Source of the DNA: Chloroflexota bacterium
GTDB taxonomy: Bacteria; Chloroflexota; Limnocylindria; Limnocylindrales; CSP1-4
Direction of reading: 5' to 3'
Length of the DNA stretch: 64,000 nucleotides
Assembly (NCBI GenBank): GCA_019637815.1
Contig: JAHBUZ010000007.1
Coordinates: 62,001-126,000 of the forward strand
Shown: positions 1 through 64,000 of the stretch, in pieces
Layout: every line of letters starts with the position of its first letter
Numbering within the stretch: position 1 is the stretch's first letter
Program-made: the position numbers and the translations under genes
The notes under the pieces: model-generated
Seen by the model: the letters and a program-made list of their open reading frames with translations, nothing else
Told to the model about the DNA's origin: nothing
Database searches by the model: none

Positions 1-1
1 C

Positions 2-1189
2 GGCCACGCGATGCCCAGCCTGGGTCTCGCGGCGGGCGATCCGGGGACCCTGCTCACCGATGGAGCGATGGACCACCTGCGGCGGCTGGGGCTGGGCCAT
101 GTCCGGGTGACCGTCGACACGGTCGACGACGCCGGCACGGACCGGATGCTCGACGGGCTGCGCCGGGCGCGGCTCGTGGACGCGCCCGTGGAGCTGGAGC
201 TGCACACCGACGAGGTCGGCACCGGCGTGACGGAGGCGATCGGCCGATGTCTCGAGGGCTCCCAGCCACTCGCGCGCGTGCTCGTGTTCGAGCGTGCCTC
301 GTTCCTGACCACGCGCGCCGCAGCGGTGCGCGCTCGCGAGGCGCTCCGGGCGCAGGGCAGCGCGGCACCCGTGATCGGTGGGTCGGCGGCCTGGTTCGAC
401 CTCGTCAACATGGGCAGCGTCCCCATCGACGCGCTCGACGCGCTGGCGTTCGGGATGTGTCCCCAGGCGCACGCGGGCGACGACGCGACGGTCATGGAGA
501 ACGTCACCACCCTCGACGACCTCGTGGCGAGCGGGCTCGTCCTGGCCGGGGGTCGGCCCCTCGTGATCGGCCCGGTGGGCATCGCCTATCCGTTCGACCC
601 GTGGGCACGAGGGATACCGCCCGCGGCCGATGGGCTGCCGGCCACGCACGATCGGCGGCACGCCACCTCGTTCGGCGCCGCGTGGGCCCTGGGTGCGCTC
701 GCCCACGCACTCCGACCGGGCGTGGCGGCGGTCACGCTGCGGGACCTGGCAGGCTGGTCCGGGGTGGTGGCCGCGGCCCAGCCGGGACTGCCGACGCTCG
801 TGACGGACGACGGCCTCGAGCCCGGCGCGGGCGACGTGCTGCCCGTCTACCACGTGCTCGCGGACGTCCTGGGGCTGGGCGGTGGCGTGCGCCGCCTGCG
901 CTCGACCGCACCCACGGGCGTGGCGTGTCTCGCGCTCGCCGCGGGACGCCGTCGACGGGTGCTGCTGGCCAACCTGACACCTGCCCCGCGTGTGGTCCGG
1001 CTGCGGTTCCCTGGCAGCAGCCGGCCGTCCGTCCGGATCCTGGACGAGCGGACGTTGCCCACGGCCGTGCGTGACCCGGTCGCGTTCCACGCGGATCCCG
1101 GCCAGCCACTCGATGGACCGGAGGGCTGGATGCTCGAGATCGGGCCGTATGGGCTCGCGCGCATCGATGCGGACATCGGGGGACGATGA
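2..1189 (+). CDS. Apionate-lactonase-like protein, C-terminal part
   Basis: The frame is open to the left edge, so the gene starts outside the window and the ATG at 11 is probably internal; about 395 residues are visible. The segments DALAFGMCPQAHAGDD, SFGAAWALGALAH and GWSGVV resemble, from memory, the conserved C-terminal half of D-apionate lactonase (ApnL) proteins, which are usually 550-600 residues long. Members open D-apionolactone to D-apionate in the cytoplasm. The apiosidase-like and sugar-acid genes just downstream support this job. A different sugar lactonase or a non-catalytic glycosidase-like protein remains possible. No signal peptide can be judged because the N-terminus is missing. 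Confidence 0.6.
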   Translation, partial: GHAMPSLGLAAGDPGTLLTDGAMDHLRRLGLGHVRVTVDTVDDAGTDRMLDGLRRARLVDAPVELELHTDEVGTGVTEAIGRCLEGSQPLARVLVFERASFLTTRAAAVRAREALRAQGSAAPVIGGSAAWFDLVNMGSVPIDALDALAFGMCPQAHAGDDATVMENVTTLDDLVASGLVLAGGRPLVIGPVGIAYPFDPWARGIPPAADGLPATHDRRHATSFGAAWALGALAHALRPGVAAVTLRDLAGWSGVVAAAQPGLPTLVTDDGLEPGAGDVLPVYHVLADVLGLGGGVRRLRSTAPTGVACLALAAGRRRRVLLANLTPAPRVVRLRFPGSSRPSVRILDERTLPTAVRDPVAFHADPGQPLDGPEGWMLEIGPYGLARIDADIGGR

Positions 1190-1274
1190 GCCGGGAACCA
1201 CGACCTGACCACGAACGAGCCCACGATCGGGCACCCACGAACGACCACATGCACACCACGAGGAGGGATGACGG

Positions 1275-2057
1275 ATGGCGCCAGGACTGGATCGACTGAC
1301 AGGCAAGCGCGTCGTGATCACCGGCGCGAGCTCCGGCATCGGCGAGGCGACGGCGGTCCTGTTCGCGCGCGAGGGCGCGCGCGTCGCGCTGCTCAGCCGA
1401 CGCGAGGACGCCCTGGAGGAGGTGGCGGGGCGGATCCGGGCCGACGGTGGGACCGCGCTCGTGCTGCCCTGCGATGTCTCGAAGGAGGACCAGGTCCAGG
1501 CGGCGTTCGCACGCGCCGAGGAGGCCTGGGGCGGCCTGGACACCGTGGTCGGCGTGGCGGGGGTGGAGCTCTATGACGTCGGTGACGATCGGGTCGACCG
1601 ACTCGATCTGTCGGTGTGGCAGCAGACCATCGACATCAACCTCACGGGCATGTTCCTGACCCTCAAGTACGGCGTCCAGGCGCTCCTGCGCGCAGGTGGT
1701 GGCGCCATCGTGGTGACCGGCTCGCCCACGGGCCTGTACGGCATCGCCCTGGGTGAGGACGCCTACAGCGCCGCGAAGGCAGGCTGCCACGGGCTCGCGC
1801 GCGTGGTGGCCAACGAGGTGGCGCGCGATGGCATCCGCGTGAACATCGTGGTGCCGGGTCTCATCGACACGCCCATCAACGCGCGCTTCAAGGAGAACCA
1901 CCCCGAGGACTGGGCGGCGGTCAACAGCCTCGTGCCCATGCGCCGCGCGGGCCTCGCCGAGGAGGTCGCGACGATGAACCTGTGGCTCTGCACGGACGAG
2001 GCCTCCTACGCCACCGGCGGGTACTTCACCGTCGACGGCGGCTGGACGGCGATCTAG
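1275..2057 (+). CDS. SDR family NAD(P)-dependent oxidoreductase
   Basis: This 260-residue protein is a classical short-chain dehydrogenase. The cofactor motif TGASSGIG is at residues 16-23, the catalytic Tyr/Lys pair in AYSAAK at about 164/168, and a C-terminal GGYFTVDGG ends the fold. A GAGGAGGG ribosome binding site precedes the ATG at 1275. The gene sits between the lactonase-like gene and two apiosidase-like genes, and the next start is 12 nt away, so they are probably co-transcribed. Oxidation of apiose, apionate or a related branched polyol/sugar acid is inferred from context only; the sequence does not define the substrate. Confidence 0.85.
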   Translation: MAPGLDRLTGKRVVITGASSGIGEATAVLFAREGARVALLSRREDALEEVAGRIRADGGTALVLPCDVSKEDQVQAAFARAEEAWGGLDTVVGVAGVELYDVGDDRVDRLDLSVWQQTIDINLTGMFLTLKYGVQALLRAGGGAIVVTGSPTGLYGIALGEDAYSAAKAGCHGLARVVANEVARDGIRVNIVVPGLIDTPINARFKENHPEDWAAVNSLVPMRRAGLAEEVATMNLWLCTDEASYATGGYFTVDGGWTAI

Positions 2058-2069
2058 GAGGAGGCGACG

Positions 2070-3398
2070 ATGGCACGCACGAAGACCGACAAGGCCGCGG
2101 GCACGCCGCCGGCCTCCACCGCGACCGCGCTGCGGGATGGCTCGCGGTTCCCGCTGCGCGTGGGCCCCACCGACCGATATCTCGTGGATCCGGACGGCAA
2201 GCCGTTCCTCATCAACGGCGACACCGCGTGGTCGCTCATCGTGACGCCGACCCCCGAGGAAGCCATCAAGTACCTCGACGACCGGCAGCGACGGGGCGTC
2301 ACCGCGATCATCATCAACCTCATCGAGCACTGCTTCTCCCCCGACCCGCCACGCACGCGGTCGGGACTGCCGCCGTTCACCTCGGTCGGTGACCTGAGCG
2401 CCCCCAACGACGCGTACTTCGACCACGCCGAGTGGGTCATCCGGGAGGCGGCGAAGCGGGGCCTGCTGGTGCTCCTCGCGCCGGCCTACCTGGGCTACCG
2501 GGCGCCCGTCTGGCAGGGCTATCGCAACCATGCCGAGGGCTGGTACGAGGAGGTGCTCGCGAGCGGCATCGAGACCTGCGAGGCGTACGGGCGCTACCTC
2601 GGTCGGCGGTTCCGGGACCACGCGAACATCCTGTGGGTCATGTCCGGGGACCGCTGCCCGGGTGACGCGCGCGAACACGTGCGGGCGATGGTGGCGGGCA
2701 TCCAGGCAGAGGACATGCCGGGCCGTCTGTACACGGCGCACGTCCACCCCGAGTGCCGCGCCATCGAGGAGTATCCGGACGACCCGTGGCTCACGGTGAC
2801 CCAGACCTACTCCTACGCCACGGTCCACCGGAAGCTGATGATCGACTACCAGGAGCAGCCGGCCCGACCCAACATCCTGTTCGAGTCCACGTACGAGAAC
2901 GACTGGAACTCCACCGAGCTCCAGATCCGGCGCCAGGCGTACTGGGCGATGCTCGGCGGCGCCTGTGGCCATTTCATGGGCAACACGCCGCTCTGGATCT
3001 TCTCGGCAGGCTGGGAGGACCAGCTCTCGTCGCCGGCATCCCGGGCGATGACCCACCTGCGATCGCTGTTCGATGCCTATCCCTGGTGGGACCTCATCCC
3101 GGACAACGACCACGTGCTGGTCGTGGACGGCATCGGCGAGTTCACGGGCATGGACTACTGCGGCGCCGCGAAGACCGCCGATGGGACGCTCGCGATGGCC
3201 TATGTGCCGGTCCCCCGGACCATCACCCTGGACATGACGCGCATGGCCGACCGTCGCTTCCGGGTCCACTGGTTCGATCCCATCACCGGCGAGCACACGC
3301 CATCGACGCCGCACCAGGCATCCGGTCGCTGGGGGTTCACACCGCCCTGGGACCACGATGCCGTGCTGGTGATCGAGGCGGAACCCGCGACGTCCTGA
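2070..3398 (+). CDS. DUF4038 apiosidase-like (GH140-type) glycosidase
   Basis: The 442-residue protein begins its domain with YLVDPDGKPFLINGDTAW (about residues 31-48), the hallmark entry strand of DUF4038 apiosidase-like proteins. ANILWVMSGDRCP carries the usual acidic position of this (beta/alpha)8 family, and FDPITGEHTP lies in a C-terminal beta domain. Characterised GH140 members release apiose from rhamnogalacturonan II. There is no signal peptide: the first 30 residues are polar and Ala/Thr-rich, so the enzyme is predicted to be cytoplasmic. A GGAGGAGG site precedes the ATG, 12 nt after the SDR stop. The substrate is inferred from family and neighbours. Confidence 0.78.
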   Translation: MARTKTDKAAGTPPASTATALRDGSRFPLRVGPTDRYLVDPDGKPFLINGDTAWSLIVTPTPEEAIKYLDDRQRRGVTAIIINLIEHCFSPDPPRTRSGLPPFTSVGDLSAPNDAYFDHAEWVIREAAKRGLLVLLAPAYLGYRAPVWQGYRNHAEGWYEEVLASGIETCEAYGRYLGRRFRDHANILWVMSGDRCPGDAREHVRAMVAGIQAEDMPGRLYTAHVHPECRAIEEYPDDPWLTVTQTYSYATVHRKLMIDYQEQPARPNILFESTYENDWNSTELQIRRQAYWAMLGGACGHFMGNTPLWIFSAGWEDQLSSPASRAMTHLRSLFDAYPWWDLIPDNDHVLVVDGIGEFTGMDYCGAAKTADGTLAMAYVPVPRTITLDMTRMADRRFRVHWFDPITGEHTPSTPHQASGRWGFTPPWDHDAVLVIEAEPATS

Positions 3399-3442
3399 CC
3401 CAGCGGCCATCGGCATCCCGCACACGCGCACAGAGGTCCTTG

Positions 3443-4858
3443 ATGCCCCCCGACGACACCCACGCCGCCCCGACCACCTCGCGGGCACCGCGACTCCAGG
3501 TCCACCCGACCAACCCCCGATACTTCGCCGACCCGTCCGGCCGTGCGGTGCTGCTCACCGGCTCCCACACCTGGCTCGTGCTCCAGGACGGTGGGGTCAC
3601 GAACCCGCCGCCCCGGTTCGACTACGACCTGTGGCTGCGCTGGATGGACCGCAAGGGCCATCGCTTCTTCCGGATGTGGTGCTGGGAGCAGTCCCGCTGG
3701 CTCGCCCACCAGCCGAACGACTACTGGATCGACCCGGTGCGCTACCAGCGCTCGGGCACCCAGACCGGTGGTGACGGCCTGCCGCGCTTCGACCTCACGA
3801 AGTTCGACGAGCGCTACTTCGACCGCCTCCGGGAGCGCGTCCGCGCGGCCGGTGAGCTGGGCATCTACACCGCCGTGATGCTGTTCCAGGGCTGGAGCAT
3901 CGAGCCCAAGGAGTGGTACCTCTCGGCGGGCATGAACCCCTGGAAGGCGCACCCGCTGAACCGGGACAACAACATCAACGGCATCGATGGCGACCCCGAC
4001 CACGAGGACCACGGCCGCCTCACGCACACCCTGGCGCTGCCGGAGGTGCAGGAGATCCAGCGGGCATACGTGCGCCATGTCATCGAGGCGGTCGGCGACC
4101 TCGACAACGTGCTCTACGAGATCGTCAACGAGGACCTCGCCACGGACGAGAACTCGGCGTGGCAGGACGACATGATCTCGTTCATCCAGGCGACCGAGCG
4201 GGAGCGGGGCTATCAGCACCCGGTCCTGCGCACCGTCCAGTGGCCGGCACCCACGGACTTCGAGTCGCTCTACGAGAGCCCCGCGGAGGCGATCTCGCCG
4301 GGCTCGCCCGCCCAGCACGGGACGGGCATGGAGGACTACCGCAACGACCCGCCGCCGGGTGATGGCCGCAAGGTGATCATCAGCGACACCGACCACCTGT
4401 GGGGCATCGGCGGGGATGCGGGCTGGCCGTGGCGGGCGTTCATGCGCGGGCTCAACCCGATCTTCATGGATCCCTGGGAAGGCGATTTCGTGGTCCACGA
4501 GCCCTTCGATGTCGAGGCTCGTGACGCCATGGGTGTGACCCGGGCGCTGTCCGACCGGTTCGACCTGGGGCACTTCCTGCCGCGGCTCGATGTGACCTCC
4601 ACGCGCTATGCCCTGGTGGACGAGGGATCCGGCACGATCCTCGCCTACCAGCCCATCGGCGAGCACTTCACGGTGGACCTGGGCACGCCTGCGCGGGAGC
4701 ACACCGTGGAGTGGGTCCACCCGATCACGGGCCTCAGCCAGGCCGGCGAGTCGATCACCGGAGGCATGCTGCGCATCGTGCCGCCGTTCCGGGGTGGCGG
4801 CGTGGCCATCATCCGACCCGTGGACGACGCGGCACGCGATGGGCGGACCGACCGATGA
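3443..4858 (+). CDS. Second apiosidase-like/cellulase-fold glycosidase
   Basis: This 471-residue protein is related to but clearly distinct from the preceding glycosidase. It has YFADPSGRAVLLTGSHTW near residues 28-45, MWCWEQSRW, and YEIVNEDLATDEN, whose Glu after Asn fits the acid/base of clan-A glycosidases. A C-terminal beta domain contains EWVHPITGLS. The ATG at 3443 follows a GAGG site; an in-frame extension upstream only overlaps the previous gene and is not needed. No signal peptide is seen. It ends in an ATGA overlap with the dehydrogenase gene. Two different intracellular glycosidases suggest the transporter imports an apiose-containing glycoside or oligosaccharide. Confidence 0.72.
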   Translation: MPPDDTHAAPTTSRAPRLQVHPTNPRYFADPSGRAVLLTGSHTWLVLQDGGVTNPPPRFDYDLWLRWMDRKGHRFFRMWCWEQSRWLAHQPNDYWIDPVRYQRSGTQTGGDGLPRFDLTKFDERYFDRLRERVRAAGELGIYTAVMLFQGWSIEPKEWYLSAGMNPWKAHPLNRDNNINGIDGDPDHEDHGRLTHTLALPEVQEIQRAYVRHVIEAVGDLDNVLYEIVNEDLATDENSAWQDDMISFIQATERERGYQHPVLRTVQWPAPTDFESLYESPAEAISPGSPAQHGTGMEDYRNDPPPGDGRKVIISDTDHLWGIGGDAGWPWRAFMRGLNPIFMDPWEGDFVVHEPFDVEARDAMGVTRALSDRFDLGHFLPRLDVTSTRYALVDEGSGTILAYQPIGEHFTVDLGTPAREHTVEWVHPITGLSQAGESITGGMLRIVPPFRGGGVAIIRPVDDAARDGRTDR

Positions 4859-5898
4859 GCGGCACCGAGCCGTTCCGGGTCGGCCTGACCCGGAGCCTGT
4901 TCCATGCCGATGGCACCCCCGCGTTCGACTTCGGCCTGGAGGTGCTCGAGGCACGATCGGACATCGCGTGGGAGGTCATCCCGACCGACGAGACCGAGCT
5001 GCCCGCGGCGGCGCTGGCAGGCTACGACGCGATCATCGTGGAGCTGCCCGGTGACGTGACCGCGCGCTCGGTCGAGGGGAACGATCGGCTGCGCCTCGTG
5101 GCCCGCGTGGGCGTGGGCTATGACTCGGTCGACGTGCCCGCGCTCGATGCTCGCGGCATCCTGCTCACCAACACGCCGGACGGCGTGCGTCGGTCGATGG
5201 CCACCGCGGCCGTCACGTTCGTGCTGATGCTCAGCCAGCACGTGACCCAACGGGACCGCCTGAGCCACGAGGGCCGCTGGGCGGACCGTGGCGGATACGT
5301 GGGGATCGGCCTCACCGGGCGGGTGCTGGGGCTCGTCGGTCTCGGCAACATCGGCCGGGAGGTGGCCCGGCTCATCGCGCCCTGGGACATGGAGGTCATC
5401 GCGTCCGACCCGTATGTCACGCCGGAGCAGGCGGCATCGGTGGGCTGCACGCTCACGTCGCTCGACGAGGTGCTCAGCCGGTCGGACTTCGTGGTCATCA
5501 CGTGCGCGCTCGTGCCAGAGACGTATCGGCTCATCTCCGCCGAACGGATCGGACGCATGAAGGAGAGCGCGTTCCTCATCAACATCGCGCGCGGCCCGAT
5601 CGTCGACCAGGCGGCGCTGACCCAGGCGCTCATCGACCGCCGCATCGCGGGCGCCGGTCTCGACGTGTTCGAGGACGAGCCCATGGCGCCGGACGACCCG
5701 CTCATGGGGCTCGACAACGTGGTGCTGACGGCGCATTCGATCGGCTGGACCGACCAGTGCTTCCGTGACTGCGGCCTGAGCGCCATCGAGTCGGTCATCA
5801 GCGTGGCCGAGGGACGGCTTCCGGCCACCATCGTCGATCGTGCCGCGCTCGCGCATCCGCGCTGGGCCGGCTGGAAGGAGGGTTCCACGGATGGCTGA
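4855..5898 (+). CDS. D-isomer-specific 2-hydroxyacid dehydrogenase
   Basis: This 347-residue NAD-dependent dehydrogenase has the Rossmann motif LVGLGNIGREVARL at about residues 159-172. Its catalytic set is Arg in NIARGPIVD (about 246), Glu in DVFEDEP (about 274) and His in TAHSIGW (about 294). The ATG overlaps the preceding stop as ATGA, and the gene overlaps the next one by 8 nt, so the three are translationally coupled. The family interconverts 2-hydroxy and 2-oxo acids, which suits oxidation of a branched aldonate such as apionate. The exact substrate, and whether it acts as an oxidoisomerase, cannot be read from sequence. Confidence 0.85.
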   Translation: MSGTEPFRVGLTRSLFHADGTPAFDFGLEVLEARSDIAWEVIPTDETELPAAALAGYDAIIVELPGDVTARSVEGNDRLRLVARVGVGYDSVDVPALDARGILLTNTPDGVRRSMATAAVTFVLMLSQHVTQRDRLSHEGRWADRGGYVGIGLTGRVLGLVGLGNIGREVARLIAPWDMEVIASDPYVTPEQAASVGCTLTSLDEVLSRSDFVVITCALVPETYRLISAERIGRMKESAFLINIARGPIVDQAALTQALIDRRIAGAGLDVFEDEPMAPDDPLMGLDNVVLTAHSIGWTDQCFRDCGLSAIESVISVAEGRLPATIVDRAALAHPRWAGWKEGSTDG

Positions 5899-6544
5899 GA
5901 CGGGTCTGTCGGTCGAGGCGCTGTGCGAGCGCTTCAGCACCATCTACACGGGCGCGCTCACGGACGTGCTGTACGGCCTGGGGCGTGGGGCGCAGACGCT
6001 GCCCCATGTCATCAAGCCGCTCGTCGAAGGTGACCGCATCTGCGCGCCGGCCTATACCGCCGAGTGGGCGCCCTACCTGAGTGGTGGCAAGGACCGCTCG
6101 TGGGAGATGCTCATGGCCGTGCCGACCGGGCATGCGCTCATCGTGGCGAGTCACATCGTGGAACGTGCCTCGCTCGGTGACCTGGCGCTCGCGTACCTCA
6201 TCACCAAGGGCGTCAAGGGTCTCGTGATGGATGGTGGCTGCCGTGACGTGGACCTGGGCACCCAGATCGGGCTGCCCCGGTTCTGCGCCTTCACGACGCC
6301 CCAGGACGCGTCCCACGGCCGCGGCGAGGTCCGTGAGTGGGGGCATCCCATCACCATCGGCGAGGTGACCATCCGGACCGGGGACCTCATCGTCGCCGAC
6401 CGGGACGGCGTGGTGATCGTCCCCATCGAGATCGCGGAAGAGGTGCTGGTGCGCGCGGAGGCGCTCGTCGCCGACGAGACGCGTATCCGGGAGGCGCTCC
6501 TGGCCGGCGCATCACCGGCGGACCTGTTCCCGAGCGAGGACTGA
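5891..6544 (+). CDS. RraA-like aldolase/decarboxylase family protein
   Basis: The 217-residue protein carries the HMG/CHA-aldolase signature of this fold: Gly of GVKGLVMDGG followed by CRDVD (Arg-Asp-x-x-Asp pattern). IRTGDLIVADRDGVVIVP near the C-terminus is also typical. The family includes class II pyruvate aldolases, oxaloacetate decarboxylases and the RNase E inhibitor RraA; the metal-binding residues favour an enzyme. The ATG at 5891 lies inside the end of the dehydrogenase gene; a longer upstream start is unlikely because it would overlap more. It is the last gene of the plus-strand run and probably decarboxylates or cleaves the oxo-acid made by the neighbouring dehydrogenases. Confidence 0.8.
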   Translation: MAETGLSVEALCERFSTIYTGALTDVLYGLGRGAQTLPHVIKPLVEGDRICAPAYTAEWAPYLSGGKDRSWEMLMAVPTGHALIVASHIVERASLGDLALAYLITKGVKGLVMDGGCRDVDLGTQIGLPRFCAFTTPQDASHGRGEVREWGHPITIGEVTIRTGDLIVADRDGVVIVPIEIAEEVLVRAEALVADETRIREALLAGASPADLFPSED

Positions 6545-6605
6545 CGCGGTCCAGCGCCGGAGCGGCGTGCGCCGAGCCCGCCTCCACGGGTCGATCGAGG
6601 GGTCC

Positions 6606-7487
6606 TCAGATCCGGCGCGGCTCGGCAGCGGCGGGAGCCGTGGATCCGACCAGGTCGGCGGTGCCGGCCGCCCGGAGCCGACCGATCACCTCGAGCGTGG
6701 CGGTCCTTGTCGCCGCTCGACCGGCTGCCAGCACATCCACCAGCTCGCGGGAGGTGGCCGCCCCGATCGCGGCGCGGTAAGCGGTCCGCAGCTCCGTGTT
6801 CACGTTCACCTTGCGGACCCCCCGGTCGAGGGCGGCGTGGAGCTGTGCGTCGTCCAGCCCGGAGCCACCGTGGAGCACCAGCGGACAGGGCGCCGCTGCC
6901 TTGATCGCGGTCAGCCGCTCGAGATCCAGGCGCGGTGGCTGAGGGGTGCTGCCATGGACGTTGCCGATGCTCACCGCCAGGAGGTCCGCGCCGGACGCCA
7001 CGAGGAACCCCGGTACGTCCGAGGGTGAGGTGAGGCGCGCCTCTCGCGCCTCCACCGTGAGGCCATCCTCGGTCCCTGACAGGCGTCCGAGCTCGGCCTC
7101 CACCTCCACGCCGCGGGGATGCGCGAGATCGACGGTGGCGCGGACGAAGCGCGCGTTGTCATCGAGGCTGGCGCGGGAGCCGTCCGCCATCACGCCGTCC
7201 ACGCCCGCCTCGATGGCGCGCGCGATCACCTCGGGGTCAGCGCAGTGGTCGAGATGGACCGCGACCGGCACCGACGCGGCGTCCGCGAGTACCCGCAGGC
7301 CCGCGATGAGCGGCCATATGCCCTCCCCCAGGCCATCCGGGTGGACCTGGAGCAGGAGCCCGGATCGGGTCGCCTCGGCGGCTTCCACCACGCCGGCGGC
7401 CTGGTCGAGCGTGTACACGTTGCAGGCGGGGATGGCACCGCCGACGGCCGATGTCGCGGCCAGGATCGCCGAGGGTCGCGCCCTCAT
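6606..7487 (-). CDS. Class II (zinc) ketose-bisphosphate aldolase
   Basis: This 293-residue protein is a class II aldolase of the FbaA/GatY/KbaY type. Catalytic Asp80 and zinc ligand His81 are in HLDH (78-81), and further zinc ligands are His178 in GNVHG and His206 in LHGGSG. It is last in a minus-strand operon and starts with an ATGA overlap on the kinase stop. With the DUF1537 kinase it could cleave a phosphorylated 3-oxo or ketose intermediate into a dihydroxyacetone-phosphate-type product. Whether the substrate is an apionate derivative, a tetrulose phosphate or another bisphosphate is undetermined. Confidence 0.85.
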   Translation of the reverse strand: MRARPSAILAATSAVGGAIPACNVYTLDQAAGVVEAAEATRSGLLLQVHPDGLGEGIWPLIAGLRVLADAASVPVAVHLDHCADPEVIARAIEAGVDGVMADGSRASLDDNARFVRATVDLAHPRGVEVEAELGRLSGTEDGLTVEAREARLTSPSDVPGFLVASGADLLAVSIGNVHGSTPQPPRLDLERLTAIKAAAPCPLVLHGGSGLDDAQLHAALDRGVRKVNVNTELRTAYRAAIGAATSRELVDVLAAGRAATRTATLEVIGRLRAAGTADLVGSTAPAAAEPRRI

Positions 7488-8893
7488 CCGATACCCGCCA
7501 GTCGTGCGACCACCGCGCGGACCGTGTCCACATCACCGACGTTGCCCGGGAACACCGTGAGCAGCAGGCCCGGCCATCGACCACCCGGTCCGGACCGCCA
7601 CAGCGGCACGCCGGGCGCGATCGGCCCCACGACCCATGCTTCATCGAGTCCCAGGCCGTGCGTCGCGACATCGCTGCTCGTGATGCCGCCCTTGGCCAGC
7701 ACCCACGCCGGCCGACGACTGACGGCACGCACCACGTCCACGAGCAGTGCCGATACATGCGCGGAGAGCCGCAGGTCATCCGCGGCATCGGCACCGCGGA
7801 CCAGCTCCCGGGACGTGGCGACCACCGGGGTCGTGCCCTCGTCCAGCAGCCGGTCCACGGTCTGCGCGGTCGCCGCGACGAAGGCCCGAGCGTCGTCACC
7901 CGACAGCGTCCGCAGCCGCTCCACGGGGAGCTCCACGTGCGCCACCGGGAGCGGTGGCTCGGCGAGCAGACGCTCCAGCTGCGCGGTGGTCGTGGGCACA
8001 TGCGAGCCGACCACGATGAGGCCCGGCGCACCGGCCGTGACCGCATCGTCGGGGAGGGTCCCGCTCGGTGGGCGTCCGGCGCGTGCCCGCACGTAGGACG
8101 CGGCACTGCGCGCGACGACGGGCAGACCGGCGCGTTCGGCATGGAGCACGCCGAGTGCCACGACCTCGATGTCCCGCTCCGCGGCCGAATCGACGGCCAG
8201 CACGCCACCCGGCGGCAGGGCCAGCAGGGTCTGGGTGACCGCGTCCGGACCGACACGACGGATCGCATCGAGCGCCACGAGCGCGACCGTTCGGCCTGGT
8301 GCGCCACTCGCGGCGCAGCGCTCCGCGACCCAGTCGGTGAGGTCCGAGGTGCCGTAGCCGAAGACGGCGTCCCGCGCGAACTCGGTCCGCTCGACGGGCA
8401 CCAGCTCGTCGCCCCGGCGCAGGTGATGCCGTCCGCCGATCGTCAACCGGCCACCATCGCCGAAGTAGGGCGCCAGCACGACCCGCGCATCGGGGGCACG
8501 CAGACCCTCCACCAGCGCGTCCACCTCGCCCGGGAAGTGGCCTCGTAACGTGGAATCGCTGCGGCTGATGACCGCCCACGCGCCCGCCGCCGGGTCGGCG
8601 TCGCGGAGCGTCCGGCCGATGTCCGTGGCGAGCGACGCGGCCGTCGCGGCGTCCATGCTCCGGCTGTTGGTGAGCAGATAGACCAGGTCCGTGGCCGTGT
8701 CGCGGAGGGCGCGCAGACGCTCGGCGTCCCAGCGGGTGAGCACCGGCACACCGGTGACCGTCTGAGTACCCGTGGGGTCGTCATCGAGCGCCACGACCGT
8801 GGTCCCGGCACCCAGCGTCCGGATCGCCGGCAGCGGATCCTCCGGCCAGACCGGCAGCGCCAGGAGCGCCGCGATCGCGTCCGGGTCGGTCAC
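7484..8893 (-). CDS. DUF1537 four-carbon acid sugar kinase family protein
   Basis: The 469-residue protein has the N-terminal phosphate/substrate motif DDDPTGTQ (37-44) and the C-terminal ATP-binding segment AKGGITSSDVATHGLG, both defining features of the OtnK/DUF1537 kinases. Family members phosphorylate four-carbon acid sugars, and one branch (OiaK) phosphorylates 3-oxo-isoapionate, which matches the apionate theme here. It starts with GTG in a GTGA overlap with the transketolase C-subunit stop and is itself overlapped by the aldolase start. Cytoplasmic. The specific substrate is inferred from context. Confidence 0.85.
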   Translation of the reverse strand: MTDPDAIAALLALPVWPEDPLPAIRTLGAGTTVVALDDDPTGTQTVTGVPVLTRWDAERLRALRDTATDLVYLLTNSRSMDAATAASLATDIGRTLRDADPAAGAWAVISRSDSTLRGHFPGEVDALVEGLRAPDARVVLAPYFGDGGRLTIGGRHHLRRGDELVPVERTEFARDAVFGYGTSDLTDWVAERCAASGAPGRTVALVALDAIRRVGPDAVTQTLLALPPGGVLAVDSAAERDIEVVALGVLHAERAGLPVVARSAASYVRARAGRPPSGTLPDDAVTAGAPGLIVVGSHVPTTTAQLERLLAEPPLPVAHVELPVERLRTLSGDDARAFVAATAQTVDRLLDEGTTPVVATSRELVRGADAADDLRLSAHVSALLVDVVRAVSRRPAWVLAKGGITSSDVATHGLGLDEAWVVGPIAPGVPLWRSGPGGRWPGLLLTVFPGNVGDVDTVRAVVARLAGIG

Positions 8894-9864
8894 CGGGTCC
8901 CGTCCCGGTGGGCCATCGCCCGCCGAGCCGCGGCCGCGATGTCCGAGGGCTGCATGCCGTGGTGGGTGAACAGGTCATCGATGCCGCCGCTGTCCACCCA
9001 CCGATCGCGGACGCCGATGCGCTGCACCGGCACCGGCGCCTGCTCGGCCAGGACCTCGGTCACCGCCGCGCCCAGGCCCCCCAGGATGCTCGCGTTCTCG
9101 GCCGTGACCGCGCATCCGGTACGGGATGCCGAGGCGACCACGAGATCGGTGTCCAGGGGCTTGATGGAGCCCAGGTGGACCACCTCCGCACGGATGCCAT
9201 CGGCCACGAGCGTCTCGGCGGCACGGACACACAGGCTGGTCATGACCCCGGTACCGAAGAGTGTCACGTCCGCGCCCTCGATGACCACCTCGCCCCTGCC
9301 CCAGGTGAACGTGTGCGCCGGTCCGAACAGGTCCGGGACGGTCAACCGGGTGACCCGGAAGTAGACCGGACCGGGGGTCGCCATGGCGGTCCGCATGATC
9401 GCCCGCAGGTCCGCGTTGTCCCCGGCATCCGCGACCCGCATCCCCGGCAGCGCGCGCATGACCGCGATGTCCTCGATGCAGTTGTGCGACGCCCCCGCGC
9501 GACTCGTGGGCAACCCGACATACGATCCCGGGATCGTCACGTCCAGGCCGGGATAGCAGATGGAGATGGCGACCTGGTCGAGCGCCCGGCGTGCCGCGAA
9601 CACCGCGAAGGTGGAGGGCACCGGCTGGAACCCCTCGAGCGCAAGGCCCGCGGCGATCCCGAACAGATCCTGCTCTGCGATGCCCACCTGGATGAACCGG
9701 TCCGGGAAGGCCGCCTTGAACGCCGAGGTCTTGGACGACGTGTGGAGATCCGCGTCCAGGACGATCATCCGGGGCAGCTCCTGCCCCAGCTCCACGAGCG
9801 CGGCCGCGAACGCGTCGCGCATCTCCTTCGGACGGCCGGCCGCCGGCGCGTCACTCCCCGCCAT
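8890..9864 (-). CDS. Split transketolase, C-terminal (pyrimidine/TKC) subunit
   Basis: The protein has the pyrimidine-binding domain of transketolases: GIAEQDLFGIAAGLALEG, with the conserved Glu that activates thiamine diphosphate, then STFAVFAARRALDQV. A transketolase C-terminal domain follows. I chose the ATG at 9864 (324 residues), which overlaps the N-subunit stop by 14 nt; an earlier start at 9891 would overlap by 41 nt. Split transketolases of this kind include apulose-4-phosphate transketolase (AptA/AptB) of the non-oxidative apiose pathway, so this pair could serve apiose use. A general pentose role is also possible. Confidence 0.85.
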   Translation of the reverse strand: MAGSDAPAAGRPKEMRDAFAAALVELGQELPRMIVLDADLHTSSKTSAFKAAFPDRFIQVGIAEQDLFGIAAGLALEGFQPVPSTFAVFAARRALDQVAISICYPGLDVTIPGSYVGLPTSRAGASHNCIEDIAVMRALPGMRVADAGDNADLRAIMRTAMATPGPVYFRVTRLTVPDLFGPAHTFTWGRGEVVIEGADVTLFGTGVMTSLCVRAAETLVADGIRAEVVHLGSIKPLDTDLVVASASRTGCAVTAENASILGGLGAAVTEVLAEQAPVPVQRIGVRDRWVDSGGIDDLFTHHGMQPSDIAAAARRAMAHRDGTR

Positions 9865-10780
9865 AGAACGTCTCCTTGGCGACGGGGTCATCGAGTCGGC
9901 TGTAGCCCTCGTCCGGGAACCCGTATCGGCGCGCGAGCTCCCGGAGCATCCGGTCCGCCGTGGCCCCGTCCGGCGCGTGGGTGTGCCACTTGGAGTTGAA
10001 CTCCGCTGCTTCCACGCCCATCCCCTTCACCGTGTGAGCGATGACCACGATGGGCCTGCCATGCGGCAGGATCCAGCGGGCGCGGTGGAACGCGTCGTCG
10101 AGCGCATCGAGGTCGTGGCCGTCCACCTCCAGCACCTCCCAGCCGAAGGCACGCCACTTGTCCGCGAAGGGCTCGATGGCCATCTGGTCGTGCACGAACC
10201 CCTTGGCCATGACCTTGTTGTAGTCCACGACCGCGATGAGGTCGTCGAGCTGGTAGTGGGCGGCCGCCATGGCTGCCTCCCACACGTTGCCCTCGTTGCA
10301 CTCGCCGTCACCCAGGATGCAGAACACGCGAGCGCGAGGGTCGGCCTTGTAGCGCAGGCCGAGCGCACGACCGACGGCCACGGACAGACCCATGCCCAGC
10401 GGACCGCCGGAGGCCTCGAGGCCCGGCGTGCGGGTCATGTCCGTGTGCCCCTCGAGGATGCCGCCCAGCTCGCAGTAGCTGTAGATCTCGGACTCCGGGA
10501 AGTAGCCCCGCAGCGCCATCGCGGCGTACAGCCCGGGTGATCCGTGGGCCTTGGACAGGATGAGCCGATCGCGACCCTCCCACGCGGGATCCTCCGGCCG
10601 CACCGACATGTGCCGGAAGTAGAGCACCGCGAGGATCTCGGCCATCGAGAAGGAGCCACCGATGTGGCCCCACTGCCCCCACGTGATCATCTCCACGGAG
10701 AGGCGACGGATGCGATAGGCGATCGCGGCCAGGCGGTCGCGCTCCGCGTCCGGGAGACGACCACCGATCCGCTCGATCAT
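9851..10780 (-). CDS. Split transketolase, N-terminal (TPP-binding) subunit
   Basis: The 309-residue protein carries the thiamine diphosphate/Mg motif GDGECNEG (Gly157-Asp158-Gly159, with the Asn at 162) and the conserved SKAHGSPGLYA segment near 76-86. The ATG at 10780 leaves 19 nt to the regulator stop; longer in-frame starts would run into the regulator gene and lack homologous sequence. It pairs with the C-subunit immediately downstream to form a heteromeric transketolase. The position inside a sugar-acid operon points to a dedicated catabolic enzyme rather than the housekeeping pentose-phosphate one. Confidence 0.85.
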   Translation of the reverse strand: MIERIGGRLPDAERDRLAAIAYRIRRLSVEMITWGQWGHIGGSFSMAEILAVLYFRHMSVRPEDPAWEGRDRLILSKAHGSPGLYAAMALRGYFPESEIYSYCELGGILEGHTDMTRTPGLEASGGPLGMGLSVAVGRALGLRYKADPRARVFCILGDGECNEGNVWEAAMAAAHYQLDDLIAVVDYNKVMAKGFVHDQMAIEPFADKWRAFGWEVLEVDGHDLDALDDAFHRARWILPHGRPIVVIAHTVKGMGVEAAEFNSKWHTHAPDGATADRMLRELARRYGFPDEGYSRLDDPVAKETFYGGE

Positions 10781-10799
10781 GTGGCCATCCGCCCGGTGG

Positions 10800-11552
10800 T
10801 CATGGGTCCACCTCGCCACCGACGGCCTCGTGGAGCGTCTGGCGTGCCTCGTCCATGTGCTGATCCATGGCGCGGCGCGCACGGATCGGGTCACCTGCCC
10901 GCACGGCCTCGAGCACCGCGCGGTGGTGGGTCAGGCTCCGACGGGGCGTCCCCGGGATGCCCAGGGCGAGCATCCGGACCTCCTGCATCACGCCCGCGAG
11001 CGAGTCGAGGATGATCGAGAACAGCTCGTTGTGCGTGGCACCGGCGAGCGCCTGGTGGAACGCGATGTCCTCGGTGATGAACGCATCCGGGTCATCCAGG
11101 TGGGCCTCCGCGGCCTGGACGATGGCATCCAGCGCCCGAAGGTCGTTCGGGGTGCGCCGCACTGCGGCGAGGGACGCGATCTCGTTCTCGAGCACCCGCC
11201 GGACCTCGGTCACCTTGTCGGCGTCCGCGCTGCTCGACTGGACCCGCAGGAGCACGCGCATCGACTCGGCAGCGGTCGCTGGCGTCGGTGCGCGGACCAC
11301 GGTGCCCCGACCACCCTCCACCTCCACCAGCCGACGAGCGGCAAGGGCGCGGACCGCCTCCCGGACCACGGTGCGGCTCACGCCGAACTGGGCCGCGAGC
11401 TCCCGCTCGGAGGGCAGTCGGTCACCCTCACCCAGTCGACTCTCGAGGATGAGTCGCTCGAGCTCTGCCACCACCTGGTTGGCCAGCGTCTCCACGCGCG
11501 GCAGCGCCGAGACGAGCCGCACGGCGGGCTCGCGGGCGTCACTGGTCGGCAT
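10800..11552 (-). CDS. GntR-family (FCD/FadR subgroup) transcriptional regulator 1
   Basis: The 250-residue protein has an N-terminal winged helix-turn-helix (GDRLPSERELAAQFGVSRTV, then REAVRALAARRLV). An all-helical FCD effector domain follows with putative metal ligands in DIAFHQALAGATHN and HHRAV. I chose the ATG at 11552, preceded by GGAGG; the earlier in-frame ATG at 11615 lies inside the promoter/operator and cannot be used if that promoter is real. The gene leads the transketolase-kinase-aldolase operon and is probably autoregulated through the palindrome at 11600-11622. FCD regulators usually bind a sugar acid and release DNA. Confidence 0.87.
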   Translation of the reverse strand: MPTSDAREPAVRLVSALPRVETLANQVVAELERLILESRLGEGDRLPSERELAAQFGVSRTVVREAVRALAARRLVEVEGGRGTVVRAPTPATAAESMRVLLRVQSSSADADKVTEVRRVLENEIASLAAVRRTPNDLRALDAIVQAAEAHLDDPDAFITEDIAFHQALAGATHNELFSIILDSLAGVMQEVRMLALGIPGTPRRSLTHHRAVLEAVRAGDPIRARRAMDQHMDEARQTLHEAVGGEVDP

Positions 11553-11599
11553 CGGAACGGTCGTCCTCCAGGTTCGTCTCGGATCCGAGACGTGGTCGG

Positions 11600-11622
11600 T
11601 GGTGGTATGTGGCATACCACCA
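11600..11622 (-). promoter_or_regulatory. Perfect inverted-repeat operator for GntR regulator 1
   Basis: On the minus strand this reads TGGTGGTATG, CCA, CATACCACCA: two perfect 10-nt arms around a 3-nt centre. It overlaps the predicted -10 element of the regulator operon. GntR/FadR-type operators commonly have the form TGGT(N)ACCA, so autorepression is the simplest reading. The first 16 nt recur upstream of the transporter at 12502-12517. Confidence 0.7.
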
Positions 11623-11643
11623 TGTTCGAGGCGCGGATGTCAA
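11614..11643 (-). promoter_or_regulatory. Promoter of the GntR1-transketolase-kinase-aldolase operon
   Basis: A perfect -35 hexamer TTGACA (11643-11638) and a TGGTAT -10 (11619-11614) are separated by 18 nt on the minus strand. The operator at 11600-11622 covers the -10. Transcription would begin about 55 nt before the ATG at 11552. Confidence 0.6.
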
Positions 11644-12480
11644 GTGCGCGCCACCATCCGGGTCCCCCTCGACCCCGCATGGGCCACGGTGGGCAGCGTA
11701 CATCCCCAGACCTGGGCCCGGGCTCAGACCCACGTGGTCCGGACCGCGCGATGCGGACCATCGGCTCGGTGTGGTCGGCCAGGGGTGTGGGCAGGATCCA
11801 TAGCGAGCGGGCAGCCATCGAGGCGTACCGGGCGGCCCTCTCTCCCTCGCGCCGGTGGGCCGGCCGAGCCCCGCTGTCGACCGAGCTCCTCGACCGCCGT
11901 GCCGGCGACCCGCGACGACCGCCCGACCGGTCACGCGCTCGCGGGGCTCTCGGGGACACTTCCTGGCCGGATGCCCCGACCAGTCGGGCACCTGCCGGCT
12001 CATCGGGGACACTTCCACGCCAGATGCCCGACCGGTTGCGCACCTTCCTCATGCTCGCGGCCACCTCGCGGAGGGTCGTGACGGCGCTTCCTAGCCAGAT
12101 GCCCGACCGGTTGCGCACCTGCCGGGTCATCGGGGCCACTTCCATGCCACGTGCCCGACTGGTGGAGCGATCGGCGATCTGGCCGAGCGTGGACACGACC
12201 GGCGGGCTCGGCGCCGCCCGACACGTGGCCGACCAGTCGGACCATCTGGCAGGGATCCTCGATCCGAGGGCACCCGGGCCAGCGACGCCTTCCGGGCCAC
12301 TAACGGGCCAAGCAGCGCCTCCCGCGCCAGCCGTGGCCCGCGACTCCGGGTCACCCGCGCCACCCGGGCCAGCGACGCCACCGCCACCCGCCACCGCGCC
12401 TCCCGCGCCCGGCGGCCACCGGCCACCCGCGCCCAGCACCACCGCCGCCACCACCGCGCCACCCGCACCCCGCGCCGAGC
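11644..12480. other. Gene-free spacer with degenerate repeats and low-complexity DNA
   Basis: I see no convincing gene here. From 11950 to 12175 lies a set of four related copies of a roughly 45-nt element. From about 12240 to 12480 the DNA is a C-rich, nearly T-free run of GCCACCCGCGCC-like steps, including two copies of a CCCGGGCCAGCGACGCC segment about 90 nt apart. Reading frames through it give only Ala/Pro/Arg-rich translations. Confidence 0.6.
11950..12175. repeat. Four irregularly spaced copies of a ~45-nt repeat
   Basis: Each copy follows the pattern TCGGGGACACTTCC, about five variable bases, then a GATGCCCGACCGGTTGCG-like block. Copies start near 11950, 12003, 12079 and 12128. The second and third share an uninterrupted 27-nt match covering 12018-12044 and 12094-12120. 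Spacing of about 53, 76 and 51 nt is not regular enough for CRISPR. They could be decayed insertion-sequence ends, protein-binding sites or a small repeat family. Confidence 0.6.
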
Positions 12481-12510
12481 TTGACACCCCGCGTCCTCCC
12501 GTGGTGGTAT
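12481..12510 (+). promoter_or_regulatory. Promoter 1 of the sugar ABC transporter 1
   Basis: TTGACA (12481-12486), an 18-nt spacer and TGGTAT (12505-12510) reproduce exactly the layout of the regulator 1 promoter. It would give a leader of about 165 nt before the binding-protein ATG. Confidence 0.55.
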
Positions 12511-12524
12511 GCCACATGCCGACG
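12502..12524 (+). promoter_or_regulatory. Second GntR1 operator copy upstream of the transporter
   Basis: The first 16 nt (TGGTGGTATGCCACAT) are identical to the minus-strand reading of the operator at 11600-11622; the second arm has decayed (GCCGACG instead of ACCACCA). It overlaps the -10 of the transporter promoter. The same regulator therefore probably controls both the catabolic operon and the uptake operon. Confidence 0.6.
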
Positions 12525-12596
12525 GCCGTGCGGCAGGATCTGGGGTCTCGCGCGGTGCCAGCTCGGCTGTCGGATCAGCGGCGATGTCGGGCGGGA

Positions 12597-12626
12597 TTGA
12601 CAACCCGCGGCCGTCTCGGTCAGGAT
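12597..12626 (+). promoter_or_regulatory. Possible second transporter promoter
   Basis: A perfect TTGACA at 12597-12602 is followed, 18 nt later, by a weak -10 CAGGAT (12621-12626). It lies about 55 nt upstream of the binding-protein ATG and immediately before an inverted repeat at 12632-12647. Confidence 0.4.
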
Positions 12627-12631
12627 CCACT

Positions 12632-12647
12632 GGTCGACTGGTCGACC
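12632..12647. promoter_or_regulatory. Inverted repeat GGTCGAC-TG-GTCGACC, candidate operator
   Basis: Perfect 7-nt arms with a 2-nt centre sit where a repressor would block the promoter at 12597. The sequence is unrelated to the GntR1 operator, so a second regulator may act here. Confidence 0.4.
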
Positions 12648-12681
12648 GGTCGCCATTCACATCACCATGGGGGAGAAGCTC

Positions 12682-13779
12682 ATGCGTCATCCGACCTCGA
12701 ACCGACCGGTGGGCCGCCTGCGCGGCGTCGCGGTGATCGCGGCGATCGCGGCGATCGGCGTCATGCCGGCATCGACGACCGCCCAGGACGGGGACTCGGT
12801 AGTCGCCGGCAAGCGCCTGACGTTCATCACGTGGGGCAACGCGAGCGAGTACCAGATCGCCCAGGGCGAGTGGTTCAAGCAGTTCGCCGAGGCAGAGGGC
12901 GCGTCGGTCAACGTCATCGACGGCAAGATCGACCCGCTGGCCCAGATCAAGGCCATCGAGGACTCGGTCGCCGCGGGCGTGGACGGCATCGTCATCCAGC
13001 AGATCGACCCGGTGCCGGTCGTGGCAGCGGTCAACGCCGCCAAGGAGGCCGGCGTCCCGATCATGAACGTCGGCGGCCTCGCCGACCCCTCCGCGATGAT
13101 CCCCGTGGGTGGCACCTTCAACGACGAGCAGCTGGTCCGCGAGTCGGCCCGCGACGCCGCCCAGTGGCTCCGCGACACCGGCCGTGAGAAGGCGGAGATC
13201 GTCCTCTTCGACGTCCCCCAGAACATCGTCTGCCACGACTGGCGGATGGCCGCCTTCAAGGACGAGCTGATCAAGGAGCTCGGCGCCGACAACGTCGTCG
13301 ATGTCTACAACGACCTCGTCGACCAGAGCCTGGATGTCGTCACCACCAAGATGGAGGACATCATCCAGTCCGGCCGGTCGTTCAACATCTACAGCGCCTG
13401 TGGTGGCACCGGTGCCGTCGGTGGCCTCGATGCCCTGACCTCCGCGGGTCGGGCGAAGATGGAGAACGGCATCCCGGCGGACACGTGGGTCCTGTCCATC
13501 GATGCCACGCCGGGCGAGCTGGCCTACCTGCTCGATCCCGAGGTGTCGCTCATGAACACCATCGCGCTCACGCCCAAGACGAACGCGGAAGTGTTCCTCG
13601 CCAACTTCAAGCAGATCCTCTCCGGCGAGATCGCTCCGGATGCGAACCACGTCGCGGAGGCGCCGGGTGTGCTGTTCCGCAAGGCGGATGGCTGCGAGAT
13701 CGTCAGCACGGCCCTCGCCGACCAGTACGCCATCGTGCCCGGCTATCAGGCGGTCGACTGCAGCACCATCGGCTCCTAG
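12682..13779 (+). CDS. Sugar ABC transporter substrate-binding protein 1 (RbsB-type)
   Basis: The 365-residue protein has a short basic N-terminus, a hydrophobic segment (about residues 13-30) and a likely signal-peptidase I site after STTA. A periplasmic-binding fold with sugar-binding-1 motifs follows (VNVIDGKIDPLAQIKAIED, DGIVIQQIDP). The ATG at 12682 is chosen because GGGGGAG lies just upstream; an ATG 15 nt earlier would put that site inside the gene. No lipobox cysteine is visible, so anchoring to the membrane is unclear. The gene heads a binding-protein/permease/ATPase operon and presumably captures the sugar or glycoside used by the neighbouring enzymes. Confidence 0.88.
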   Translation: MRHPTSNRPVGRLRGVAVIAAIAAIGVMPASTTAQDGDSVVAGKRLTFITWGNASEYQIAQGEWFKQFAEAEGASVNVIDGKIDPLAQIKAIEDSVAAGVDGIVIQQIDPVPVVAAVNAAKEAGVPIMNVGGLADPSAMIPVGGTFNDEQLVRESARDAAQWLRDTGREKAEIVLFDVPQNIVCHDWRMAAFKDELIKELGADNVVDVYNDLVDQSLDVVTTKMEDIIQSGRSFNIYSACGGTGAVGGLDALTSAGRAKMENGIPADTWVLSIDATPGELAYLLDPEVSLMNTIALTPKTNAEVFLANFKQILSGEIAPDANHVAEAPGVLFRKADGCEIVSTALADQYAIVPGYQAVDCSTIGS

Positions 13780-13819
13780 GACCGAGTCTGCACATCGCGG
13801 ATCCACCGCGGATCATGGA

Positions 13820-13850
13820 CGATACGGGCCGGTACCACCGGCCCGTATCG
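13820..13850 (+). terminator. Strong hairpin between binding-protein and permease genes
   Basis: Perfect 14-nt arms CGATACGGGCCGGT and ACCGGCCCGTATCG enclose a 3-nt loop, 41 nt after the binding-protein stop, and are followed by TTTCGT. With so short a T run it is probably a partial terminator or an mRNA-stabilising hairpin. Either would yield more binding protein than membrane components. Confidence 0.7.
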
Positions 13851-13963
13851 TTTCGTCCACGGGACCCGATGGGGAACGCCCCAGGAGGGACGAACCGGAT
13901 GACCGACCACCATCCGCGCCGAGCGGGTGACCCGCGAGACGAACCAGCCGGGGACTTCCGACC

Positions 13964-14946
13964 ATGACCACCACCTATCGCCAGAAGCTCATCATCAACG
14001 TGATCGCCCTCGTGGCGGTCGCTGGCGTGTTCGCCATCCTGACGCCCCGGTTCCTGACCGACGTCAACCTCACCAACGTCCTGCGCAACGTCGCGCCCGT
14101 CGTGATCGTCGGGTCGGCGTTCACCCTGCTCATGGTCGCCCGAGGCCTCGACCTCTCGGTCGGGTCGGTGATCGCGCTGTCGGGCTGCATCGCGGCGCTC
14201 GCCGCGGGGATCGAGGGCCTGCCCCTCCCGATCGCCTTCCTCATGGGCATCGCGGCAGGCGCCGTCATCGGGCTCATCAACGCGGTCCTCACGGTGCCTT
14301 TCGGCATCAATGCCGTCATCGCCACACTCGGGACCCTGTACGTCGCGCGTGGCACCGCGCAGCTGCTCACCGGGGGCGTCTCCGTGTACGGGGTCGGCGA
14401 CGACTTCGATCGCCTCGGCAACGGCTCCTTCCTGGGCATCGCCAACCCCATCTGGGTCATGCTCATCGTGGTCGTCGTGTTCATGGCGCTGGAGCGGTTC
14501 ACGCTCCTGGGGCGCTACGCCGTGGCGACCGGCAGCAACCCGGAGGCGGCGTTCCTGTCCGGTGTCCCGGGTCGCCGGATCCAGGCGACGCTGTATGTCC
14601 TGACCGGGGCGATGGCCGGCCTGGCGGGCGTCCTGCTCGCCTCGCGGCTCCGCTCGGGCCAGGTCAACGTGGGCGTGGGCTTCGAGTTCGACGTCATCGT
14701 CGCCACGATCCTGGGCGGCACCAGCCTCGCGGGTGGCGAGGGGACGGTGTCCGGGATGCTCATCGGCGCGCTCATCGTGGGCATCCTCGCCAACGGGCTC
14801 AACCTCATCGGGGTCCCGGCCTTCTGGCAGACGGTCGCCCAGGGGGTGGTGCTGGTCCTCGCGGTCGGCCTCGATGTCGCCCTTCGCGCGAGGCTCAAGC
14901 GGCGACGCCGTGCGGCCGCCACGGGTGCGGGTGCCCAGGCCGCGGC

Positions 14947-14950
<4 letters not shown>
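13964..14950 (+). CDS. Sugar ABC transporter permease 1 (RbsC-type)
   Basis: The 328-residue integral membrane protein is almost entirely hydrophobic segments. It has the family signatures MVARGLDLSVGSVIALSGC near residues 59-77 and GGTSLAGGEGTVSGMLIGAL near 249-268. It belongs to the BPD_transp_2 family of ribose/xylose-type importers and forms the translocation channel with the ATPase encoded next. The ATPase gene starts on its stop codon as ATGA. The C-terminus is a short basic Arg/Ala tail. Confidence 0.88.
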
Positions 14951-16486
<1,536 letters not shown>

Positions 16487-16488
<2 letters not shown>

Positions 16489-16503
16489 GCCCGGTCAGGG
16501 CTC
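16487..16503 (+). terminator. Short hairpin overlapping the transporter 1 stop codon
   Basis: GAGCCC and GGGCTC arms with a 5-nt loop begin at the last bases of the stop codon. Only six pairs and no T run, so it is a weak terminator candidate for the plus-strand operon. Confidence 0.3.
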
Positions 16504-16626
16504 GTGGGGCTGGTCCGGGTCCCATGGTCGAGACGTCCCCCGAAGCGGCGCGATACCCTCTCGACTCGAGTCAGGCCCGTCGGTGATCCGGGATGCCCGC
16601 CCGAGCGGTCATCGACGCGACGTATG

Positions 16627-17625
16627 TCACGTCGCCGACGCGCGGTCCACTGTGGACAAGGCGCTCGACGTCAGGCGCTCCGGGAAGACCTGTGTCCCGT
16701 GTCGTCCCGTGTGCAGCCAATGCAGGTAGGTGGCCTGCATCTGCAAGGTGCGAGGTCCGGGTCGCCCGTCGGCGATGACCCAGCCATCGATCTCCCTGAC
16801 CGGCACGATGCCGGACACGGTGTTCATCATCATGACCTCATCAGCCGATGTGAGATCGAAGGGTGTGTAGAAGCCCGTCTGCACCTCCATACCGAGCTCG
16901 CGCGCGAGGTCCATGACCGTGGCCCGGGTGATGCCCTCGAGGATGCCGCGTGACGGCGTGAACAGCGTGTTGCCACGGATCGCCGCGATATTGAAGCCCG
17001 GGCATTCGCACGCGTAGCCGCTCTCGTCGAGGAACATCCCTTCGTCGTACCCGGCGTCCCAGGCCTCCAGCTTGCCAAGGACGTTGTTCAGATAGTTCAG
17101 GCTCTTGATCTGCGGCTCGAGGCCCTGGTGGGAGAGCTTGCGTAGGGCGAGGATCTTGATGCGGATGCCGTCATCCATCCGCTCGGCCGAGACCTCGTAC
17201 TGCTGAGGGCGAGCGAAGATCACCACGCCCGCGTCACCGCACTTGCGCGGATCCATCACAGGATGCGGACTCACACCACGTGTCACGAGGACCTTGATGT
17301 AGAAGTCGGCGAGGCCGTTGCGACGCACGGTCTCGATGATCGCCTCGCGCATCTCCGCCTGCTCCATGCGGAGGTTGCGGATCTTGAGTCCGGCCACCGA
17401 CCGGTAGAGACGGTCGAGATGCGCGTCGAGCTGGTAGATGTATCCATTCCGGCCGCACCAGGCATCGAAACAGCCGTCCCCATACATGAGCCCATGATCG
17501 AGCGTGGAGACCGTGGCCTGGCTGTTCGGCAGATACTCGCCGTTGACATAGACGATGAGCTCGTCCGGGTGCTCGATCCGCGGGGGATCGAGGACTGGAT
17601 CCTGCTCGTTGACGGTCATTCCCAT
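16627..17625 (-). CDS. Class IV PLP aminotransferase (IlvE-like)
   Basis: The 332-residue protein matches branched-chain/D-amino-acid aminotransferases. STLDHGLMYGDGCFDAW is near residues 41-57, and the PLP lysine is in QIKSLNYLNNVLGKLEA. An ECPGFNIAAIRG segment near the conserved Glu that contacts PLP follows. The ATG at 17625 lies 9 nt after GGAGGAG; a second ATG two codons later is less well spaced. It follows the second GntR gene by 120 nt on the same strand and could be the last gene of the transporter 2 operon or an independent ilvE. Which amino acid it uses is not evident. Confidence 0.8.
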   Translation of the reverse strand: MGMTVNEQDPVLDPPRIEHPDELIVYVNGEYLPNSQATVSTLDHGLMYGDGCFDAWCGRNGYIYQLDAHLDRLYRSVAGLKIRNLRMEQAEMREAIIETVRRNGLADFYIKVLVTRGVSPHPVMDPRKCGDAGVVIFARPQQYEVSAERMDDGIRIKILALRKLSHQGLEPQIKSLNYLNNVLGKLEAWDAGYDEGMFLDESGYACECPGFNIAAIRGNTLFTPSRGILEGITRATVMDLARELGMEVQTGFYTPFDLTSADEVMMMNTVSGIVPVREIDGWVIADGRPGPRTLQMQATYLHWLHTGRHGTQVFPERLTSSALSTVDRASAT

Positions 17626-17745
17626 GACTGCTTGCTCCTCCACGATCCCACCGAGGCCCGCTGATGCCGATCGTCGGCACCGGTGCATCGGATCGATACT
17701 GGTGGACAGGTCCGGCTCTCGCCGTGTCCACGGGTCGATGGATCC

Positions 17746-18603
17746 CTATCCGGTCGGGACCTCCGGGTCGACACCCGGCTCCTCGGCTCCCGGTCCGGTG
17801 TCCGTCTCGGGGTCCCGGTCTCGCACCGGATCCGATGACTCACCGGCGGTCGACATCGCCCGCTCGGAATGGACGAGATGGGTGCGCATGGCCTTGCGGG
17901 CACGGACGGGGTCCCTGGCCCGTACCGCGGCCACGATCCTGGAGTGGCTCTCGATGCCCTCCTCGAAGTCGCCGGGTACCTGCATCGTGGTGATCCGGAT
18001 CGCCAGCATCACGTCACCCATGGCATCGAGCAGGAACGGGAAGAGCTCATTCTGGGTCGCTCTCGCCAACGCGAGGTGGAACTCGACATCGGCATGCGCC
18101 GCCCCATCGACGTCGTGCTGCGCCGTGGCCCGAGCCTGGAGGGCGAGAGCTCGCTCCATCGCCTCGATGTCCTCCGCCGAGGCGTTCGTGGCTGCCCGTC
18201 CTGCAGCGTCGACCTCCAGCAAGTCGCGTATCACCCGCACCTTGTCATAGCGCAGCTCGACATCACCGTTCAGGAGGAGGTTGACCGATGCCCTGGTCGC
18301 CGAGCCACTGGGCGCCGCGACGAACAGACCCTGTCCGTGACGTGCCTGGACGATGCCTCGACCGATGAGGGACTTCACGGCTTCTCGGATGACCGTCCGC
18401 GATGAGTCCATCTCCAGGCACAGCACCCGCTCCGACGGCAGACGATCCCCTGGTCGCAGGTCGAGCTCCAGGATCCGGTCCACGATCCTGTCGGCCGCGC
18501 GGGCCGAGAGGCTCCTGCTACGCTCCATGGGCCCGAGACCGAGCGAGCGACCGACGCGCCGCCCTGACGCGATCACGGGCACATCTTCCTGCTCAGCCTT
18601 CAT
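17746..18603 (-). CDS. GntR-family (FCD subgroup) transcriptional regulator 2
   Basis: The 285-residue protein has a winged helix domain (GDRLPSERVLCLEMDSSRTV, IREAVKSLIGRGIV) and an FCD domain with candidate metal ligands in DVEFHLALARATQN and ESHSRIVAAV. The C-terminal 35 residues are an acidic, Pro/Gly-rich tail without known function. The ATG overlaps the end of the ATPase gene by 11 nt, so translation is coupled. It is paralogous to the regulator at 10800 and probably controls transporter 2 from the promoter near 23853-23882. Confidence 0.85.
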   Translation of the reverse strand: MKAEQEDVPVIASGRRVGRSLGLGPMERSRSLSARAADRIVDRILELDLRPGDRLPSERVLCLEMDSSRTVIREAVKSLIGRGIVQARHGQGLFVAAPSGSATRASVNLLLNGDVELRYDKVRVIRDLLEVDAAGRAATNASAEDIEAMERALALQARATAQHDVDGAAHADVEFHLALARATQNELFPFLLDAMGDVMLAIRITTMQVPGDFEEGIESHSRIVAAVRARDPVRARKAMRTHLVHSERAMSTAGESSDPVRDRDPETDTGPGAEEPGVDPEVPTG

Positions 18604-20230
18604 CGGCTTCCTCGTTCCCTGCGGACACCGTCACACCTCTCGAGTCCGGATCGGCCGCGTCCGGTGTGCGAACGGTACGCCGAGGATCACCGTCGGCGAG
18701 ATCCGTCATCGCCAGCTGCAGGACGCGCTCCTGGCTCATCATGCTCCGATCGAGGATACCAGCGATCCGTCCCTCCCGGAGGACGATCAGCCGATCGGAT
18801 ACAGCAAGGAGCTCCGGAAGCTCGGAGGACGTCATGATCACCGTCGTTCCGCGAGTCGTCAGATCATCGATGATGCGGTAGAACTCCTCTTTCGCACCGA
18901 CATCGATTCCGGAGGTCGGATCATCCATCAATAGGATGGGTGAATCACGCGCCAACCATCGACCGATCAACGCCTTCTGCTGGTTGCCGCCGGACAATTG
19001 CCAGATGGGTACCTCGACGCTTTTCGCACGGATACGCAGGGTGTCGGACATCCGTTGAGCGAGTCGCTTGCTCTCGCCTTGTCGGACCCAACCGCGCGGT
19101 GCGAGGATGTCATCCGATGACACCGTCAGATTCTTCGCCACTGACAGATACTCGAACACGCCCGAGGCGCGATCCTCGGGCACCAGGCCGAGCCCACGAT
19201 CCCGAGCATCCCTTGGCGACCGGAACCGCGCTGGCCTGCCGTTCACGACGACATTTCCGGATCCGATCGGATCGGCCCCGAACAGCGCTCGGATGAGCTC
19301 GGTGCGTCCAGAGCCCAGCAGGCCGTAGATGCCCAGGACCTCGCCTTCGTGGGCCGAGAAGCTGACATCCGTGATGCCACTGTCGGCGCAGAGCGAATCG
19401 ACCTCCAGGACGACTCGATCGGTCGACCGCGGCTGCTTGTCGATCCGATGGCCGAACCGGCGCCCGACCATCATCGCGATGAGGTCGTCGGCGTCCGTCT
19501 CGGCCACCATCTTGCTGCCGACCGTCCGTCCGTCGCGCAGCACCGTCACCCGGTCACAGACGTCGAACACCTCCTCGAGCTTGTGCGTGATGAAGACGAT
19601 CGCCATGCCCTGGTCACGAAGGCGCCGGACGAGCGCGAGCAGGCGGCCCACCTCCTGGTCCCCCAGCGAGGCCGTGGGCTCGTCCATGATGAGGAGATGG
19701 ACCTCGCCCGACAGGGCTCGTGCGATCTCCAGCAGCTGCTTCTCGGCCACGCGCAGCGAGCCCGCACGAGCGTCGAGGTCGAGGTCGATCCCGAGGGCGG
19801 CCAGGGAGGACGCCGCCCGGCGGCGACCTTCGGCCAGATCGATGATGCCGGCCCTGGACCGTTCCCGGCCGAGGATCAGGTTCCTCGCCACCGTCAGGTC
19901 GTCGATGACGTTCAGCTTCTGATAGACGAGCCGGATCCCGAGCCGCTCCGCATCCGCGAAGCTCCGGATCTCGACCGGGTCGCCCCGCCACCGGATGGTG
20001 CCCGAGTCGCGGTGATGCGCACCCACCAGGATCTTGACGAGCGTCGACTTCCCTGCACCGTTCTCGCCCAGGAGCGCATGGATCTCGCCAGGTCGGACGT
20101 CGAATGACCCGTCGACCAGGGCCGTGACCCCACCGTAGCTCTTGCTGATGCCCGAGAGGCTCAGCAGCTCCCCCATCGCGACCGGTGCCGAGGTCATCAC
20201 GACAGCCTCGCGGTCGTCCGATGCGCTCAT
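18593..20230 (-). CDS. Sugar ABC transporter ATP-binding protein 2 (RbsA-type)
   Basis: The 545-residue protein has two ABC domains: Walker A GENGAGKST near residue 57, Walker B LLIMDEPTASL, then GLLGSGRTEL, LSGGNQQK and ILLMDDPTSG in the second half. The ATG at 20230 overlaps the permease stop as ATGA. Both its ends overlap neighbouring genes, marking one polycistronic unit with the permease and regulator 2. It extends about 30 residues beyond the second ABC domain in a charged tail. Confidence 0.88.
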   Translation of the reverse strand: MSASDDREAVVMTSAPVAMGELLSLSGISKSYGGVTALVDGSFDVRPGEIHALLGENGAGKSTLVKILVGAHHRDSGTIRWRGDPVEIRSFADAERLGIRLVYQKLNVIDDLTVARNLILGRERSRAGIIDLAEGRRRAASSLAALGIDLDLDARAGSLRVAEKQLLEIARALSGEVHLLIMDEPTASLGDQEVGRLLALVRRLRDQGMAIVFITHKLEEVFDVCDRVTVLRDGRTVGSKMVAETDADDLIAMMVGRRFGHRIDKQPRSTDRVVLEVDSLCADSGITDVSFSAHEGEVLGIYGLLGSGRTELIRALFGADPIGSGNVVVNGRPARFRSPRDARDRGLGLVPEDRASGVFEYLSVAKNLTVSSDDILAPRGWVRQGESKRLAQRMSDTLRIRAKSVEVPIWQLSGGNQQKALIGRWLARDSPILLMDDPTSGIDVGAKEEFYRIIDDLTTRGTTVIMTSSELPELLAVSDRLIVLREGRIAGILDRSMMSQERVLQLAMTDLADGDPRRTVRTPDAADPDSRGVTVSAGNEEADEG

Positions 20231-21303
20231 GTCCGCGAGGGCGGTTCGTCCGACATCGGCACCGCCTGGGGCTCGGGTCGGCGTCGGCGGACGATGGCCA
20301 TGCCCAGCTGCCGGGCCCTCGATCGCAGGGCGGAATCGAGGCTGACGGCGAGGACGAGGACGACACCCAGGACCACCGTCTGCCAGAACGACTGGACGCC
20401 CAGGAGATTCATCCCGTTGTTGACCGAACCGACGATCAGCGCGCCCAGGACCATGCCGATCACGGTGCCTTCACCGCCCAGGAGGCTGGTCCCGCCGAGC
20501 ACGGTGGCCACGATGACCTCGAACTCGAAGCCGACGCCGGCCGTCGGGATCCCTGACCCCAGGCGGGAGGCGGTCATGGCCCCGGCGAAACCTGCTGCCG
20601 CGCCGGACAGGGTGAAGAGGATCGCCTGGGTGGCGCGGGTCGGCACACCCGCCAGATGCGCCGCCTGCGGGTTGCTGCCCGTCGCGACGGCATACTGACC
20701 GAGCAGCGTGCGCCGTTCGACCACGGTCATGAGGCCCACGACGAGGAACATGATCAACACCGGTACCGGGATCAGCCACGCGTATCCCTGACCGATGACC
20801 GTGAAATCCCTCGGTACCTGGTAGATCGGGATGCCGCCCGTGATGAGCAGCGCGGACCCTCGACTGATGTACATCGTGGCAAGGGTGGCGATGAGCGCGT
20901 TGAGCCCGATGCCCACGACCAGCCCTGCGTTGAGCAGGCCGACCACGCCGCCCAGCAGCATCGCTCCACCGACCGCGACGACCGTCCCGAACTCGTTCGC
21001 GAGGAGGGCCGCGGTGCTCGCAGAGAGCGCGAGGACGCCGCCGACGGACAGGTCGAACGCCCGCGAGACCATGAGGATGGTCACGAAGGAGCCCACGATG
21101 ACGATGGGCGCGATCTGACGCAGGACGTTGCTGAGGTTCTCGACGGTCAGGAAGCGCGGCGTCATGAGGGCCAATCCCGTCCAGATCAGCGCCAGGATCA
21201 GCAGGTTGATGGCCGTCCTCGAGCCGATCCGGCCGCGCGTCCCGACCAGCATCCGGACGAGCCACGCGCCTGCCGATCCGGCCTCCCGCTGGGTCTCGCT
21301 CAC
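20227..21303 (-). CDS. Sugar ABC transporter permease 2 (RbsC-type)
   Basis: The protein has multiple hydrophobic helices and the family segments MVSRAFDLSVGGVLALSAS and GGTSLLGGEGTVIGMVLGALIVG. I place the start at the GTG at 21303 (358 residues), a few bases after the SDR stop. A TTG at 21312 that overlaps the SDR stop is an alternative, and neither has a clear ribosome binding site. Together with the ATPase it forms the membrane part of the second sugar importer. Confidence 0.82.
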   Translation of the reverse strand: MSETQREAGSAGAWLVRMLVGTRGRIGSRTAINLLILALIWTGLALMTPRFLTVENLSNVLRQIAPIVIVGSFVTILMVSRAFDLSVGGVLALSASTAALLANEFGTVVAVGGAMLLGGVVGLLNAGLVVGIGLNALIATLATMYISRGSALLITGGIPIYQVPRDFTVIGQGYAWLIPVPVLIMFLVVGLMTVVERRTLLGQYAVATGSNPQAAHLAGVPTRATQAILFTLSGAAAGFAGAMTASRLGSGIPTAGVGFEFEVIVATVLGGTSLLGGEGTVIGMVLGALIVGSVNNGMNLLGVQSFWQTVVLGVVLVLAVSLDSALRSRARQLGMAIVRRRRPEPQAVPMSDEPPSRT

Positions 21304-21308
21304 GTCGG

Positions 21309-22085
21309 TCAAACCGCGGCCACCCCACCATCGATGACGAGAGCGGTGCCGATGCAGTACGAGGCGTCGTCCGACGCCAGCCACAGCACGCCGGCCGCGA
21401 CCTCGTCCGGGGTACCGAGGCGGCCCGCGAGGATGGGCTCGGTGACGTGGCGGAAGAGCTCCGGATCCGCCTTCAGATACCCGTTCATCGGGGTGTCGAT
21501 GACCCCCGGGATGACCATGTTGACGCGGATGCCCGACCTCGCGTAGTCGGCGGCCATGACACGCATCATGCCGAGCACGCCACCCTTGCTGGCGCTGTAT
21601 GCGGTCTCGTTGATGCAGATGCCCAGCGACCCACAGTGGGACCCGATGCAGACCAGGCTGCCACCGTCTCCGGCGACCAGGTGGCGCAGCCCGTGCTTGG
21701 AGGCGAAGAACTGGCCCGAGAGGTTGGTCGCGATCACCAGCTCCCAGGCCGAGGCGGCGAGCTCGTGGGCACGAGCGTCCAGGTCAGCGGGCTCGATCCC
21801 GGCGTTGGAGACCACGACATCGAGGCCTCCCCATGTCGCGGCAGCGGTATCGATCGCCGCCTCGACCTCCGTCTCGATCGCACAGTCGGCGGGCAGGACC
21901 AGGCATTCCCCACCGCGGCCCCTGATGACCGAGGCGACGTCCTCCAGATCCGATCGCCCGCGCGCGATGAGGCCGACCCTGGCGCCCTCTGCGGCCATGC
22001 GTTCCGCCACGGCCCGGCCGATCCCTCGGCTGGCCCCGGTGACGATGGCACGCTTGCCGGCGAACCGGTCGGGGATCTCTCTCAC
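21309..22085 (-). CDS. SDR family oxidoreductase in transporter 2 operon
   Basis: This 258-residue short-chain dehydrogenase has TGASRGIG at residues 16-23, a SNAG motif (VVSNAGIEP), the catalytic AYSASK and a C-terminal ALVIDGGVAAV. It overlaps the cupin gene upstream by 4 nt and abuts the permease downstream. Its place between a cupin and importer genes suggests it oxidises the imported sugar or a product of the cupin protein. The substrate is unknown. It shares the general fold but not close sequence with the SDR at 1275. Confidence 0.85.
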   Translation of the reverse strand: MREIPDRFAGKRAIVTGASRGIGRAVAERMAAEGARVGLIARGRSDLEDVASVIRGRGGECLVLPADCAIETEVEAAIDTAAATWGGLDVVVSNAGIEPADLDARAHELAASAWELVIATNLSGQFFASKHGLRHLVAGDGGSLVCIGSHCGSLGICINETAYSASKGGVLGMMRVMAADYARSGIRVNMVIPGVIDTPMNGYLKADPELFRHVTEPILAGRLGTPDEVAAGVLWLASDDASYCIGTALVIDGGVAAV

Positions 22086-22522
22086 CGACCGCCGCCCGGA
22101 CGCGCGTCACTGAACTCGAACCCAGGGTTGGGGATATCGACGATGACCCGCCGGAAGGGCTCATCCGAGGTGACCGTGAACCAGACATGGGTCCCGCGAG
22201 GCAGGAAGAGCACCATGCCCGGCACGACCTCGACCGTTCCCCGTTCGGTCCAGTTGGGAGGATCCCAATAGGTCATCTCGGCGCGCCCTGACTGGACGAC
22301 CATGAGCGTCTCGTTGAACATCACCCACTCGATGTCATGGCCCTTGTACCAGTCCTCGTAGGCCACGAGCAGCGCGGGTTCGTTGATGTACGTCACGATC
22401 CGGTACTGGGATCGCGGCTCCCGGAAGAAGGGGTAGTCCTCCACGGGCGAGGCTTCGAGGTCGGCCGGGTCCGGCACGCACCAGCGGACCTTCGACCAGA
22501 CGATGGGCGCGACCGATGTCAT
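22082..22522 (-). CDS. Small cupin-fold protein
   Basis: The 146-residue protein has a single cupin-like beta-barrel pattern: GHDIEWVMFNETLMVVQSG, then VVPGMVLFLPRGTHVWFTV. His at the first motif and His in PRGTHVW could bind metal. Family members act as sugar isomerases, epimerases, dioxygenases or ligand sensors. The gene starts the run cupin-SDR-permease-ATPase-regulator and is separated from the binding-protein gene by a hairpin. A sugar isomerase role would suit the context but is only inference. Confidence 0.65.
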   Translation of the reverse strand: MTSVAPIVWSKVRWCVPDPADLEASPVEDYPFFREPRSQYRIVTYINEPALLVAYEDWYKGHDIEWVMFNETLMVVQSGRAEMTYWDPPNWTERGTVEVVPGMVLFLPRGTHVWFTVTSDEPFRRVIVDIPNPGFEFSDARPGGGR

Positions 22523-22616
22523 CCCGTACCTCCCTGCAAGCGGATGTTGGCCCGTGGGGATCGGCGAGCGGTCCTCGACGCGAGGCGTCCGTCATCGTCC
22601 GGATCCCGGGAGTGGC

Positions 22617-22643
22617 GAGGGTCGGCCAGGGCGGCCGACCCTC
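22617..22643 (-). terminator. Strong hairpin after the transporter 2 binding-protein gene
   Basis: Perfect 11-nt arms GAGGGTCGGCC and GGCCGACCCTC enclose a 5-nt loop, starting 18 nt after the stop codon. No U run follows, so read-through with 3'-end protection of the binding-protein message is likely. This is the same layout as at 13820-13850. Confidence 0.65.
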
Positions 22644-22660
22644 CCTGATGGCGGTCGCCG

Positions 22661-23710
22661 CTAGTAGGCCGCGCAGTCGAGCGGCTGGAACTGCGGGATC
22701 ACGCCGTAGTGACCCTGGAAGACCTCCGCGACGGTCTCGCAGTCGGGCGGCAGCAGCTGTCCCGACATCCTGACCTCGACGTCAGCTCGCTGGTCGATCG
22801 CGCCGGAGTAGACGTCCTTGAACAGCTGCCACGTGGCCGGGCCGTTCTCCTTGGGGGTGAGCGTCATCGTCTCCATCAGGCTGAGGTCCTTGGCGAAGAG
22901 GAAGTCGAGCTCTGGCGGTGTCCCGTCGATCGAGAAGGCGTACTCGGTGACGGGTCGCTTGTCGACTGCCAGTCCGCGGCCAGCCGCGACCAGCGCGTTC
23001 ATCCCGCCGACGAAGCCATCACCCCCGCAAGCCGTGAAGATGTTGAAGTCAGGAGTGGCCTGCAGGAGGTCCTCCATCTTGGTCAACGCGGTGGGGATGT
23101 CGCTCCGGACGGTATCGCGGAAGACGAGCTCCGCATCCGGGGCGATGCTGAGGACTCCCTGCCAGAAGCCTTCCATGCGGTCGTCGTGGCAGTAGGGCTG
23201 TGTCAGCTGGTCGAACAGCACCACCTTCGGTGTCTGTCCCATCTCGTTGACCACCCACTCCGCGGCGTGCTGTCCGGCCTGGAACGTGACGTCATAGTCC
23301 TTGATCGGCTGGTAGGGGACGCTCACGCCCGCTGGCCGGGACCCGATCAGGATGAAGGGGATCCCCGACGCCAGCGCGGCCTCGACGGTCCCGCCTGCTG
23401 CGCCGGCGTCGGCGGGCCACAGCATGATGCCGTCCGGCTGGTTGGCGATCGCGTCACTGATCGCCCGGTCCTGGATGATCGAATCGACCTTCCCATCGAC
23501 CAGGATCACCTCTGCGCCATCCGCTGCAGCGGCGTTCACGAGGTGTGCGCCATGGGCCTGCTGATAGTTGTCGATCCCCCACATCACATAGGTGATCCTC
23601 TTGCCGCTCAGGTCGCTGCTGCCTGCGGGTTCCTGGGCCTGAGCGGCCATCACCCCGCCGAGGGATACCACCGAGACAGCGACCGAGACCACGCCAAGAC
23701 GATGTCGCAT
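22661..23710 (-). CDS. Sugar ABC transporter substrate-binding protein 2
   Basis: The 349-residue secreted protein has a signal peptide ending near GGVMAAQAQ and a sugar-binding fold clearly paralogous to the protein at 12682 (ITYVMWGIDNYQQAHG, VILVDGKVDSIIQDRAI, CHDDRMEGF). The ATG at 23710 follows GGAGGA; longer in-frame starts add an implausible Gly/Arg-rich stretch before the signal peptide. No lipobox cysteine is present. The ligand is unknown but probably a pentose, polyol or branched sugar, given its relation to binding protein 1. Confidence 0.85.
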   Translation of the reverse strand: MRHRLGVVSVAVSVVSLGGVMAAQAQEPAGSSDLSGKRITYVMWGIDNYQQAHGAHLVNAAAADGAEVILVDGKVDSIIQDRAISDAIANQPDGIMLWPADAGAAGGTVEAALASGIPFILIGSRPAGVSVPYQPIKDYDVTFQAGQHAAEWVVNEMGQTPKVVLFDQLTQPYCHDDRMEGFWQGVLSIAPDAELVFRDTVRSDIPTALTKMEDLLQATPDFNIFTACGGDGFVGGMNALVAAGRGLAVDKRPVTEYAFSIDGTPPELDFLFAKDLSLMETMTLTPKENGPATWQLFKDVYSGAIDQRADVEVRMSGQLLPPDCETVAEVFQGHYGVIPQFQPLDCAAY

Positions 23711-23826
23711 CCTGCATCCTCCTCCAGGTCCTCCACCAGGCCCTCGGCAGTCAAGCCCTGGGTCCGCGGGTCCTCGGCCGGACACATCCGACCTGAAGCG
23801 ACCGCGTCACCGACCTTGACCAAGGG

Positions 23827-23847
23827 GCAGCCGGCCCGACCGGCTGC
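23827..23847. promoter_or_regulatory. Inverted repeat near the transporter 2 transcription start
   Basis: GCAGCCGG and CCGGCTGC arms (8 nt) with a 5-nt centre lie just downstream of the predicted -10. It could be an operator or the first hairpin of the leader. Confidence 0.35.
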
Positions 23848-23850
23848 AAC

Positions 23851-23882
23851 TGGTAGTATGACCCTATGAGCCTAGGTGTCAA
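23851..23882 (-). promoter_or_regulatory. Promoter and candidate GntR site of transporter 2
   Basis: On the minus strand TTGACA (23882-23877) is followed 16-18 nt later by CATACTAC. The element CATACTACCA (23860-23851) differs at one position from the operator half-site CATACCACCA at 11600. GntR regulator 2, or cross-talk by regulator 1, could act here. The second arm is poorly conserved. Confidence 0.45.
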
Positions 23883-24012
23883 GGTCCTCGAGGCCGACGA
23901 CCAGCGCGAGCGCGCACACCAGGGGGTATCGCGAGATCCGCACGCCCGCGGATACCGGGACGACGACGGGTACACGGCAGCGACAGGGCGAGCACGGCCC
24001 TGGCTGTCGGTG

Positions 24013-24054
24013 CCTGTGCCGCCGTCACCGGTCTCCGAGTGGGGCCGGCACAGG
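24013..24054 (-). terminator. Possible terminator after rdgB
   Basis: Perfect 9-nt arms CCTGTGCCG and CGGCACAGG enclose a 24-nt loop, about 54 nt downstream of the rdgB stop. There is no U run, and the loop is long, so confidence is low. Confidence 0.3.
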
Positions 24055-24107
24055 TCCTCGTGGGCGATCGAGGATCACCGGGCTCCGTGGTGCAGAGCCC
24101 GCGCGCG

Positions 24108-24773
24108 CTACTCCGCTCCGGAGCGGCTCGTGGCCCGTACCTCGCCGCGGTAGCGCTTCTTCAGGTAGCGCGCCATGGACCGCGCCGCACGCCCGCGATG
24201 CGAGATGCGGTCCTTCTCCTCGCTCGTCATCTGACCCACGGTGCGACCGCCCGGCTGCTCGGTGAGTGGCTCGAAGATGGGGTCGTAGCCGAAGCCGCCA
24301 TCGCCCCGCGGCGCGGATGCGATACGACCCTCGAGCGTCCCCGAGCGGGTCATGACCCAGGGCCGCCCGCCCACGGGCTGCGAGCGCGGATCGAGGAACG
24401 CCAGGACGCATCGATAGCGTGCCCGGCGTCGCTCCGGTGGCAGGTCAGCCAGCTCTGTGAGCAGCTTCGTGTTGTTCTGCGCGTCGGTGGCATCCTCGCC
24501 CGCATAGCGCTTGGTGTAGACGCCGGGCGCACCGCCCAGGGCGTCCACCTCCACCCCGGAGTCATCAGCGAGCGTGGGCATCCCGGCGAGCCCGCAATAG
24601 AAGCGGGCCTTGATGATGGCGTTGCCCCGGAACGTGGCGGCGTCCTCCACCGCCTCGCCCTCGACCCCGGCCTCGTCGAGCGAGACCAGCTCCAGCCACG
24701 GCAGGTGGAGCAGCGTCCGCAGCTCGGCGAGCTTGTGCTCGGAGCGGGTGGCGACGAGGACGCGCACGGTCAT
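24108..24773 (-). CDS. rdgB: Non-canonical purine NTP pyrophosphatase (RdgB/HAM1)
   Basis: The 221-residue protein has the HAM1 hallmarks: VATRSEHKLAEL at the N-terminus (Thr-x-x-x-x-Lys nucleotide site), NAIIKARFYCGLAGMPTLADDSGVEVDALGGAPGVY broken around the metal-binding ADDSG, and a C-terminal ISHRGRAA. It hydrolyses ITP, dITP and XTP to monophosphates and so cleans the nucleotide pool. It lies 79 nt downstream of rph on the same strand, a frequent pairing in bacteria. No strong ribosome binding site precedes the ATG. Confidence 0.93.
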   Translation of the reverse strand: MTVRVLVATRSEHKLAELRTLLHLPWLELVSLDEAGVEGEAVEDAATFRGNAIIKARFYCGLAGMPTLADDSGVEVDALGGAPGVYTKRYAGEDATDAQNNTKLLTELADLPPERRRARYRCVLAFLDPRSQPVGGRPWVMTRSGTLEGRIASAPRGDGGFGYDPIFEPLTEQPGGRTVGQMTSEEKDRISHRGRAARSMARYLKKRYRGEVRATSRSGAE

Positions 24774-24852
24774 GGTCGATGCGGGATCCGGACGCCCGGC
24801 GTGCGAGCCATCGAGACGGGCACGGGTCGGCGCATCGCCGGGACGTGGCCCA

Positions 24853-25587
24853 TCAGCGTCGGGGTCCGCCGAGCGCGTCGCGCTGCACCGCGAACAGCTG
24901 CGCGATGCCGCCGTCGGCGAGCGTCAGCAGCTCGTCCATGCGTGCCCGCGTGAAGGGCTTGCCTTCGGCCGTGCCCTGCACCTCGACATACGCGCCGGAG
25001 CTCGTGGCCACGACGTTGAAGTCCACCTCCGCGTGGGAGTCCTCGGCGTAGTCGAGGTCGAGCACGGGTGCGCCAGCGACGACGCCGACGCTGACGGCCG
25101 CCAGCTGCGCGGTGACCGCCCGCTCGAGACCGATGCGCCGGAGCGCCAGGGACAACGCGATCCAGCTCCCCGTGATGGATGCACAGCGGGTGCCGCCATC
25201 CGCCTGGAGCACGTCGCAGTCGAGGGTCACGGTACGCTCGCCGAGGACCGCGGTGTCCACCACGCCCCGCAGCGACCGGCCGATGAGCCGCTGGATCTCG
25301 TGGGTCCGGCCACCGATCTTGCCGCGCGTGCTCTCGCGCTGGCTGCGCTCGGACGTGGCCCCCGGCAGCATCGAATACTCCGCGGTCACCCAGCCGGTGC
25401 CCTTGCCCCGCAGATGGGGCGGGATCCGATCCTCGATGGTCGCGGCGCACAGGACATGGGTGTCACCCTCGCGGAAGATGACCGATGCGGCGGCCCACTT
25501 CTGCACGTCCAGCTCCACCGATATGGGTCGCAACTGGGCCGGCAGTCGACCGTCCCCGCGAGCCCGCGCGCCATTCCCGATGCTCAT
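24853..25587 (-). CDS. rph: Ribonuclease PH
   Basis: The 244-residue protein has typical RNase PH motifs: [21 protein letters not shown] broken by the family's [15 protein letters not shown], the [14 protein letters not shown] helix, and [13 protein letters not shown] with the phosphate-binding region. The enzyme trims tRNA 3' ends phosphorolytically as a hexamer. Its ATG overlaps the mazG stop by 4 nt, so mazG-rph-rdgB are likely co-transcribed. Confidence 0.94.
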
Positions 25588-26951
25588 GTCCTGTCCCCTC
25601 CCCGGTCATCCTCCGACCGGATGCCGAGCGTGGGCACGACGAGGCCCGATGCCATCGCCGTCTCCGATTCCGCTCGCTTGACCTCCTGCCACAGCTCGTC
25701 CAGCTCATCGAGACCGAGCGCCTTCAGCTGCACCTGTCGCTCGGCAGCCAGCCGCTCGACCCCCGCGAAGCGACGCGCGAACTTGCGACTCGCGGCTCGG
25801 AGGGCCGCCTCCGGGTCGATGTCCAGCTTCCGGCCGAGGTTCACCAGCACGAACAGCAGGTCCCCGTACTCCTCGGTCCGCTCCGCGGCGTCCTGGGCAC
25901 CGAGCAGCTCGGTCGCCTCCTCCGCGACCTTGTCGATGACGCCCTCGAGGTCGGGCCAGTCATAGCCCAGGCTCGCGGCGCGCTCCTGCATCTCGTCCGC
26001 GTAGGCGAGCGCCGGCAGCGACCGGGAGAGCCCCGCGAAGGCCGCCGGCATGTCCGCATCACGAGCGCGAGCGGGCGTGGCCGTGGCACCGGTGGCCGCG
26101 ACGTCCGAGACGCCTCCGCCGGCCGTGGGCCCTGAGGCGCCTCCGGCTGCCGCGGCGGCCCGCTCGTCGGCCTTGATGTCCTCCCAGGCGCGCGTCACTT
26201 CCTCGGCCGTACGCGCCGCGCCATCCCCGAACACGTGGGGATGACGCCGGATGATCTTGGTCATGATCGACCGCTCCACATCGGTCAGGTCGAAGATGCC
26301 CGCCTCCGCCGCGTGCTGGGCATGCAGCACGATCTGGAGCCACAGGTCACCCAGCTCCTCCGCGAGCGCGGGACCGGGCGCCTCCTCGAGCGCGTCGTAG
26401 ACCTCGTACGCCTCCTCCAGCAGGAACGACCGGAGCGAGCGATGGTCCTGCTCGCGGTCCCACGGGCAGCCACCGGGCGCCCGCAGCCGGGCCACGAGCC
26501 ACGGCAGTCCCCAGGGGGATGCCGCGTCCAGCCGGTCGGGGACCGGCGGCAGGACATAGGTCCCGGTCGCCAGCACCGCCGCGGTCAGGGCACCCACCGT
26601 GGTGTCCGTCGTGCCATCGAGACCCAGCACTGGATGGTCGGCCGGGTACAGCCGCTGGAGCATGCCGGCCGGGTCGTCCCCATGGCCATGACGACCGGGC
26701 AGGACGGCGGGGCGGAACGGGGGCGCATCGAGGTCGCTCGGCGAGGGCGGCTCGTCCGCAGGGACCGGCGACGGACCGGCCTCCGCCTCCGGCACGACGA
26801 CGAGCGTCAGGGTCGGGTCCCAGGGTCGGCGCAGCAACGCGCTCGGCGAGACGAGGCACAGGCCCCCGGCTGCATCGAGACCCCGTTCCCGGAGCTCGCC
26901 CAGCAGGTCGTCGAACGCCACGTCAGGCGGGCGCCAGGTCGCCCCGGGCAT
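25584..26951 (-). CDS. mazG: MazG-family nucleotide pyrophosphohydrolase with extra N-terminal region
   Basis: The 455-residue protein contains two MazG domains. The first has [24 protein letters not shown] and [15 protein letters not shown]; the second, near the C-terminus, has [11 protein letters not shown] and [17 protein letters not shown]. MazG hydrolyses NTPs and dNTPs. The first 150 residues are Pro/Asp-rich and may be the remnant of the methylase domain found in some MazG proteins. An Ala/Gly-rich linker separates the domains. The gene overlaps cysC by 29 nt if the ATG at 26951 is used; a GTG at 26921 is an alternative. Confidence 0.88.
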
Positions 26952-27468
26952 CGAGGAAGTCGAGGACCAGTCGGGCGTTCGCCTCGACGGTCGTGTCCAC
27001 GGTCTCCAGCCGGATCTCGGGGGTCAGCGGTGGCTCGTAGGGGTCATCCACACCGGTCAGGTCGGTCACCTCGCCGCTGCGTGCCTTGGCGTACCAGCCC
27101 TTGACGTCGCGCGCCTCGCAGACATCCAGTGGCGTGTCCACGAAGACCTCCACGAATGCATCCGAGGGGAGCATCCCGCGGACCTCGTCCCGTGTCGCGC
27201 GATAGGGGCTCACCGCGGCCACGATGGCGATGCCCCCGTGCCGCACGACCTCACCGGCCACGTAGCCGATGCGCCGGACGTTGGTGTCCCGGTCCTCGCG
27301 GCTGAAGCCGAGACCCTTCGAGAGATGGGTCCGCACGACGTCCCCGTCCAGCACCGTGACCTCACGGCCACGTGCCCGCACGAGGTCGATGACCATGTCC
27401 GCGGTCGTGGACTTGCCCGAGCCCGAGAGGCCCGTGAACCAGACGCAGACCCCGGACCGGACGCTCAT
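26923..27468 (-). CDS. cysC: Adenylylsulfate (APS) kinase
   Basis: The 181-residue protein has the P-loop FTGLSGSGKST (residues 11-21), the DGDVVRTHLSKGLGFSREDR segment and VKGWYAKARSGEV, all typical of CysC. It makes PAPS, the donor for sulfotransferases and assimilatory reduction. No sulfurylase or PAPS reductase gene is nearby. The adjacent polysaccharide locus might use PAPS for sulfation, but no sulfotransferase is visible in this window. The length matches stand-alone bacterial CysC. Confidence 0.93.
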   Translation of the reverse strand: MSVRSGVCVWFTGLSGSGKSTTADMVIDLVRARGREVTVLDGDVVRTHLSKGLGFSREDRDTNVRRIGYVAGEVVRHGGIAIVAAVSPYRATRDEVRGMLPSDAFVEVFVDTPLDVCEARDVKGWYAKARSGEVTDLTGVDDPYEPPLTPEIRLETVDTTVEANARLVLDFLDARGDLAPA

Positions 27469-27532
27469 CGATGTGGCCCCTGCGGGTCACGCGGTCGGTC
27501 GTGCGCCGCGCGACGCGACCGGGGACCGTCCA

Positions 27533-29278
27533 TCACCCGAACATCGACTCGTCGAAGGAGATGCCGCCGGCCTCCTCCAGCTCGCCGCGCTGCGGCTGGT
27601 ACCAGTCGTCGAACGCGCTCGCCCGGACCTGGACCAGCTGCGTCGCGTCGAGTGGTCGGTCCGCGCGCTCGATGAGCTGGTACACATGCCAGCCGTCCTC
27701 GGTCTCGATGGGCTCGGTGACCCCACCCGGCTCCAGCGCGACGACCGCCGCCTGTGCCTCCAGGGGCACCTGGGCCTCCGTGCGCCAGCCGATGTCACCA
27801 CCGGTGGGTCCCTCAGCGCCATCGGACATCTCCATGGCGAGGGCGGCGAAGTCGACGTCCGGCTCGGCGAGCGCGGTCTCCAGGTCCGTGCGGCGCTGCG
27901 CGAGCGGTGGCTCGTAGTCCTCGAACCGGATGAGGTGATAGCCGAAGGCGGAGCGGACCGGGCCCACGATGTCACCCGGCTGGAGCGTGCCCAGGTTGTC
28001 GAACAGCGGATCGGCGAACTCGGGGACCATGCGGTCGCGATCGAACCAGCCCAGCTCGCCACCCGAGCTCGCGTTGCTCGTGTCCGCGCTGTGCTCTGCG
28101 GCGAGCCGCACGAAGGCGGCCTCGCGGGTCGCAGGGTCGGTGATGGCTGTCAGCTGGTTCGCGAGCAGGCCAGCCTGGGCAGCCGCGACCGTCCATGACG
28201 GATCATCATCCGGGAGGTCACCACCCGAGGCGAGGCCCGGGTCGTCCTCCGGCGAGATGAGGATGTGCGCGGCACGCACGCGACCGGAATCCGCATCCGG
28301 ATCCGACTGCGTGTCACCCGAGAGGAAGATCTCCGCGAGATGGACCTGCGGCTGGTCACCCGTGGTCGCGCTCGCCACGACGCTGTCCTCGAGCCGCTGC
28401 GCGATGGTCTCCATCCGGACGTTCTGACGGAACGCGTCCCATGACACGGGCAGGTCATCCTGGAACGTGGGGTCCATGACGGGTGGCTCGATGGCCGTGA
28501 GCCGCGCGATGAGGTAGGTGCCGTCCTCGTCCTGGAGGAGCGGCGTGTCCTGGCCTTCCGCCAGCCCGAACAGCGCGACCACGAGGGTCCGGTCGAGGGT
28601 CGCGTCATCGGCGGTGATGGTGCCGTAGTCGCCGTCCGGGGTGGCGGTGGTCACGGTGCCGTACTCGCGTGCCACGGTCGCGAAGTCCGTGCCGGCCGCG
28701 AGCGCGGCCTCGGCGGCACGCGCATCCGCGAGCGCCTGCTGGCGCCCGGTCGCGTCCTCGACCTCCGGGGCCACCTGGATGATGGAGACGCGCCGCATCT
28801 CGGGGCGCATGCTGGCCGCATCCACCGCGGCGTCCAGCTCCGCGTCGGAGATCGTGATGCCCTGCTCCGCTGCCAGCTGCCCCTGGTAGGTGAGATCCAC
28901 CAGCTCGAAGATGGCGTCCGACGCGTACGACTGCTGGGCCGTGGAGATCGCCTGGCGACGTGCCAACGCCTGGTCGCTGGTGAGATCACCGGCGGCGACC
29001 GACTCGGTCACCCGACGGTCCGCCCGATCGAGGCGGAAGCTCAGGAGTTGGGCACGGTCGACCCACTGGTCGCGCGAGATGGACGCGCCATTGACGGTGG
29101 CGACCGAGCGCAGGTGCTGGTCCCAGAACTGCCAGGCCACGCCGATGACGATGACCGCGACGACAGCGATGGTCAGGCCGATGAAGGCCATGGTGACGCG
29201 CCGCTGGAAGCGCTCCTCGGGATCGAGCGGCCGCCGCTGTGCGGACCCGCCGCCACGGGATCGAAGGTTGGACGTCAT
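27533..29278 (-). CDS. Membrane-anchored SurA/PpiD-like parvulin peptidyl-prolyl isomerase
   Basis: The 581-residue protein has a cytoplasmic basic N-terminus, one transmembrane helix (about residues 29-51) and a SurA_N-like chaperone region. A complete parvulin domain follows (AAHILI, GGELGWFDRDRMVPEF, FGYHLIRFED), then a second, shorter degenerate parvulin-like unit (GGDIGWRTEAQVP, DGWHVYQLIER). It should fold proteins outside the membrane. It lies divergently to the polysaccharide exporter genes, with a 244-nt spacer between the two starts. No other secretion gene adjoins it. Confidence 0.87.
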   Translation of the reverse strand: MTSNLRSRGGGSAQRRPLDPEERFQRRVTMAFIGLTIAVVAVIVIGVAWQFWDQHLRSVATVNGASISRDQWVDRAQLLSFRLDRADRRVTESVAAGDLTSDQALARRQAISTAQQSYASDAIFELVDLTYQGQLAAEQGITISDAELDAAVDAASMRPEMRRVSIIQVAPEVEDATGRQQALADARAAEAALAAGTDFATVAREYGTVTTATPDGDYGTITADDATLDRTLVVALFGLAEGQDTPLLQDEDGTYLIARLTAIEPPVMDPTFQDDLPVSWDAFRQNVRMETIAQRLEDSVVASATTGDQPQVHLAEIFLSGDTQSDPDADSGRVRAAHILISPEDDPGLASGGDLPDDDPSWTVAAAQAGLLANQLTAITDPATREAAFVRLAAEHSADTSNASSGGELGWFDRDRMVPEFADPLFDNLGTLQPGDIVGPVRSAFGYHLIRFEDYEPPLAQRRTDLETALAEPDVDFAALAMEMSDGAEGPTGGDIGWRTEAQVPLEAQAAVVALEPGGVTEPIETEDGWHVYQLIERADRPLDATQLVQVRASAFDDWYQPQRGELEEAGGISFDESMFG

Positions 29279-29522
29279 GCTCTGCTCAGGTGGTGGAGTG
29301 CTGGGTCCGTCCGCCGTGGATCGGATGCCGGCGCGGGGCGCGCAGGCACGACGACCCTCGGTCGACGGCGCCGTAGTCTAGCGCACGCGCGGGACGAGCC
29401 GGTCGCGATCACGGTCCCGGCCATGTCGCGAGGGGATCCGACGGGTCGCGCCGGAGGGGCTGGCGTTCGCTGCCCCGACCCCATCGTCCGACCGACCGCG
29501 GGTCCGGGGGGTCCGTGGTACC

Positions 29523-30452
29523 GTGGCGCCTCCCATGCAGATCGCATCCGACGCGCCCGCGACCTTCCGGAGCAGCGCGGACCGACCCGGGGCGATGGCA
29601 CTCCTCGTCACGGCGGTCCGCGAGGCCCTGTCGCGCCAGCGACTCATCCGCTACCTGGTGCGCGCGGAGATCAAGAAGAAGGGCACGGACACGGTCCTGG
29701 GCAACGTGTGGTGGGTCCTCGACCCGCTCGTGTCGCTGTCGGTGTACGTGTTCGTGTTCGGCACCGTGTTCGCGCGCAACCAGCAGGACTTCGCGGTGTT
29801 CCTGATCGCGGCCATGATCCCCTTCAAGTGGTTCACGGGCACGCTCTCGGACGCGGTCTCCTCGGTGACCGCGAACGGGTCGCTCATCAAGCAGATCCAG
29901 TTCCCCAAGATCGTGCTGCCGCTCGTGGTCAACGGGTCGGGCCTCATGAACCTGCTGGTCGGCTTCGGGGTGCTCCTCGGGTTCGTGATCGTGCTCTACC
30001 CGGCGCACCTGAGCACGATGCTCCTGCTGTTCCCGGTCATCGCGATCATCCAGGGCGTGATGATGCTGGGCTTCTCGTTCTTCCTCGCTGCGGCGACCGT
30101 GTTCTATCGGGACGTGGGCATCGTCATCGGGCACCTGCTGCGCCTGCTGTTCTACGTGGCGCCCATCCTGTGGAGCTTCGAGGCGGCCGGTGGGCGTGGC
30201 TCGCTCATCCGCAACGCGGTCGGTGACGAGTTCTTCACGATCCTGCGCTACAACCCCGTGGCGGTCCTGCTGGAGACGTTCCGGACCATCACGTACGGGG
30301 TGCCGCTACCGGACGGCGGCTGGCGACACGCCACGCTGGCGGACCTCGAGTGGGTCGGGCTCGGCGCGGTGCTCCTCATGTCCATCGCGATCCTGGTGCT
30401 GGGCACCATCTTCTTCAAACGGCTCGAGCCGCAGTTCGCGAAGGTGCTCTGA
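29523..30452 (+). CDS. Polysaccharide ABC exporter permease (Wzm/TagG-type)
   Basis: The 309-residue protein has a cytoplasmic N-terminus with LIRYLVRAEIKKKGTDTVLG, then six hydrophobic segments typical of the ABC2 polysaccharide exporters, including VFVFGTVFARNQQDFAVFL and PILWSFEAAGG. The GTG at 29523 is about 12 nt after a G-run resembling a ribosome binding site; an ATG at 29535 is the alternative. The ATPase gene starts on its last base (TGATG). It probably exports the glycan built by the enzymes encoded downstream. Confidence 0.87.
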   Translation: MAPPMQIASDAPATFRSSADRPGAMALLVTAVREALSRQRLIRYLVRAEIKKKGTDTVLGNVWWVLDPLVSLSVYVFVFGTVFARNQQDFAVFLIAAMIPFKWFTGTLSDAVSSVTANGSLIKQIQFPKIVLPLVVNGSGLMNLLVGFGVLLGFVIVLYPAHLSTMLLLFPVIAIIQGVMMLGFSFFLAAATVFYRDVGIVIGHLLRLLFYVAPILWSFEAAGGRGSLIRNAVGDEFFTILRYNPVAVLLETFRTITYGVPLPDGGWRHATLADLEWVGLGAVLLMSIAILVLGTIFFKRLEPQFAKVL

Positions 30453-31420
30453 TGAGCCAGGGCATCACGGACGCCCCGAGCGCGCCGCTCGTCGATCCGG
30501 ACACCGACCAGAGCATCACGGACGTCGAGCCCGTGGCGATCGCCCGACCCATCGACGAGACCGCGCCGCCGGCCCTCGCGGTCCGGGAGCTGGGCGTCCA
30601 GTACAACCTCCGCTTCGGCAAGAACACCCGGATGCGCACCAGCTTCCGGAACGCGCTCCGACGCGAGCAGAGCGACCGGACGTTCTGGGCCCTCCGCAAC
30701 GCGACCTTCACGGTGCACCGGGGTGAGTCCGTCGGCGTCATCGGGCCCAACGGTGCCGGCAAGAGCACCCTGCTGCTGGTGCTGGCGGGGATCATCACCC
30801 CCTCGGAGGGCGTGGTGGAGGTCAACGGCCACATCTCGACGCTGCTGAGCCTCCAGGCCGGCTTCGACCAGGACCTGTCGGGGCTGGACAACATCGCGCT
30901 CGCCGGGGCGCTCATGGGCATCCCCCACGACACGATGCAGCGCATCACGCCGGACGTCATCGAGTTCGCGGACCTGGGCAAGTTCATCGACGCCCCGCTC
31001 AAGACCTACAGCTCTGGCATGCGCGCGCGACTGGGCTTCTCCATCGCGACCGCCGTCGACCCGGACATCCTGCTCCTCGACGAGGTCCTCCAGACCGGGG
31101 ACGAGGTGTTCCGCGAGAAGAGCCGACAGCGCATCATCTCGGTGCTCCAGGCAGCCAAGGCCGTGGTCCTCGTGACCCATGACATGACCTGGGTGACGGA
31201 GTTCTGCACCCGCGCGCTGCTCATCGAGGATGGCCGCGTGGCGCTCGACGGCGCCCCCGAGGAGGTGGTGCGCGTCCACCGCGAGCATTCGCAGGCGCGC
31301 CGGGCCGCACGGCGGGAGGCCATCGACCGGATGCGACGCGGGGAGATCGCCATCGACGCCGCGGACCTGCGCCGGCTCGAGGAGCCCAAGGGCAGGGGGA
31401 GCCGGCGGAGCGCCGAGTGA
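30452..31420 (+). CDS. Polysaccharide ABC exporter ATPase (Wzt/TagH-type)
   Basis: The 322-residue protein has Walker A GPNGAGKST (98-106), signature YSSGMRARLGFSIA and Walker B DILLLDEVL, with the VRELGVQYNLRF start typical of the O-antigen/teichoic acid exporter subfamily. It has an extra N-terminal stretch of about 40 residues. It lacks the long C-terminal carbohydrate-binding domain of Wzt from E. coli O9a, so chain-length coupling is probably different. The ATG at 30452 shares a base with the permease stop. Open frame further upstream only shadows the permease. Confidence 0.87.
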   Translation: MSQGITDAPSAPLVDPDTDQSITDVEPVAIARPIDETAPPALAVRELGVQYNLRFGKNTRMRTSFRNALRREQSDRTFWALRNATFTVHRGESVGVIGPNGAGKSTLLLVLAGIITPSEGVVEVNGHISTLLSLQAGFDQDLSGLDNIALAGALMGIPHDTMQRITPDVIEFADLGKFIDAPLKTYSSGMRARLGFSIATAVDPDILLLDEVLQTGDEVFREKSRQRIISVLQAAKAVVLVTHDMTWVTEFCTRALLIEDGRVALDGAPEEVVRVHREHSQARRAARREAIDRMRRGEIAIDAADLRRLEEPKGRGSRRSAE

Positions 31421-31457
31421 GCCAGGCCCAGGGTCCATATCGAGTCGCCGTCCGGTG

Positions 31458-32510
31458 ATGCGCGCGCTCATGCTGCCGGCCCAGTCCAACCCGTACCAGG
31501 GACTCCTGGCCGCCGCGCTGGGCGAAGCCGGTGTCGAGGTCGTCATGGCGGACGGTCCGGCACGCTTCCCGGTGCTGCCGCTCCTGACCGCGTGGCTGCG
31601 AGCAGGTCGACCATCCGTGGTCCATCTCCACTGGGCGCACCGCTACCTGCGGCCCGTCCTGGGCATGCGCCGGATGCCCCCGCGACGCACGCTCCTGGAG
31701 CTGCGGCTCCTGAAGCGGGCCGGGGTGCGCCTGGTCTGGACCGTCCACAACGTGGGAGGGCACGAGGGGACCCGCGACCGCGAGGAGCAGGCGGCACATC
31801 GGGCGATCGTCGAGACGAGCGACGCGGTCATCTGCCACTGTGAGGCCGCGCGGCAGCTGACCATCGAGGCGTATGAGCTGCCGCCGGCGCTCCACGATCG
31901 GCTCCACGTGGTGCCGCACGGCGACTATGCAGGCGTCTACCCGGACACCATGGACCGCGAGACCGCACGAGCCGCGCTCGGGGCGGGCCCCGCGGACCGG
32001 GTGTTCCTGTTCCTCGGCCAGATCCGGCCCTACAAGGGGGTCGAGGATCTCATCGACGCGTTCCGTGCCCTCGACCGACCCGACACCCGGCTGGTCATCG
32101 CCGGCCGCACGTCCGGCGTGGGCATGAACCGCCGGCTCACCGACCGGATGGGCGGCGATCCGCGCATCCTGTTCGTGCCGGGGCTCGTGCCGGACGAGAT
32201 GATGCAGGTCTACCTCCGGGGCGCGGATGCGGCGGCCCTGCCGTATCGCGATGTGCTCACGTCCGGATCGGCGATCCTGGCGCTCACCTTCGGACTACCG
32301 GTCGTGGCGCCGGGCATCGGCTGCCTGCCCGAGACGCTCGAAGGGTGCTCGGTGCTGTACGACCCGGCCACGCCGGATGGCCTGCGCGACGCGCTCGACC
32401 GGGCGCTGGCGAGCGACCTGGGGGCACTGGGCGAGCGCGCGACGGCGATGGCACGGTCGCTCGACTGGCAGACGATCGCGCGTCGGACCGCGGAGCTGTA
32501 TCGCGGCTGA
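31458..32510 (+). CDS. GT4-type glycosyltransferase
   Basis: The 350-residue protein has a GT-B fold: N-terminal LPAQSNPYQGLLAAALGEAG, WTVHNVGGHEG, then a C-terminal donor domain with FLGQIRPYKGVEDLIDAF and a LPYRDVLTSGSAILALTFG segment in place of the usual E-x7-E loop. The ATG at 31458 is preceded by a GTG one codon earlier that could serve equally. It lies 37 nt after the exporter ATPase and belongs to the same transcription unit. Specific sugar unknown; GT4 enzymes near exporters often transfer mannose or glucose. Confidence 0.82.
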   Translation: MRALMLPAQSNPYQGLLAAALGEAGVEVVMADGPARFPVLPLLTAWLRAGRPSVVHLHWAHRYLRPVLGMRRMPPRRTLLELRLLKRAGVRLVWTVHNVGGHEGTRDREEQAAHRAIVETSDAVICHCEAARQLTIEAYELPPALHDRLHVVPHGDYAGVYPDTMDRETARAALGAGPADRVFLFLGQIRPYKGVEDLIDAFRALDRPDTRLVIAGRTSGVGMNRRLTDRMGGDPRILFVPGLVPDEMMQVYLRGADAAALPYRDVLTSGSAILALTFGLPVVAPGIGCLPETLEGCSVLYDPATPDGLRDALDRALASDLGALGERATAMARSLDWQTIARRTAELYRG

Positions 32511-32556
32511 CGGGCAGGCCGCCGCCGGGTGGCCACTCCTCGACCAGTCGCGCGAT

Positions 32557-33666
32557 TCAGCCCCGGAGTCGTGCGGCCAGGATGGCCGCGATGCGCTCCC
32601 CGGCGTGGCCATCCCAGAGCGGCGGCCCCTCCGCCGGCCCTGCCAGCTCCCCGCGGAGTGCCGCATCGACCATCGGGCCCAGTGCCTCCGGCTCGACCAG
32701 CCGGTTGGTGCCGTGCGTGATGGTCACGGGCCGCTCGGTGTTCGGCCGCAGCGTGAGGCACGGGATGCGCAGCACCGTCGTCTCCTCCTGGATGCCGCCG
32801 CTGTCGGTGACCACGACGGCCGCACCACGCACCAGCGACAGGAACTCCAGGTAGCCGAGCGGCTCGATGACCGCGATGCCCGCCACCTCGCGCAGCCCGG
32901 CCGCCTCGAGACGTCCCCGACCCCGCGGATGGAGCGGCAGCACGACCGGCAACCGCGCGGCGAGCTCCCGGAGCGCGGCGACGAGGCGACCCGCAGCCTC
33001 CGGCGTGTCCACGTTCGCCGGCCGGTGGAGCGTCGCCACGGCGTAGCGCTCGGGCACGCCCAGCCGCTCGCGCACCGGACCCGGATCGAATCGGTCGAGA
33101 TGGCGCAGCAGCGTGTCGATCATGGGATTGCCCACCATCTCGATGCGTGCCGGATCCACACCCTCGGCCCGGAGATGGTCGACCCCCTCCGGGCTGGTCA
33201 CGAACAGGAGGTCCGCGACCACGTCGGTCAGTCGCCGATTGACCTCCTCGGGCATCGTCACATCGAAGCTGCGCAGGCCCGCTTCCACGTGCGCGACGGG
33301 GATGAGCAGCTTGGCGCACACGAGCGCGGCGGCGAGCGTGGAGTTGACGTCGCCGTAGACCACGACCCACGCGGGCGGGCGGGCCACGAACTCGTCCTCG
33401 AGCGCCGCGAGCAGCGCCCCGGTCTGGTGGCCATGGCTCCCCGAGCCCACACCCAGACTGACATCAGGCGCGGGCAGGCCCAGGTCGCGGAAGAAGACGT
33501 CCGACAGCAGCGGGTCGTAGTGCTGGCCGGTGTGGACCAGCCACTGGGGCACCTCCAGCGCCGCCAGGGCGTCGATGACCGGCGCTGCCTTGATGAAGTT
33601 CGGTCGGGCGCCCACGACGTGGACCACCCGGCCGGCCGTCGCGGTGGTCGCTGCCGGGCCGGTCAT
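32557..33666 (-). CDS. wecB: UDP-N-acetylglucosamine 2-epimerase (non-hydrolysing)
   Basis: The 369-residue protein has GARPNFIKAAPVIDAL near the N-terminus, VYGDVNSTLAAALVCAKL, HVEAGLRSFD and DSGGIQEET, all diagnostic of the UDP-GlcNAc to UDP-ManNAc epimerases. I use the ATG at 33666; a GTG at 33711 would add 15 residues. It is encoded on the minus strand opposite the preceding transferase, with the large glycosyltransferase gene just upstream. With the UDP-sugar dehydrogenase at 35903 it would make UDP-ManNAcA. Confidence 0.88.
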   Translation of the reverse strand: MTGPAATTATAGRVVHVVGARPNFIKAAPVIDALAALEVPQWLVHTGQHYDPLLSDVFFRDLGLPAPDVSLGVGSGSHGHQTGALLAALEDEFVARPPAWVVVYGDVNSTLAAALVCAKLLIPVAHVEAGLRSFDVTMPEEVNRRLTDVVADLLFVTSPEGVDHLRAEGVDPARIEMVGNPMIDTLLRHLDRFDPGPVRERLGVPERYAVATLHRPANVDTPEAAGRLVAALRELAARLPVVLPLHPRGRGRLEAAGLREVAGIAVIEPLGYLEFLSLVRGAAVVVTDSGGIQEETTVLRIPCLTLRPNTERPVTITHGTNRLVEPEALGPMVDAALRGELAGPAEGPPLWDGHAGERIAAILAARLRG

Positions 33667-33720
33667 GCCGCCCACGGACCCATGCCCGTCCCCGATGTCA
33701 TGCCACTCCACTCCCAGGCT

Positions 33721-35547
33721 TCATGCCGCCCCCAGGTCCCGGTACAGATCCAGGTAGAGCGCCGCGCTCCGGCGCCAGGTCCGATGCTCGCGCACCCACG
33801 CGCCCGCTGCACGCCCGAGCGCGCGACGACGCTCGGGGTCGAACAGGAGCGGCTCCAGCACATCCGCCAGGTCGATGGGGTCATCGGGTCGGAACGATCG
33901 CCCGGTCTCATCCTCGACGATCATGTCCGTGAGCGCCGCCACCCGGCTGACGACGACGGGGATCTCCATGGCCATCGCCTCGAACGGCTTGAGGGGTGTC
34001 ACGAGCTCGCTCGGTGGCACCGGCCGGCGCGGCACCACGAACACATCGAGCAGCGAGTACCAGCTGCCGATGTCCGCATGGGCGACCCGTCCCGAGAACA
34101 CCACCGATCCGTCGTCCATGCCCGACTCCCGCTGGACCCCACCGAGACGGTCACGCTCCGGCCCGTCACCCACGATGAGACAGCGCACACCCCGACCACG
34201 CCGACGCAGCTCCGCGGTCGCCCGGATGAGGGTCTCGATGCCCTCGTAGGGTGCGAGGGTGGAGACATAGCCGATGACCGGACCGTCACCCAGCCGGAGC
34301 TGGCGCGCGAGCGCATCGTCCCGGGGGATGGGCACGAAGCGGTCCGGGTCCACGGCGTTGGGGATCACCCGGATGGCCGTGGGCTTGACGCCTCGCGCCA
34401 CGAGCCGGTCGCGCATCGCGTCCGAGAGGGTGACGACGGCCGCGACCCGCTCGATGAGGGTGGTCTCGAGCGCCGCCTCCACCTGGTCCCGGCGACTGAC
34501 GCCCACGAGGGCGGGCTGTCGGACCTGCCACGTCTCGTCACGGAAGTCGCGCACCTCGTACACGACCGGGATGCCCAGCCGCTCCCCGACCGCGAGCGCC
34601 GCCTGGAGGTTGGGCCACGGCGTGGTCGCATGGAGCACGGATGCCCCGTGCTCGCCGGCGATGGCCGCGAGCCCTTCCGCGACGAGGGTCACGTTGTGGT
34701 CGGGTCGCTCACGCATCTCGAGCGAGCGCGCCGTGAGCCGGTAGGTCACCGGTCCGACCTGCCACGTGTCGGGTGGATGGCGCCCCTCCAGGAAGTCCTC
34801 CTGCCGACGCGCCGCCACGACCGGCTCGAGCCCCAGGTCCAGCATCGCGGTCGCCACGTCCTGGGTGCGGATGGAGTACCCGGACTGACGGCCGGGGAGA
34901 CCGTTGGAGACCACGAGGACGGGACGACCGGGGCGTGCCACGTGGGGACGCCCGGCATCGGGTACGGACGGACGCCAGTCGGCATCGTGGGCGCGCTCCT
35001 GCGCCAGCGCCTGCGCGAGCACGGCCTGGGCGCTCGCCCTGCGGGGGTCGAGGCTGGCCGCGACCCGGGCGGCCCGCACCGCCTCCGGATAGCGCGCCAA
35101 CGACAGGTCGACCCGCGCCTGGAGCAGCGAGCGTTCGGCGTTGCGGTCGCCCTCGAGCGCGGCCATCCGGTCGAGGACATCGTGGGCACCCGCGAGGTCG
35201 TGGCGCTGGAGGAGCAGCCGGCCGATGTCGACCCGCGTGCGATCCGGCGTGTCCGGGGCGTCCGCGACGCGCCGGAGCATCCGCGAGACCACCGGTCCGT
35301 CGTCCAGCGCCGTCGTGCCCACGGCGCGCAGCAGCGCCGCTCGGCCATGGTCCCGCGACCCGGGCGTGGCGGCGACGGACAGGGCACGCAGGAGGTGCCC
35401 CATGAGCCGTCGCTGTCGGGGCGGCAACGTCCCCAGGGCGCGCACGGCCTGGAGCGGCTCGTCCACGGCGAGCACGGCACGCGCCCCCTGGACGGTGCGT
35501 GTCACGGGCCGCGGCAGGTGGGCACCAAGACGCCGGATGGTGGACAT
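33721..35547 (-). CDS. Large GT4 glycosyltransferase with helical N-terminal extension
   Basis: The 608-residue protein has an N-terminal region of about 200 residues with alternating Ala/Leu/Arg-rich helices that look TPR-like. A full GT-B glycosyltransferase follows: SNGLPGRQSGYSIRT, YEVRDFRDETW, GYVSTLAPYEGIETLI, EAMAMEIPVVVS. The ATG at 35547 starts the recognisable protein; the longer upstream frame is low-complexity Arg/Pro and lies in repeat DNA. It is one of several transferases of the surface glycan locus. The helical region may bind a partner enzyme. Confidence 0.78.
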   Translation of the reverse strand: MSTIRRLGAHLPRPVTRTVQGARAVLAVDEPLQAVRALGTLPPRQRRLMGHLLRALSVAATPGSRDHGRAALLRAVGTTALDDGPVVSRMLRRVADAPDTPDRTRVDIGRLLLQRHDLAGAHDVLDRMAALEGDRNAERSLLQARVDLSLARYPEAVRAARVAASLDPRRASAQAVLAQALAQERAHDADWRPSVPDAGRPHVARPGRPVLVVSNGLPGRQSGYSIRTQDVATAMLDLGLEPVVAARRQEDFLEGRHPPDTWQVGPVTYRLTARSLEMRERPDHNVTLVAEGLAAIAGEHGASVLHATTPWPNLQAALAVGERLGIPVVYEVRDFRDETWQVRQPALVGVSRRDQVEAALETTLIERVAAVVTLSDAMRDRLVARGVKPTAIRVIPNAVDPDRFVPIPRDDALARQLRLGDGPVIGYVSTLAPYEGIETLIRATAELRRRGRGVRCLIVGDGPERDRLGGVQRESGMDDGSVVFSGRVAHADIGSWYSLLDVFVVPRRPVPPSELVTPLKPFEAMAMEIPVVVSRVAALTDMIVEDETGRSFRPDDPIDLADVLEPLLFDPERRRALGRAAGAWVREHRTWRRSAALYLDLYRDLGAA

Positions 35548-35902
35548 CGCTCGGAGGACGCGCTCCCTGGGGCGGATGTGACGGGACCGTGGCCGCTGGG
35601 CCGGGCACCGGCCGCGCGGCAGCCTCGGCGCGCGTCGTGGACCCGCACCTGGGGTACCGGGCCACGAGCGACCATGGGATGCGACGCGCGATCGCGCCTC
35701 GACAGTAGCACCCACGGACCGCCGGGCGGTGGCGTCGTCGGCGGGACCCAGCCATCGAAGGCGCGGAGCCGGGCACACCGCCAGCGCGGTACGCCGCCGG
35801 GCGGGGCACTCCACCAGCGCAGCACATCGCCAGGCGCGGCACACGCCGCCAGCCCGGCACGCCGCCAGCGTGGCCTCCGGTCCCCTGCTATCGTGCCGGG
35901 CC
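35548..35902. other. Spacer with short degenerate tandem repeats
   Basis: No gene is supported in these 355 nt between divergent starts. The right part contains repeats (see 35770-35872). The left part is GC-rich without clear promoter hexamers. Confidence 0.5.
35770..35872. repeat. Six degenerate ~18-nt tandem units
   Basis: Units follow the pattern CGGCACNCCGCCAGCG with substitutions, spanning 35770-35872 just upstream of the dehydrogenase GTG. The regular step of 16-20 nt indicates slippage-generated tandem DNA in a divergent promoter region. Confidence 0.5.
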
Positions 35903-37186
35903 GTGAGACGGATCGGGATCATCGGCATGGGCTACGTGGGCCTGCCCCTCGCCACGGCATTCGTGGACGCCGGCGAGGACGTCCTGGGCATCGACATCGA
36001 CCCGCGCAAGGTCGAGGCCCTGGACGCGGGCCGTACGTGGATCGAGGACGTCACCTCGGACGAGCTGGCGGCCGCGGTGGCGACCGGCCGGTTGCGCATA
36101 GCCACGACCCCGGAGGGCCTCGCGGACCGTGACGCGGTCATCGTGTGCCTGCCGACCCCCATCGACGAGCATCGCAACCCGGACCTGCGACCGGTCCTGT
36201 CGGGCGTGGAGGCGGCCATCCCGCATCTCGCCCCGGGCGCGTTGCTCGTCCTCGAGTCGACCACCTGGCCGGGCACCACGCGCGAGGTCATCGCGCCGCT
36301 CCTGGAGCAGGCGGGCCACCGCATCGGTGAGGACGTGTTCCTTGCCTTCTCCCCGGAGCGCGTCGACCCCGGCAATGCCCGGTACGGCATCCGGAACACG
36401 CCCAAGGTGGTCGGCGGCATGACGGCCGAGTGCACCCGCCGCGCGGCAGAGCTCTACGCCACGATCTGCGAGACGGTCAAGGTGGTCTCCTCGCCCGAGA
36501 GCGCGGAGATGGCCAAGATCGTCGAGAACACGTTCCGGGCCGTCAACATCGCGCTCGTCAACGAGATGGCCATCCTCGCGGACCGGATGGGCGTCGACAT
36601 CTGGGAGACCATCGACGCGGCATCCACCAAGCCGTTCGGCTTCATGCCCTTCTGGCCCGGGCCCGGGCTGGGGGGTCACTGCATCCCCGTCGACCCGTTC
36701 TACCTGACGTGGCGCGCCAAGGCCTATGACCTCGACACCGAGTTCGTGGAGCTGGCCGGCCGCATCAACTCCAACATGCCCTACTACGCGGTCAGCCGCG
36801 TCGTGCGCGCCCTCAATGGCGTGGCCAAGCCGCTGCGTGGGTCGCGGGTGCTGCTCCTGGGCATGGCCTACAAGGGCAACGTCGGGGACCTGCGGGAGAG
36901 CCCGTCGCTCAAGCTCGTGGAGCTGCTCCGTCGGGATGGCGCGATCGTGGAGTACCACGACCCCCACGTGGCCTGGGTGAACGGCCTGGACATGGCGTCC
37001 GTGCCGCTCACGGACGAGACGCTCGCGGCCGCGGACGTGGTGGTCCTCGCGACCCACCATCGCGCCGTGGACCTGGCACACGTGGTGCAGCACGCGCGTC
37101 TCCTCGTGGACCTCCGCAACGCCGTCCGCCAGACGCTCAACGGTGAGCCGGGCGGGCCCGTGCCGGACAACGTGGAGGTCCTCTGA
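35903..37186 (+). CDS. wecC: UDP-N-acetylmannosamine-type nucleotide sugar dehydrogenase
   Basis: The 427-residue protein has the NAD motif GMGYVG (8-13), the catalytic Cys260 in GLGGHCIPVDPFYLTW and a C-terminal UDP-binding domain with RVLLLGMAYKGNVGDLRESPS. The length and the HCIPVDPFYLTW context fit UDP-ManNAc or UDP-GlcNAc 6-dehydrogenases (WecC/WbpA) more than UDP-glucose dehydrogenase. The GTG at 35903 is chosen because homology starts there. It pairs logically with the epimerase at 32557, although the two are divergently placed around a transferase. Confidence 0.85.
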   Translation: MRRIGIIGMGYVGLPLATAFVDAGEDVLGIDIDPRKVEALDAGRTWIEDVTSDELAAAVATGRLRIATTPEGLADRDAVIVCLPTPIDEHRNPDLRPVLSGVEAAIPHLAPGALLVLESTTWPGTTREVIAPLLEQAGHRIGEDVFLAFSPERVDPGNARYGIRNTPKVVGGMTAECTRRAAELYATICETVKVVSSPESAEMAKIVENTFRAVNIALVNEMAILADRMGVDIWETIDAASTKPFGFMPFWPGPGLGGHCIPVDPFYLTWRAKAYDLDTEFVELAGRINSNMPYYAVSRVVRALNGVAKPLRGSRVLLLGMAYKGNVGDLRESPSLKLVELLRRDGAIVEYHDPHVAWVNGLDMASVPLTDETLAAADVVVLATHHRAVDLAHVVQHARLLVDLRNAVRQTLNGEPGGPVPDNVEVL

Positions 37187-37237
37187 GCCGGTCCGTCGGT
37201 CCCGCGACGTGCCCGGACCCCCGCCCGTGACCCCACC

Positions 37238-38248
37238 ATGAGCACCCGCCGGACCGTCTGGATCGACCTCACCAACTCGCCCCACGTCCTGTTCTTCCGA
37301 CCCATCCTCCGGCGGCTCGACGCGGCGGGCGTGCCGAGCGTGGTCACCGCCCGCGACTTCGCGCAGACCCTGGGGCTGCTGGAGCTCTACCGCATCCCGC
37401 ACACCGTCATCGGGCGGCATGGCGGAGCGGCGGTGGGCGGCAAGGTGGTGGGTCTCGCCCGGCGATCGCTCGCCCTGACCCGGTTCGGTCGGTCGCGGCG
37501 GGACATCGGTCAGGCGGTCAGCCATGGCTCGAACGACCTCGCGGTGGCGGCCCGCCTGCTGCGCATCCACAGCACCGTGCTCCATGACTTCGAGGGCGCC
37601 ACCACGATGCACCGGATCAACTTCCGGCTCGTGGACAAGGTCATGGTGCCCGAGGTCATCCCCTGGTCGGCGCTCCAGGCGCTGGGTCTCCAGGAACGAC
37701 GCTATCGGCCCTATCCGGGCATCAAGGAGCAGGTCACCCTGGCCGACTTCGAGCCGGACCCCACCGTGGTCGACCAGCTGGGTCTCGACCCCGCCCGGCC
37801 CATCGCGGTGCTGCGTCCCCCCGCGACGATGAGCCTGTATCACCGGGGCATCGAGAACACCCTGTTCGATGACGTGCTCGCGCATCTCCGGGCATCGGAC
37901 GCCCAGGTGGTCCTGCTCCCCCGCACGCCCGAGCAGGCGCGCACGTTCGCGGGGGCGGATGGCGTGACCATCCCCGCGACGCCGGTGGATGGTCCGTCCC
38001 TGGTGTACGCCGCGGATCTCGTGGTGAGCGCAGGCGGCACCATGAACCGCGAGGCAGCACTCCTCGGGACCCCCACCTGGACCACCTTCGCCGGGGAGCT
38101 GGGTGCCGTGGACCGGATGCTCATCGAGACGGGTCGCATGGACATCCTGGAGCGACCGGACCAGCTCGTCATCGCGAAACGACGCATCGATGCGCCCGGC
38201 CACGAGGCGCTCGCGGACGCCGTGACCCGCGAGATCCTCGCCCGCTGA
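37238..38248 (+). CDS. DUF354 family GT-B-fold protein
   Basis: The 336-residue protein begins with RRTVWIDLTNSPHVLFFRPIL, a DUF354 signature, and has LHDFEGATTMHRINF and a C-terminal SAGGTMNREAALLGTPTW loop resembling the donor site of nucleotide-sugar enzymes. DUF354 members are found in exopolysaccharide clusters, and their reaction is not established; an epimerase-like or transferase role has been suggested from fold. It lies between the sugar dehydrogenase and the transferase array on the same strand. Confidence 0.8.
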   Translation: MSTRRTVWIDLTNSPHVLFFRPILRRLDAAGVPSVVTARDFAQTLGLLELYRIPHTVIGRHGGAAVGGKVVGLARRSLALTRFGRSRRDIGQAVSHGSNDLAVAARLLRIHSTVLHDFEGATTMHRINFRLVDKVMVPEVIPWSALQALGLQERRYRPYPGIKEQVTLADFEPDPTVVDQLGLDPARPIAVLRPPATMSLYHRGIENTLFDDVLAHLRASDAQVVLLPRTPEQARTFAGADGVTIPATPVDGPSLVYAADLVVSAGGTMNREAALLGTPTWTTFAGELGAVDRMLIETGRMDILERPDQLVIAKRRIDAPGHEALADAVTREILAR

Positions 38249-38276
38249 TCGCGTGGCGGACGTCGGGCAGCCACCC

Positions 38277-39590
38277 ATGACCACACGCCGGCGGCGCCCC
38301 GCACGCGTGGGCATCGTGCTGCACCGCTCGGGCGAGTTCGACTCCCGGAGCCAGCGGCTGGCCGCGTCCCTGGCAGCACGCGGCGACACCGTCACGCTGT
38401 ACTCGTTCCGCGAGCCCGGACTCCCCGAGACCGAGGAGCGCGACGGCTACCGCATCGTCCGCGTGCCGGGACCACTCGATGACGGCGCCGAGGCATCGCC
38501 GGGGGCGACCGACGAGGAGCGGGACGCGTCACCGACCTCCCGGGGCCTGCTGGGCGCCCCGCGTCAGGTGCTCCGGAGCATCGGGCAGCGCCTGCGACGC
38601 CGGCTCCGCCGATGGCCCCCGACGCGCCGGTTCCTGTTCTTCCCGATCCGACCGGTCCGCTGGTCGCGTGGGCTGCCGGACCTGGTGGAGCCGCACGACA
38701 TCTGGCACGGCATGTGGGCGGGGTCGTTGCCCGCGCTCGCCCGGTTGCGTGCTCGTCACGGCGGGCGGACGGTGTACGACGCACGCGACATCTATCTCCG
38801 GTCCCGCCAGTTCGAGCACGCGCCGGGCTGGCAGCGACGGCTGCTCAGCCGCCTGGAGCGGCACTGGGCGCATGCCGCGGACGCCGTGGTCTCCGTCTCT
38901 CCCGAGTACGCCGCCGAGCTGCGCACCGAGCTCGGCCTCCGGGACATCGCGGTGGTCCGCAACTGCCCCGAACGCTGGGTCCCGCCCGAGCCGCGGCCGG
39001 ACCGCATCCGGGCGCTGCTGAGCCTGCCTCCGAGCACCCGCATCGTGCTGTACCAGGGGTTGCTCATGAGCGACCGGGGCATCGAGCAGACGATGGACGC
39101 CATCCTCGAGGTGCCGGACGCGGTGCTGGTGCTCATGGGCACGGGCCACCCCAGGCGCTATCACCGGGCCGCGGCGCGGGCGCCGCACGCCGGCCGGGTG
39201 CACGTCATCGACCCGGTGCCACCCCGGGAGCTGCTGGGCTGGACCGCATCGGCCGATGTCACGGTGATGGCCATCCAGCCGACCAGCCTCAACCATGAGC
39301 TGACCACGCCCCAGAAGCTGTGGGAGTCGATGGCGGCCGGCGTGCCCGTGGTGGCCAGCGACCTGCCGGGGATGGCGGGCATCGTGCGGGAGACGGGTTG
39401 CGGGGAGCTGTGCGACCCGACCTCACCGAGCTCCATCGCGGATGCCATCCGACGTGTCCTGGACCAGCCCGGTGGCCCTCGCCGGATGGGTGACCTGGGG
39501 CTCGCGGCCGCACATGACCGGTATCATTGGGCCGCCCAGCTGGAGGTCCTGGACGTCGTGTATGCCAGGCTGCTGGAGAGGCATCCGTGA
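38277..39590 (+). CDS. Tandem glycosyltransferase 1 (GT4-like)
   Basis: This is the first of five adjacent paralogs (437 residues). Shared landmarks are GEFDSRSQRLAASLAARGD at the N-terminus, EPHDIWHGMWAGSLPALARL, YDARDIYLRSR, then a donor domain with IVLYQGLLMSDRGIEQTMDAI, VIDPVPPRELLGW and TTPQKLWESMAAGVPVVASD. Its donor domain differs from copies 3-5 (TVMAIQPTSLNHE versus VMVMCYQPNSENHA). The ATG at 38277 matches the short leader of its paralogs; a GTG at 38253 is possible. It ends in a GTGA overlap with copy 2. Confidence 0.83.
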   Translation: MTTRRRRPARVGIVLHRSGEFDSRSQRLAASLAARGDTVTLYSFREPGLPETEERDGYRIVRVPGPLDDGAEASPGATDEERDASPTSRGLLGAPRQVLRSIGQRLRRRLRRWPPTRRFLFFPIRPVRWSRGLPDLVEPHDIWHGMWAGSLPALARLRARHGGRTVYDARDIYLRSRQFEHAPGWQRRLLSRLERHWAHAADAVVSVSPEYAAELRTELGLRDIAVVRNCPERWVPPEPRPDRIRALLSLPPSTRIVLYQGLLMSDRGIEQTMDAILEVPDAVLVLMGTGHPRRYHRAAARAPHAGRVHVIDPVPPRELLGWTASADVTVMAIQPTSLNHELTTPQKLWESMAAGVPVVASDLPGMAGIVRETGCGELCDPTSPSSIADAIRRVLDQPGGPRRMGDLGLAAAHDRYHWAAQLEVLDVVYARLLERHP

Positions 39591-40981
39591 ACCAGCCCGA
39601 GCGCGGCCGTCCATCGGCGCGCATCGCCATCCTGTCCCACGGCACCAGCGAGTTCGATTCGCGTGCCCAGCGCATCGCCCGGACCTGCACCGCGGCCGGT
39701 GACACGGTGACGCTCTACTCGCGCTTCCTCGCCGGGCTGCCGCGGGAGGAGGAGCGCGACGGATATCGCATCGTGCGGCTGCCCCTGAGCGACGATGACC
39801 AGCGGGCCGCCGACCGCGAGGCACGACGAGCCGCCGCCGGAGCCGATGCATCGAGGGCCAGCGCGGACGCCCCGGCGCGCGCTGCCACGCCAGCCACGCC
39901 GAGCACGGCTCGACGCATCATCAGCGCCCTGCCCACGGGCACATTGCTGCGTCACCGGTTCCGGCAGTTCCCCATCCGGCCGCTCCAGCGGGCCCCCTGG
40001 TTCGCACGCCAGGTGGAGCCCCACGACATCTGGCACGGCATGTGGGCCGGGTCCCTGCCAGCGCTGGAGCAGGTCCGCGCGAGGCACGGCGGCCGGACGG
40101 TGTATGACGCGCGGGACGTGTTCCTGCGCTCGCGGATGTTCGATGACATGCCCCGCTGGCAGCGCACCATCCTCACCCGGTACGAGCGGCGCTGGGCGCA
40201 CGCCGCCGACGCGGTGCTCCAGGTGTCCGAGGAATACGCCGGGATGACGGCCCGTGACCTCTCGCTCGAGCGCGTGGAGGTCGTCCGCAACTGTCCCGAG
40301 CGCTGGGACCCGCCGAGCCCGCGCCCGGACCGGTTCCGGGAGCTCCTGGGCCTCCCGTCGACCACCCGCATCGTGCTCTACCAGGGGCGGGTGATGGGCG
40401 ACCGGGGCATCGAGCAGGCGATGGACGCCATCCTCGAGGTGCCGGATGCGGTGCTCGTGATCATGGGCTTCGGCAACCAGAACGGGGACCAGTCCTCGCG
40501 GGACCCGTTCATCGCGAAGACGACGGTCGCACCGTGGCAGGGCAGGGTGTTCGTCGTCGACCCGGTGCCACCCGCCGAGCTGCTGCCATGGAGCGCGTCC
40601 GCGGACGTGATGGTCATGGCCGTGCAGCCGCGCTCGGAGAACCATCGCTACATGACCCCCCAGAAGCTGTGGGAGGCGCTCGCGGCGGGGGTGCCGGTGG
40701 TCGCCGCGGACATGCCCGGGTTCCGCAACATCGTCGGCTCGGTGGGCTGTGGCGTGCTGGTGGACCCCACGTCGCCCGCGGACATCGGGCGCGGCATCCG
40801 GGACCTCCTGGACCTGGGGCCGGACGGGCTGCGAGCCGTCGGTGACCTGGGGCTCGCGGCCGCGCACGACCGATACAACTGGGAGGTCCAGGCGGAGGTG
40901 CTCGAGGGTGTCTATGCGCGGCTGCTCGCGATGGACGGTCGCCGATCCGCTGCCGATCCGACGCCCGAGCCCGCCGCATGA
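39587..40981 (+). CDS. Tandem glycosyltransferase 2 (GT4-like)
   Basis: The 464-residue paralog has TSEFDSRAQRIARTC, EPHDIWHGMWAGSLPALEQV, YDARDVFLRSRMFDDM, VLYQGRVMGDRGIEQAMDAI and a donor end with RYMTPQKLWEALAAGVPVVAAD. An Ala/Thr-rich insertion (about residues 80-110) separates the first strands from the rest, a region that varies in every copy. It starts with GTG in a GTGA overlap and ends in an ATGA overlap with copy 3. Confidence 0.85.
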   Translation: MNQPERGRPSARIAILSHGTSEFDSRAQRIARTCTAAGDTVTLYSRFLAGLPREEERDGYRIVRLPLSDDDQRAADREARRAAAGADASRASADAPARAATPATPSTARRIISALPTGTLLRHRFRQFPIRPLQRAPWFARQVEPHDIWHGMWAGSLPALEQVRARHGGRTVYDARDVFLRSRMFDDMPRWQRTILTRYERRWAHAADAVLQVSEEYAGMTARDLSLERVEVVRNCPERWDPPSPRPDRFRELLGLPSTTRIVLYQGRVMGDRGIEQAMDAILEVPDAVLVIMGFGNQNGDQSSRDPFIAKTTVAPWQGRVFVVDPVPPAELLPWSASADVMVMAVQPRSENHRYMTPQKLWEALAAGVPVVAADMPGFRNIVGSVGCGVLVDPTSPADIGRGIRDLLDLGPDGLRAVGDLGLAAAHDRYNWEVQAEVLEGVYARLLAMDGRRSAADPTPEPAA

Positions 40982-42302
40982 CGCGCATCGGCATCCTGTC
41001 CCCCGGCACCAGCGAGTTCGACTCGCGTGCACAGCGCATCGCGCGCACGCTCGCGGCGCGGGGTGACGAGGTGACCATCTACTCCCGTCTCGCCGCAGGC
41101 CTGGCCGCGGAGGAGCAGCTGGACGGCTATCGCATCGTGCGCATCCCGCTCGATGACGAGGCGCTCGCCGATGGTCGGTCGCAGGGTGCCCGGCGGCCAC
41201 GGTCCCTGGTCGGTCGGGTCCGCTGGGCGCTGTCGATCGTGGGCTACCGGGTGCGTGCCCTGCTGGAGCGACTGCCCACCGTCCGACGGCTCGAGCGCTT
41301 CCCGTTGGAGCCGATCCAGGTCGCGCGCCGGTTCGAGGCGTCCGTGCGGGTGGAGCCCCACGATGTCTGGCATGGCATGTGGGCGATCTCGCTGCCCACC
41401 CTCGAACGGGTCCGGCGGCGACATGGCGGCGTGACCCTGTACGACCCGCGTGATGTCTATCTCCGGTCCCGCAGCTTCGATGCGATGCCCCGCTGGGAAC
41501 GCTGGCTGATGACCCGCTTCGAGCGACGCTGGGCGCGCCAGGCCGATGCGGTCATCCAGGTGTCCGAGCCATACGCCGAGATGACGGCACGCGACCTGGG
41601 GCTCGGCTCGCTGCCCATCGTGCGCAACACCCCCGACCGATGGGACCCACCGGTGCCCCGGCCGGACCGGTTCCGCGAGACGCTCGGGCTGACGGCGGAA
41701 ACCCGCATCGTGCTCTACCAGGGTCTGCTCATCGCCGACCGGGGCATCGAGCAGGCGATGGACGCGATCCTCGAGGTGCCGGACGCGGTGCTGGTGCTGA
41801 TGGGGCCGGATGACCATCGCGGAGGCTCGCGCCGCCAGGCACGCTTCCGTGACCGGGCTGCCCGTCCCCCCTATGCCGGCCGCGTCCACGTCATCGACCC
41901 GGTGCCACCCGGGAGCTGCTCGGCTGGTCGGCCTCGGCGGACGTGATGGTCATGTGCTACCAGCCCAACAGCGAGAACCATGCCTACGTGACCCCCCAGA
42001 AGCTGTGGGAGGCGATGGCGGCGGGGGTGCCCGTGGTGGCGTCCGACCTGCCCGGGTTCCGCTCGGTCGTGCCCGGTGCGGGCTGCGGGGTGCTCGTCGA
42101 CCCGACCGACCCGGCGGCCATCGCGGCGGGCATCACGGAGCTGCTCGACCGGGGTCCCGAGGGTCTCCGGGCGACCGGTGAGCGGGGTCGTGCGGCGGCC
42201 CATGCCACCTACAACTGGGAGGAGCAGATGCGGGTGCTCGACGGGGTGTACGGGCGCCTGCTGGCGGGGCGGGGGGCGACGCGTGAGGGCGGCCCTGCAT
42301 GA
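40978..42302 (+). pseudogene. Tandem glycosyltransferase 3, frameshifted
   Basis: Translation from 40978 matches the family up to VHVIDPVPPG, then runs out of frame and stops at 41946. The missing C-terminal part continues in another frame to 42302. The cause is visible: the G-run in the CCACCCGGGAGCTG segment at 41906-41914 has three Gs where the matching place in copy 5 has four. If that one base is restored, a full protein of about 441 residues results. The loss may be real or a consensus error in a repeated region. Confidence 0.8.
41858..42275 (+). repeat. Near-identical 3' segment, copy in glycosyltransferase 3
   Basis: From the GCTGCCCGTCCCCCC block to the CTGGCGGGGCGGGG block this stretch matches the ends of copies 4 and 5 apart from the lost G and a few substitutions. 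It encodes the donor-binding half of the enzyme. Confidence 0.85.
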
Positions 42303-43683
42303 CGGAGCCCACGGGACCGCGGCCGGACGCCATCGACTGGTCGCCGGTCGACCGGCCCAGCGCGCGCATCGGGATCCTGTCCCCCGGCACCAGCGAGTTC
42401 GACTCCCGGGCGCATCGCATCGCACGCACGCTCGCGGCCCGGGGTGACACGGTGACCGTCTATTCCCCGGCGACTGCGACCCGGCCTCGCATCGCTCGAG
42501 GAGCTCGACGGATACCGGGTGGTGCGCATCCCGCTGTCCCGCTCGGACATCACGGCGAGCCAGGGTCCGCGGTCCGCGCTGGGGCGGACCTCCGGGGTGG
42601 TGCGCGCCGTTCACTGCCCGGTCGGATCCGGGCCGGTGTCGTGCGGGTGCTGCGTCGCGCCCACACCGTGTGGCTGCGGGTCAGCGACCGCGTCCCGGCG
42701 ATCCATCGCTTCCGGATCTTCCCGCAGCGGCCCCTCGAGTGGGCGGGCTGGTTCGAGCGGGGCGTCGAGCCCCACGACCTGTGGCACGGCATGTGGGCAC
42801 CATCCCTGCCCGCGCTGGAGCGCGTCCGTCGACGCCACGGCGGCGTGACCCTGTACGACCCGCGGGACGTCTATCTCCGCTCGCGCATCTTCGCGCCCAT
42901 GGGTGCCTGGCAGCGACGCATCCTCACCCGGCTCGAGTCCCGCTGGGCCCACCGGGCCGATGCGGTCATCCAGGTGTCCGAGCCCTATGCCGAGATGACG
43001 GCACGTGACCTGGGCCTCGGCACGCTCCCCGTGGTCCGGAACACCCCCGACCGATGGGACCCACCGGTGCCCCGGCCGGATCGGTTCCGGAGACCCTGGG
43101 CCTTCCCCCGACCACCCGCGTGGTCCTGTACCAGGGACTCCTGGTGAACGACCGGGGCATCGAGCAGTCGATGGACGCCATCCTGGCCATCCCCGATGCC
43201 GTCCTCGTGGTCATGGGCTTCGGCCAGCACGAGGAGCGGGTCCGGGCGACCGCTGCCCGTCCCCCCTATGCCGGCCGCGTCCACGTCATCGACCCGGTGC
43301 CACCGGGGGAGCTGCTCGGCTGGTCGGCCTCGGCGGACGTGATGGTCATGTGCTACCAGCCCAACAGCGAGAACCATGCCTACGTGACCCCCCAGAAGCT
43401 GTGGGAGGCGATGGCGGCGGGGGTGCCCGTGGTGGCGTCCGACCTGCCCGGGTTCCGCTCGGTCGTGCCCGGTGCGGGCTGCGGGGTGCTCGTCGACCCG
43501 ACCGACCCGGCGGCCATCGCGGCGGGCATCACGGAGCTGCTCGACCGGGGTCCCGAGGGGCTCCGGGCGACCGGTGAGCGGGGTCGTGCGGCGGCCCATG
43601 CCACCTACAACTGGGAGGAGCAGATGCGGGTGCTCGACGGGGTGTACGGGCGCCTGCTGGCGGGGCGGGGAGGGCGGTCGTGA
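42299..43683 (+). pseudogene. Tandem glycosyltransferase 4, multiple frameshifts
   Basis: The gene begins with ATG in an ATGA overlap and reads TSEFDSRAHRIARTL normally. The frame is lost near 42466 (extra C in the TTCCCCGG run), regained near 42600-42620, and lost again near 43088, where CGGTTCCGGAGACC lacks a base relative to copy 3. Between the shifts the family motifs EPHDLWHGMWAPSLPALERV, YDPRDVYLRSR and the whole donor domain are intact in alternate frames. Corrected length is about 460 residues. As it stands it cannot make a full enzyme. Confidence 0.8.
43253..43669 (+). repeat. Near-identical 3' segment, copy in glycosyltransferase 4
   Basis: This matches 41858-42275 except for the G-run indel and very few substitutions, for example GAGGGG for GAGGGT near 43556. 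Confidence 0.85.
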
Positions 43684-45083
43684 CCGAGCCGGTGGCGGCC
43701 GGCCAGCGGTCGAGCGTCGACCGGCCCAGTGCGCGCATCGGGATCATCAGCCAGGGGACGAGCGAGTTCGATTCGCGCACGGTCCGGATCGCCCGGACGT
43801 GTGCGGCACGCGGCGACACGGTGACGGTGTATGCCCGCCATGCGGAGGGTCTGCCGGCGGAGGAGCACGTCGACGGCTATCGCATCGTGCGCGTCGCGCT
43901 CAACCGCGCCGACCAGAAGAAGGCACGCGCCCGCGCATCCGGCAGGGCCACGAGCGGGCGACGCACCGGGCAGACCCGATCGCGTGGCCCAGTGGCACGC
44001 GTCGTCGCCCGGGGCTCGGCCATCGCGAGGCGGCTCGTCGGACGGGTCACGGCGGTCATCGGGTCCGTCCTCGAGCACACCGAGACCTGGCGACGGTTCC
44101 AGCGGTTCCCCATCCGGCCCGTCGGCTGGGCGCGCTGGTACGAGGCCCAGGTGGAGCCGCACGACATCTGGCACGGCATGTGGGCCGGGTCGCTGCCGAC
44201 CATCGACCGGCTCCGGCGACGACTCGGCGGCGCGACCGTGTATGACACTCGGGACGTGTACCTCCGCTCGCGCGGCTTCGATGGCATGCCCCGCTGGCAG
44301 CGCTGGGCGCTCACGCGGATCGAGTCCCGCTGGGCGCGACGACAGGGCGCCGTCCTCCAGGTATCCGAGCCATATGCGGAGATGACGGCGCGGGACCTGG
44401 GCCTGCGTGACGTGCCGGTGGTCCGCAACTGCCCCGACCGATGGGACCCGCCCGACCCCCGACCCGACCGCATCCGCGAGACCCTGGGGCTGTCGCCCGC
44501 CACGCGGGTGGTCCTCTATCAGGGGATGCTGCTGAGCGGTCGCGGCATCGAGCAGTCGATGGACGCCATCCTCCAGGTGCCGGACGCGGTGCTGGTGCTC
44601 ATGGGCTTCGTGGACCACACCGGGCGAGCCAAGGAGAGCGCCTTCCATGGGCAGACTCGGAGCGCGCCCTACGCCGGCCGCGTCCACGTCATCGACCCGG
44701 TGCCACCCGGGGAGCTGCTCGGCTGGTCGGCCTCGGCGGACGTGATGGTCATGTGCTACCAGCCCAACAGCGAGAACCATGCCTACGTGACCCCCCAGAA
44801 GCTGTGGGAGGCGATGGCGGCGGGGGTGCCCGTGGTGGCGTCCGACCTGCCCGGGTTCCGCTCGGTCGTGCCCGGTGCGGGCTGCGGGGTGCTCGTCGAC
44901 CCGACCGACCCGGCGGCCATCGCGGCGGGCATCACGGAGCTGCTCGACCGGGGTCCCGAGGGTCTCCGGGCGACCGGTGAGCGGGGTCGTGCGGCGGCCC
45001 ATGCCACCTACAACTGGGAGGAGCAGATGCGGGTGCTCGACGGGGTCTACGGGCGCCTGCTGGCGGGGCGGGGAGGGAGCTGA
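43680..45083 (+). CDS. Tandem glycosyltransferase 5 (GT4-like)
   Basis: The intact 467-residue last paralog starts with GTG in a GTGA overlap. It has TSEFDSRTVRIARTCAARGD, a basic variable linker (about residues 80-125), EPHDIWHGMWAGSLPTIDRL, YDTRDVYLRSRGFDGM, VLYQGMLLSGRGIEQSMDAI and the donor domain shared with copies 3 and 4 (VMVMCYQPNSENHAYV, PQKLWEAMAAGVPVVASD). The N-terminal half is clearly different from copies 3 and 4, so it may use a different acceptor with the same donor sugar. Confidence 0.85.
   Translation: MTEPVAAGQRSSVDRPSARIGIISQGTSEFDSRTVRIARTCAARGDTVTVYARHAEGLPAEEHVDGYRIVRVALNRADQKKARARASGRATSGRRTGQTRSRGPVARVVARGSAIARRLVGRVTAVIGSVLEHTETWRRFQRFPIRPVGWARWYEAQVEPHDIWHGMWAGSLPTIDRLRRRLGGATVYDTRDVYLRSRGFDGMPRWQRWALTRIESRWARRQGAVLQVSEPYAEMTARDLGLRDVPVVRNCPDRWDPPDPRPDRIRETLGLSPATRVVLYQGMLLSGRGIEQSMDAILQVPDAVLVLMGFVDHTGRAKESAFHGQTRSAPYAGRVHVIDPVPPGELLGWSASADVMVMCYQPNSENHAYVTPQKLWEAMAAGVPVVASDLPGFRSVVPGAGCGVLVDPTDPAAIAAGITELLDRGPEGLRATGERGRAAAHATYNWEEQMRVLDGVYGRLLAGRGGS
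44663..45072 (+). repeat. Near-identical 3' segment, copy in glycosyltransferase 5
   Basis: Identity to the segments in copies 3 and 4 starts at the GCCGGCCGCGTCCACG block and runs to GGCGGGGCGGGG, with only a few differences such as GGGGTC for GGGGTG near 45046. Confidence 0.85.
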
Positions 45084-45095
45084 GCGGGTCGTCGC

Positions 45096-46349
45096 TCAGC
45101 GCGGGATGAACACCGCGCCGTCACGGAGTGGTGGTGCCGACTCGCCCCGACGGCCGCTCCAGATGAGCACGCGGTCACCGGCCCAGACGGAGGGCGAATC
45201 CTCGCGGAACGCGAGGTCGCCGGGCGCACGTGGCAGGCGGGACCAGGTGTCGGCGACCGGGTCGTACGCCAGACCACGCAGCCCGGGCGCGATCAGGAGC
45301 GACCCGGTCCAGACCGCCTCGAGGTTGGCGGTGTTGTTGGGTGGGATCGATCCGGGCGTACGCCAGCACCAGCGGACGGTGTCGAGGACGAAGCCTCCCG
45401 GTCCCTCGTCCGCATCCCTCGGCGGGTGGATGTCGACCATCAGGACCGCATCAGGGGTGGTCGTGGGTCGTGACCCGTCCCATGACCCGAGTGGCGCGCC
45501 GGTCAGGACCGTCCAGGTCGTGGTCACGGGATCGAACAGGGCCATGCCAGGCTCCCAGGGACCGACACCGTAGCCGACGAGCAGCATCCCTCCGTCGGTC
45601 CACGCGATCCAGCGGGTATCGAGGTCACCGAGCGGGTCGGGCGGGATCGCCGTCCAGGAGTCGCTCGCGGGATCGTAGGCCAGTCCGCCGATGACCGGCC
45701 CGGACCCTCCGGGGTCGCGTCGGAGCCGCTGCCTCCCATCGATGAGCATCAGGCTCCCGGTCCAGACCGCCTCGTGCGCATAGCGTGCGACCGGACCCTC
45801 CGGGGTCGCGATGCGCCGCCAGGTGTCGGTCGCCGGGTCGTAGGCGGCACCGCTCCGAAGCACGCCTCGGCGTCCGGCGCCGCCCCACACGATCATCTCC
45901 GAGCCGGTCCAGACCGCGGTATGACCGACTCGCTTCGAGATGGGCGCCCGGGCGATGCGTCGCCACGTATCCCGTCCGGGGTCGTATGCCGCACCCGAGC
46001 CGGGTCCGTCACCGCCCCAGTAGATCGCCTCGGTGCCCGTCCAGATCACGCTGTGCCCCGACCGGGCCTTGATGGGCGCCTCGGACATCCGCGTCCAGCG
46101 GCCCCGCAGCCTGCCGATCGGCGCGCTGGACGCCTCCGGCGATGCAGCGGCGGACGGATCGGGCGAGACCACCGCCTCGGTGGACGAGGACTCGCACGCC
46201 GGCACCTCCCGCGTCGAAGCTGGCGTGGGCGATGTTCCGGGCGTCGAGGCCCCAGGGCTCGGCGACTGGGCCCACGCCGACCCGGGCAGCAGCAGGCAGG
46301 CGGCCACCAGGGCCACCATGCCAGAGCGACGCCGCGTCGGACGTGTCAT
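45096..46349 (-). CDS. Secreted kelch-type beta-propeller protein
   Basis: The 417-residue protein has a signal peptide (about residues 1-27, ending at GSAWAQ), a Ser/Pro/Thr-rich linker to about residue 80, then kelch-like repeats. Successive units read HSVIWTGTEAIYWGG, HTAVWTGSEMIVWGG and HEAVWTGSLMLIDG, each followed by AYDP..DTWRRI. It should be an extracellular protein-binding propeller. It is transcribed toward the tandem transferases and stands alone; a role in surface organisation is conceivable but not shown. Confidence 0.85.
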   Translation of the reverse strand: MTRPTRRRSGMVALVAACLLLPGSAWAQSPSPGASTPGTSPTPASTREVPACESSSTEAVVSPDPSAAASPEASSAPIGRLRGRWTRMSEAPIKARSGHSVIWTGTEAIYWGGDGPGSGAAYDPGRDTWRRIARAPISKRVGHTAVWTGSEMIVWGGAGRRGVLRSGAAYDPATDTWRRIATPEGPVARYAHEAVWTGSLMLIDGRQRLRRDPGGSGPVIGGLAYDPASDSWTAIPPDPLGDLDTRWIAWTDGGMLLVGYGVGPWEPGMALFDPVTTTWTVLTGAPLGSWDGSRPTTTPDAVLMVDIHPPRDADEGPGGFVLDTVRWCWRTPGSIPPNNTANLEAVWTGSLLIAPGLRGLAYDPVADTWSRLPRAPGDLAFREDSPSVWAGDRVLIWSGRRGESAPPLRDGAVFIPR

Positions 46350-46444
46350 CGATCGCCTCCCGTGACACCGGATGGGGACCAGACGCTCGGGTCCACCGAT
46401 GTGTCACACGAGGGCCGACCGATGCGAGCCCTCCCGGATCGCCC

Positions 46445-47107
46445 TCAGGCCGGGACGATCGTGTCCAGGGTCTCGGGCAGCAGCGTCAGGTCGGTCAGGC
46501 GTGCCGCGACGGGAACGGTCGCCACCTCCGCCTCGCGGTCGATCCAGACGCAGGGGATGCCCAGCAGCGCACACGGCTCCGCGTCGTGGAACAACGACGC
46601 TGCGACGTGGACATGCCGCGACCGTGGCACGCCGGTCTCGCGGAAGAACGCCTCCCAGTGGCCAGGTGCCGGCTTGTACGAGCCGATCTTGGACGCGACC
46701 ACCCGCAGATCCACGGGCACGCCGATGTGCTCGAGGGATGCCTCCAGATAGTCCGGATCCGTGTTGGACAGGATGGCGAGCTTCCAGCCGCGTGCCCGGA
46801 GCTCCGCGAGCGCGGCGGACACCTCGGGGAACGCCGGCCATGACGGCAGCGCGTCGGCGAGCGTGGTCTCACTGCCCGGCGGCAGCTCCAGGCCTGCCTC
46901 GGCGGCGAGTCGCACGAGCCCATCGGTGAGCACCTGTCGATACGGGGTCCCGACACCGGCCTGGAGCGAGGCCTCGATGTCCAGATATCGGCGGTGGAGC
47001 GCGCCCACATCCGCATCCGGCCAGAGCGACGCGATCCCGGCCCGCAGACCCCCGTGCCAGTCGATGAGCGTGCCATAGCAGTCGAACGTGGCCCAGCGGT
47101 CGGTCAC
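46445..47107 (-). CDS. HAD-superfamily hydrolase (haloacid-dehalogenase type II-like)
   Basis: The 220-residue protein has motif I FDCYGTLIDW with nucleophile Asp9, motif II ILSNTD, motif III Lys in KIGSYKPAPGHW and motif IV HVAASLFHDAEP. This set is that of type II dehalogenase-like phosphatases. It starts with GTG in a GTGA overlap with the upstream transferase stop, so it is coupled to the sugar-transferase pair. It could be a sugar-phosphate phosphatase, but the substrate cannot be derived. Confidence 0.85.
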   Translation of the reverse strand: MTDRWATFDCYGTLIDWHGGLRAGIASLWPDADVGALHRRYLDIEASLQAGVGTPYRQVLTDGLVRLAAEAGLELPPGSETTLADALPSWPAFPEVSAALAELRARGWKLAILSNTDPDYLEASLEHIGVPVDLRVVASKIGSYKPAPGHWEAFFRETGVPRSRHVHVAASLFHDAEPCALLGIPCVWIDREAEVATVPVAARLTDLTLLPETLDTIVPA

Positions 47108-48447
47108 AGCGCGTCCCCTCGCAGCACCAGGTCGCGGTACAGGTCGAGCAGCACGGGCGCCTGGTGCTCCCATGCGTACACGTCGCGGGCAGCGGTCAGG
47201 CACGCCTCGCGGTAGGCAGCGCGTCGCTCGGGCGACGCATCGAGGATGGTCCGGATGGCCCGCGCGATGTCCGCCGGGTCCATCGGGTCGCACAGCTCGC
47301 CACAGCCCGTGTCCCGGACGATGGGTGCCATGCCGGGCAGGTCGCTCGCGACCACGGGCACACCGGCGCCCATGGCATCGAACAGCTTGGTGGGCGTGTT
47401 CAGCTGGTGGTTGAGGGTGTCACCCTCGACGGGCATCGCGGAGATGTCCGCGGTCGCGATGGCGGCCGGGATGTCCGCCGGCACGACGGGACCCGGGAAG
47501 TGGATCCGGTCGGCGTGGGGCAGGGTCGCGGCGCGCTCCCGGAAACGCTCGTAGTCGGCGCCCAGGCCGGCCACCACGAGCACCGCGTCATCCACGAGGC
47601 CGATGGCATCACACAGCTGCGCGATGCCCCGGCCATCCAGCACGAGCCCGAGATACAGCACCACGCGGGTGCCCGGCGCGAGACCGAGCCGCTCGTGCCA
47701 GATGGGCCGCGCCTCGGCGACCGGCTCGTGGTCCGGACCGTTCCACGCGATGCGTGGCTGACGTCCCCAGTCCTGCGCCAGCACCTCGGCGTAGGGCGTG
47801 CTCACGGTGAGCAGCCCGTCCATGGAGCGGGCCCAGTCACGCTCGCGTCGCTGGAGGAGCGCCCGCCATGGGCCGGGCAGCCGTGCGAACCGGGCGCTCT
47901 GCGTCGCCAGGTCGCGCGCGTCGTAGACACCCAGGCCACCGCGCGTGGCACGCAGCCGTACGGCGACCGGGAGCGCCACGAGGCCCTCCGCCTGCCACAC
48001 GTCGATGGGCTCGGCGGGATCGCGGCCGGGGAGCGCCGGGGCGTGGTCGATGGCCTGGCCGATCGCATCGGCCCAGGCGCGCGAGAGTCGAAGGTATCGC
48101 AGCGCTTGGGCGCCTCGACCGAGCGTGGCGGCGGTGATCAGCCGGGCCTGTGCCACGGGCCCCGGAGCGGACGCCCTTCCGGCCGCCGCCTCCGCCTCGC
48201 CAGCGGGCAGTCTCGGGCTCGGCAGCCACGCCAGTGGCTGGGGTTGCACGACCCGCAGGACGCGGAAGCCATCCACCTGCTCGTACGCCGGCAGACCCGG
48301 TGCGGTCCGCGCGACGACCGTGACGGCGTAGCCCGCGTCCGTCAGGGTGTGGGCCATCTTCCAGACCCGGGAATCGGTCTGGAAGGGGTTGTTGACGAGC
48401 AGCGCGGTAGTGCGGACCACGGCCCGCGACGCAGGACGCCGACTCAC
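47104..48447 (-). CDS. GT4-like glycosyltransferase 6
   Basis: The 447-residue protein is a distant relative of the tandem array: NPFQTDSRVWKMAHTLTDAGY, YDARDLATQSARF, VVLYLGLVLDGRGIAQLCDAI, and NTPTKLFDAMGAGVPVVASDLPGM broken at its donor loop. It starts with GTG in a GTGA overlap with transferase 7 and ends overlapping the HAD gene. The three minus-strand genes converge on the plus-strand array around the kelch gene. Sugar specificity unknown. Confidence 0.84.
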   Translation of the reverse strand: MSRRPASRAVVRTTALLVNNPFQTDSRVWKMAHTLTDAGYAVTVVARTAPGLPAYEQVDGFRVLRVVQPQPLAWLPSPRLPAGEAEAAAGRASAPGPVAQARLITAATLGRGAQALRYLRLSRAWADAIGQAIDHAPALPGRDPAEPIDVWQAEGLVALPVAVRLRATRGGLGVYDARDLATQSARFARLPGPWRALLQRRERDWARSMDGLLTVSTPYAEVLAQDWGRQPRIAWNGPDHEPVAEARPIWHERLGLAPGTRVVLYLGLVLDGRGIAQLCDAIGLVDDAVLVVAGLGADYERFRERAATLPHADRIHFPGPVVPADIPAAIATADISAMPVEGDTLNHQLNTPTKLFDAMGAGVPVVASDLPGMAPIVRDTGCGELCDPMDPADIARAIRTILDASPERRAAYREACLTAARDVYAWEHQAPVLLDLYRDLVLRGDAL

Positions 48448-49829
48448 CGTGGGGCGGCGCCTGGGGGCGGACGGTCCCGCGATGCGGCCTCACGCTGTGC
48501 GGACCGCCCCCCAGCGATGTCCCGGTACAGCCCGGTGAGTCCCGCCACGTTGCGCTCCCAGCTGTAGCGCTCGAGCGCGGCGGTCCGACAGCGCTGTCGC
48601 AGCGCCTCCTGTTCGACACGCGGCGCGCCCAGGATCCGGGCAAGGCCATCCGCGATGGCTGACGGCGAGTCGATATCGACACACACGCCGACCTGTTCCG
48701 CGCTCGTGAGCCGGCACTGCTCGTTGTCCGCGGAGACGACCACGGGCACGCCCGCCATGAGGCTCTCGAACAGCTTGTTGGGCAGGTTGTAGCGCTGGTT
48801 GAGCGTCCGCGGTGGCTGGCCCACGAAGGTCACGTCCGCGCTCGCGGTCCACGGCAGCAGCTCGTCCGGTGGCACGGGGGGCAGCACGATCACGCGGTCG
48901 GGGGTCGCCGCGGCGCGCTCCCGCAGGAACGCCTCGAGCCGCCCGAAGCCCATGAACACCGCGACCGCCCGGAGGTCTCGCAGCACCGGCTCGTCGAGCG
49001 CCGTGACCAGCTCCTCGATACCCCGGTCCACGCTGTAGCCACCCTGGTAGAGGATCACCGGTCGATCGCCGTCGATGCTCGCCGTCCGGTGCACGAGGTC
49101 CGAGGGCACCGGACCGGGTGTCTCGGGGTGCCACGCGGGCGGGCAGTTCATGAGGATGACCGGCGGCGCGATCCCCCAGCGCTGCTGGACGAGCCGCGCG
49201 ATGGGCTCACTGACCGCGAGCGTGCCGGCAGCATCGCGCGCCCAGTCCCGTTCGCGACGTCTGACCAGCTCCCGGACCACGCCCGGCATCCGCGCAAGGC
49301 GAGCGGCTTCGGTGTGGTAGTCGGCGACGTCATAGACGAACGCGCCACCCAGCCGCCTCGCGGCCTCCCGGACGACCGGGAGCACGATGAGCGCCTTGGC
49401 GTGGAACACCTCGGTCTCGGGTGCCGCAGCGACGACCGCATCCGCCCATGGCCCGACGCGACGGGCGTTCGCGACCACCTCCAGCAGGCGGCGCACCGGG
49501 TGGCGCAGCCGGTCGATGCCGCGTGGCGGCTCCGGGGAGAGCAGCACCGCCTCCGGATCGAGGCCCAGGACCCGGCAGATGACGCGTCGGATCCCGCCGG
49601 GGAGTGGACGCAGGGCGCTGGAGATGCGCCGATCGAGCGTGATGCGGGTCAGCCGCAGGCCGCCGGGCAGCACCTCCTCGGTCGGCAGGTCGGGACCCGA
49701 CCAGGCGAGGATGCGGACGTGATGACCATCCGCCGCCAGCGTGCCCGCGGTGCGCAGCTGCCGCGAGTCGAACTGGAACGTGTTGGCCACGACGAGCGTG
49801 ACATGGAGCCCGTGATCAGCGTCGGCCAC
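48444..49829 (-). CDS. GT4-like glycosyltransferase 7
   Basis: The 461-residue protein has ANTFQFDSRQLRTAGTLAADG, YDVADYHTEAARLARMPG, ILYQGGYSVDRGIEELVTAL, PPVPPDELLPWTASADVTF and NLPNKLFESLMAGVPVVVS. It belongs to the same broad family as the tandem copies but is more divergent. It starts with GTG, overlapping the preceding hypothetical gene by 14 nt. The C-terminal 20 residues are Pro/Arg-rich and probably disordered. Confidence 0.84.
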   Translation of the reverse strand: MADADHGLHVTLVVANTFQFDSRQLRTAGTLAADGHHVRILAWSGPDLPTEEVLPGGLRLTRITLDRRISSALRPLPGGIRRVICRVLGLDPEAVLLSPEPPRGIDRLRHPVRRLLEVVANARRVGPWADAVVAAAPETEVFHAKALIVLPVVREAARRLGGAFVYDVADYHTEAARLARMPGVVRELVRRRERDWARDAAGTLAVSEPIARLVQQRWGIAPPVILMNCPPAWHPETPGPVPSDLVHRTASIDGDRPVILYQGGYSVDRGIEELVTALDEPVLRDLRAVAVFMGFGRLEAFLRERAAATPDRVIVLPPVPPDELLPWTASADVTFVGQPPRTLNQRYNLPNKLFESLMAGVPVVVSADNEQCRLTSAEQVGVCVDIDSPSAIADGLARILGAPRVEQEALRQRCRTAALERYSWERNVAGLTGLYRDIAGGRSAQREAASRDRPPPGAAPR

Positions 49830-50469
49830 GAAGCAGCCGACCCAGGACGAGGAGCAGCGCGATGCCCGCCAACAGGGCCCGCCAGTCGAGGAGCGCCGTC
49901 ACGTTCCCCTCGATCCGCCGACCGAGGACCACGATCGCGAACCCGCCGTCCACCTCGGCATGCTCCGCGACCACGACCCCCACGGCTCCGCCGGTCACGC
50001 GCACGTCCCTGGCCCGCACCAGTGCTGCGGCACCGTCGTCCAGCTGGACATCGAGGGCCGTGAGCCGGGCGACCGCCGACTGGCTGGCGTCCACGCGACC
50101 GGCGCGGACCTGGCCCGCGCTCGACTGCTGGAGCTGGACCACGTCACCCGTGGTGGTACCTGGGTCGGACGCGGCAGCCGGGTCGAGGGCGGCAGCCGAT
50201 GCAGCGTCGGACGCGGCCGAGGTACCTGACGCGGGCGGGGCGTCCGACACGGGCGCGCCCTCCACGAACCCCTCGGGTGGCGCGGTCTTCCGACGCGTGC
50301 TCGCCCGCCGTGTCGTCGTCGAGTCAGCCGTCGCCTTGGAGGCACCGGTCGTCTTGGAGGCACCCGTCGTCTTCGAGGCACGCGTGGCGGACGTGCGAAC
50401 AGGCGCCTTCGCCGCGCGCGGGGATGTCTCCTTCGGCTGCTCGGCGTCGTCCGGTCCGGTCGTGCTCAT
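49816..50469 (-). CDS. Hypothetical protein with low-complexity N-terminus and C-terminal membrane helix
   Basis: I do not recognise this 217-residue protein. Residues 1-110 are Thr/Ala/Ser/Lys-rich with short repeats (two ASKTTG units followed by ASKAT), predicted disordered. Residues 110-185 alternate hydrophobic and polar residues in a way suggesting a small beta-solenoid (VRLTALDVQLDDGAAAL-like steps). Residues about 190-210 form a transmembrane helix followed by a basic tail. It is encoded just before two glycosyltransferases and may tether them to the membrane, which is speculative. Confidence 0.6.
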   Translation of the reverse strand: MSTTGPDDAEQPKETSPRAAKAPVRTSATRASKTTGASKTTGASKATADSTTTRRASTRRKTAPPEGFVEGAPVSDAPPASGTSAASDAASAAALDPAAASDPGTTTGDVVQLQQSSAGQVRAGRVDASQSAVARLTALDVQLDDGAAALVRARDVRVTGGAVGVVVAEHAEVDGGFAIVVLGRRIEGNVTALLDWRALLAGIALLLVLGRLLRGRR

Positions 50470-50578
50470 GTGGTCCAACCTCCGCGTGGATGCACCTAGC
50501 CTAGCGTCTCCCGGCGGACCACCGGTCGCACCACGCGGTCCAGGCAGGCGACCCGGGGCGGATCGGCCGCCGGTCCGG

Positions 50579-51376
50579 TCAGCCGCCGGCGGCGGGTGGT
50601 CGCTCCAGCCGGGCCGTGGGCCCCTTGCCACGCAGCTCGTCCCAGCGCAGCCGGAGCACCACCGTGAGCGCCTCGAAGAAGATGCGCCGGGACATCTTGC
50701 TCTGACCCACGCGTCGGTCCGTGAACACGATGGGCACCTCCACGATCCGCGCACCGGCGCGGCTCGCGAGATACGTCATCTCGATCTGGAACACGTAGCC
50801 GCCCGAGTGGAGCCGGTCCCGGTCGATGATCTCCAGGGTCTCGCGTCGCCAGGCCTTGAAGCCACCCGTGAGGTCATGGGGTGACAGCCACAGGACGACC
50901 CGCGCGAACGTGGACCCGCCACGCGAGATGATGCGTCGGCCGATGCCCCAGTCCACGACGCCGCCGCCCTTCGTGTAGCGCGAGCCGATGGCCAGGTCCG
51001 CGCCGTCCGGCCGGGGCGCATCCAGACCCCCGGACAGTGCATCCACGAGGGCCGGCAGGTAGTCCGGCGAATGCGACCAGTCCGCGTCCATCTGGACGAG
51101 GCGCTTCGCGCCCGCATCCAGCGCCACCTCGAACCCGGCGACGTACGCCTTGCCCAGTCCCTCCTTGCCAGCGCGGTGGAGCACCCGGAGGCGTGGCTCG
51201 TCGGCGGCCAGCCGGTCGGCCAGCTCGCCGGTGCCATCGGGTGAGCTGTCATCCACGACCAGGAGCGTCGCACCCGGCAGCCGGTCGAGGATGGCGCGTG
51301 AGATCCCCTCGAGGTTCTCGATCTCGTCATAGGTGGGCAGGACCACCCACGTGTCGGTGTATCCAGGGTCGTGCAT
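50579..51376 (-). CDS. Polyprenol-phosphate mannosyltransferase-like GT2 (Dpm1/Ppm1-type)
   Basis: The 265-residue protein has VVLPTYDEIENLEGI, LLVVDDSSPDGTGELADRLA, the donor-binding QMDADWSHSP, IGSRYTKGGGV and PHDLTGGFKAWRRETL, which match bacterial polyprenol monophosphomannose synthases. It would load mannose onto polyprenyl phosphate at the inner face of the membrane for extracytoplasmic transferases. No C-terminal membrane domain is present, as in many bacterial Ppm1 proteins. It lies alone, 109 nt from the next gene. Confidence 0.87.
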   Translation of the reverse strand: MHDPGYTDTWVVLPTYDEIENLEGISRAILDRLPGATLLVVDDSSPDGTGELADRLAADEPRLRVLHRAGKEGLGKAYVAGFEVALDAGAKRLVQMDADWSHSPDYLPALVDALSGGLDAPRPDGADLAIGSRYTKGGGVVDWGIGRRIISRGGSTFARVVLWLSPHDLTGGFKAWRRETLEIIDRDRLHSGGYVFQIEMTYLASRAGARIVEVPIVFTDRRVGQSKMSRRIFFEALTVVLRLRWDELRGKGPTARLERPPAAGG

Positions 51377-51403
51377 GTCCGCGCAGTCTAGCCGTGCGAC
51401 GTC

Positions 51404-51433
51404 GAGGCCCGGTCGGTCATCCGGCCGGGCCTC
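51404..51433 (-). terminator. Hairpin between the PASTA gene and the GT2 gene
   Basis: GAGGCCCGG and CCGGGCCTC arms (9 nt) with a 12-nt loop lie 28 nt after the PASTA-protein stop. There is no U run. It can act as a terminator or as an element in the GT2 leader. Confidence 0.45.
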
Positions 51434-51460
51434 GGGTGGTGGTCCGATCGAGGGTCCCGA

Positions 51461-53455
51461 TCAGGGACCGGTCGACAGCTTGAGCTGGACCGCGGTCCCC
51501 TTCGCGACCTTCCGCGGGGACCCGTCGCTGTTCTGGTAGGACGGGGTGGTGTTGACGGCCTTGCCGGACGCCACCGCGCCGTTGGACACCTTCTTCGTGG
51601 ACTGGACCTTGAGCCCCGCCGCTTCGATGGCGGCGATGGCCTTCGCCTTGCTCAGGCCCCGGACCTTCGGGATGGCGACCTTCCCGGTGGTGGTCGAGCT
51701 GCCACCCGCGGCGCTCGCCGGTCCCGGCCCGGAGGACAGCTTCAGCTGGACGGTCGAGCCCTTCTTGACCTTGCGCGGCGTCCCGTCAGCGTTCTTGAAC
51801 GAGGGGTAGGTATTGACGGCCTTGCCCTTGACCCACTTGGTGCTCTCGACCTTCAGATCCGGCGTCTTGACCTTGAGACCGGCGGCCTCGATGGCGGCCT
51901 TCGCCTGGGCCTTGGTCATGCCCGCGATCTTGGGGATCGCGACGTTCCCGGCGGGAGCGGGTGAGGACGGCGGGGCGCTCGGACTCGGGGACGGCGATGG
52001 CGTCGAGCCATCAGGCCCGGAGGAGATCTTGATCTGGATCGCGGTGCCCTTCGCCACCTTGCGTGGCTCGCCGTCCACCTTCCAGGTCGGCGTCGTGTTG
52101 ACCGCCCGCCCGACCTTGACGGTCGCGTGGGTGACGGTCTTCTCCGGGCTCTTGACCTTGAGGCCGGCGTCCTTGATGGCCTGCTTCGCCTGGGCGAGGG
52201 TCAGGCCCTTGACGTTCGGGATCGCCACCTGTGCAGCAGGAGCCGGCGTGGACGGCGGGTCGCTCGGCGTGGGGGTCGGCGGCGGCGCACCGTCGCCGGC
52301 GCTCTCACGCCACTCGGCGGCCGTGAGACCCAGGTCACCCGTGATGGCGCGGACGTACCCGAACCGGACCACGCCGGAGCCGTTGGGGTTGGCGATGTTC
52401 TTGGTCTTGCCCGCGAACTTGTTGAGCCAGGTGATGTTCGGCTCGTTCGGATCCCATGACGACGGCAGCGACGGGGTCGCGTTCCGGGCGAACAGGTCCG
52501 GGTCCATGTGGATGCGGCCGGGGCTGCGCAGGTCCGAGCCGTCCGAGCGGCGGGTGACATAGAAGTCGGTCGTGCCGATGGCCCCGAAGTTCGGCAGATA
52601 GGCGTCCTTCCACGCGGCGCCCGTGTTCCGGGAGTACGTGGTCATGAACGTCTGGTCCATCGTCTTGTTGGACGTCATGAGGGTCTTGATGAGGGTGCCC
52701 TTCGGGTCGGCCTTGTCGAAGCTCTGGCTCTGGAGCGCCATCACGACGCTCGGACGACCACCACCCACGGAGGTCGTGCCGAGGAAGCCCTGGGCGAAGT
52801 TGTCGACATGGTCGATGGCCAGCTCGTAGGTCGGGATCCGGTCGTAGTCCTCGGAGTTGCCGGCGGTGAAGCACATGTGGCTGAGGATCACGACCGCGTT
52901 CGGCGCGAGCTGGATGTTCTGGCGGACCCAGTCGGCCCCGTAGTACTTGTTGGTCGACGATCCCTTGGACGCGTTCAGGCCCAGGCCATGGGCGCTCGCG
53001 GTCTCCGGGGCCGAGGTGCCGGTGCCGTCCTGCTTGGTCCGGTTCGGCTTCGGATAGCCGTTGCCGTGCATCAGCGTGACGAACAGGTCCGCGCCCTTGG
53101 CGGCCTTCTTGACGGTGGCTGCGTCCGCGTTGGGCGTGTACACCTTGCACACCTTCATGCCGGCGTCCTTGGCGGATGCGGCGATCTGGTCGGCCCACTG
53201 CTTGAACTTCGTGGTCATGCTGCCGACCGGGCCGACCACGATGACGGCCTTGTAGGCGGGCTGACCCGTGCAGTTGGAGCCCGTGCCGTCCGTCGCGTCG
53301 GAGATGCTGCCCTGGGGCGGCGGAGCCGAGGGCGGCTCGGCCGCGGCCTGGACGCTGGTCGTCAGGGCGCTGGACGCGAGGAACAAGGCCGCCAAAGCGG
53401 CCACGGCTGCCGATCGCCGCGGGGCACGTCGCGGCGCAGCATGGGCGAGCTGCAT
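51461..53455 (-). CDS. Secreted three-PASTA protein with possible caspase-like domain
   Basis: The 664-residue protein has a signal peptide (basic start, hydrophobic 15-31, cleavage near VQAAA). A 300-residue N-terminal domain has strands ending in LFVTLMHGNG (His130) and AVVILSHMCFTAGN (Cys195). A Pro/Thr linker and three PASTA repeats follow, each starting like VAIPNVKGLTLAQAKQAI or VAIPKIAGMTKAQAKAAI. The spacing and context of the His-Gly and Cys sites resemble the catalytic dyad of clan CD peptidases; this is inference. PASTA domains bind peptidoglycan, so it probably acts at the cell wall. The ATG at 53455 follows GGAGAG. Confidence 0.75.
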   Translation of the reverse strand: MQLAHAAPRRAPRRSAAVAALAALFLASSALTTSVQAAAEPPSAPPPQGSISDATDGTGSNCTGQPAYKAVIVVGPVGSMTTKFKQWADQIAASAKDAGMKVCKVYTPNADAATVKKAAKGADLFVTLMHGNGYPKPNRTKQDGTGTSAPETASAHGLGLNASKGSSTNKYYGADWVRQNIQLAPNAVVILSHMCFTAGNSEDYDRIPTYELAIDHVDNFAQGFLGTTSVGGGRPSVVMALQSQSFDKADPKGTLIKTLMTSNKTMDQTFMTTYSRNTGAAWKDAYLPNFGAIGTTDFYVTRRSDGSDLRSPGRIHMDPDLFARNATPSLPSSWDPNEPNITWLNKFAGKTKNIANPNGSGVVRFGYVRAITGDLGLTAAEWRESAGDGAPPPTPTPSDPPSTPAPAAQVAIPNVKGLTLAQAKQAIKDAGLKVKSPEKTVTHATVKVGRAVNTTPTWKVDGEPRKVAKGTAIQIKISSGPDGSTPSPSPSPSAPPSSPAPAGNVAIPKIAGMTKAQAKAAIEAAGLKVKTPDLKVESTKWVKGKAVNTYPSFKNADGTPRKVKKGSTVQLKLSSGPGPASAAGGSSTTTGKVAIPKVRGLSKAKAIAAIEAAGLKVQSTKKVSNGAVASGKAVNTTPSYQNSDGSPRKVAKGTAVQLKLSTGP

Positions 53456-53580
53456 CGAGTCTCTCCGGTTTTTGCTGGGGCACGCCCGGAGGGACGCACC
53501 TGTCACTTCACACAGGCTCGCGGGTGTGAAGGGACCTTATCCATATCCTGATGGTCAGGGGCACCTAGGCCCATGGTGCC
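53456..53580 (-). promoter_or_regulatory. Structured leader of the PASTA gene
   Basis: Three consecutive hairpins can form. Arms at 53575-53580/53560-53565 are GGCACC and GGTGCC; arms at 53524-53531/53506-53513 are CTTCACAC and GTGTGAAG. The third, at 53486-53491/53463-53468, has arms CTCCGG and CCGGAG. The last arm contains the ribosome binding site GGAGAG, which would be hidden when the hairpin forms. It matches no riboswitch class I know. Confidence 0.4.
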
Positions 53581-53641
53581 GCACTTGGTGCGTTCGAGCA
53601 ACCCCCGGCCGGGTCCGCACGAGGCGACCGCGGGCCCGGGA

Positions 53642-54589
53642 TCAGCGACGCGGCGTGGGCCTGGGGGTCCGGCGGGGGCGCTGGGTGGGCTCGGGTCGGT
53701 CGGTCGCATCGGGGTCTGCGGTCGGTCTCGGCGTCGGGGTCGCGCCGGGCAACGGGTCCGGCCGGAAGTCGGTGACCACGAACACCTGCTCCATGCCATC
53801 GAGATGCGCCGCCGGCTCGATCCGCGCCGCGATGGTGATGTCCACGGCCGTCCGGTCGACCTCCACGATGGTGCCGATGGTGATGCCGCCGGGGAATCGT
53901 GGCCGTGCCTCCTGGCGGATGCCCACCCCCGCGGTGACCACGACGTCCCCGACCGCGATGTCCTCCCGCGCCGGCACGTTCTTCATCTCGAGCGGGGCGG
54001 AGAGGTTGCCGTGGACCTCGCCGGTCACCCGGGTCCGCACGTCACGCCCGATGACCAGCGATCGGGGATCGGTGATGAGTCGCACGGTCGCCCAGTTCCC
54101 GCCCAGCTCCGTGATGGCGCCCACGAGGCTGCCGCCAGCGGACAGGACGGTGGCACCGTCGAACAATCCGTCATCGGTGCCCCGGTCGATGATGATGAGC
54201 CGCTCAGGGCCTGACGGGTCGCTGTAGATGACATCGGCGACGATGGTCCGGTGCGGGAGCGTGCGTCGGTTGCCGAGCGCCTCGGCCAGTCGCTGGTTCT
54301 CGGTCTGGAGGACCGGCAGCTGGAGCAGCTGTTCCTCGTAGCGGGCGATGAGCTCCCGCTGGGCGATGGTCTCGCGTCGCAGCTGGTCGATCTCGGCGAC
54401 CGCGTCGAACACCGAGCCGATGGCCCGGGTGCCCCCGGTGAGGGTCTCGCGGATGGGTGTGAGCGCGAAGTTGACGCCGCCCCGGACGTCCTGGATGGGC
54501 TTGGTGTCACTGAATGCGAGCAGCAGCAGGCAGGTCGCCACCAGGAGCGCGAAGGTGATCGCCTGGCCTCGCAGGCCACGGTCGCTCAT
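53642..54589 (-). CDS. mreC: Rod shape-determining protein MreC
   Basis: The 315-residue protein has a short cytoplasmic start, one transmembrane helix (about residues 10-27), a coiled coil (about 64-108) and the paired beta-barrel domain with RGTDDGLFDGATVLSAGG and GDVVVTAGVGIRQEARPRFPGG. MreC links MreB to cell-wall synthases. The ATG at 54589 is preceded by GGGAG and lies 16 nt from the mreB stop. The last 40 residues are a Pro/Thr/Arg tail unusual in the family. No mreD gene follows. Confidence 0.9.
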   Translation of the reverse strand: MSDRGLRGQAITFALLVATCLLLLAFSDTKPIQDVRGGVNFALTPIRETLTGGTRAIGSVFDAVAEIDQLRRETIAQRELIARYEEQLLQLPVLQTENQRLAEALGNRRTLPHRTIVADVIYSDPSGPERLIIIDRGTDDGLFDGATVLSAGGSLVGAITELGGNWATVRLITDPRSLVIGRDVRTRVTGEVHGNLSAPLEMKNVPAREDIAVGDVVVTAGVGIRQEARPRFPGGITIGTIVEVDRTAVDITIAARIEPAAHLDGMEQVFVVTDFRPDPLPGATPTPRPTADPDATDRPEPTQRPRRTPRPTPRR

Positions 54590-54605
54590 CACCCGCAGCT
54601 CCCGC

Positions 54606-55664
54606 TCAGCGCGGTGACCGGGAATACGTCTCCGCGACCAGCGCCCGTTCCATGATGGGGTCCTCCAGCTCCTCCAGGACACGACCCGTGCCCCGCGCGA
54701 CGCAGGTGAGCGGGTCGTCCGCGATGTGGACCGGCATCTGGGTCGCCTCGGCGATGCGCCGGTCGAGACCCTGGAGCAGCGCGCCACCACCGGCGAGCAC
54801 GATGCCCTGGTCCATGATGTCCGCGACCAGCTCCGGCGGGGTCTCCTCGATGGTGTCCTTGATGGTGTCGACGATCTGGGCGATGGACATCTCGATCGCT
54901 TCGCGGACCTGCTCCGCGGCGATGTCCACCGAGCGCGGCAGACCCGTCAGCAGGTCCCGGCCCCGGAAGGTCACGTGCTGCTCGTCATGGGGACCCGGAT
55001 AGGCCGAGCCGATGGCGATCTTGATGTCCTCCGCGGTGCGCTCGCCGACCAGCAGATTGAACTCGCGTCGACCGTACGCGATGATGTCCTGGTCGAGCTC
55101 GTCGCCGCCGATGCGGATGCTCCGCGCGACCACGATGCCGCCCAGGCTGATGACGGCGACCTCCGTGGTGCCGCCGCCGATGTCCACGATGAGACTGCCC
55201 GTGGGCTCGCCGATGGGCAGGCCGGCCCCGATCGCCGCGGCCATGGGCTCCTCGATGAGCCGGGCCCAGCGGGCACCCGCGTTGAGCGCCGCGTCCCGGA
55301 CCGCGCGCTTCTCCACCTCCGTGACACCGGATGGGATGCCCAGCAGCATCCGCGGCCGCGGGATGAGCCCGACCCGGTCGTGCACCCGCTGCACGAAGTA
55401 CTTGATCATCTGCTCGGTGACGTCGAAGTCGCTGATGACCCCGTCACGCAGCGGTCGGACGGCGATGATGCTGGCCGGGGTGCGACCGACCATCCGCTTA
55501 GCCTCCGCGCCCACCTCGAGCACGCGCCGACTGCGCGCATCGATGGCGACCACGCTGGGTTCGCTGATGACGATGCCGCGACCGCGGACGTGGACGAGCG
55601 TGTTGGCGGTCCCGAGATCGATGCCGATGTCCCGGGAGAACCTTCCAAGGAAGGCGTCGAGCAT
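54606..55664 (-). CDS. mreB: Rod shape-determining protein MreB (actin homolog)
   Basis: The 352-residue protein shows actin-fold motifs: phosphate 1 IGIDLGTANTLV, phosphate 2 IVDIGGGTTEVAVIS and the adenosine site GIVLAGGGALLQGLD. It also has IPSGVTEVEKRAVRDAA and EEPMAAAIGAGLP. It polymerises under the membrane and directs lateral wall growth. mreB and mreC are adjacent and co-directional. Length is normal. Confidence 0.95.
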   Translation of the reverse strand: MLDAFLGRFSRDIGIDLGTANTLVHVRGRGIVISEPSVVAIDARSRRVLEVGAEAKRMVGRTPASIIAVRPLRDGVISDFDVTEQMIKYFVQRVHDRVGLIPRPRMLLGIPSGVTEVEKRAVRDAALNAGARWARLIEEPMAAAIGAGLPIGEPTGSLIVDIGGGTTEVAVISLGGIVVARSIRIGGDELDQDIIAYGRREFNLLVGERTAEDIKIAIGSAYPGPHDEQHVTFRGRDLLTGLPRSVDIAAEQVREAIEMSIAQIVDTIKDTIEETPPELVADIMDQGIVLAGGGALLQGLDRRIAEATQMPVHIADDPLTCVARGTGRVLEELEDPIMERALVAETYSRSPR

Positions 55665-55753
55665 GGTGGGGTGGACCCCTCTGGGAACAAGGTGTGGGGC
55701 GTCTGGCCGGGTGTGCCGGCCGCGCGGTCGGATGACCGAGTGGGTGCCCCGGG

Positions 55754-55759
55754 AGTATA
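55754..55759 (-). promoter_or_regulatory. Possible -10 element of mreB
   Basis: TATACT on the minus strand lies 90 nt upstream of the mreB ATG. No good -35 is visible 16-18 nt upstream. Confidence 0.3.
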
Positions 55760-55800
55760 CCGGCGGGGGCCGTCCGGGCCCGTGCCCGGGTATCGCCCGG

Positions 55801-55813
55801 CGGCCTTCGGCCG
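55801..55813 (-). terminator. Short hairpin after the methyltransferase gene
   Basis: CGGCC and GGCCG arms with a TTC loop begin about 12 nt after the stop. The stem is short and no U run follows. Confidence 0.3.
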
Positions 55814-55824
55814 AGCAGCGGACG

Positions 55825-56562
55825 TCAGTCGCTCGGACGCACCCAGACCGAGACGTGTGATGGGCTCTCCGCGGTGAAGGGTTCCTCCCGCCAGCCGCCC
55901 CAGCGATCGCGGAGGCGCATGCCGGCGAGCTGTGCCATCAGGTCGAGCTCGCTCGGCCAGACGTAGCGGAAGGGCCCTGACGAGTAACGAGCCTCGCCCC
56001 CGCCGACCAGGTCGATGTGGTGCGAGATGAGGCCCTGGCGGACGACGTCGTACTCGTCGATGCCGAAGCCCGTCGCATCACCCCGGAAGGGCACGAACGT
56101 CTGGCCCGGCGGCAGCTGACGCAGGGCCGGCACCATCGTCTCGATGACGAACACGCCGCCCGGGACGAGGTGCGCCGCCGCGTTGCGGAAGCAGGCGACC
56201 TGCGCCTCCTGGGTGGTCAGGTTCATGATCGTGTTGAACACGAGATAGACGAGCGAGAAGCTCTCCTCGAGCCGGGCCGTCGCCATGTCGCCGATGGCGA
56301 CCGGGATGACGGCGCCACCCGGCTTGCGTCGAAGCTGGTCGACCATCGAGCGCGACAGCTCGATGCCGTGCACCTCGATGCCACGCGCCGCGAGTGGCAG
56401 CGCGATACGGCCGGTCCCGATCGCGAGCTCCAGCGCCCGGCCGGATCCCGCGAGTCGGGCGAGCAGATCGACCGCGGGCGTGACCACCTCCGGCGCGAAC
56501 ATGCCGTCCGCGGTGTCGTAGGTCGCCGCGACCTCGGCGCCGAAGTACCCGTCATCCGTCAT
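55825..56562 (-). CDS. Class I SAM-dependent methyltransferase
   Basis: The 245-residue protein has motif I ALELAIGTGRIALPLAARG, the following acidic position in VHGIELSRSM, and FSLVYLVFNTIMNL with LVPGGVFVIETMVP. This is the usual seven-strand fold. Small-molecule specificity is unknown. It is monocistronic between radC and mreB. A C-terminal extension with PFRYVWPSELDLMAQLAGM is typical of the Methyltransf_25-like group. Confidence 0.85.
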   Translation of the reverse strand: MTDDGYFGAEVAATYDTADGMFAPEVVTPAVDLLARLAGSGRALELAIGTGRIALPLAARGIEVHGIELSRSMVDQLRRKPGGAVIPVAIGDMATARLEESFSLVYLVFNTIMNLTTQEAQVACFRNAAAHLVPGGVFVIETMVPALRQLPPGQTFVPFRGDATGFGIDEYDVVRQGLISHHIDLVGGGEARYSSGPFRYVWPSELDLMAQLAGMRLRDRWGGWREEPFTAESPSHVSVWVRPSD

Positions 56563-56632
56563 CGCGGGCAGTCTATCCCCGGGTCAGGCGGGATCGGCGG
56601 CTCGAACGGACGCCGCCCGGCCTGGCGCCGGG

Positions 56633-57361
56633 TCACGCGGATGCCGCCCGGCCGCCCATGCGGTCGAACGTGATGCCCCGATCCCGAAGGCTCACGAACG
56701 CGTCATGTCCGATGACCAGGTGATCGAGCACGGGCACATCGAGCAGCCGGCCGGCAGCCACCGCCTCGGCCGTCAAGTGGAGGTCATCCGGGCTGGGGGT
56801 CGGGTCACCGGACGGATGGTTGTGGACCACGATGATGCCCGCTGCGTGGCGACGCACGGCATCCCGGAACAGCTCGCCGACCCGCACGAGCGTGGCGGAC
56901 ACGTTGCCCTGATAGAGGCGTTCCACGGCCATCACGGTGTTGCGGGTGGAAAGCAGCACGACGCGCAGCTCCTCGCGGTCGAGACGGCCCATCTCGGGCA
57001 CGAGTCGGTCGGCGAGGTCCCGTGGTGCACGGATGGCCCAGCGGCCAGTCGGCCAGTCCGTGACCGCGCGTCGACCCAACTCGAATGCCGCGGCCAGCTG
57101 GGCTGCACGTGCTGGACCGACGCCACGGACCCCCTGGAGCTCGGCCGGCGCGGCCGTGGCGACACCGACGAGCCCATCGAGATGGACCAGTGCCTCCTCG
57201 GCCATGGTCTGCGCGGACACACCGCGGGTGCCGCTGCCCCAGACGAGTGCCATCAGCTCCGGGGCCGAGAGTCCGGCAAGGCCGCGGCGCTCGAGACGCT
57301 CGCGTGGTCGCTCGCTGACCGGCAGCTCCCGCAGGCTCCGACGGGTGGTGAGGTGATCCAT
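56633..57361 (-). CDS. radC: RadC family JAB-domain protein
   Basis: The 242-residue protein has an N-terminal helix-hairpin-helix region (LQGVRGVGPARAAQLAAA) and a JAB/MPN+ metalloprotease-like domain with the metal motif HNHPSGDPTPSPDD (His180, His182, Asp193). The ATG at 57361 follows GGAGGAGCC; an upstream frame extension is Pro/Thr/Arg-rich and lies in tandem repeats. RadC was named for DNA repair, but its activity is not established. It stands between the methyltransferase and a gene-poor stretch. Confidence 0.9.
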   Translation of the reverse strand: MDHLTTRRSLRELPVSERPRERLERRGLAGLSAPELMALVWGSGTRGVSAQTMAEEALVHLDGLVGVATAAPAELQGVRGVGPARAAQLAAAFELGRRAVTDWPTGRWAIRAPRDLADRLVPEMGRLDREELRVVLLSTRNTVMAVERLYQGNVSATLVRVGELFRDAVRRHAAGIIVVHNHPSGDPTPSPDDLHLTAEAVAAGRLLDVPVLDHLVIGHDAFVSLRDRGITFDRMGGRAASA

Positions 57362-58165
57362 GGCTCCTCCCGGCGGCGTGGCCGGCGGGCCGGTCGTGGC
57401 GGCTGTGCGGTTCGTGGCCGTGTCGCGGGCCGGTGCGCCGGTCGTAGCCGTGTCGCGGGACCGGTGCGCCGGTCGTGGCCGACAGGCCCTGGTCGCACCC
57501 GGGCCCGGATGACGGAGCCCGCCGATTCCCCCGCCCTCCGGACCCGGATGCATGACGCATGGTAGGGACGGCCACTTGCCAGCCACTCATCGGCGGATCG
57601 CCGCGGACTTTGTGGACGGATCGTGGGTGGGACCTGGTCCATCGACGATCCGTCGCCCGGGATGCGCCACGGACCGGCGGGCGGTGGGATACGCCGTGAG
57701 CAGCTGGATGACGATCCGGAGCACCGCCGATCGGGTCGGCACGGCCCGGAGACCGGAGCCCGAGGAACCCTGGGCCGACCTCGTCGTCCACGGCCGTCAC
57801 GCAGCACCCATAGCCGGTGTACGGCTCGACAGGCGGACGCCGGTGCTCCGGACAGGTCCGACGATCCTCCGCCAGGCACCGAGAGCCGGTGTACTGCTCA
57901 GCGTGGCCGTGACCTGCCCGTCGGTGACATCGATATCAGCGCGCACGCGTGGTGCGGTGCCCTCGTGCCGGAGTGCGAGCGTCATCGCGGCCCCGCGGGC
58001 CCATCGGCGACGCCCCACGGGCGGCGGCACCACCCCGCAGGCGTGCGAAGGGCGCCAAGGCGCCCACCAACGCGACCACGAGCACTCCACGGGCTTTCGC
58101 GTCGCTGGCCGAGTCAGGCGGAACCCGCGGCGCTGCCGCCAGCCTTGTGCCGCCGGCACGCAGCG
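57362..58165. other. Gene-poor 0.8-kb spacer
   Basis: No gene is well supported. It contains two tandem copies of a 30-nt unit (57417-57477). A 63-codon minus-strand frame at 57797-57985 has a fairly protein-like composition but no recognisable motif and no clear ribosome binding site. It might be a decayed gene. Confidence 0.5.
57417..57477. repeat. Two tandem ~30-nt units upstream of radC
   Basis: Units beginning GCCGTGTCGCGGG lie at 57417-57446 and 57447-57477, differing by one inserted base and the last position. A more diverged copy precedes them. Confidence 0.6.
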
Positions 58166-59236
58166 CTACGTCTGGCTGGTGACCCCGCTCGCGCGGGCCA
58201 GCGCGAGCAGCGCCAGCAGGATCCCGTTGTACGTGATGTGACCCGCGATCGCGGCCACGATGCCCCGCCGGAGGAACAGCCAGCCGAGCACGAACCCAAG
58301 CGGCAGGATGACCAGGAACTGGAGCAATGCCTGCGCGACGCCGGTCCCGGCCTGGTCCGCGGCCACCTGGATGTTGAGGATATGGACGACCGCGAAGAAC
58401 AACGCGCTCCAGACGAGGGCACGCCTGGGCCCCAGGTCGCGCAACCACGCGGTCAGCACGAAGCCGCGGAAGAACATCTCCTCGCCGATGGGCGCCACGA
58501 CCGCCGCCGCCAGGACGAGCGCGAACGCGCCCACCGAGTCACGTGCCGGCGGCAGCGTCTCCGGCGCCGTCACCTGGAGCAGCGTCCCGATGATGCCACC
58601 CCACATGAGGACGCCGAACGTCACCGGCAGCATCACGAGCGCCGCGAACCCGATGTCCCGCAGCACCCCGCGCAGCCACCCGGGTCCGGCGGGCGGCCAG
58701 CCCATCGTCTGCCACGACAGCGCGCCACCACGGACCACGAACAGCCAGATGACCGCGACGTAGGCAAGGCCCACGACGGCGAGGCTCGTGAGGAACCCGA
58801 CCGGCTCCTCCGGGTCGCCAAGACCCAGGAGGGCGAGCCCGGCAGCGCCCAGGCTGCTCACGATGAGGACGATGCCGAACAACAGCAGCGGGGATGGCCC
58901 GCGGTATCGGTCGGGGTGTCGGTCGGCTCGCGCCACGAGCTGGTAGCCGGCAGCCGCGGCCAGCCCCAACCCCAGCGACACGATGGCCACGAAGGTCACC
59001 AGCGAGCGCCCCGGGGAGGGCTCCCCCTGAAGCGCGAAGACGAGCGCGCCCAGCCCGCCGACGCTCAGCAGCCACGCGAGGAGGTACAGCGACGGGACGG
59101 GTCGGCCCTCGAGGGTGAAGGTCCGTCCACCGGGCGGCCCGGACGGCAGCGGCTCGATGGGCCCGGACGGCTCGATCGACCCTGGCGGCCCTTCGGACCC
59201 GTCGGCCGGGTCGTCGGTCAGGCGGTCCTCAGGCAT
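58166..59236 (-). CDS. CPBP-family intramembrane glutamic endopeptidase
   Basis: The 356-residue protein has a 45-residue polar Pro/Gly N-terminus, about eight membrane helices and the CPBP motifs EEMFFRGF (Glu252-Glu253, Arg257), His285 in VVHILN and HITYN (His333, Asn337). It belongs to the Rce1/CAAX-like protease family. In bacteria such proteins serve immunity to bacteriocins or process membrane peptides. No bacteriocin gene is near. All catalytic positions are present. Confidence 0.87.
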   Translation of the reverse strand: MPEDRLTDDPADGSEGPPGSIEPSGPIEPLPSGPPGGRTFTLEGRPVPSLYLLAWLLSVGGLGALVFALQGEPSPGRSLVTFVAIVSLGLGLAAAAGYQLVARADRHPDRYRGPSPLLLFGIVLIVSSLGAAGLALLGLGDPEEPVGFLTSLAVVGLAYVAVIWLFVVRGGALSWQTMGWPPAGPGWLRGVLRDIGFAALVMLPVTFGVLMWGGIIGTLLQVTAPETLPPARDSVGAFALVLAAAVVAPIGEEMFFRGFVLTAWLRDLGPRRALVWSALFFAVVHILNIQVAADQAGTGVAQALLQFLVILPLGFVLGWLFLRRGIVAAIAGHITYNGILLALLALARASGVTSQT

Positions 59237-59309
59237 ATCGTCCAGAGGCTCGTCGGATGGGTCACGGGATCCGGGATCCGTGCCCGGATCGGGAGTGGTC
59301 AGGGTGTCG

Positions 59310-59936
59310 TCAGCGCTCCCGGACCGGCGTCATCTCGGGGCCCAGCATGCCTGGGGCGAGCACCGGCCGGGGCGGACCCTCGACCTGCATCGGCATCGGC
59401 GGCCCCTCCAGCTGTGCCCGTGGTCCGGGCATGTAGGCGGGCGCCACGACCTCCGGTCGCTCGAAGTCCTTGCCGCACCAGGCGCACAGGGTCCAGTCGA
59501 GCTCCACGAGACGGGAGCAGTTGGGACACACCCGGCGCAGGCGGTTGCGGCAGGTGGGGCAGATGATCCACTCCTCCTCCACCGCGCGCGAGCAGTTGGC
59601 ACAGTGGGGACGGGCCTCGATCTCCGCGAGGATCGCCTCCTCCGCGAGGGCCCGCTCGTTCGACTCGGCGATGGTCTCCCGGGGGCGCACGATGCGATAC
59701 AGGATCACCGCGAACAGGAACAGGATGGGCGTGAAGGCGACGATGAGTCCGGCGGCGAGATAGGGCGCGACCGGATTGTTCGTCCGGTGCTGCATGTCGC
59801 GGAAGGCCCAGAACGCCGTCAGCAGCCAGACCAGGATGATGTACGCGACGATGAGCTGGAGCGCGACCTGGACGACCTGGTTCGACAACAGTGCGTTGAA
59901 CGAGTCCCCGATCGACTTGAAAAGATCATCCGCCAT
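59310..59936 (-). CDS. Membrane protein with C-terminal double zinc ribbon
   Basis: The 208-residue protein has two transmembrane helices (about residues 20-42 and 58-82), then a cytosolic helical linker. A double zinc ribbon follows with CxxC pairs CANC, CPTC, CPNC and CAWC between about residues 112 and 155. The last 40 residues are Pro/Met-rich. The function is unknown; ribbons of this DZANK type often mediate protein or nucleic-acid contacts. Confidence 0.75.
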   Translation of the reverse strand: MADDLFKSIGDSFNALLSNQVVQVALQLIVAYIILVWLLTAFWAFRDMQHRTNNPVAPYLAAGLIVAFTPILFLFAVILYRIVRPRETIAESNERALAEEAILAEIEARPHCANCSRAVEEEWIICPTCRNRLRRVCPNCSRLVELDWTLCAWCGKDFERPEVVAPAYMPGPRAQLEGPPMPMQVEGPPRPVLAPGMLGPEMTPVRER

Positions 59937-60047
59937 GGACTTGGGATGCCTCAGCTGCGTAGCGGGCCTGTCGCGTGAGCGCGCGTGGCCGCCCGATGGC
60001 CGCGGCCGAGTGTAGCAGGGGATGCCCGGACGCCCGGGCAGGGCCGG

Positions 60048-60743
60048 CTACGTTTCCGGTGTGGAGGCCTTAACCAACGCCCCGAGGAGCTCAGCGGGGT
60101 CCGTCCCGGCCGGCAACAGCAGCACCGTGTCGGGCCCGGTGCCGAGGACCGTCAGACCGCTCGTCTGGCCATCGGCGACCACCACGATGGACAGTCCGGT
60201 GACCTCCCCCACCACCACGGACTCGTCCGTGACCTGGGCGCCGTAGCTCCGCAGTCGTGCGACGAGCGCGCCACCGACCCGTGTCGCCAGGTCGTCCACC
60301 GCCACGTCGCGGATGCGCAGCAGCTCACCGGTGGGGCCCGCCGCGGGCGGATACCCGAAACGCACGCCACACAGGTCGTCGCGCGACCGTCCAAGGCTTG
60401 CCAGGAGCGGGTCGAGCAGGTCGTCCGGGTCGATGCCCTCGATGCCCCGCGAGGTCGCGGCACGCAGCGTGCCGGCACCCATGGTGGCGGGCAGCGCCAC
60501 GAGCAGATCCTGGCAGCTGACGATCGGCGCCGCCGATGACGATGGCACCGGTGAGACGTCCACCGCGGCCGACGCGGACGGCACCGGCACAGCGGACGAC
60601 GCCAGACCCGACGGCGGAGGCGCCGGCGCACCCGATGACGACGGTCCCGGCGAGGGCCCCTGCGCAGCCACACCACCCACCAGCCCCAGCGCCATCAGCG
60701 CGAGCACCAGGCCGGGTGCGCCGCGCATGACCGTCCGGCTCAC
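60048..60743 (-). CDS. Secreted hypothetical protein
   Basis: This 231-residue protein starts with GTG in a GTGA overlap with the membrane-protein stop; an ATG 15 nt later is possible. It has a signal peptide (hydrophobic GLVLALMALGLVGG) with a site near VAAQG, a Ser/Pro/Ala linker to about residue 75, and a folded C-terminal region without recognised motifs. One Cys pair (ISCQD-like and DLCGV) may form a disulfide. It is co-transcribed with the multipass protein next to it; the function is unknown. Confidence 0.65.
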   Translation of the reverse strand: MSRTVMRGAPGLVLALMALGLVGGVAAQGPSPGPSSSGAPAPPPSGLASSAVPVPSASAAVDVSPVPSSSAAPIVSCQDLLVALPATMGAGTLRAATSRGIEGIDPDDLLDPLLASLGRSRDDLCGVRFGYPPAAGPTGELLRIRDVAVDDLATRVGGALVARLRSYGAQVTDESVVVGEVTGLSIVVVADGQTSGLTVLGTGPDTVLLLPAGTDPAELLGALVKASTPET

Positions 60744-61750
60744 CGAAGGCTCTCCATGGTCCACATCGCGTTGCGGAAGGCGCTCGCCATGCCCAGGAGC
60801 ATGAGCCCACCGAGCCAGATCGCGCACATCAGGGTGACGACGATGGCGGGTCCCGCCGCATCCGCCAGGCCGGCGCCTCGACCGAGCGTGTCGAGCGCGG
60901 GCCTCGTGATCGACCAGCCGACCATGCTGGCGACCAGGGCGATCCCCAGGGCACCCAGCCCTACTAGCCAGGACAGGGCCGCGACCGGCCAGACCCGACC
61001 CGGTCTCGTGATGGCGCGGAGCGCACCCGCGACCGCCAGGCGGGTCTCGGTCCGCTCACCGACGCCATCCGGCAGGCACCCCGCGCGCGCCGTCAGCAGT
61101 CGACGGCTCGCCGTGCTGACGACCACCTCGCCCAGCGCGATGACCACCGCCATCACGAACAAGGTCGGCCCGAAGCCGCCAAGCACCCGCAGGACGAGGG
61201 GCGTGCTCACGTCGGTGGGTCGCTGGACCTCCGTGGTCACGGCGCCCTGGAGCCCCTCCACGATGGCCCAGACGAGCACCAGCATCGGGATGAGCGCGAC
61301 CGCCTGGATCGCCGCCACCCACAGCCAGAGGCCGCGTCGCTCATCGCGCCCGAAGAGGCTCGGTGTTCGACCGAGACGCAGCTCGCGGGCCGCGTCGGAC
61401 CGGACGACACGTTCGAACGAGGCCACATCACACCACGCGGAGATGAGCAGCGCCACGAGCACACCGATCGCCGTGAGGAGCGCGAACCCGAAGGCGAGGA
61501 TCCCGAATGCCTCCGTGGGCCCGGACGTACCCAGCTGCTCCCGGAACACGACCGACAGCAGCACCGGGCTGGGGATGGTGAGGATGGGCAGTGCGAGCAC
61601 GATCGCCCCGCCGCGCACCGCGGCACCCAGGATGCCCAGCAGCCAGAGCACCGGATCGACCGCCAGCGCATCGGTCGCGGAGGACACCACGGCCGCCACG
61701 CCCCGACCCGCGGAGGTGCGCATGCCGGGTGCCACGGGCACCCCGCTCAT
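60740..61750 (-). CDS. Multipass membrane protein of unknown function
   Basis: The 336-residue protein has about six hydrophobic helices and no motif I recognise. The architecture (a basic loop SFERVVRSDAARELRLGR after helix 3) resembles the DUF7544-like or glycerophosphoryl-type membrane proteins only loosely. It lies 8 nt after the gene at 61759 and overlaps the secreted protein gene by 4 nt, so the three form one operon. Confidence 0.65.
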   Translation of the reverse strand: MSGVPVAPGMRTSAGRGVAAVVSSATDALAVDPVLWLLGILGAAVRGGAIVLALPILTIPSPVLLSVVFREQLGTSGPTEAFGILAFGFALLTAIGVLVALLISAWCDVASFERVVRSDAARELRLGRTPSLFGRDERRGLWLWVAAIQAVALIPMLVLVWAIVEGLQGAVTTEVQRPTDVSTPLVLRVLGGFGPTLFVMAVVIALGEVVVSTASRRLLTARAGCLPDGVGERTETRLAVAGALRAITRPGRVWPVAALSWLVGLGALGIALVASMVGWSITRPALDTLGRGAGLADAAGPAIVVTLMCAIWLGGLMLLGMASAFRNAMWTMESLR

Positions 61751-61758
61751 GGTCCTCG

Positions 61759-62244
61759 TCAGCCGGTCCGACCGGACCAGCCGACACCCTCGATGGCCCG
61801 TGCGAACGCGCGCAGCAGCTCACGCGCCAGCTCGTTCGGGCGCAGCGTGGCGGTCCGCACCGGGTCCCAGCGGATGGCCGTCATGAGCAGCAGCGGGCGC
61901 TCCCAGGGTCGTGTCTCGTCCTCGGCCGGGGGCATGCGCAGCCGGATCAGCTGCCGGCCGTCCTCCTGGTCGATGAACCCCGCGAGCGCGCCCGCCACGA
62001 GCGGGCCCATCGACAGCAACGGCGGCCCGGGTGGCGGACCGGCGGTGGGTGCCGCGTCCCGCGCATCGACCACCCCCTCGGCGTCCTGGGCCCACAGGTG
62101 GGTCAGCCACCAGCCGTCGTCCATGATGCTCGGCGCCGTGAGGCCGATGGTCACCGGCGTCGTGTCGTCCCCGCGGCTGGCGAGACGCACCGTCTCCTCG
62201 CGGATGTAGGACGGGCCGGGCGACGGCAGACGGGACTGGGACAT
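61759..62244 (-). CDS. Hypothetical protein
   Basis: The 161-residue protein is soluble, without signal peptide or membrane segment. It has a Pro-rich middle (TAGPPPGPP) and a C-terminal segment TATLRPNELARELLRAFARAIE resembling an amphipathic helix. I recognise no family. It is the first gene of the three-gene operon with the two membrane/secreted proteins. Confidence 0.6.
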   Translation of the reverse strand: MSQSRLPSPGPSYIREETVRLASRGDDTTPVTIGLTAPSIMDDGWWLTHLWAQDAEGVVDARDAAPTAGPPPGPPLLSMGPLVAGALAGFIDQEDGRQLIRLRMPPAEDETRPWERPLLLMTAIRWDPVRTATLRPNELARELLRAFARAIEGVGWSGRTG

Positions 62245-62265
62245 CGCACCGAGTCTAGGTGAGTG

Positions 62266-62637
62266 TCAGGACCACGGCACGAGCAGCGTGTCGATGGCCG
62301 CACCGGCCGCTCGCAGCCGCTTGTCCCGGGTCCAGAGGCTCGCGCCGGGCATGATCCGGACCGAGGCGAGCAGGTGGACATCGACTGCGCCCAGGCCCCG
62401 GCCCCAGAGTCGATGTGCCTCGACGAGCGCGCGGACCTCGACATGTGACGCGACGGGCAGCAAGGCCAGATCGCCCAACAAGCCGAGGACGGTGGCTCGA
62501 TCGGCGATGGACCCGAGACCGAGCTCCTCGATGACCAACGGATGCGAGGCGATCTCGTCACGCTCCAGATGCCCGACCAGCCTGGGGTCCGCTCGGTGCA
62601 GATGGTCGATCCAGACGGAGGTGTCGACGAGGATCAT
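62266..62637 (-). CDS. vapC: VapC-type PIN-domain toxin
   Basis: The 123-residue protein has the PIN fold start MILVDTSVWIDHL with Asp5, then Glu37, Asp86 and Asp105 in the expected acidic positions. VapC toxins are Mg-dependent RNases that cut tRNA or rRNA. Its ATG overlaps the antitoxin stop as ATGA, the normal arrangement. All catalytic acids appear present, so it is likely active. Confidence 0.88.
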   Translation of the reverse strand: MILVDTSVWIDHLHRADPRLVGHLERDEIASHPLVIEELGLGSIADRATVLGLLGDLALLPVASHVEVRALVEAHRLWGRGLGAVDVHLLASVRIMPGASLWTRDKRLRAAGAAIDTLLVPWS

Positions 62638-62828
62638 GCCGGGGAACGGCGCCGCGGTGCGGCGGTCGCCTTGGGATCCGATCCCCCGAGCGCTGCCAGA
62701 CGCCGAGCGCTCTCCAGCCGGACCAGCGTCTCCAGCCCGACGCGCACGAGCGCGGAGGTCTCCTTGACCCCGGTCAGGCGGGCCGCCTTCTCCACGATCG
62801 CATCATCCAGTGTCACCGTCGTCCGCAT
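62634..62828 (-). CDS. vapB: VapB-type antitoxin
   Basis: The 64-residue protein begins with MRTTVTLDDAIVEKAARLTG, the ribbon-helix-helix pattern of short VapB antitoxins (DUF2191-like). A helical stretch and a basic Arg/Pro tail that would wrap the toxin follow. It would bind the operator at 62851-62864 and neutralise VapC. Confidence 0.85.
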   Translation of the reverse strand: MRTTVTLDDAIVEKAARLTGVKETSALVRVGLETLVRLESARRLAALGGSDPKATAAPRRRSPA

Positions 62829-62850
62829 CGCTGTCTCCGCATCACAAGTG

Positions 62851-62864
62851 GCATCATCTGATGC
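62851..62864. promoter_or_regulatory. Palindrome upstream of vapB, likely autoregulatory operator
   Basis: GCATCA-TC-TGATGC lies 23 nt upstream of the vapB ATG. The symmetric 6-nt arms suit binding of ribbon-helix-helix dimers. Confidence 0.5.
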
Positions 62865-62991
62865 AAGTCTAGATGACCCACAGCTTCAGCGCCTCGCCTC
62901 GGGATCCAACCTTCGTCTGCTGGTACGTCCGCGAATGGGATGCCGAGTCATCCGCAACTGGTATGTTCGACCGCCCGCGACCACTACGCGC

Positions 62992-64000
62992 TCAACCCGG
63001 CGCCGGGCCGGTCGTGAGCCGTGGCACCAGGGTCAGCCCGAGGGTCACCACGCGACGAGGGGACTCGCGGGCTGCGCGCTCGTGGAGCAGGAGGTCCGCT
63101 GCACTTCGACCCGATTCCTCGAACGGCTGGCGGATCGTGCTCAGCCCGAGCCCAGCCGCCAGATCGCCGTCGTCGAACCCCATCACGGACATGTCCTCGG
63201 GGATCCGCAAGCCCGCGGCACGGACGGCGAGCATGGCTCCGGCCGCCAGCAGGTCATCGTTCCCGACGATCGCCGTAGGCCGGGGTCGCAGTGCCAGCAA
63301 CCCAGCGGCGGTGATGCGCGCCGCCTCGATATCGTGTGCCGCGGCACACACGGTCACCTCGCCGGTGCCCGACCCCAGGGCATCCACGATCTCCTGGAAT
63401 CCAGCGAGTCGGGCGTCTGCCTGGAGCGGGACCGGGTGGCGTCCGTGTCGCTCGGTCACGTACCCGATACGCCGATGCCCCAGGTCCAGGAGATGACGGG
63501 CGGCGATACGCCCGCCCTCCGCGTCGTCGGTCCGCACACTGCTGAACGCCATGCTGGGCGCGTCGACGACCACGGTCGGCACGCCGCGGACCGTGAGGCG
63601 ATCCGAGATCGCCGGCTCCAGCGCGAGTCCCATGACGATCATCCCGTCGAGTCGATCGCTGATGGGCAGGCTGCCAAGGAGCGGCGACTGCGCGGTGGCA
63701 GCGGACTCGTGGTCGAACACACAGACATCCCGCGCGTCGTCGCCGACCACCTCGATGACCCCCGACAGCCGACGGTAGTAGGAGGCATACGAGGTGAAGG
63801 GCGCCACCACGCCGATCCGGCCGAGGGCAGCGCGCGCCCGGACCACCGCCTCACTCCGCGGGGCATAGTCCAGGGCGTCCGCGGCGGCGAGCACTCGCTC
63901 CCGGGTCGCGGGTCGGACCCGGTCCGGTCGGTTGAGCACGAAGGAGACCGTCGTGATGCTCACGCCCGCAGCCTTGGCCACGTCGTAGATCGTCGCCCGC
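62992..64000 (-). CDS. LacI-family transcriptional regulator (cut by right edge)
   Basis: About 336 residues are visible. The reading frame continues to the window edge with ATIYDVAKAAGVSITTVSF, the DNA-binding helix-turn-helix of LacI proteins, so the true start is beyond 64000 and the GTG at 63981 is internal. The hinge (RPATRERVLAAADALDYAP) and the sugar-binding domain with VMGFDDGDLAAGLGLSTI complete the family pattern. Effector and target genes are unknown; the gene it regulates is likely outside the window. Confidence 0.88.
   Translation of the reverse strand, partial: RATIYDVAKAAGVSITTVSFVLNRPDRVRPATRERVLAAADALDYAPRSEAVVRARAALGRIGVVAPFTSYASYYRRLSGVIEVVGDDARDVCVFDHESAATAQSPLLGSLPISDRLDGMIVMGLALEPAISDRLTVRGVPTVVVDAPSMAFSSVRTDDAEGGRIAARHLLDLGHRRIGYVTERHGRHPVPLQADARLAGFQEIVDALGSGTGEVTVCAAAHDIEAARITAAGLLALRPRPTAIVGNDDLLAAGAMLAVRAAGLRIPEDMSVMGFDDGDLAAGLGLSTIRQPFEESGRSAADLLLHERAARESPRRVVTLGLTLVPRLTTGPAPG

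Follow-up and report, generated by a model that had tools for sequence, protein, structure and literature searches.

The question raised by this locus is how a run of tandem glycosyltransferase genes came to combine divergent front parts with, in three of its copies, almost identical 3′ ends. In the window (the whole stretch of 64,000 nucleotides of Chloroflexota DNA that was analysed), five homologous GT4-type glycosyltransferase genes follow one another on the plus strand at 38277-45083, all in register; a sequence-only reading had described a tandem array of five glycosyltransferases. The copies are as follows.

38277-39590, plus strand: copy 1 (c1), intact GT4-type glycosyltransferase, with an alternative GTG start at 38253 (ORF, Pfam)
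39587-40981, plus strand: copy 2 (c2), intact, starting in the GTGA over the c1 stop (ORF)
40978-42302, plus strand: copy 3 (c3), broken (ORF, frame analysis)
42299-43683, plus strand: copy 4 (c4), broken (ORF, frame analysis)
43680-45083, plus strand: copy 5 (c5), intact, 467 amino acids (ORF, Pfam, AF2 model)

Successive starts are spaced about 1.33-1.41 kb apart, and a 4-bp overlap joins each copy to its successor (GTGA at 39587, ATGA at 40978, ATGA at 42299 and GTGA at 43680). Because the start of every copy sits within the stop codon of the preceding one, the array forms a single translationally coupled run. The intact copies c2 and c5 share 62% amino acid identity.

The array lies among the following genes of the neighbourhood, which also contains a family 2 glycosyltransferase gene.

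29523-31420, plus strand: polysaccharide ABC exporter pair, a Wzm-like permease and a Wzt-like ATPase (best matches are galactan/teichoic acid exporters, below curated cut-offs)
32557-33711, minus strand: UDP-GlcNAc 2-epimerase, WecB (TIGR00236 above cut-off)
35903-37186, plus strand: nucleotide-sugar dehydrogenase, upstream of the DUF354 gene and the array (TIGR03026 above cut-off)
37238-38248, plus strand: DUF354 (PF04007) gene, directly 5′ of the array (Pfam; 82% identical in the same-genus genome G001)
47104-48447, minus strand: sixth family member (m6), 39% amino acid identity to c5 (ORF, Pfam, tree; orthologue in G001)
48444-49829, minus strand: seventh family member (m7), 34% amino acid identity to c5 (ORF, Pfam, tree; orthologue in G001)

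The Wzm/Wzt-like exporter, WecB, the dehydrogenase, the family 2 glycosyltransferase and m6 and m7 together point to a surface-polysaccharide locus. A change in surface glycan brought about by the array would be speculative, and plausible only from this gene context. Upstream of the polysaccharide locus, the minus strand encodes a SurA-like PPIC rotamase protein with three matched stretches (27536-29278).

The assignment of the copies to the GT4 type was derived from profile and structure searches. Pfam domains PF00534 and PF13692 (glycosyltransferase group 1) scored above their curated cut-offs in c1, c5, m6 and m7, and PF13439 and PF13579 did so in c1. PF13439, the N-terminal GT4 domain, gave 50.0 bits in c1 and 20.1 of the required 28.5 bits in c5, where it is below cut-off. 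The AF2 model of c5 (mean pLDDT 77) has two Rossmann-like domains in a GT-B fold, and a Foldseek search with it returned MshA 3c4q as the best PDB match (probability 1.00, E 5.6e-19, TM 0.65/0.76) along with other GT4 enzymes. Compared to the GT4 enzymes MshA, BshA, PimA and WaaG, the array copies have the same fold and the Pfam group 1 domains, but the sequence identity is only about 17%. In the alignment, the second Glu of the EX7E-type motif is found as KLWE in c1, c2 and c5 and as KLFD in m6, and the first Glu is off the canonical spacing. No NCBIfam equivalog scored above its curated cut-off, the best being TIGR04063 with 68 bits of the 442 needed.

Copies c3, c4 and c5 are about 99% identical across their final 400-419 bp or so and far more divergent elsewhere, in agreement with the earlier description of near identity over the last 0.4 kb. 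The tracts, delimited by silent-site and boundary comparison, are as follows.

41857-42274, plus strand: tail tract in c3 (common with c5 from 41875)
43252-43670, plus strand: tail tract in c4 (common with c5 from 43270)
44673 to about 45073-45076, plus strand: tail tract in c5, residues about 332-465 (also placed on the AF2 model)

The edges of the tract are sharp. Its 5′ start lies at 41857 and 43252 in c3 and c4, and its 3′ edge is the gene end; the stretch common to c3 and c4 is about 18 bp longer on the 5′ side than that which either shares with c5, where the tract begins at 44673. Within it, c3 (41857-42274) differs from c4 (43252-43670) by a substitution and a lost base at about 41910 and a substitution at 42164, c3 (41875-42274) differs from c5 (44673-45073) by one lost base and one substitution, and c4 and c5 are separated by three substitutions. 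Thus, each copy carries private substitutions, which indicates that the tracts are not a single sequence pasted three times. The sequences linking each tail to the following start also differ between copies. When the genome itself and 106 other genomes of the family were searched, the 405-bp tract showed at most 76% identity to anything else.

The earlier reading had equated this tract with the donor-binding half of the enzyme, which is right as to the domain and too broad as to the extent. In the c5 model, the C-terminal domain starts near residue 265 and the tract near residue 332, just ahead of the strand at 335-338, and it continues to residue 465. It takes in the stretch from KLWE to GVPVV but does not reach back to the first strand and glycine loop at 280-289. 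The tract therefore makes up only some two thirds of the donor domain, and the initial 65 or so residues of that domain diverge as much as the rest of the protein.

Silent sites provided the most direct evidence on how the tails became alike. The copies were aligned codon by codon, the broken ones piecewise, and dS was calculated by the Nei-Gojobori method. For the pairs c3-c4, c3-c5 and c4-c5, respectively, dS was 0.55, 0.91 and 0.84 in the N-terminal part (first 75 residues), 0.92, 1.07 and 0.77 in the linker, 0.60, 0.79 and 0.77 in the late N domain, and 1.72, 0.74 and 0.85 in the early C domain, whereas in the tail it fell to 0.02, 0.02 and 0.03 with dN = 0. Synonymous divergence is therefore not equal in the two halves: it falls from 0.55-1.7 ahead of the tract to 0.02-0.03 within, a difference of about 30-fold. 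The longest runs of silent-site identity in the three tail pairs extend over 30-44 codons, a length reached in none of 5000 permutations. Copies c1 and c2 retain tails of their own. Between 42 and 52% of silent sites differ when these two tails are compared with each other or with the c3-c5 tails, and tail dS in pairs with c1 or c2 (0.62-0.87) is like that elsewhere. Beyond the c3-c5 tails, the run test found no significant converted tract among the array copies; residues 296-309 of the c1-c5 pair gave p = 0.012, which is not significant after ten comparisons. The proposal of recent gene conversion or recombination among c3-c5 is thus borne out by the silent divergence, the run test and the sharp boundaries.

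Trees and related genomes place these events in one lineage. Copies c1-c5 form one clade in the tree of the N part and in that of the tail, and c3, c4 and c5 are closest to one another in both, with near-zero branches in the tail tree only. The groups nearest to the clade comprise members in four other genomes (L070, L071, L072 and L040). The same-genus genome G001 contains no member of the clade. It keeps the m6 and m7 orthologues (L102, 12118-14729) and the flanking locus, and unrelated genes adjoin the DUF354 and m6 orthologues at both junctions. These observations suggested that the array is a lineage-specific expansion, or that it was lost in G001. The DUF354 orthologue of G001 likewise adjoins WecB and the dehydrogenase. 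Family arrays of two to four genes are common in related genomes, several of which also have exporter, WecB and dehydrogenase genes next to the array. Across 26 loci of relatives, 54 within-array pairs were compared and no homogenised tail was seen, the highest tail identity being 79%. A lineage-specific tandem pair in genome G017 (L041, 4250-6969) has 66-83% amino acid identity in its conserved regions and 52% in the linker, with no homogenised tail. A scan of genome contigs returned two distant Chloroflexi loci only, which in itself makes that phylum the most likely source of the window.

Collectively, these results are probably best explained by duplication of the copies, divergence over their whole length, later copying of a 3′ tract among c3-c5 and loss of frame in c3 and c4. 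First, one GT4-type gene in the surface-polysaccharide locus would have been duplicated repeatedly in the lineage to yield five coupled copies, which then diverged over their whole length before any tail was transferred; duplication and divergence of the predicted copies are shown by the anatomy and the trees. Second, and much later, a 3′ tract of about 0.4 kb would have moved between c3, c4 and c5 by homologous, non-reciprocal recombination that left the fronts untouched, and the evidence for this putative tail transfer is strong. There are two 5′ boundaries, one nested in the other, which points to at least two conversion events, their number and direction being inferred. Third, c3 and c4 would have lost their reading frames. 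Gene conversion is the simplest reading of the homogenised tails: unequal crossing over alone was rejected, as it would have copied the front parts along with the tails, and a non-reciprocal transfer of the tails is therefore simpler.

An unlikely alternative is that one gene was recently triplicated and that its front two thirds were then replaced by divergent alleles of other strains, the tail being the remainder. Such a course would yield the same mosaic. In Helicobacter pylori, tandem glycosyltransferases recombine their n and c modules separately (PMC6892558), and the fronts of the array copies differ most in the linker (dN about 0.9). However, it would require at least two separate imports at nearly one breakpoint, and the c1-c5 fronts are mutually closest in the tree, none of them grouping with a front from another genome.

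Even less probable is an assembly artefact, in which a repeat would have been collapsed to give the tails and consensus errors in a poorly resolved region would have produced the frameshifts. The frame breaks bear directly on this reading. Copy c3 is one base short, at about 41910, in a C/G run at about 41908-41911 relative to c5, which leads to an early stop and a product of 322 amino acids. Copy c4 has three breaks, near 42468, about 42605 and at 43088, and its first-frame product stops at 282 amino acids. These four single-base changes, within 41905-41911 and 42466-43088, were identified by eye; the sequence-only reading had not mentioned them. For a background, a coding-frame model was applied in both orientations to sampled stretches of the same genome (about 400 kb). 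Eight frame changes were called over the 401 kb of coding sequence covered, two in c3 and c4 (2.7 kb) and six in the other 399 kb or so (L054 about 1061, L055 about 5659, L059 about 12025, L060 about 8171, L061 about 9177 and L065 about 9582). By this rate c3 and c4 together should contain about 0.04, and frame breaks are about 50 times rarer in the rest of the sampled genome. The breaks are thus special to c3 and c4, which either became pseudogenes recently or contain local sequence errors. Their concentration in two repeat-bearing copies, with one inside the tract, would suit an artefact, as would the state of the source genome, a draft in 61 contigs that is 87% complete. On the other hand, three of the four breaks lie in non-repeated sequence, and only that of c3, 35-53 bp past the 5′ edge, is within the tract. 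Furthermore, a collapse might lift identity from 97% to 99% but not from about 70% to 99%, and, together with the private substitutions and the differing junctions to the next start, this led us to regard the homogenisation as real. The frameshifts of c3 and c4 may still be sequence errors.

There is very little probability that c3 and c4 act like the silent cassettes of pilin or vlsE systems and keep feeding sequence into an expressed copy. The tract is indeed common to two broken copies and an intact one beside them, but it is the conserved tail and not the variable part, which is the reverse of an antigenic-variation cassette; moreover, every copy is of full length and part of the coupled run, the c3-c5 tails are the only significant converted tract, and nothing alike was seen in related genomes. 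Strong constraint on the donor domain without recombination is hardly credible and was rejected. In this family the tail does tend to be more conserved than the body (by 7.6 points on average in relatives), but here the silent sites are identical too (dS 0.02) while those of the c1 and c2 tails differ.

Copies c3 and c4 are probably without function, as neither would make a full enzyme, and the working enzymes at present are probably three, namely c1, c2 and c5. The dN/dS of about 0.2 in the late N domain of the c3 and c4 fronts suggests that any loss of function would be recent. Users of the annotation should be cautioned that two of the five array enzymes are probably non-functional. The exchanged tract spans most of the donor-sugar domain, so that the exchange would tend to keep donor use. 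The earlier proposal that one donor sugar is kept while the acceptors change is weakly grounded, because two of the three homogenised copies are frameshifted, c5 being the sole intact copy with such a tail, and c1 and c2 keep their own tails. With c3 and c4 frameshifted, selection for one donor across several working enzymes is not readable from the tails. It is very unlikely that the array represents a bacterial design of variable acceptors and a constant donor, in which recurrent conversion keeps the donor module, the fronts diversify and copies broken for a time serve as a reservoir for further conversion.

Compared to known systems, the array shares its main features with tandem glycosyltransferase genes of H. 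pylori. At the JHP0562/JHP0563 (HP0619) locus, tandem genes swap their N- and C-terminal modules, and a frameshift that recombination left between the n and c modules inactivates most hybrids (PMC6892558). Both cases combine adjoining homologous glycosyltransferases, a surface-glycan pathway, separate recombination of the N and C parts, and frameshifts. The likeness is one of organisation: at the H. pylori locus each strain carries one or two of three genes, as seen across 177 strains with known Lewis antigens, whereas the array comprises five copies, three of them with a common tail, in a single draft genome. The HP1105 alleles of H. pylori are also tandem paralogues in which one half is conserved and the other divergent, but there it is the amino-terminal half that is conserved and the carboxy-terminal half that varies, and hybrids are rare (PMC6892558). 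The vertebrate UGT1 cluster similarly has tandem variable acceptor parts and one constant donor part, and its authors did not find gene conversion to be predominant (PMC1885805). Unlike the array, which consists of separate complete bacterial genes, UGT1 splices variable first exons to shared exons. A literature search for gene conversion or concerted evolution in bacterial glycosyltransferases turned up no closer case than that of H. pylori, whose module shuffling with frameshifts appears to be a very close precedent. By itself, the array demonstrates no new mechanism. Given the H. pylori and UGT1 parallels, it belongs to an already known kind of system and is mostly an instance of ordinary gene-family recombination in a surface-sugar cluster. 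If real, it would offer a clear example, from a little-studied group of Chloroflexota, of tandem genes for surface-glycan enzymes that have undergone partial gene conversion, alongside a published parallel that comes from a pathogen.

Follow-up and report, generated by a model that had tools for sequence, protein, structure and literature searches.

The gene at positions 51461-53455 (minus strand) of the window, by which we mean the whole 64,000-nucleotide stretch of DNA analysed here, probably encodes a secreted clan CD cysteine endopeptidase that is held at the cell wall, represents a family of its own and uses a Cys195/His130 dyad to cut proteins at or near the wall. Its features are listed here in window coordinates, which are those of contig C59 minus 62000.

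51461..53455, minus strand: whole gene, an open frame of 664 aa comprising a predicted exported head of clan CD fold and three PASTA repeats
53459..53495, minus strand: leader hairpin, from a single-sequence fold and putative in function, with the GGAG that resembles a ribosome-binding site, immediately 5' of the ATG, in its 3' arm (CCGGAG)
53339..53455, minus strand: predicted signal peptide, residues 1 to ~39, with an Arg-rich start, a hydrophobic stretch and VQAAA, read from the translation
52298..53272, minus strand: head domain, residues 62-386, with a clan CD (caspase-hemoglobinase) fold by AlphaFold, Foldseek, VIA and profile comparison
53066..53068, minus strand: codon of His130, the predicted general base, invariant in 81/81 heads and in register with the His of CHAT and C25
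52871..52873, minus strand: codon of Cys195, the predicted nucleophile, invariant in 81/81 heads and in register with the Cys of CHAT and C25
52022..52228 (C59:114022-114228), minus strand: PASTA repeat 1, Pfam PASTA match and genome search
51734..51943, minus strand: PASTA repeat 2, Pfam PASTA match and genome search
51470..51679, minus strand: PASTA repeat 3, Pfam PASTA match and genome search

The open reading frame from which an earlier note on this DNA started proves to be real at exactly these coordinates, its ATG lying at 53455 and preceded by a GGAG that resembles a ribosome-binding site and can be read directly. The head of ~325 residues is followed by a Pro-/Ser-rich linker and then by the PASTA repeats that the note had described, which are borne out in three stretches by a Pfam score of 82.5 bits (PF03793, cut-off 23.2), each repeat also exceeding the cut-off individually in a genome search. 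By a crude hydrophobicity test, a signal-type hydrophobic stretch is present in 76 of the 83 family heads that we compared, a set composed of the best 80 of 156 relatives, the window head and its two paralogues. In the mechanism that we envisage, the protein would leave the cytoplasm through the Sec pathway and be retained at the wall by its three PASTA repeats, presumably through binding to peptidoglycan; Cys195 would attack the peptide bond with His130 acting as the base, the substrates would be proteins at or near the wall, and any activation may be by cleavage.

That the head might be caspase- or gingipain-like had been suggested from the order of its strands and helices, and structure prediction agrees in giving a caspase-like fold. 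AlphaFold models were obtained as separate predictions for the window head (pLDDT 78.8, pTM 0.83, from an 81-row alignment) and for the stand-alone relative L038 (pLDDT 93.1, pTM 0.89); the two heads are 41% identical, and as their models share one sequence set they are not independent tests of homology. All 50 of the VIA matches listed for the window model are what we take to be clan CD proteins (CHAT, gingipain, caspase, legumain and MALT1, and including the CHAT part of DdvA), as are all 50 listed for the L038 model. For the window model these comprise SAVED-CHAT (8tl0; Z 13.6, rmsd 3.0, 180 aligned), DdvA (8rw5; Z 12.8, rmsd 3.4, 173 aligned), the gingipain RgpB (4ief; Z 12.3, rmsd 3.9, 190 aligned) and Csx29 (8eex; Z 11.3, rmsd 3.6, 177 aligned), with caspases, legumains, gingipain K and metacaspase 9 among the further matches listed; for the L038 model, SAVED-CHAT gives Z 14.6 (rmsd 3.2, 174 aligned) and RgpB Z 12.9 (rmsd 3.8, 178 aligned). 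Foldseek places RgpB at ranks 1-3 for the L038 model (E 6.5e-5 to 3.1e-4), after which come a C11 peptidase, caspases and, at 8.1e-4, a flavodoxin, and for the window model its best match is SAVED-CHAT at E 1e-3, with flavodoxins and caspases next. The proposed likeness to gingipains therefore stands at the level of fold, where RgpB is among the closest structures, but not at that of sequence, by which the head falls outside C25.

What follows the head varies across the family. A tail of at least 30 residues is present on 55 of the 83 heads, and the Pfam models found among these tails are FlgD_ig (31), CHU_C (18), Big_13 (17), CW_binding_2 (6) and PASTA (2). The clan CD enzymes GPI transamidase, the peptide asparaginyl ligases and PorU act as transpeptidases or sortases, and one can imagine a wall-side enzyme with the same fold and dyad as the window head that would cut off a sorting tail and attach proteins to an acceptor at the surface. 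The VIA matches listed do include GPI transamidase and asparaginyl ligases, and the FlgD-like Ig tails and CHU_C model matches would fit such a role; however, the CHU_C matches may merely reflect a related Ig fold, and 28 of the 80 relatives (the best 80 of 156) have fewer than 30 residues after the head. We regard a transpeptidase or sortase as unlikely, and return to an endopeptidase.

The residues that would carry out catalysis are conserved in every relative examined, a point on which the earlier note had been prepared to be refuted. His130 and Cys195 are invariant in 32/32 heads of a first alignment (A1), in 83/83 of a second (A2) and in 81/81 of a third (A3, which omits L004-L032 and the two paralogues), although A1 shares contigs with the other two, many of L004-L032 being the same contigs as L033-L112. 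Only 13 columns are invariant in the alignment, and both residues are kept in 10/10 divergent heads, nine of which come from other families of the class and phylum; judged from these alignments, conservation of the dyad is far beyond chance. Other polar residues are nearly invariant in A3 (Glu202 in 79/81, Asp218 in 81/81 and Asn161 in 76/81) but are partly lost among the divergent heads, so that the pair shared by all is His and Cys; since Asp218 is one of those lost, no specificity pocket can be named. The surroundings of the dyad are also as had been proposed: His130 lies in FVTLMHGNG, with the His-Gly after the hydrophobic strand invariant in A3, and Cys195 follows another hydrophobic strand in VVILSHMCF, both residues coming directly after core strands in the model (strand 61-67 then H69, and strand 122-131 then C134, where model numbering is the residue number minus 61). 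The order of the two residues is that of the clan CD dyad, as claimed, but the spacing, 65 residues in the window head and 56-65 across the family, exceeds the 33-47 of C25 and the 40-51 of CHAT when measured in the same way, and overlaps the 43-61 of C14. Fusion of the head to a wall-binding module might also suit a clan CD domain that is catalytically inactive, or regulatory, and uses PASTA to sense the wall, and clan CD does have inactive members, the pseudo-orthocaspases (PMC6426788). Yet a family of pseudo-enzymes would be expected to lose its dyad, which is kept throughout A3 and in all the divergent heads, and there is little probability that the domain is inactive or regulatory.

Upstream of the window gene, and on its strand, are radC, a methyltransferase gene, mreB and mreC; the glycosyltransferase genes that follow it share that strand too. 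(A sub-threshold Rfam snoRNA match antisense to mreC, at window positions 54188-54245 on the plus strand, reaches 23.4 bits of the 39 needed and is most likely due to chance.) The genome contains two paralogues of the head, 66% and 38% identical to it; one paralogue carries one PASTA repeat, and the adjacent gene that follows it encodes a PASTA repeat with a SpoIID domain. The proximity to mreB-mreC, together with this PASTA-SpoIID neighbour, suggests a role in wall upkeep. Both of the PASTA tails among the 55 belong to this genome, which makes fusion to PASTA a local variation; elsewhere in the family the anchor is a different module or is missing. PASTA repeats also occur elsewhere in the genome, where a single open frame of 1968 codons (C13:51121-55080, minus strand, locus L244) has 16 PASTA matches above the cut-off. 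It could be argued that a PASTA tail, a place after mreB-mreC and a paralogue adjoining a PASTA-SpoIID gene are what one would expect of a peptidoglycan amidase or stem-peptide hydrolase that does not cut proteins, but most relatives are without PASTA, and we know of no clan CD enzyme with either activity. Such a hydrolase seems to us decidedly improbable, and proteins remain the favoured substrates of the proposed endopeptidase.

By sequence the head stands apart from the catalogued families. The window head stays below the cut-off of every model in Pfam, NCBIfam and PADLOC, and no clan CD model of Pfam matches it even at E 1, its only Pfam match being to Flavodoxin_1 below threshold (17.2 of 25 bits). 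The window protein accordingly has no match up to E 1 to either C25 (PF01364) or CHAT (PF12770), and at E 1e-8 neither model has a match in the genome; PDB sequence searches with the head returned chance matches only. Among the 83 heads, the commonest sub-threshold Pfam matches with E no higher than 1 are to three clan CD families, C25 (19), CHAT (6) and C50 (5), with best E values of 2.1e-4 for C25 and 1.1e-3 for CHAT, and one distant head scores 15.3 bits of 23 against C25. For 81 heads, PADLOC matched none and three NCBIfam models each matched one head, the best at E 0.003 to a peptidoglycan hydrolase model, the window head having no such match. We compared the family profile by hhalign with profiles of Chloroflexota domains, built from 30 C25, 30 CHAT, 17 flavodoxin and 28 of 30 C14 sequences (L226 and L229 were left out, the strand of L229 being ambiguous, and for the CHAT locus L181 the strand free of stops was taken). 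The scores are 40.1 for CHAT, 36.2 for C25, 24.6 for flavodoxin and 23.5 for C14, where the maxima over 60 column-shuffled profiles are 18.7, 23.0, 20.1 and 16.8, respectively; the probabilities are modest (62%, 34%, 6% and 3%), and CHAT and C25 score 37.7 against each other with a probability of 46%. The conserved His and Cys of both CHAT and C25 pair with His130 and Cys195, and in the C14 alignment the His is out of register. Membership of C14 is not supported, there being no PF00656 match and a profile score not above that of the flavodoxin control. That the head is instead an open alpha/beta domain, flavodoxin-like or of another type, with no peptidase function, an identity raised by the weak Flavodoxin_1 match and by the flavodoxins in the Foldseek lists of both models, is very hard to credit when the flavodoxin profile aligns over 50 columns and that of CHAT over 130, and when none of the 50 VIA matches listed for either model is a flavodoxin. 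The clan CD reading of the head is thus supported by the predicted fold, by the invariant His and Cys and by their equivalence to those of CHAT and C25; fold and dyad place the head in clan CD, with CHAT and C25 as its nearest neighbours, and as it belongs to neither by their models it constitutes a family of its own.

The head family is centred on one class of Chloroflexota and is rare elsewhere in the phylum. Matches were found in 115 of 177 genomes of the class and, in an even sample of the phylum, in 43 of 400 genomes, 38 of them in the class and five outside it. Scanning contigs with the window head alone gave 14 stretches, none of which was confirmed, because the window head is divergent; with the 32-row alignment the scan gave 156 relatives, and the best 80 of these, used here, have titles naming Chloroflexi/Chloroflexota, Candidatus Limnocylindrales or Anaerolinea. 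A scan of viral contigs for head relatives gave 32 stretches, none confirmed. The proteins of four distant relatives (L252, L253, L254 and L257) share a short C-terminal motif, approximately V-[YM]-[LI]-P, a few residues and Arg, which is possibly a surface-sorting tail.

Conserved leaders precede the genes, although not the same one throughout. A 28-base stretch just 5' of the window start codon (53473-53500) occurs exactly four times in the genome, the other copies being at C1:22303, 22598 and 24386, and the reversed pattern has no match there; one copy each stands before the window gene, before its paralogue and before the PASTA-SpoIID gene, and the fourth comes before a truncated remnant of the paralogue's beginning. 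The hairpin listed above, which this stretch forms together with the bases after it, folds differently in one of the other three copies. Relatives have a different leader, a conserved and covarying RNA directly upstream of the head gene that overlaps its first codons. A covariance model built from 14 of these leaders, whose training sequences are by construction among its matches, was searched over 753 kb with an E limit of 1 and gave 27 matches: one at E 0.72 lies elsewhere, and of the 26 at E <0.01, 25 are in the relatives' loci (25 of the best 80 of 156) and one is in the stretch of the window's own genome that holds the C19 paralogue (L243); the window gene itself has no match. Examples are at 4803-4932 in both L055 and L068, 4797-4926 in L038 and 5390-5507 (minus strand) in L243. 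In 24 of 25 cases the end of the leader falls somewhere from 62 bases short of the head match to 38 bases past its start, and in L081 it is 299 bases short. In an alignment fitted to the model, changes on both sides are seen in 7/7 pairs of helix 1 and in 11/18 pairs of the whole structure, compared with a mean of 2.4 after shuffling. The leader is present in 19 of 28 tailless relatives compared with 6 of 52 tailed ones, a contrast for which the Fisher test treats related loci as independent. Rfam searches around the leaders in the loci searched gave nothing relevant, only a sub-threshold snoRNA match and a tRNA. By eye, a second conserved stretch can be seen upstream of the leader in L034, L038, L043, L046 and L090, running approximately ACAGGC, AACCGAAGAC, CGCCGCCCC, CGGCAGG, CCTGTC, and its ends could pair with each other. 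The leader presumably controls translation. It is tempting to speculate that this is a founding secreted clan CD family, about as distant from CHAT and the gingipains as those two are from one another, and the standard surface endopeptidase of the class, with interchangeable wall anchors, and that in one branch a dedicated structured RNA leader would keep the ribosome-binding site hidden pending a signal from the wall or from nutrients, but we put this forward tentatively, as a picture more doubtful than probable.

Clan CD gains a family, predicted to be secreted, that lies beyond the Pfam, NCBIfam and PADLOC releases searched and that occurs in the majority of genomes sampled from a class with few cultured members, where the wall-binding and Ig-type tails point to surface proteolysis. 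With mutable residues, domain borders and a high-confidence model in hand, activity, specificity and wall attachment are directly testable. The predicted peptidase family appears well supported, lies outside the catalogues searched and is unusual in its anchor, yet it is of a known kind. We found no paper on the head family or on a PASTA-clan CD fusion in the open-licence literature that was searched.

Among known systems, a joining of clan CD to the wall has a precedent in prokaryotic metacaspases, for which PMC3501461 describes 11 sequences with a putative peptidoglycan-binding domain. They share with the window protein the union of a clan CD domain and a putative wall-binding domain but are C14 peptidases, and the head here has no C14 match; the word PASTA is absent from the main text of that paper. 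The PASTA kinases of the PknB/Stk1 type have the same family of wall-binding repeats, whereas in the window protein there is no kinase and the repeats follow a peptidase-fold head. In a survey of estuary sediment, C25 genes made up 41-45% of the peptidase genes with a signal peptide (PMC6752024). Like the gingipains (PF01364; RgpB 4ief, 1cvr), the head is predicted to be secreted, has the same predicted fold (Z 12.3-12.9), places a His-Gly after one strand and the Cys after the next core strand, and has many relatives with Ig-like tails; it differs in having no C25 match and in the longer His-Cys spacing of its family. CHAT (PF12770; SAVED-CHAT 8tl0, Csx29/Craspase, DdvA 8rw5) gives both the best VIA (Z 13.6-14.6) and the best profile score, but the partners in those entries are CRISPR or anti-sigma modules, and the window head has no CHAT match. 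Since the family scores against CHAT and C25 about as these score against each other, it may help to place the two relative to one another.
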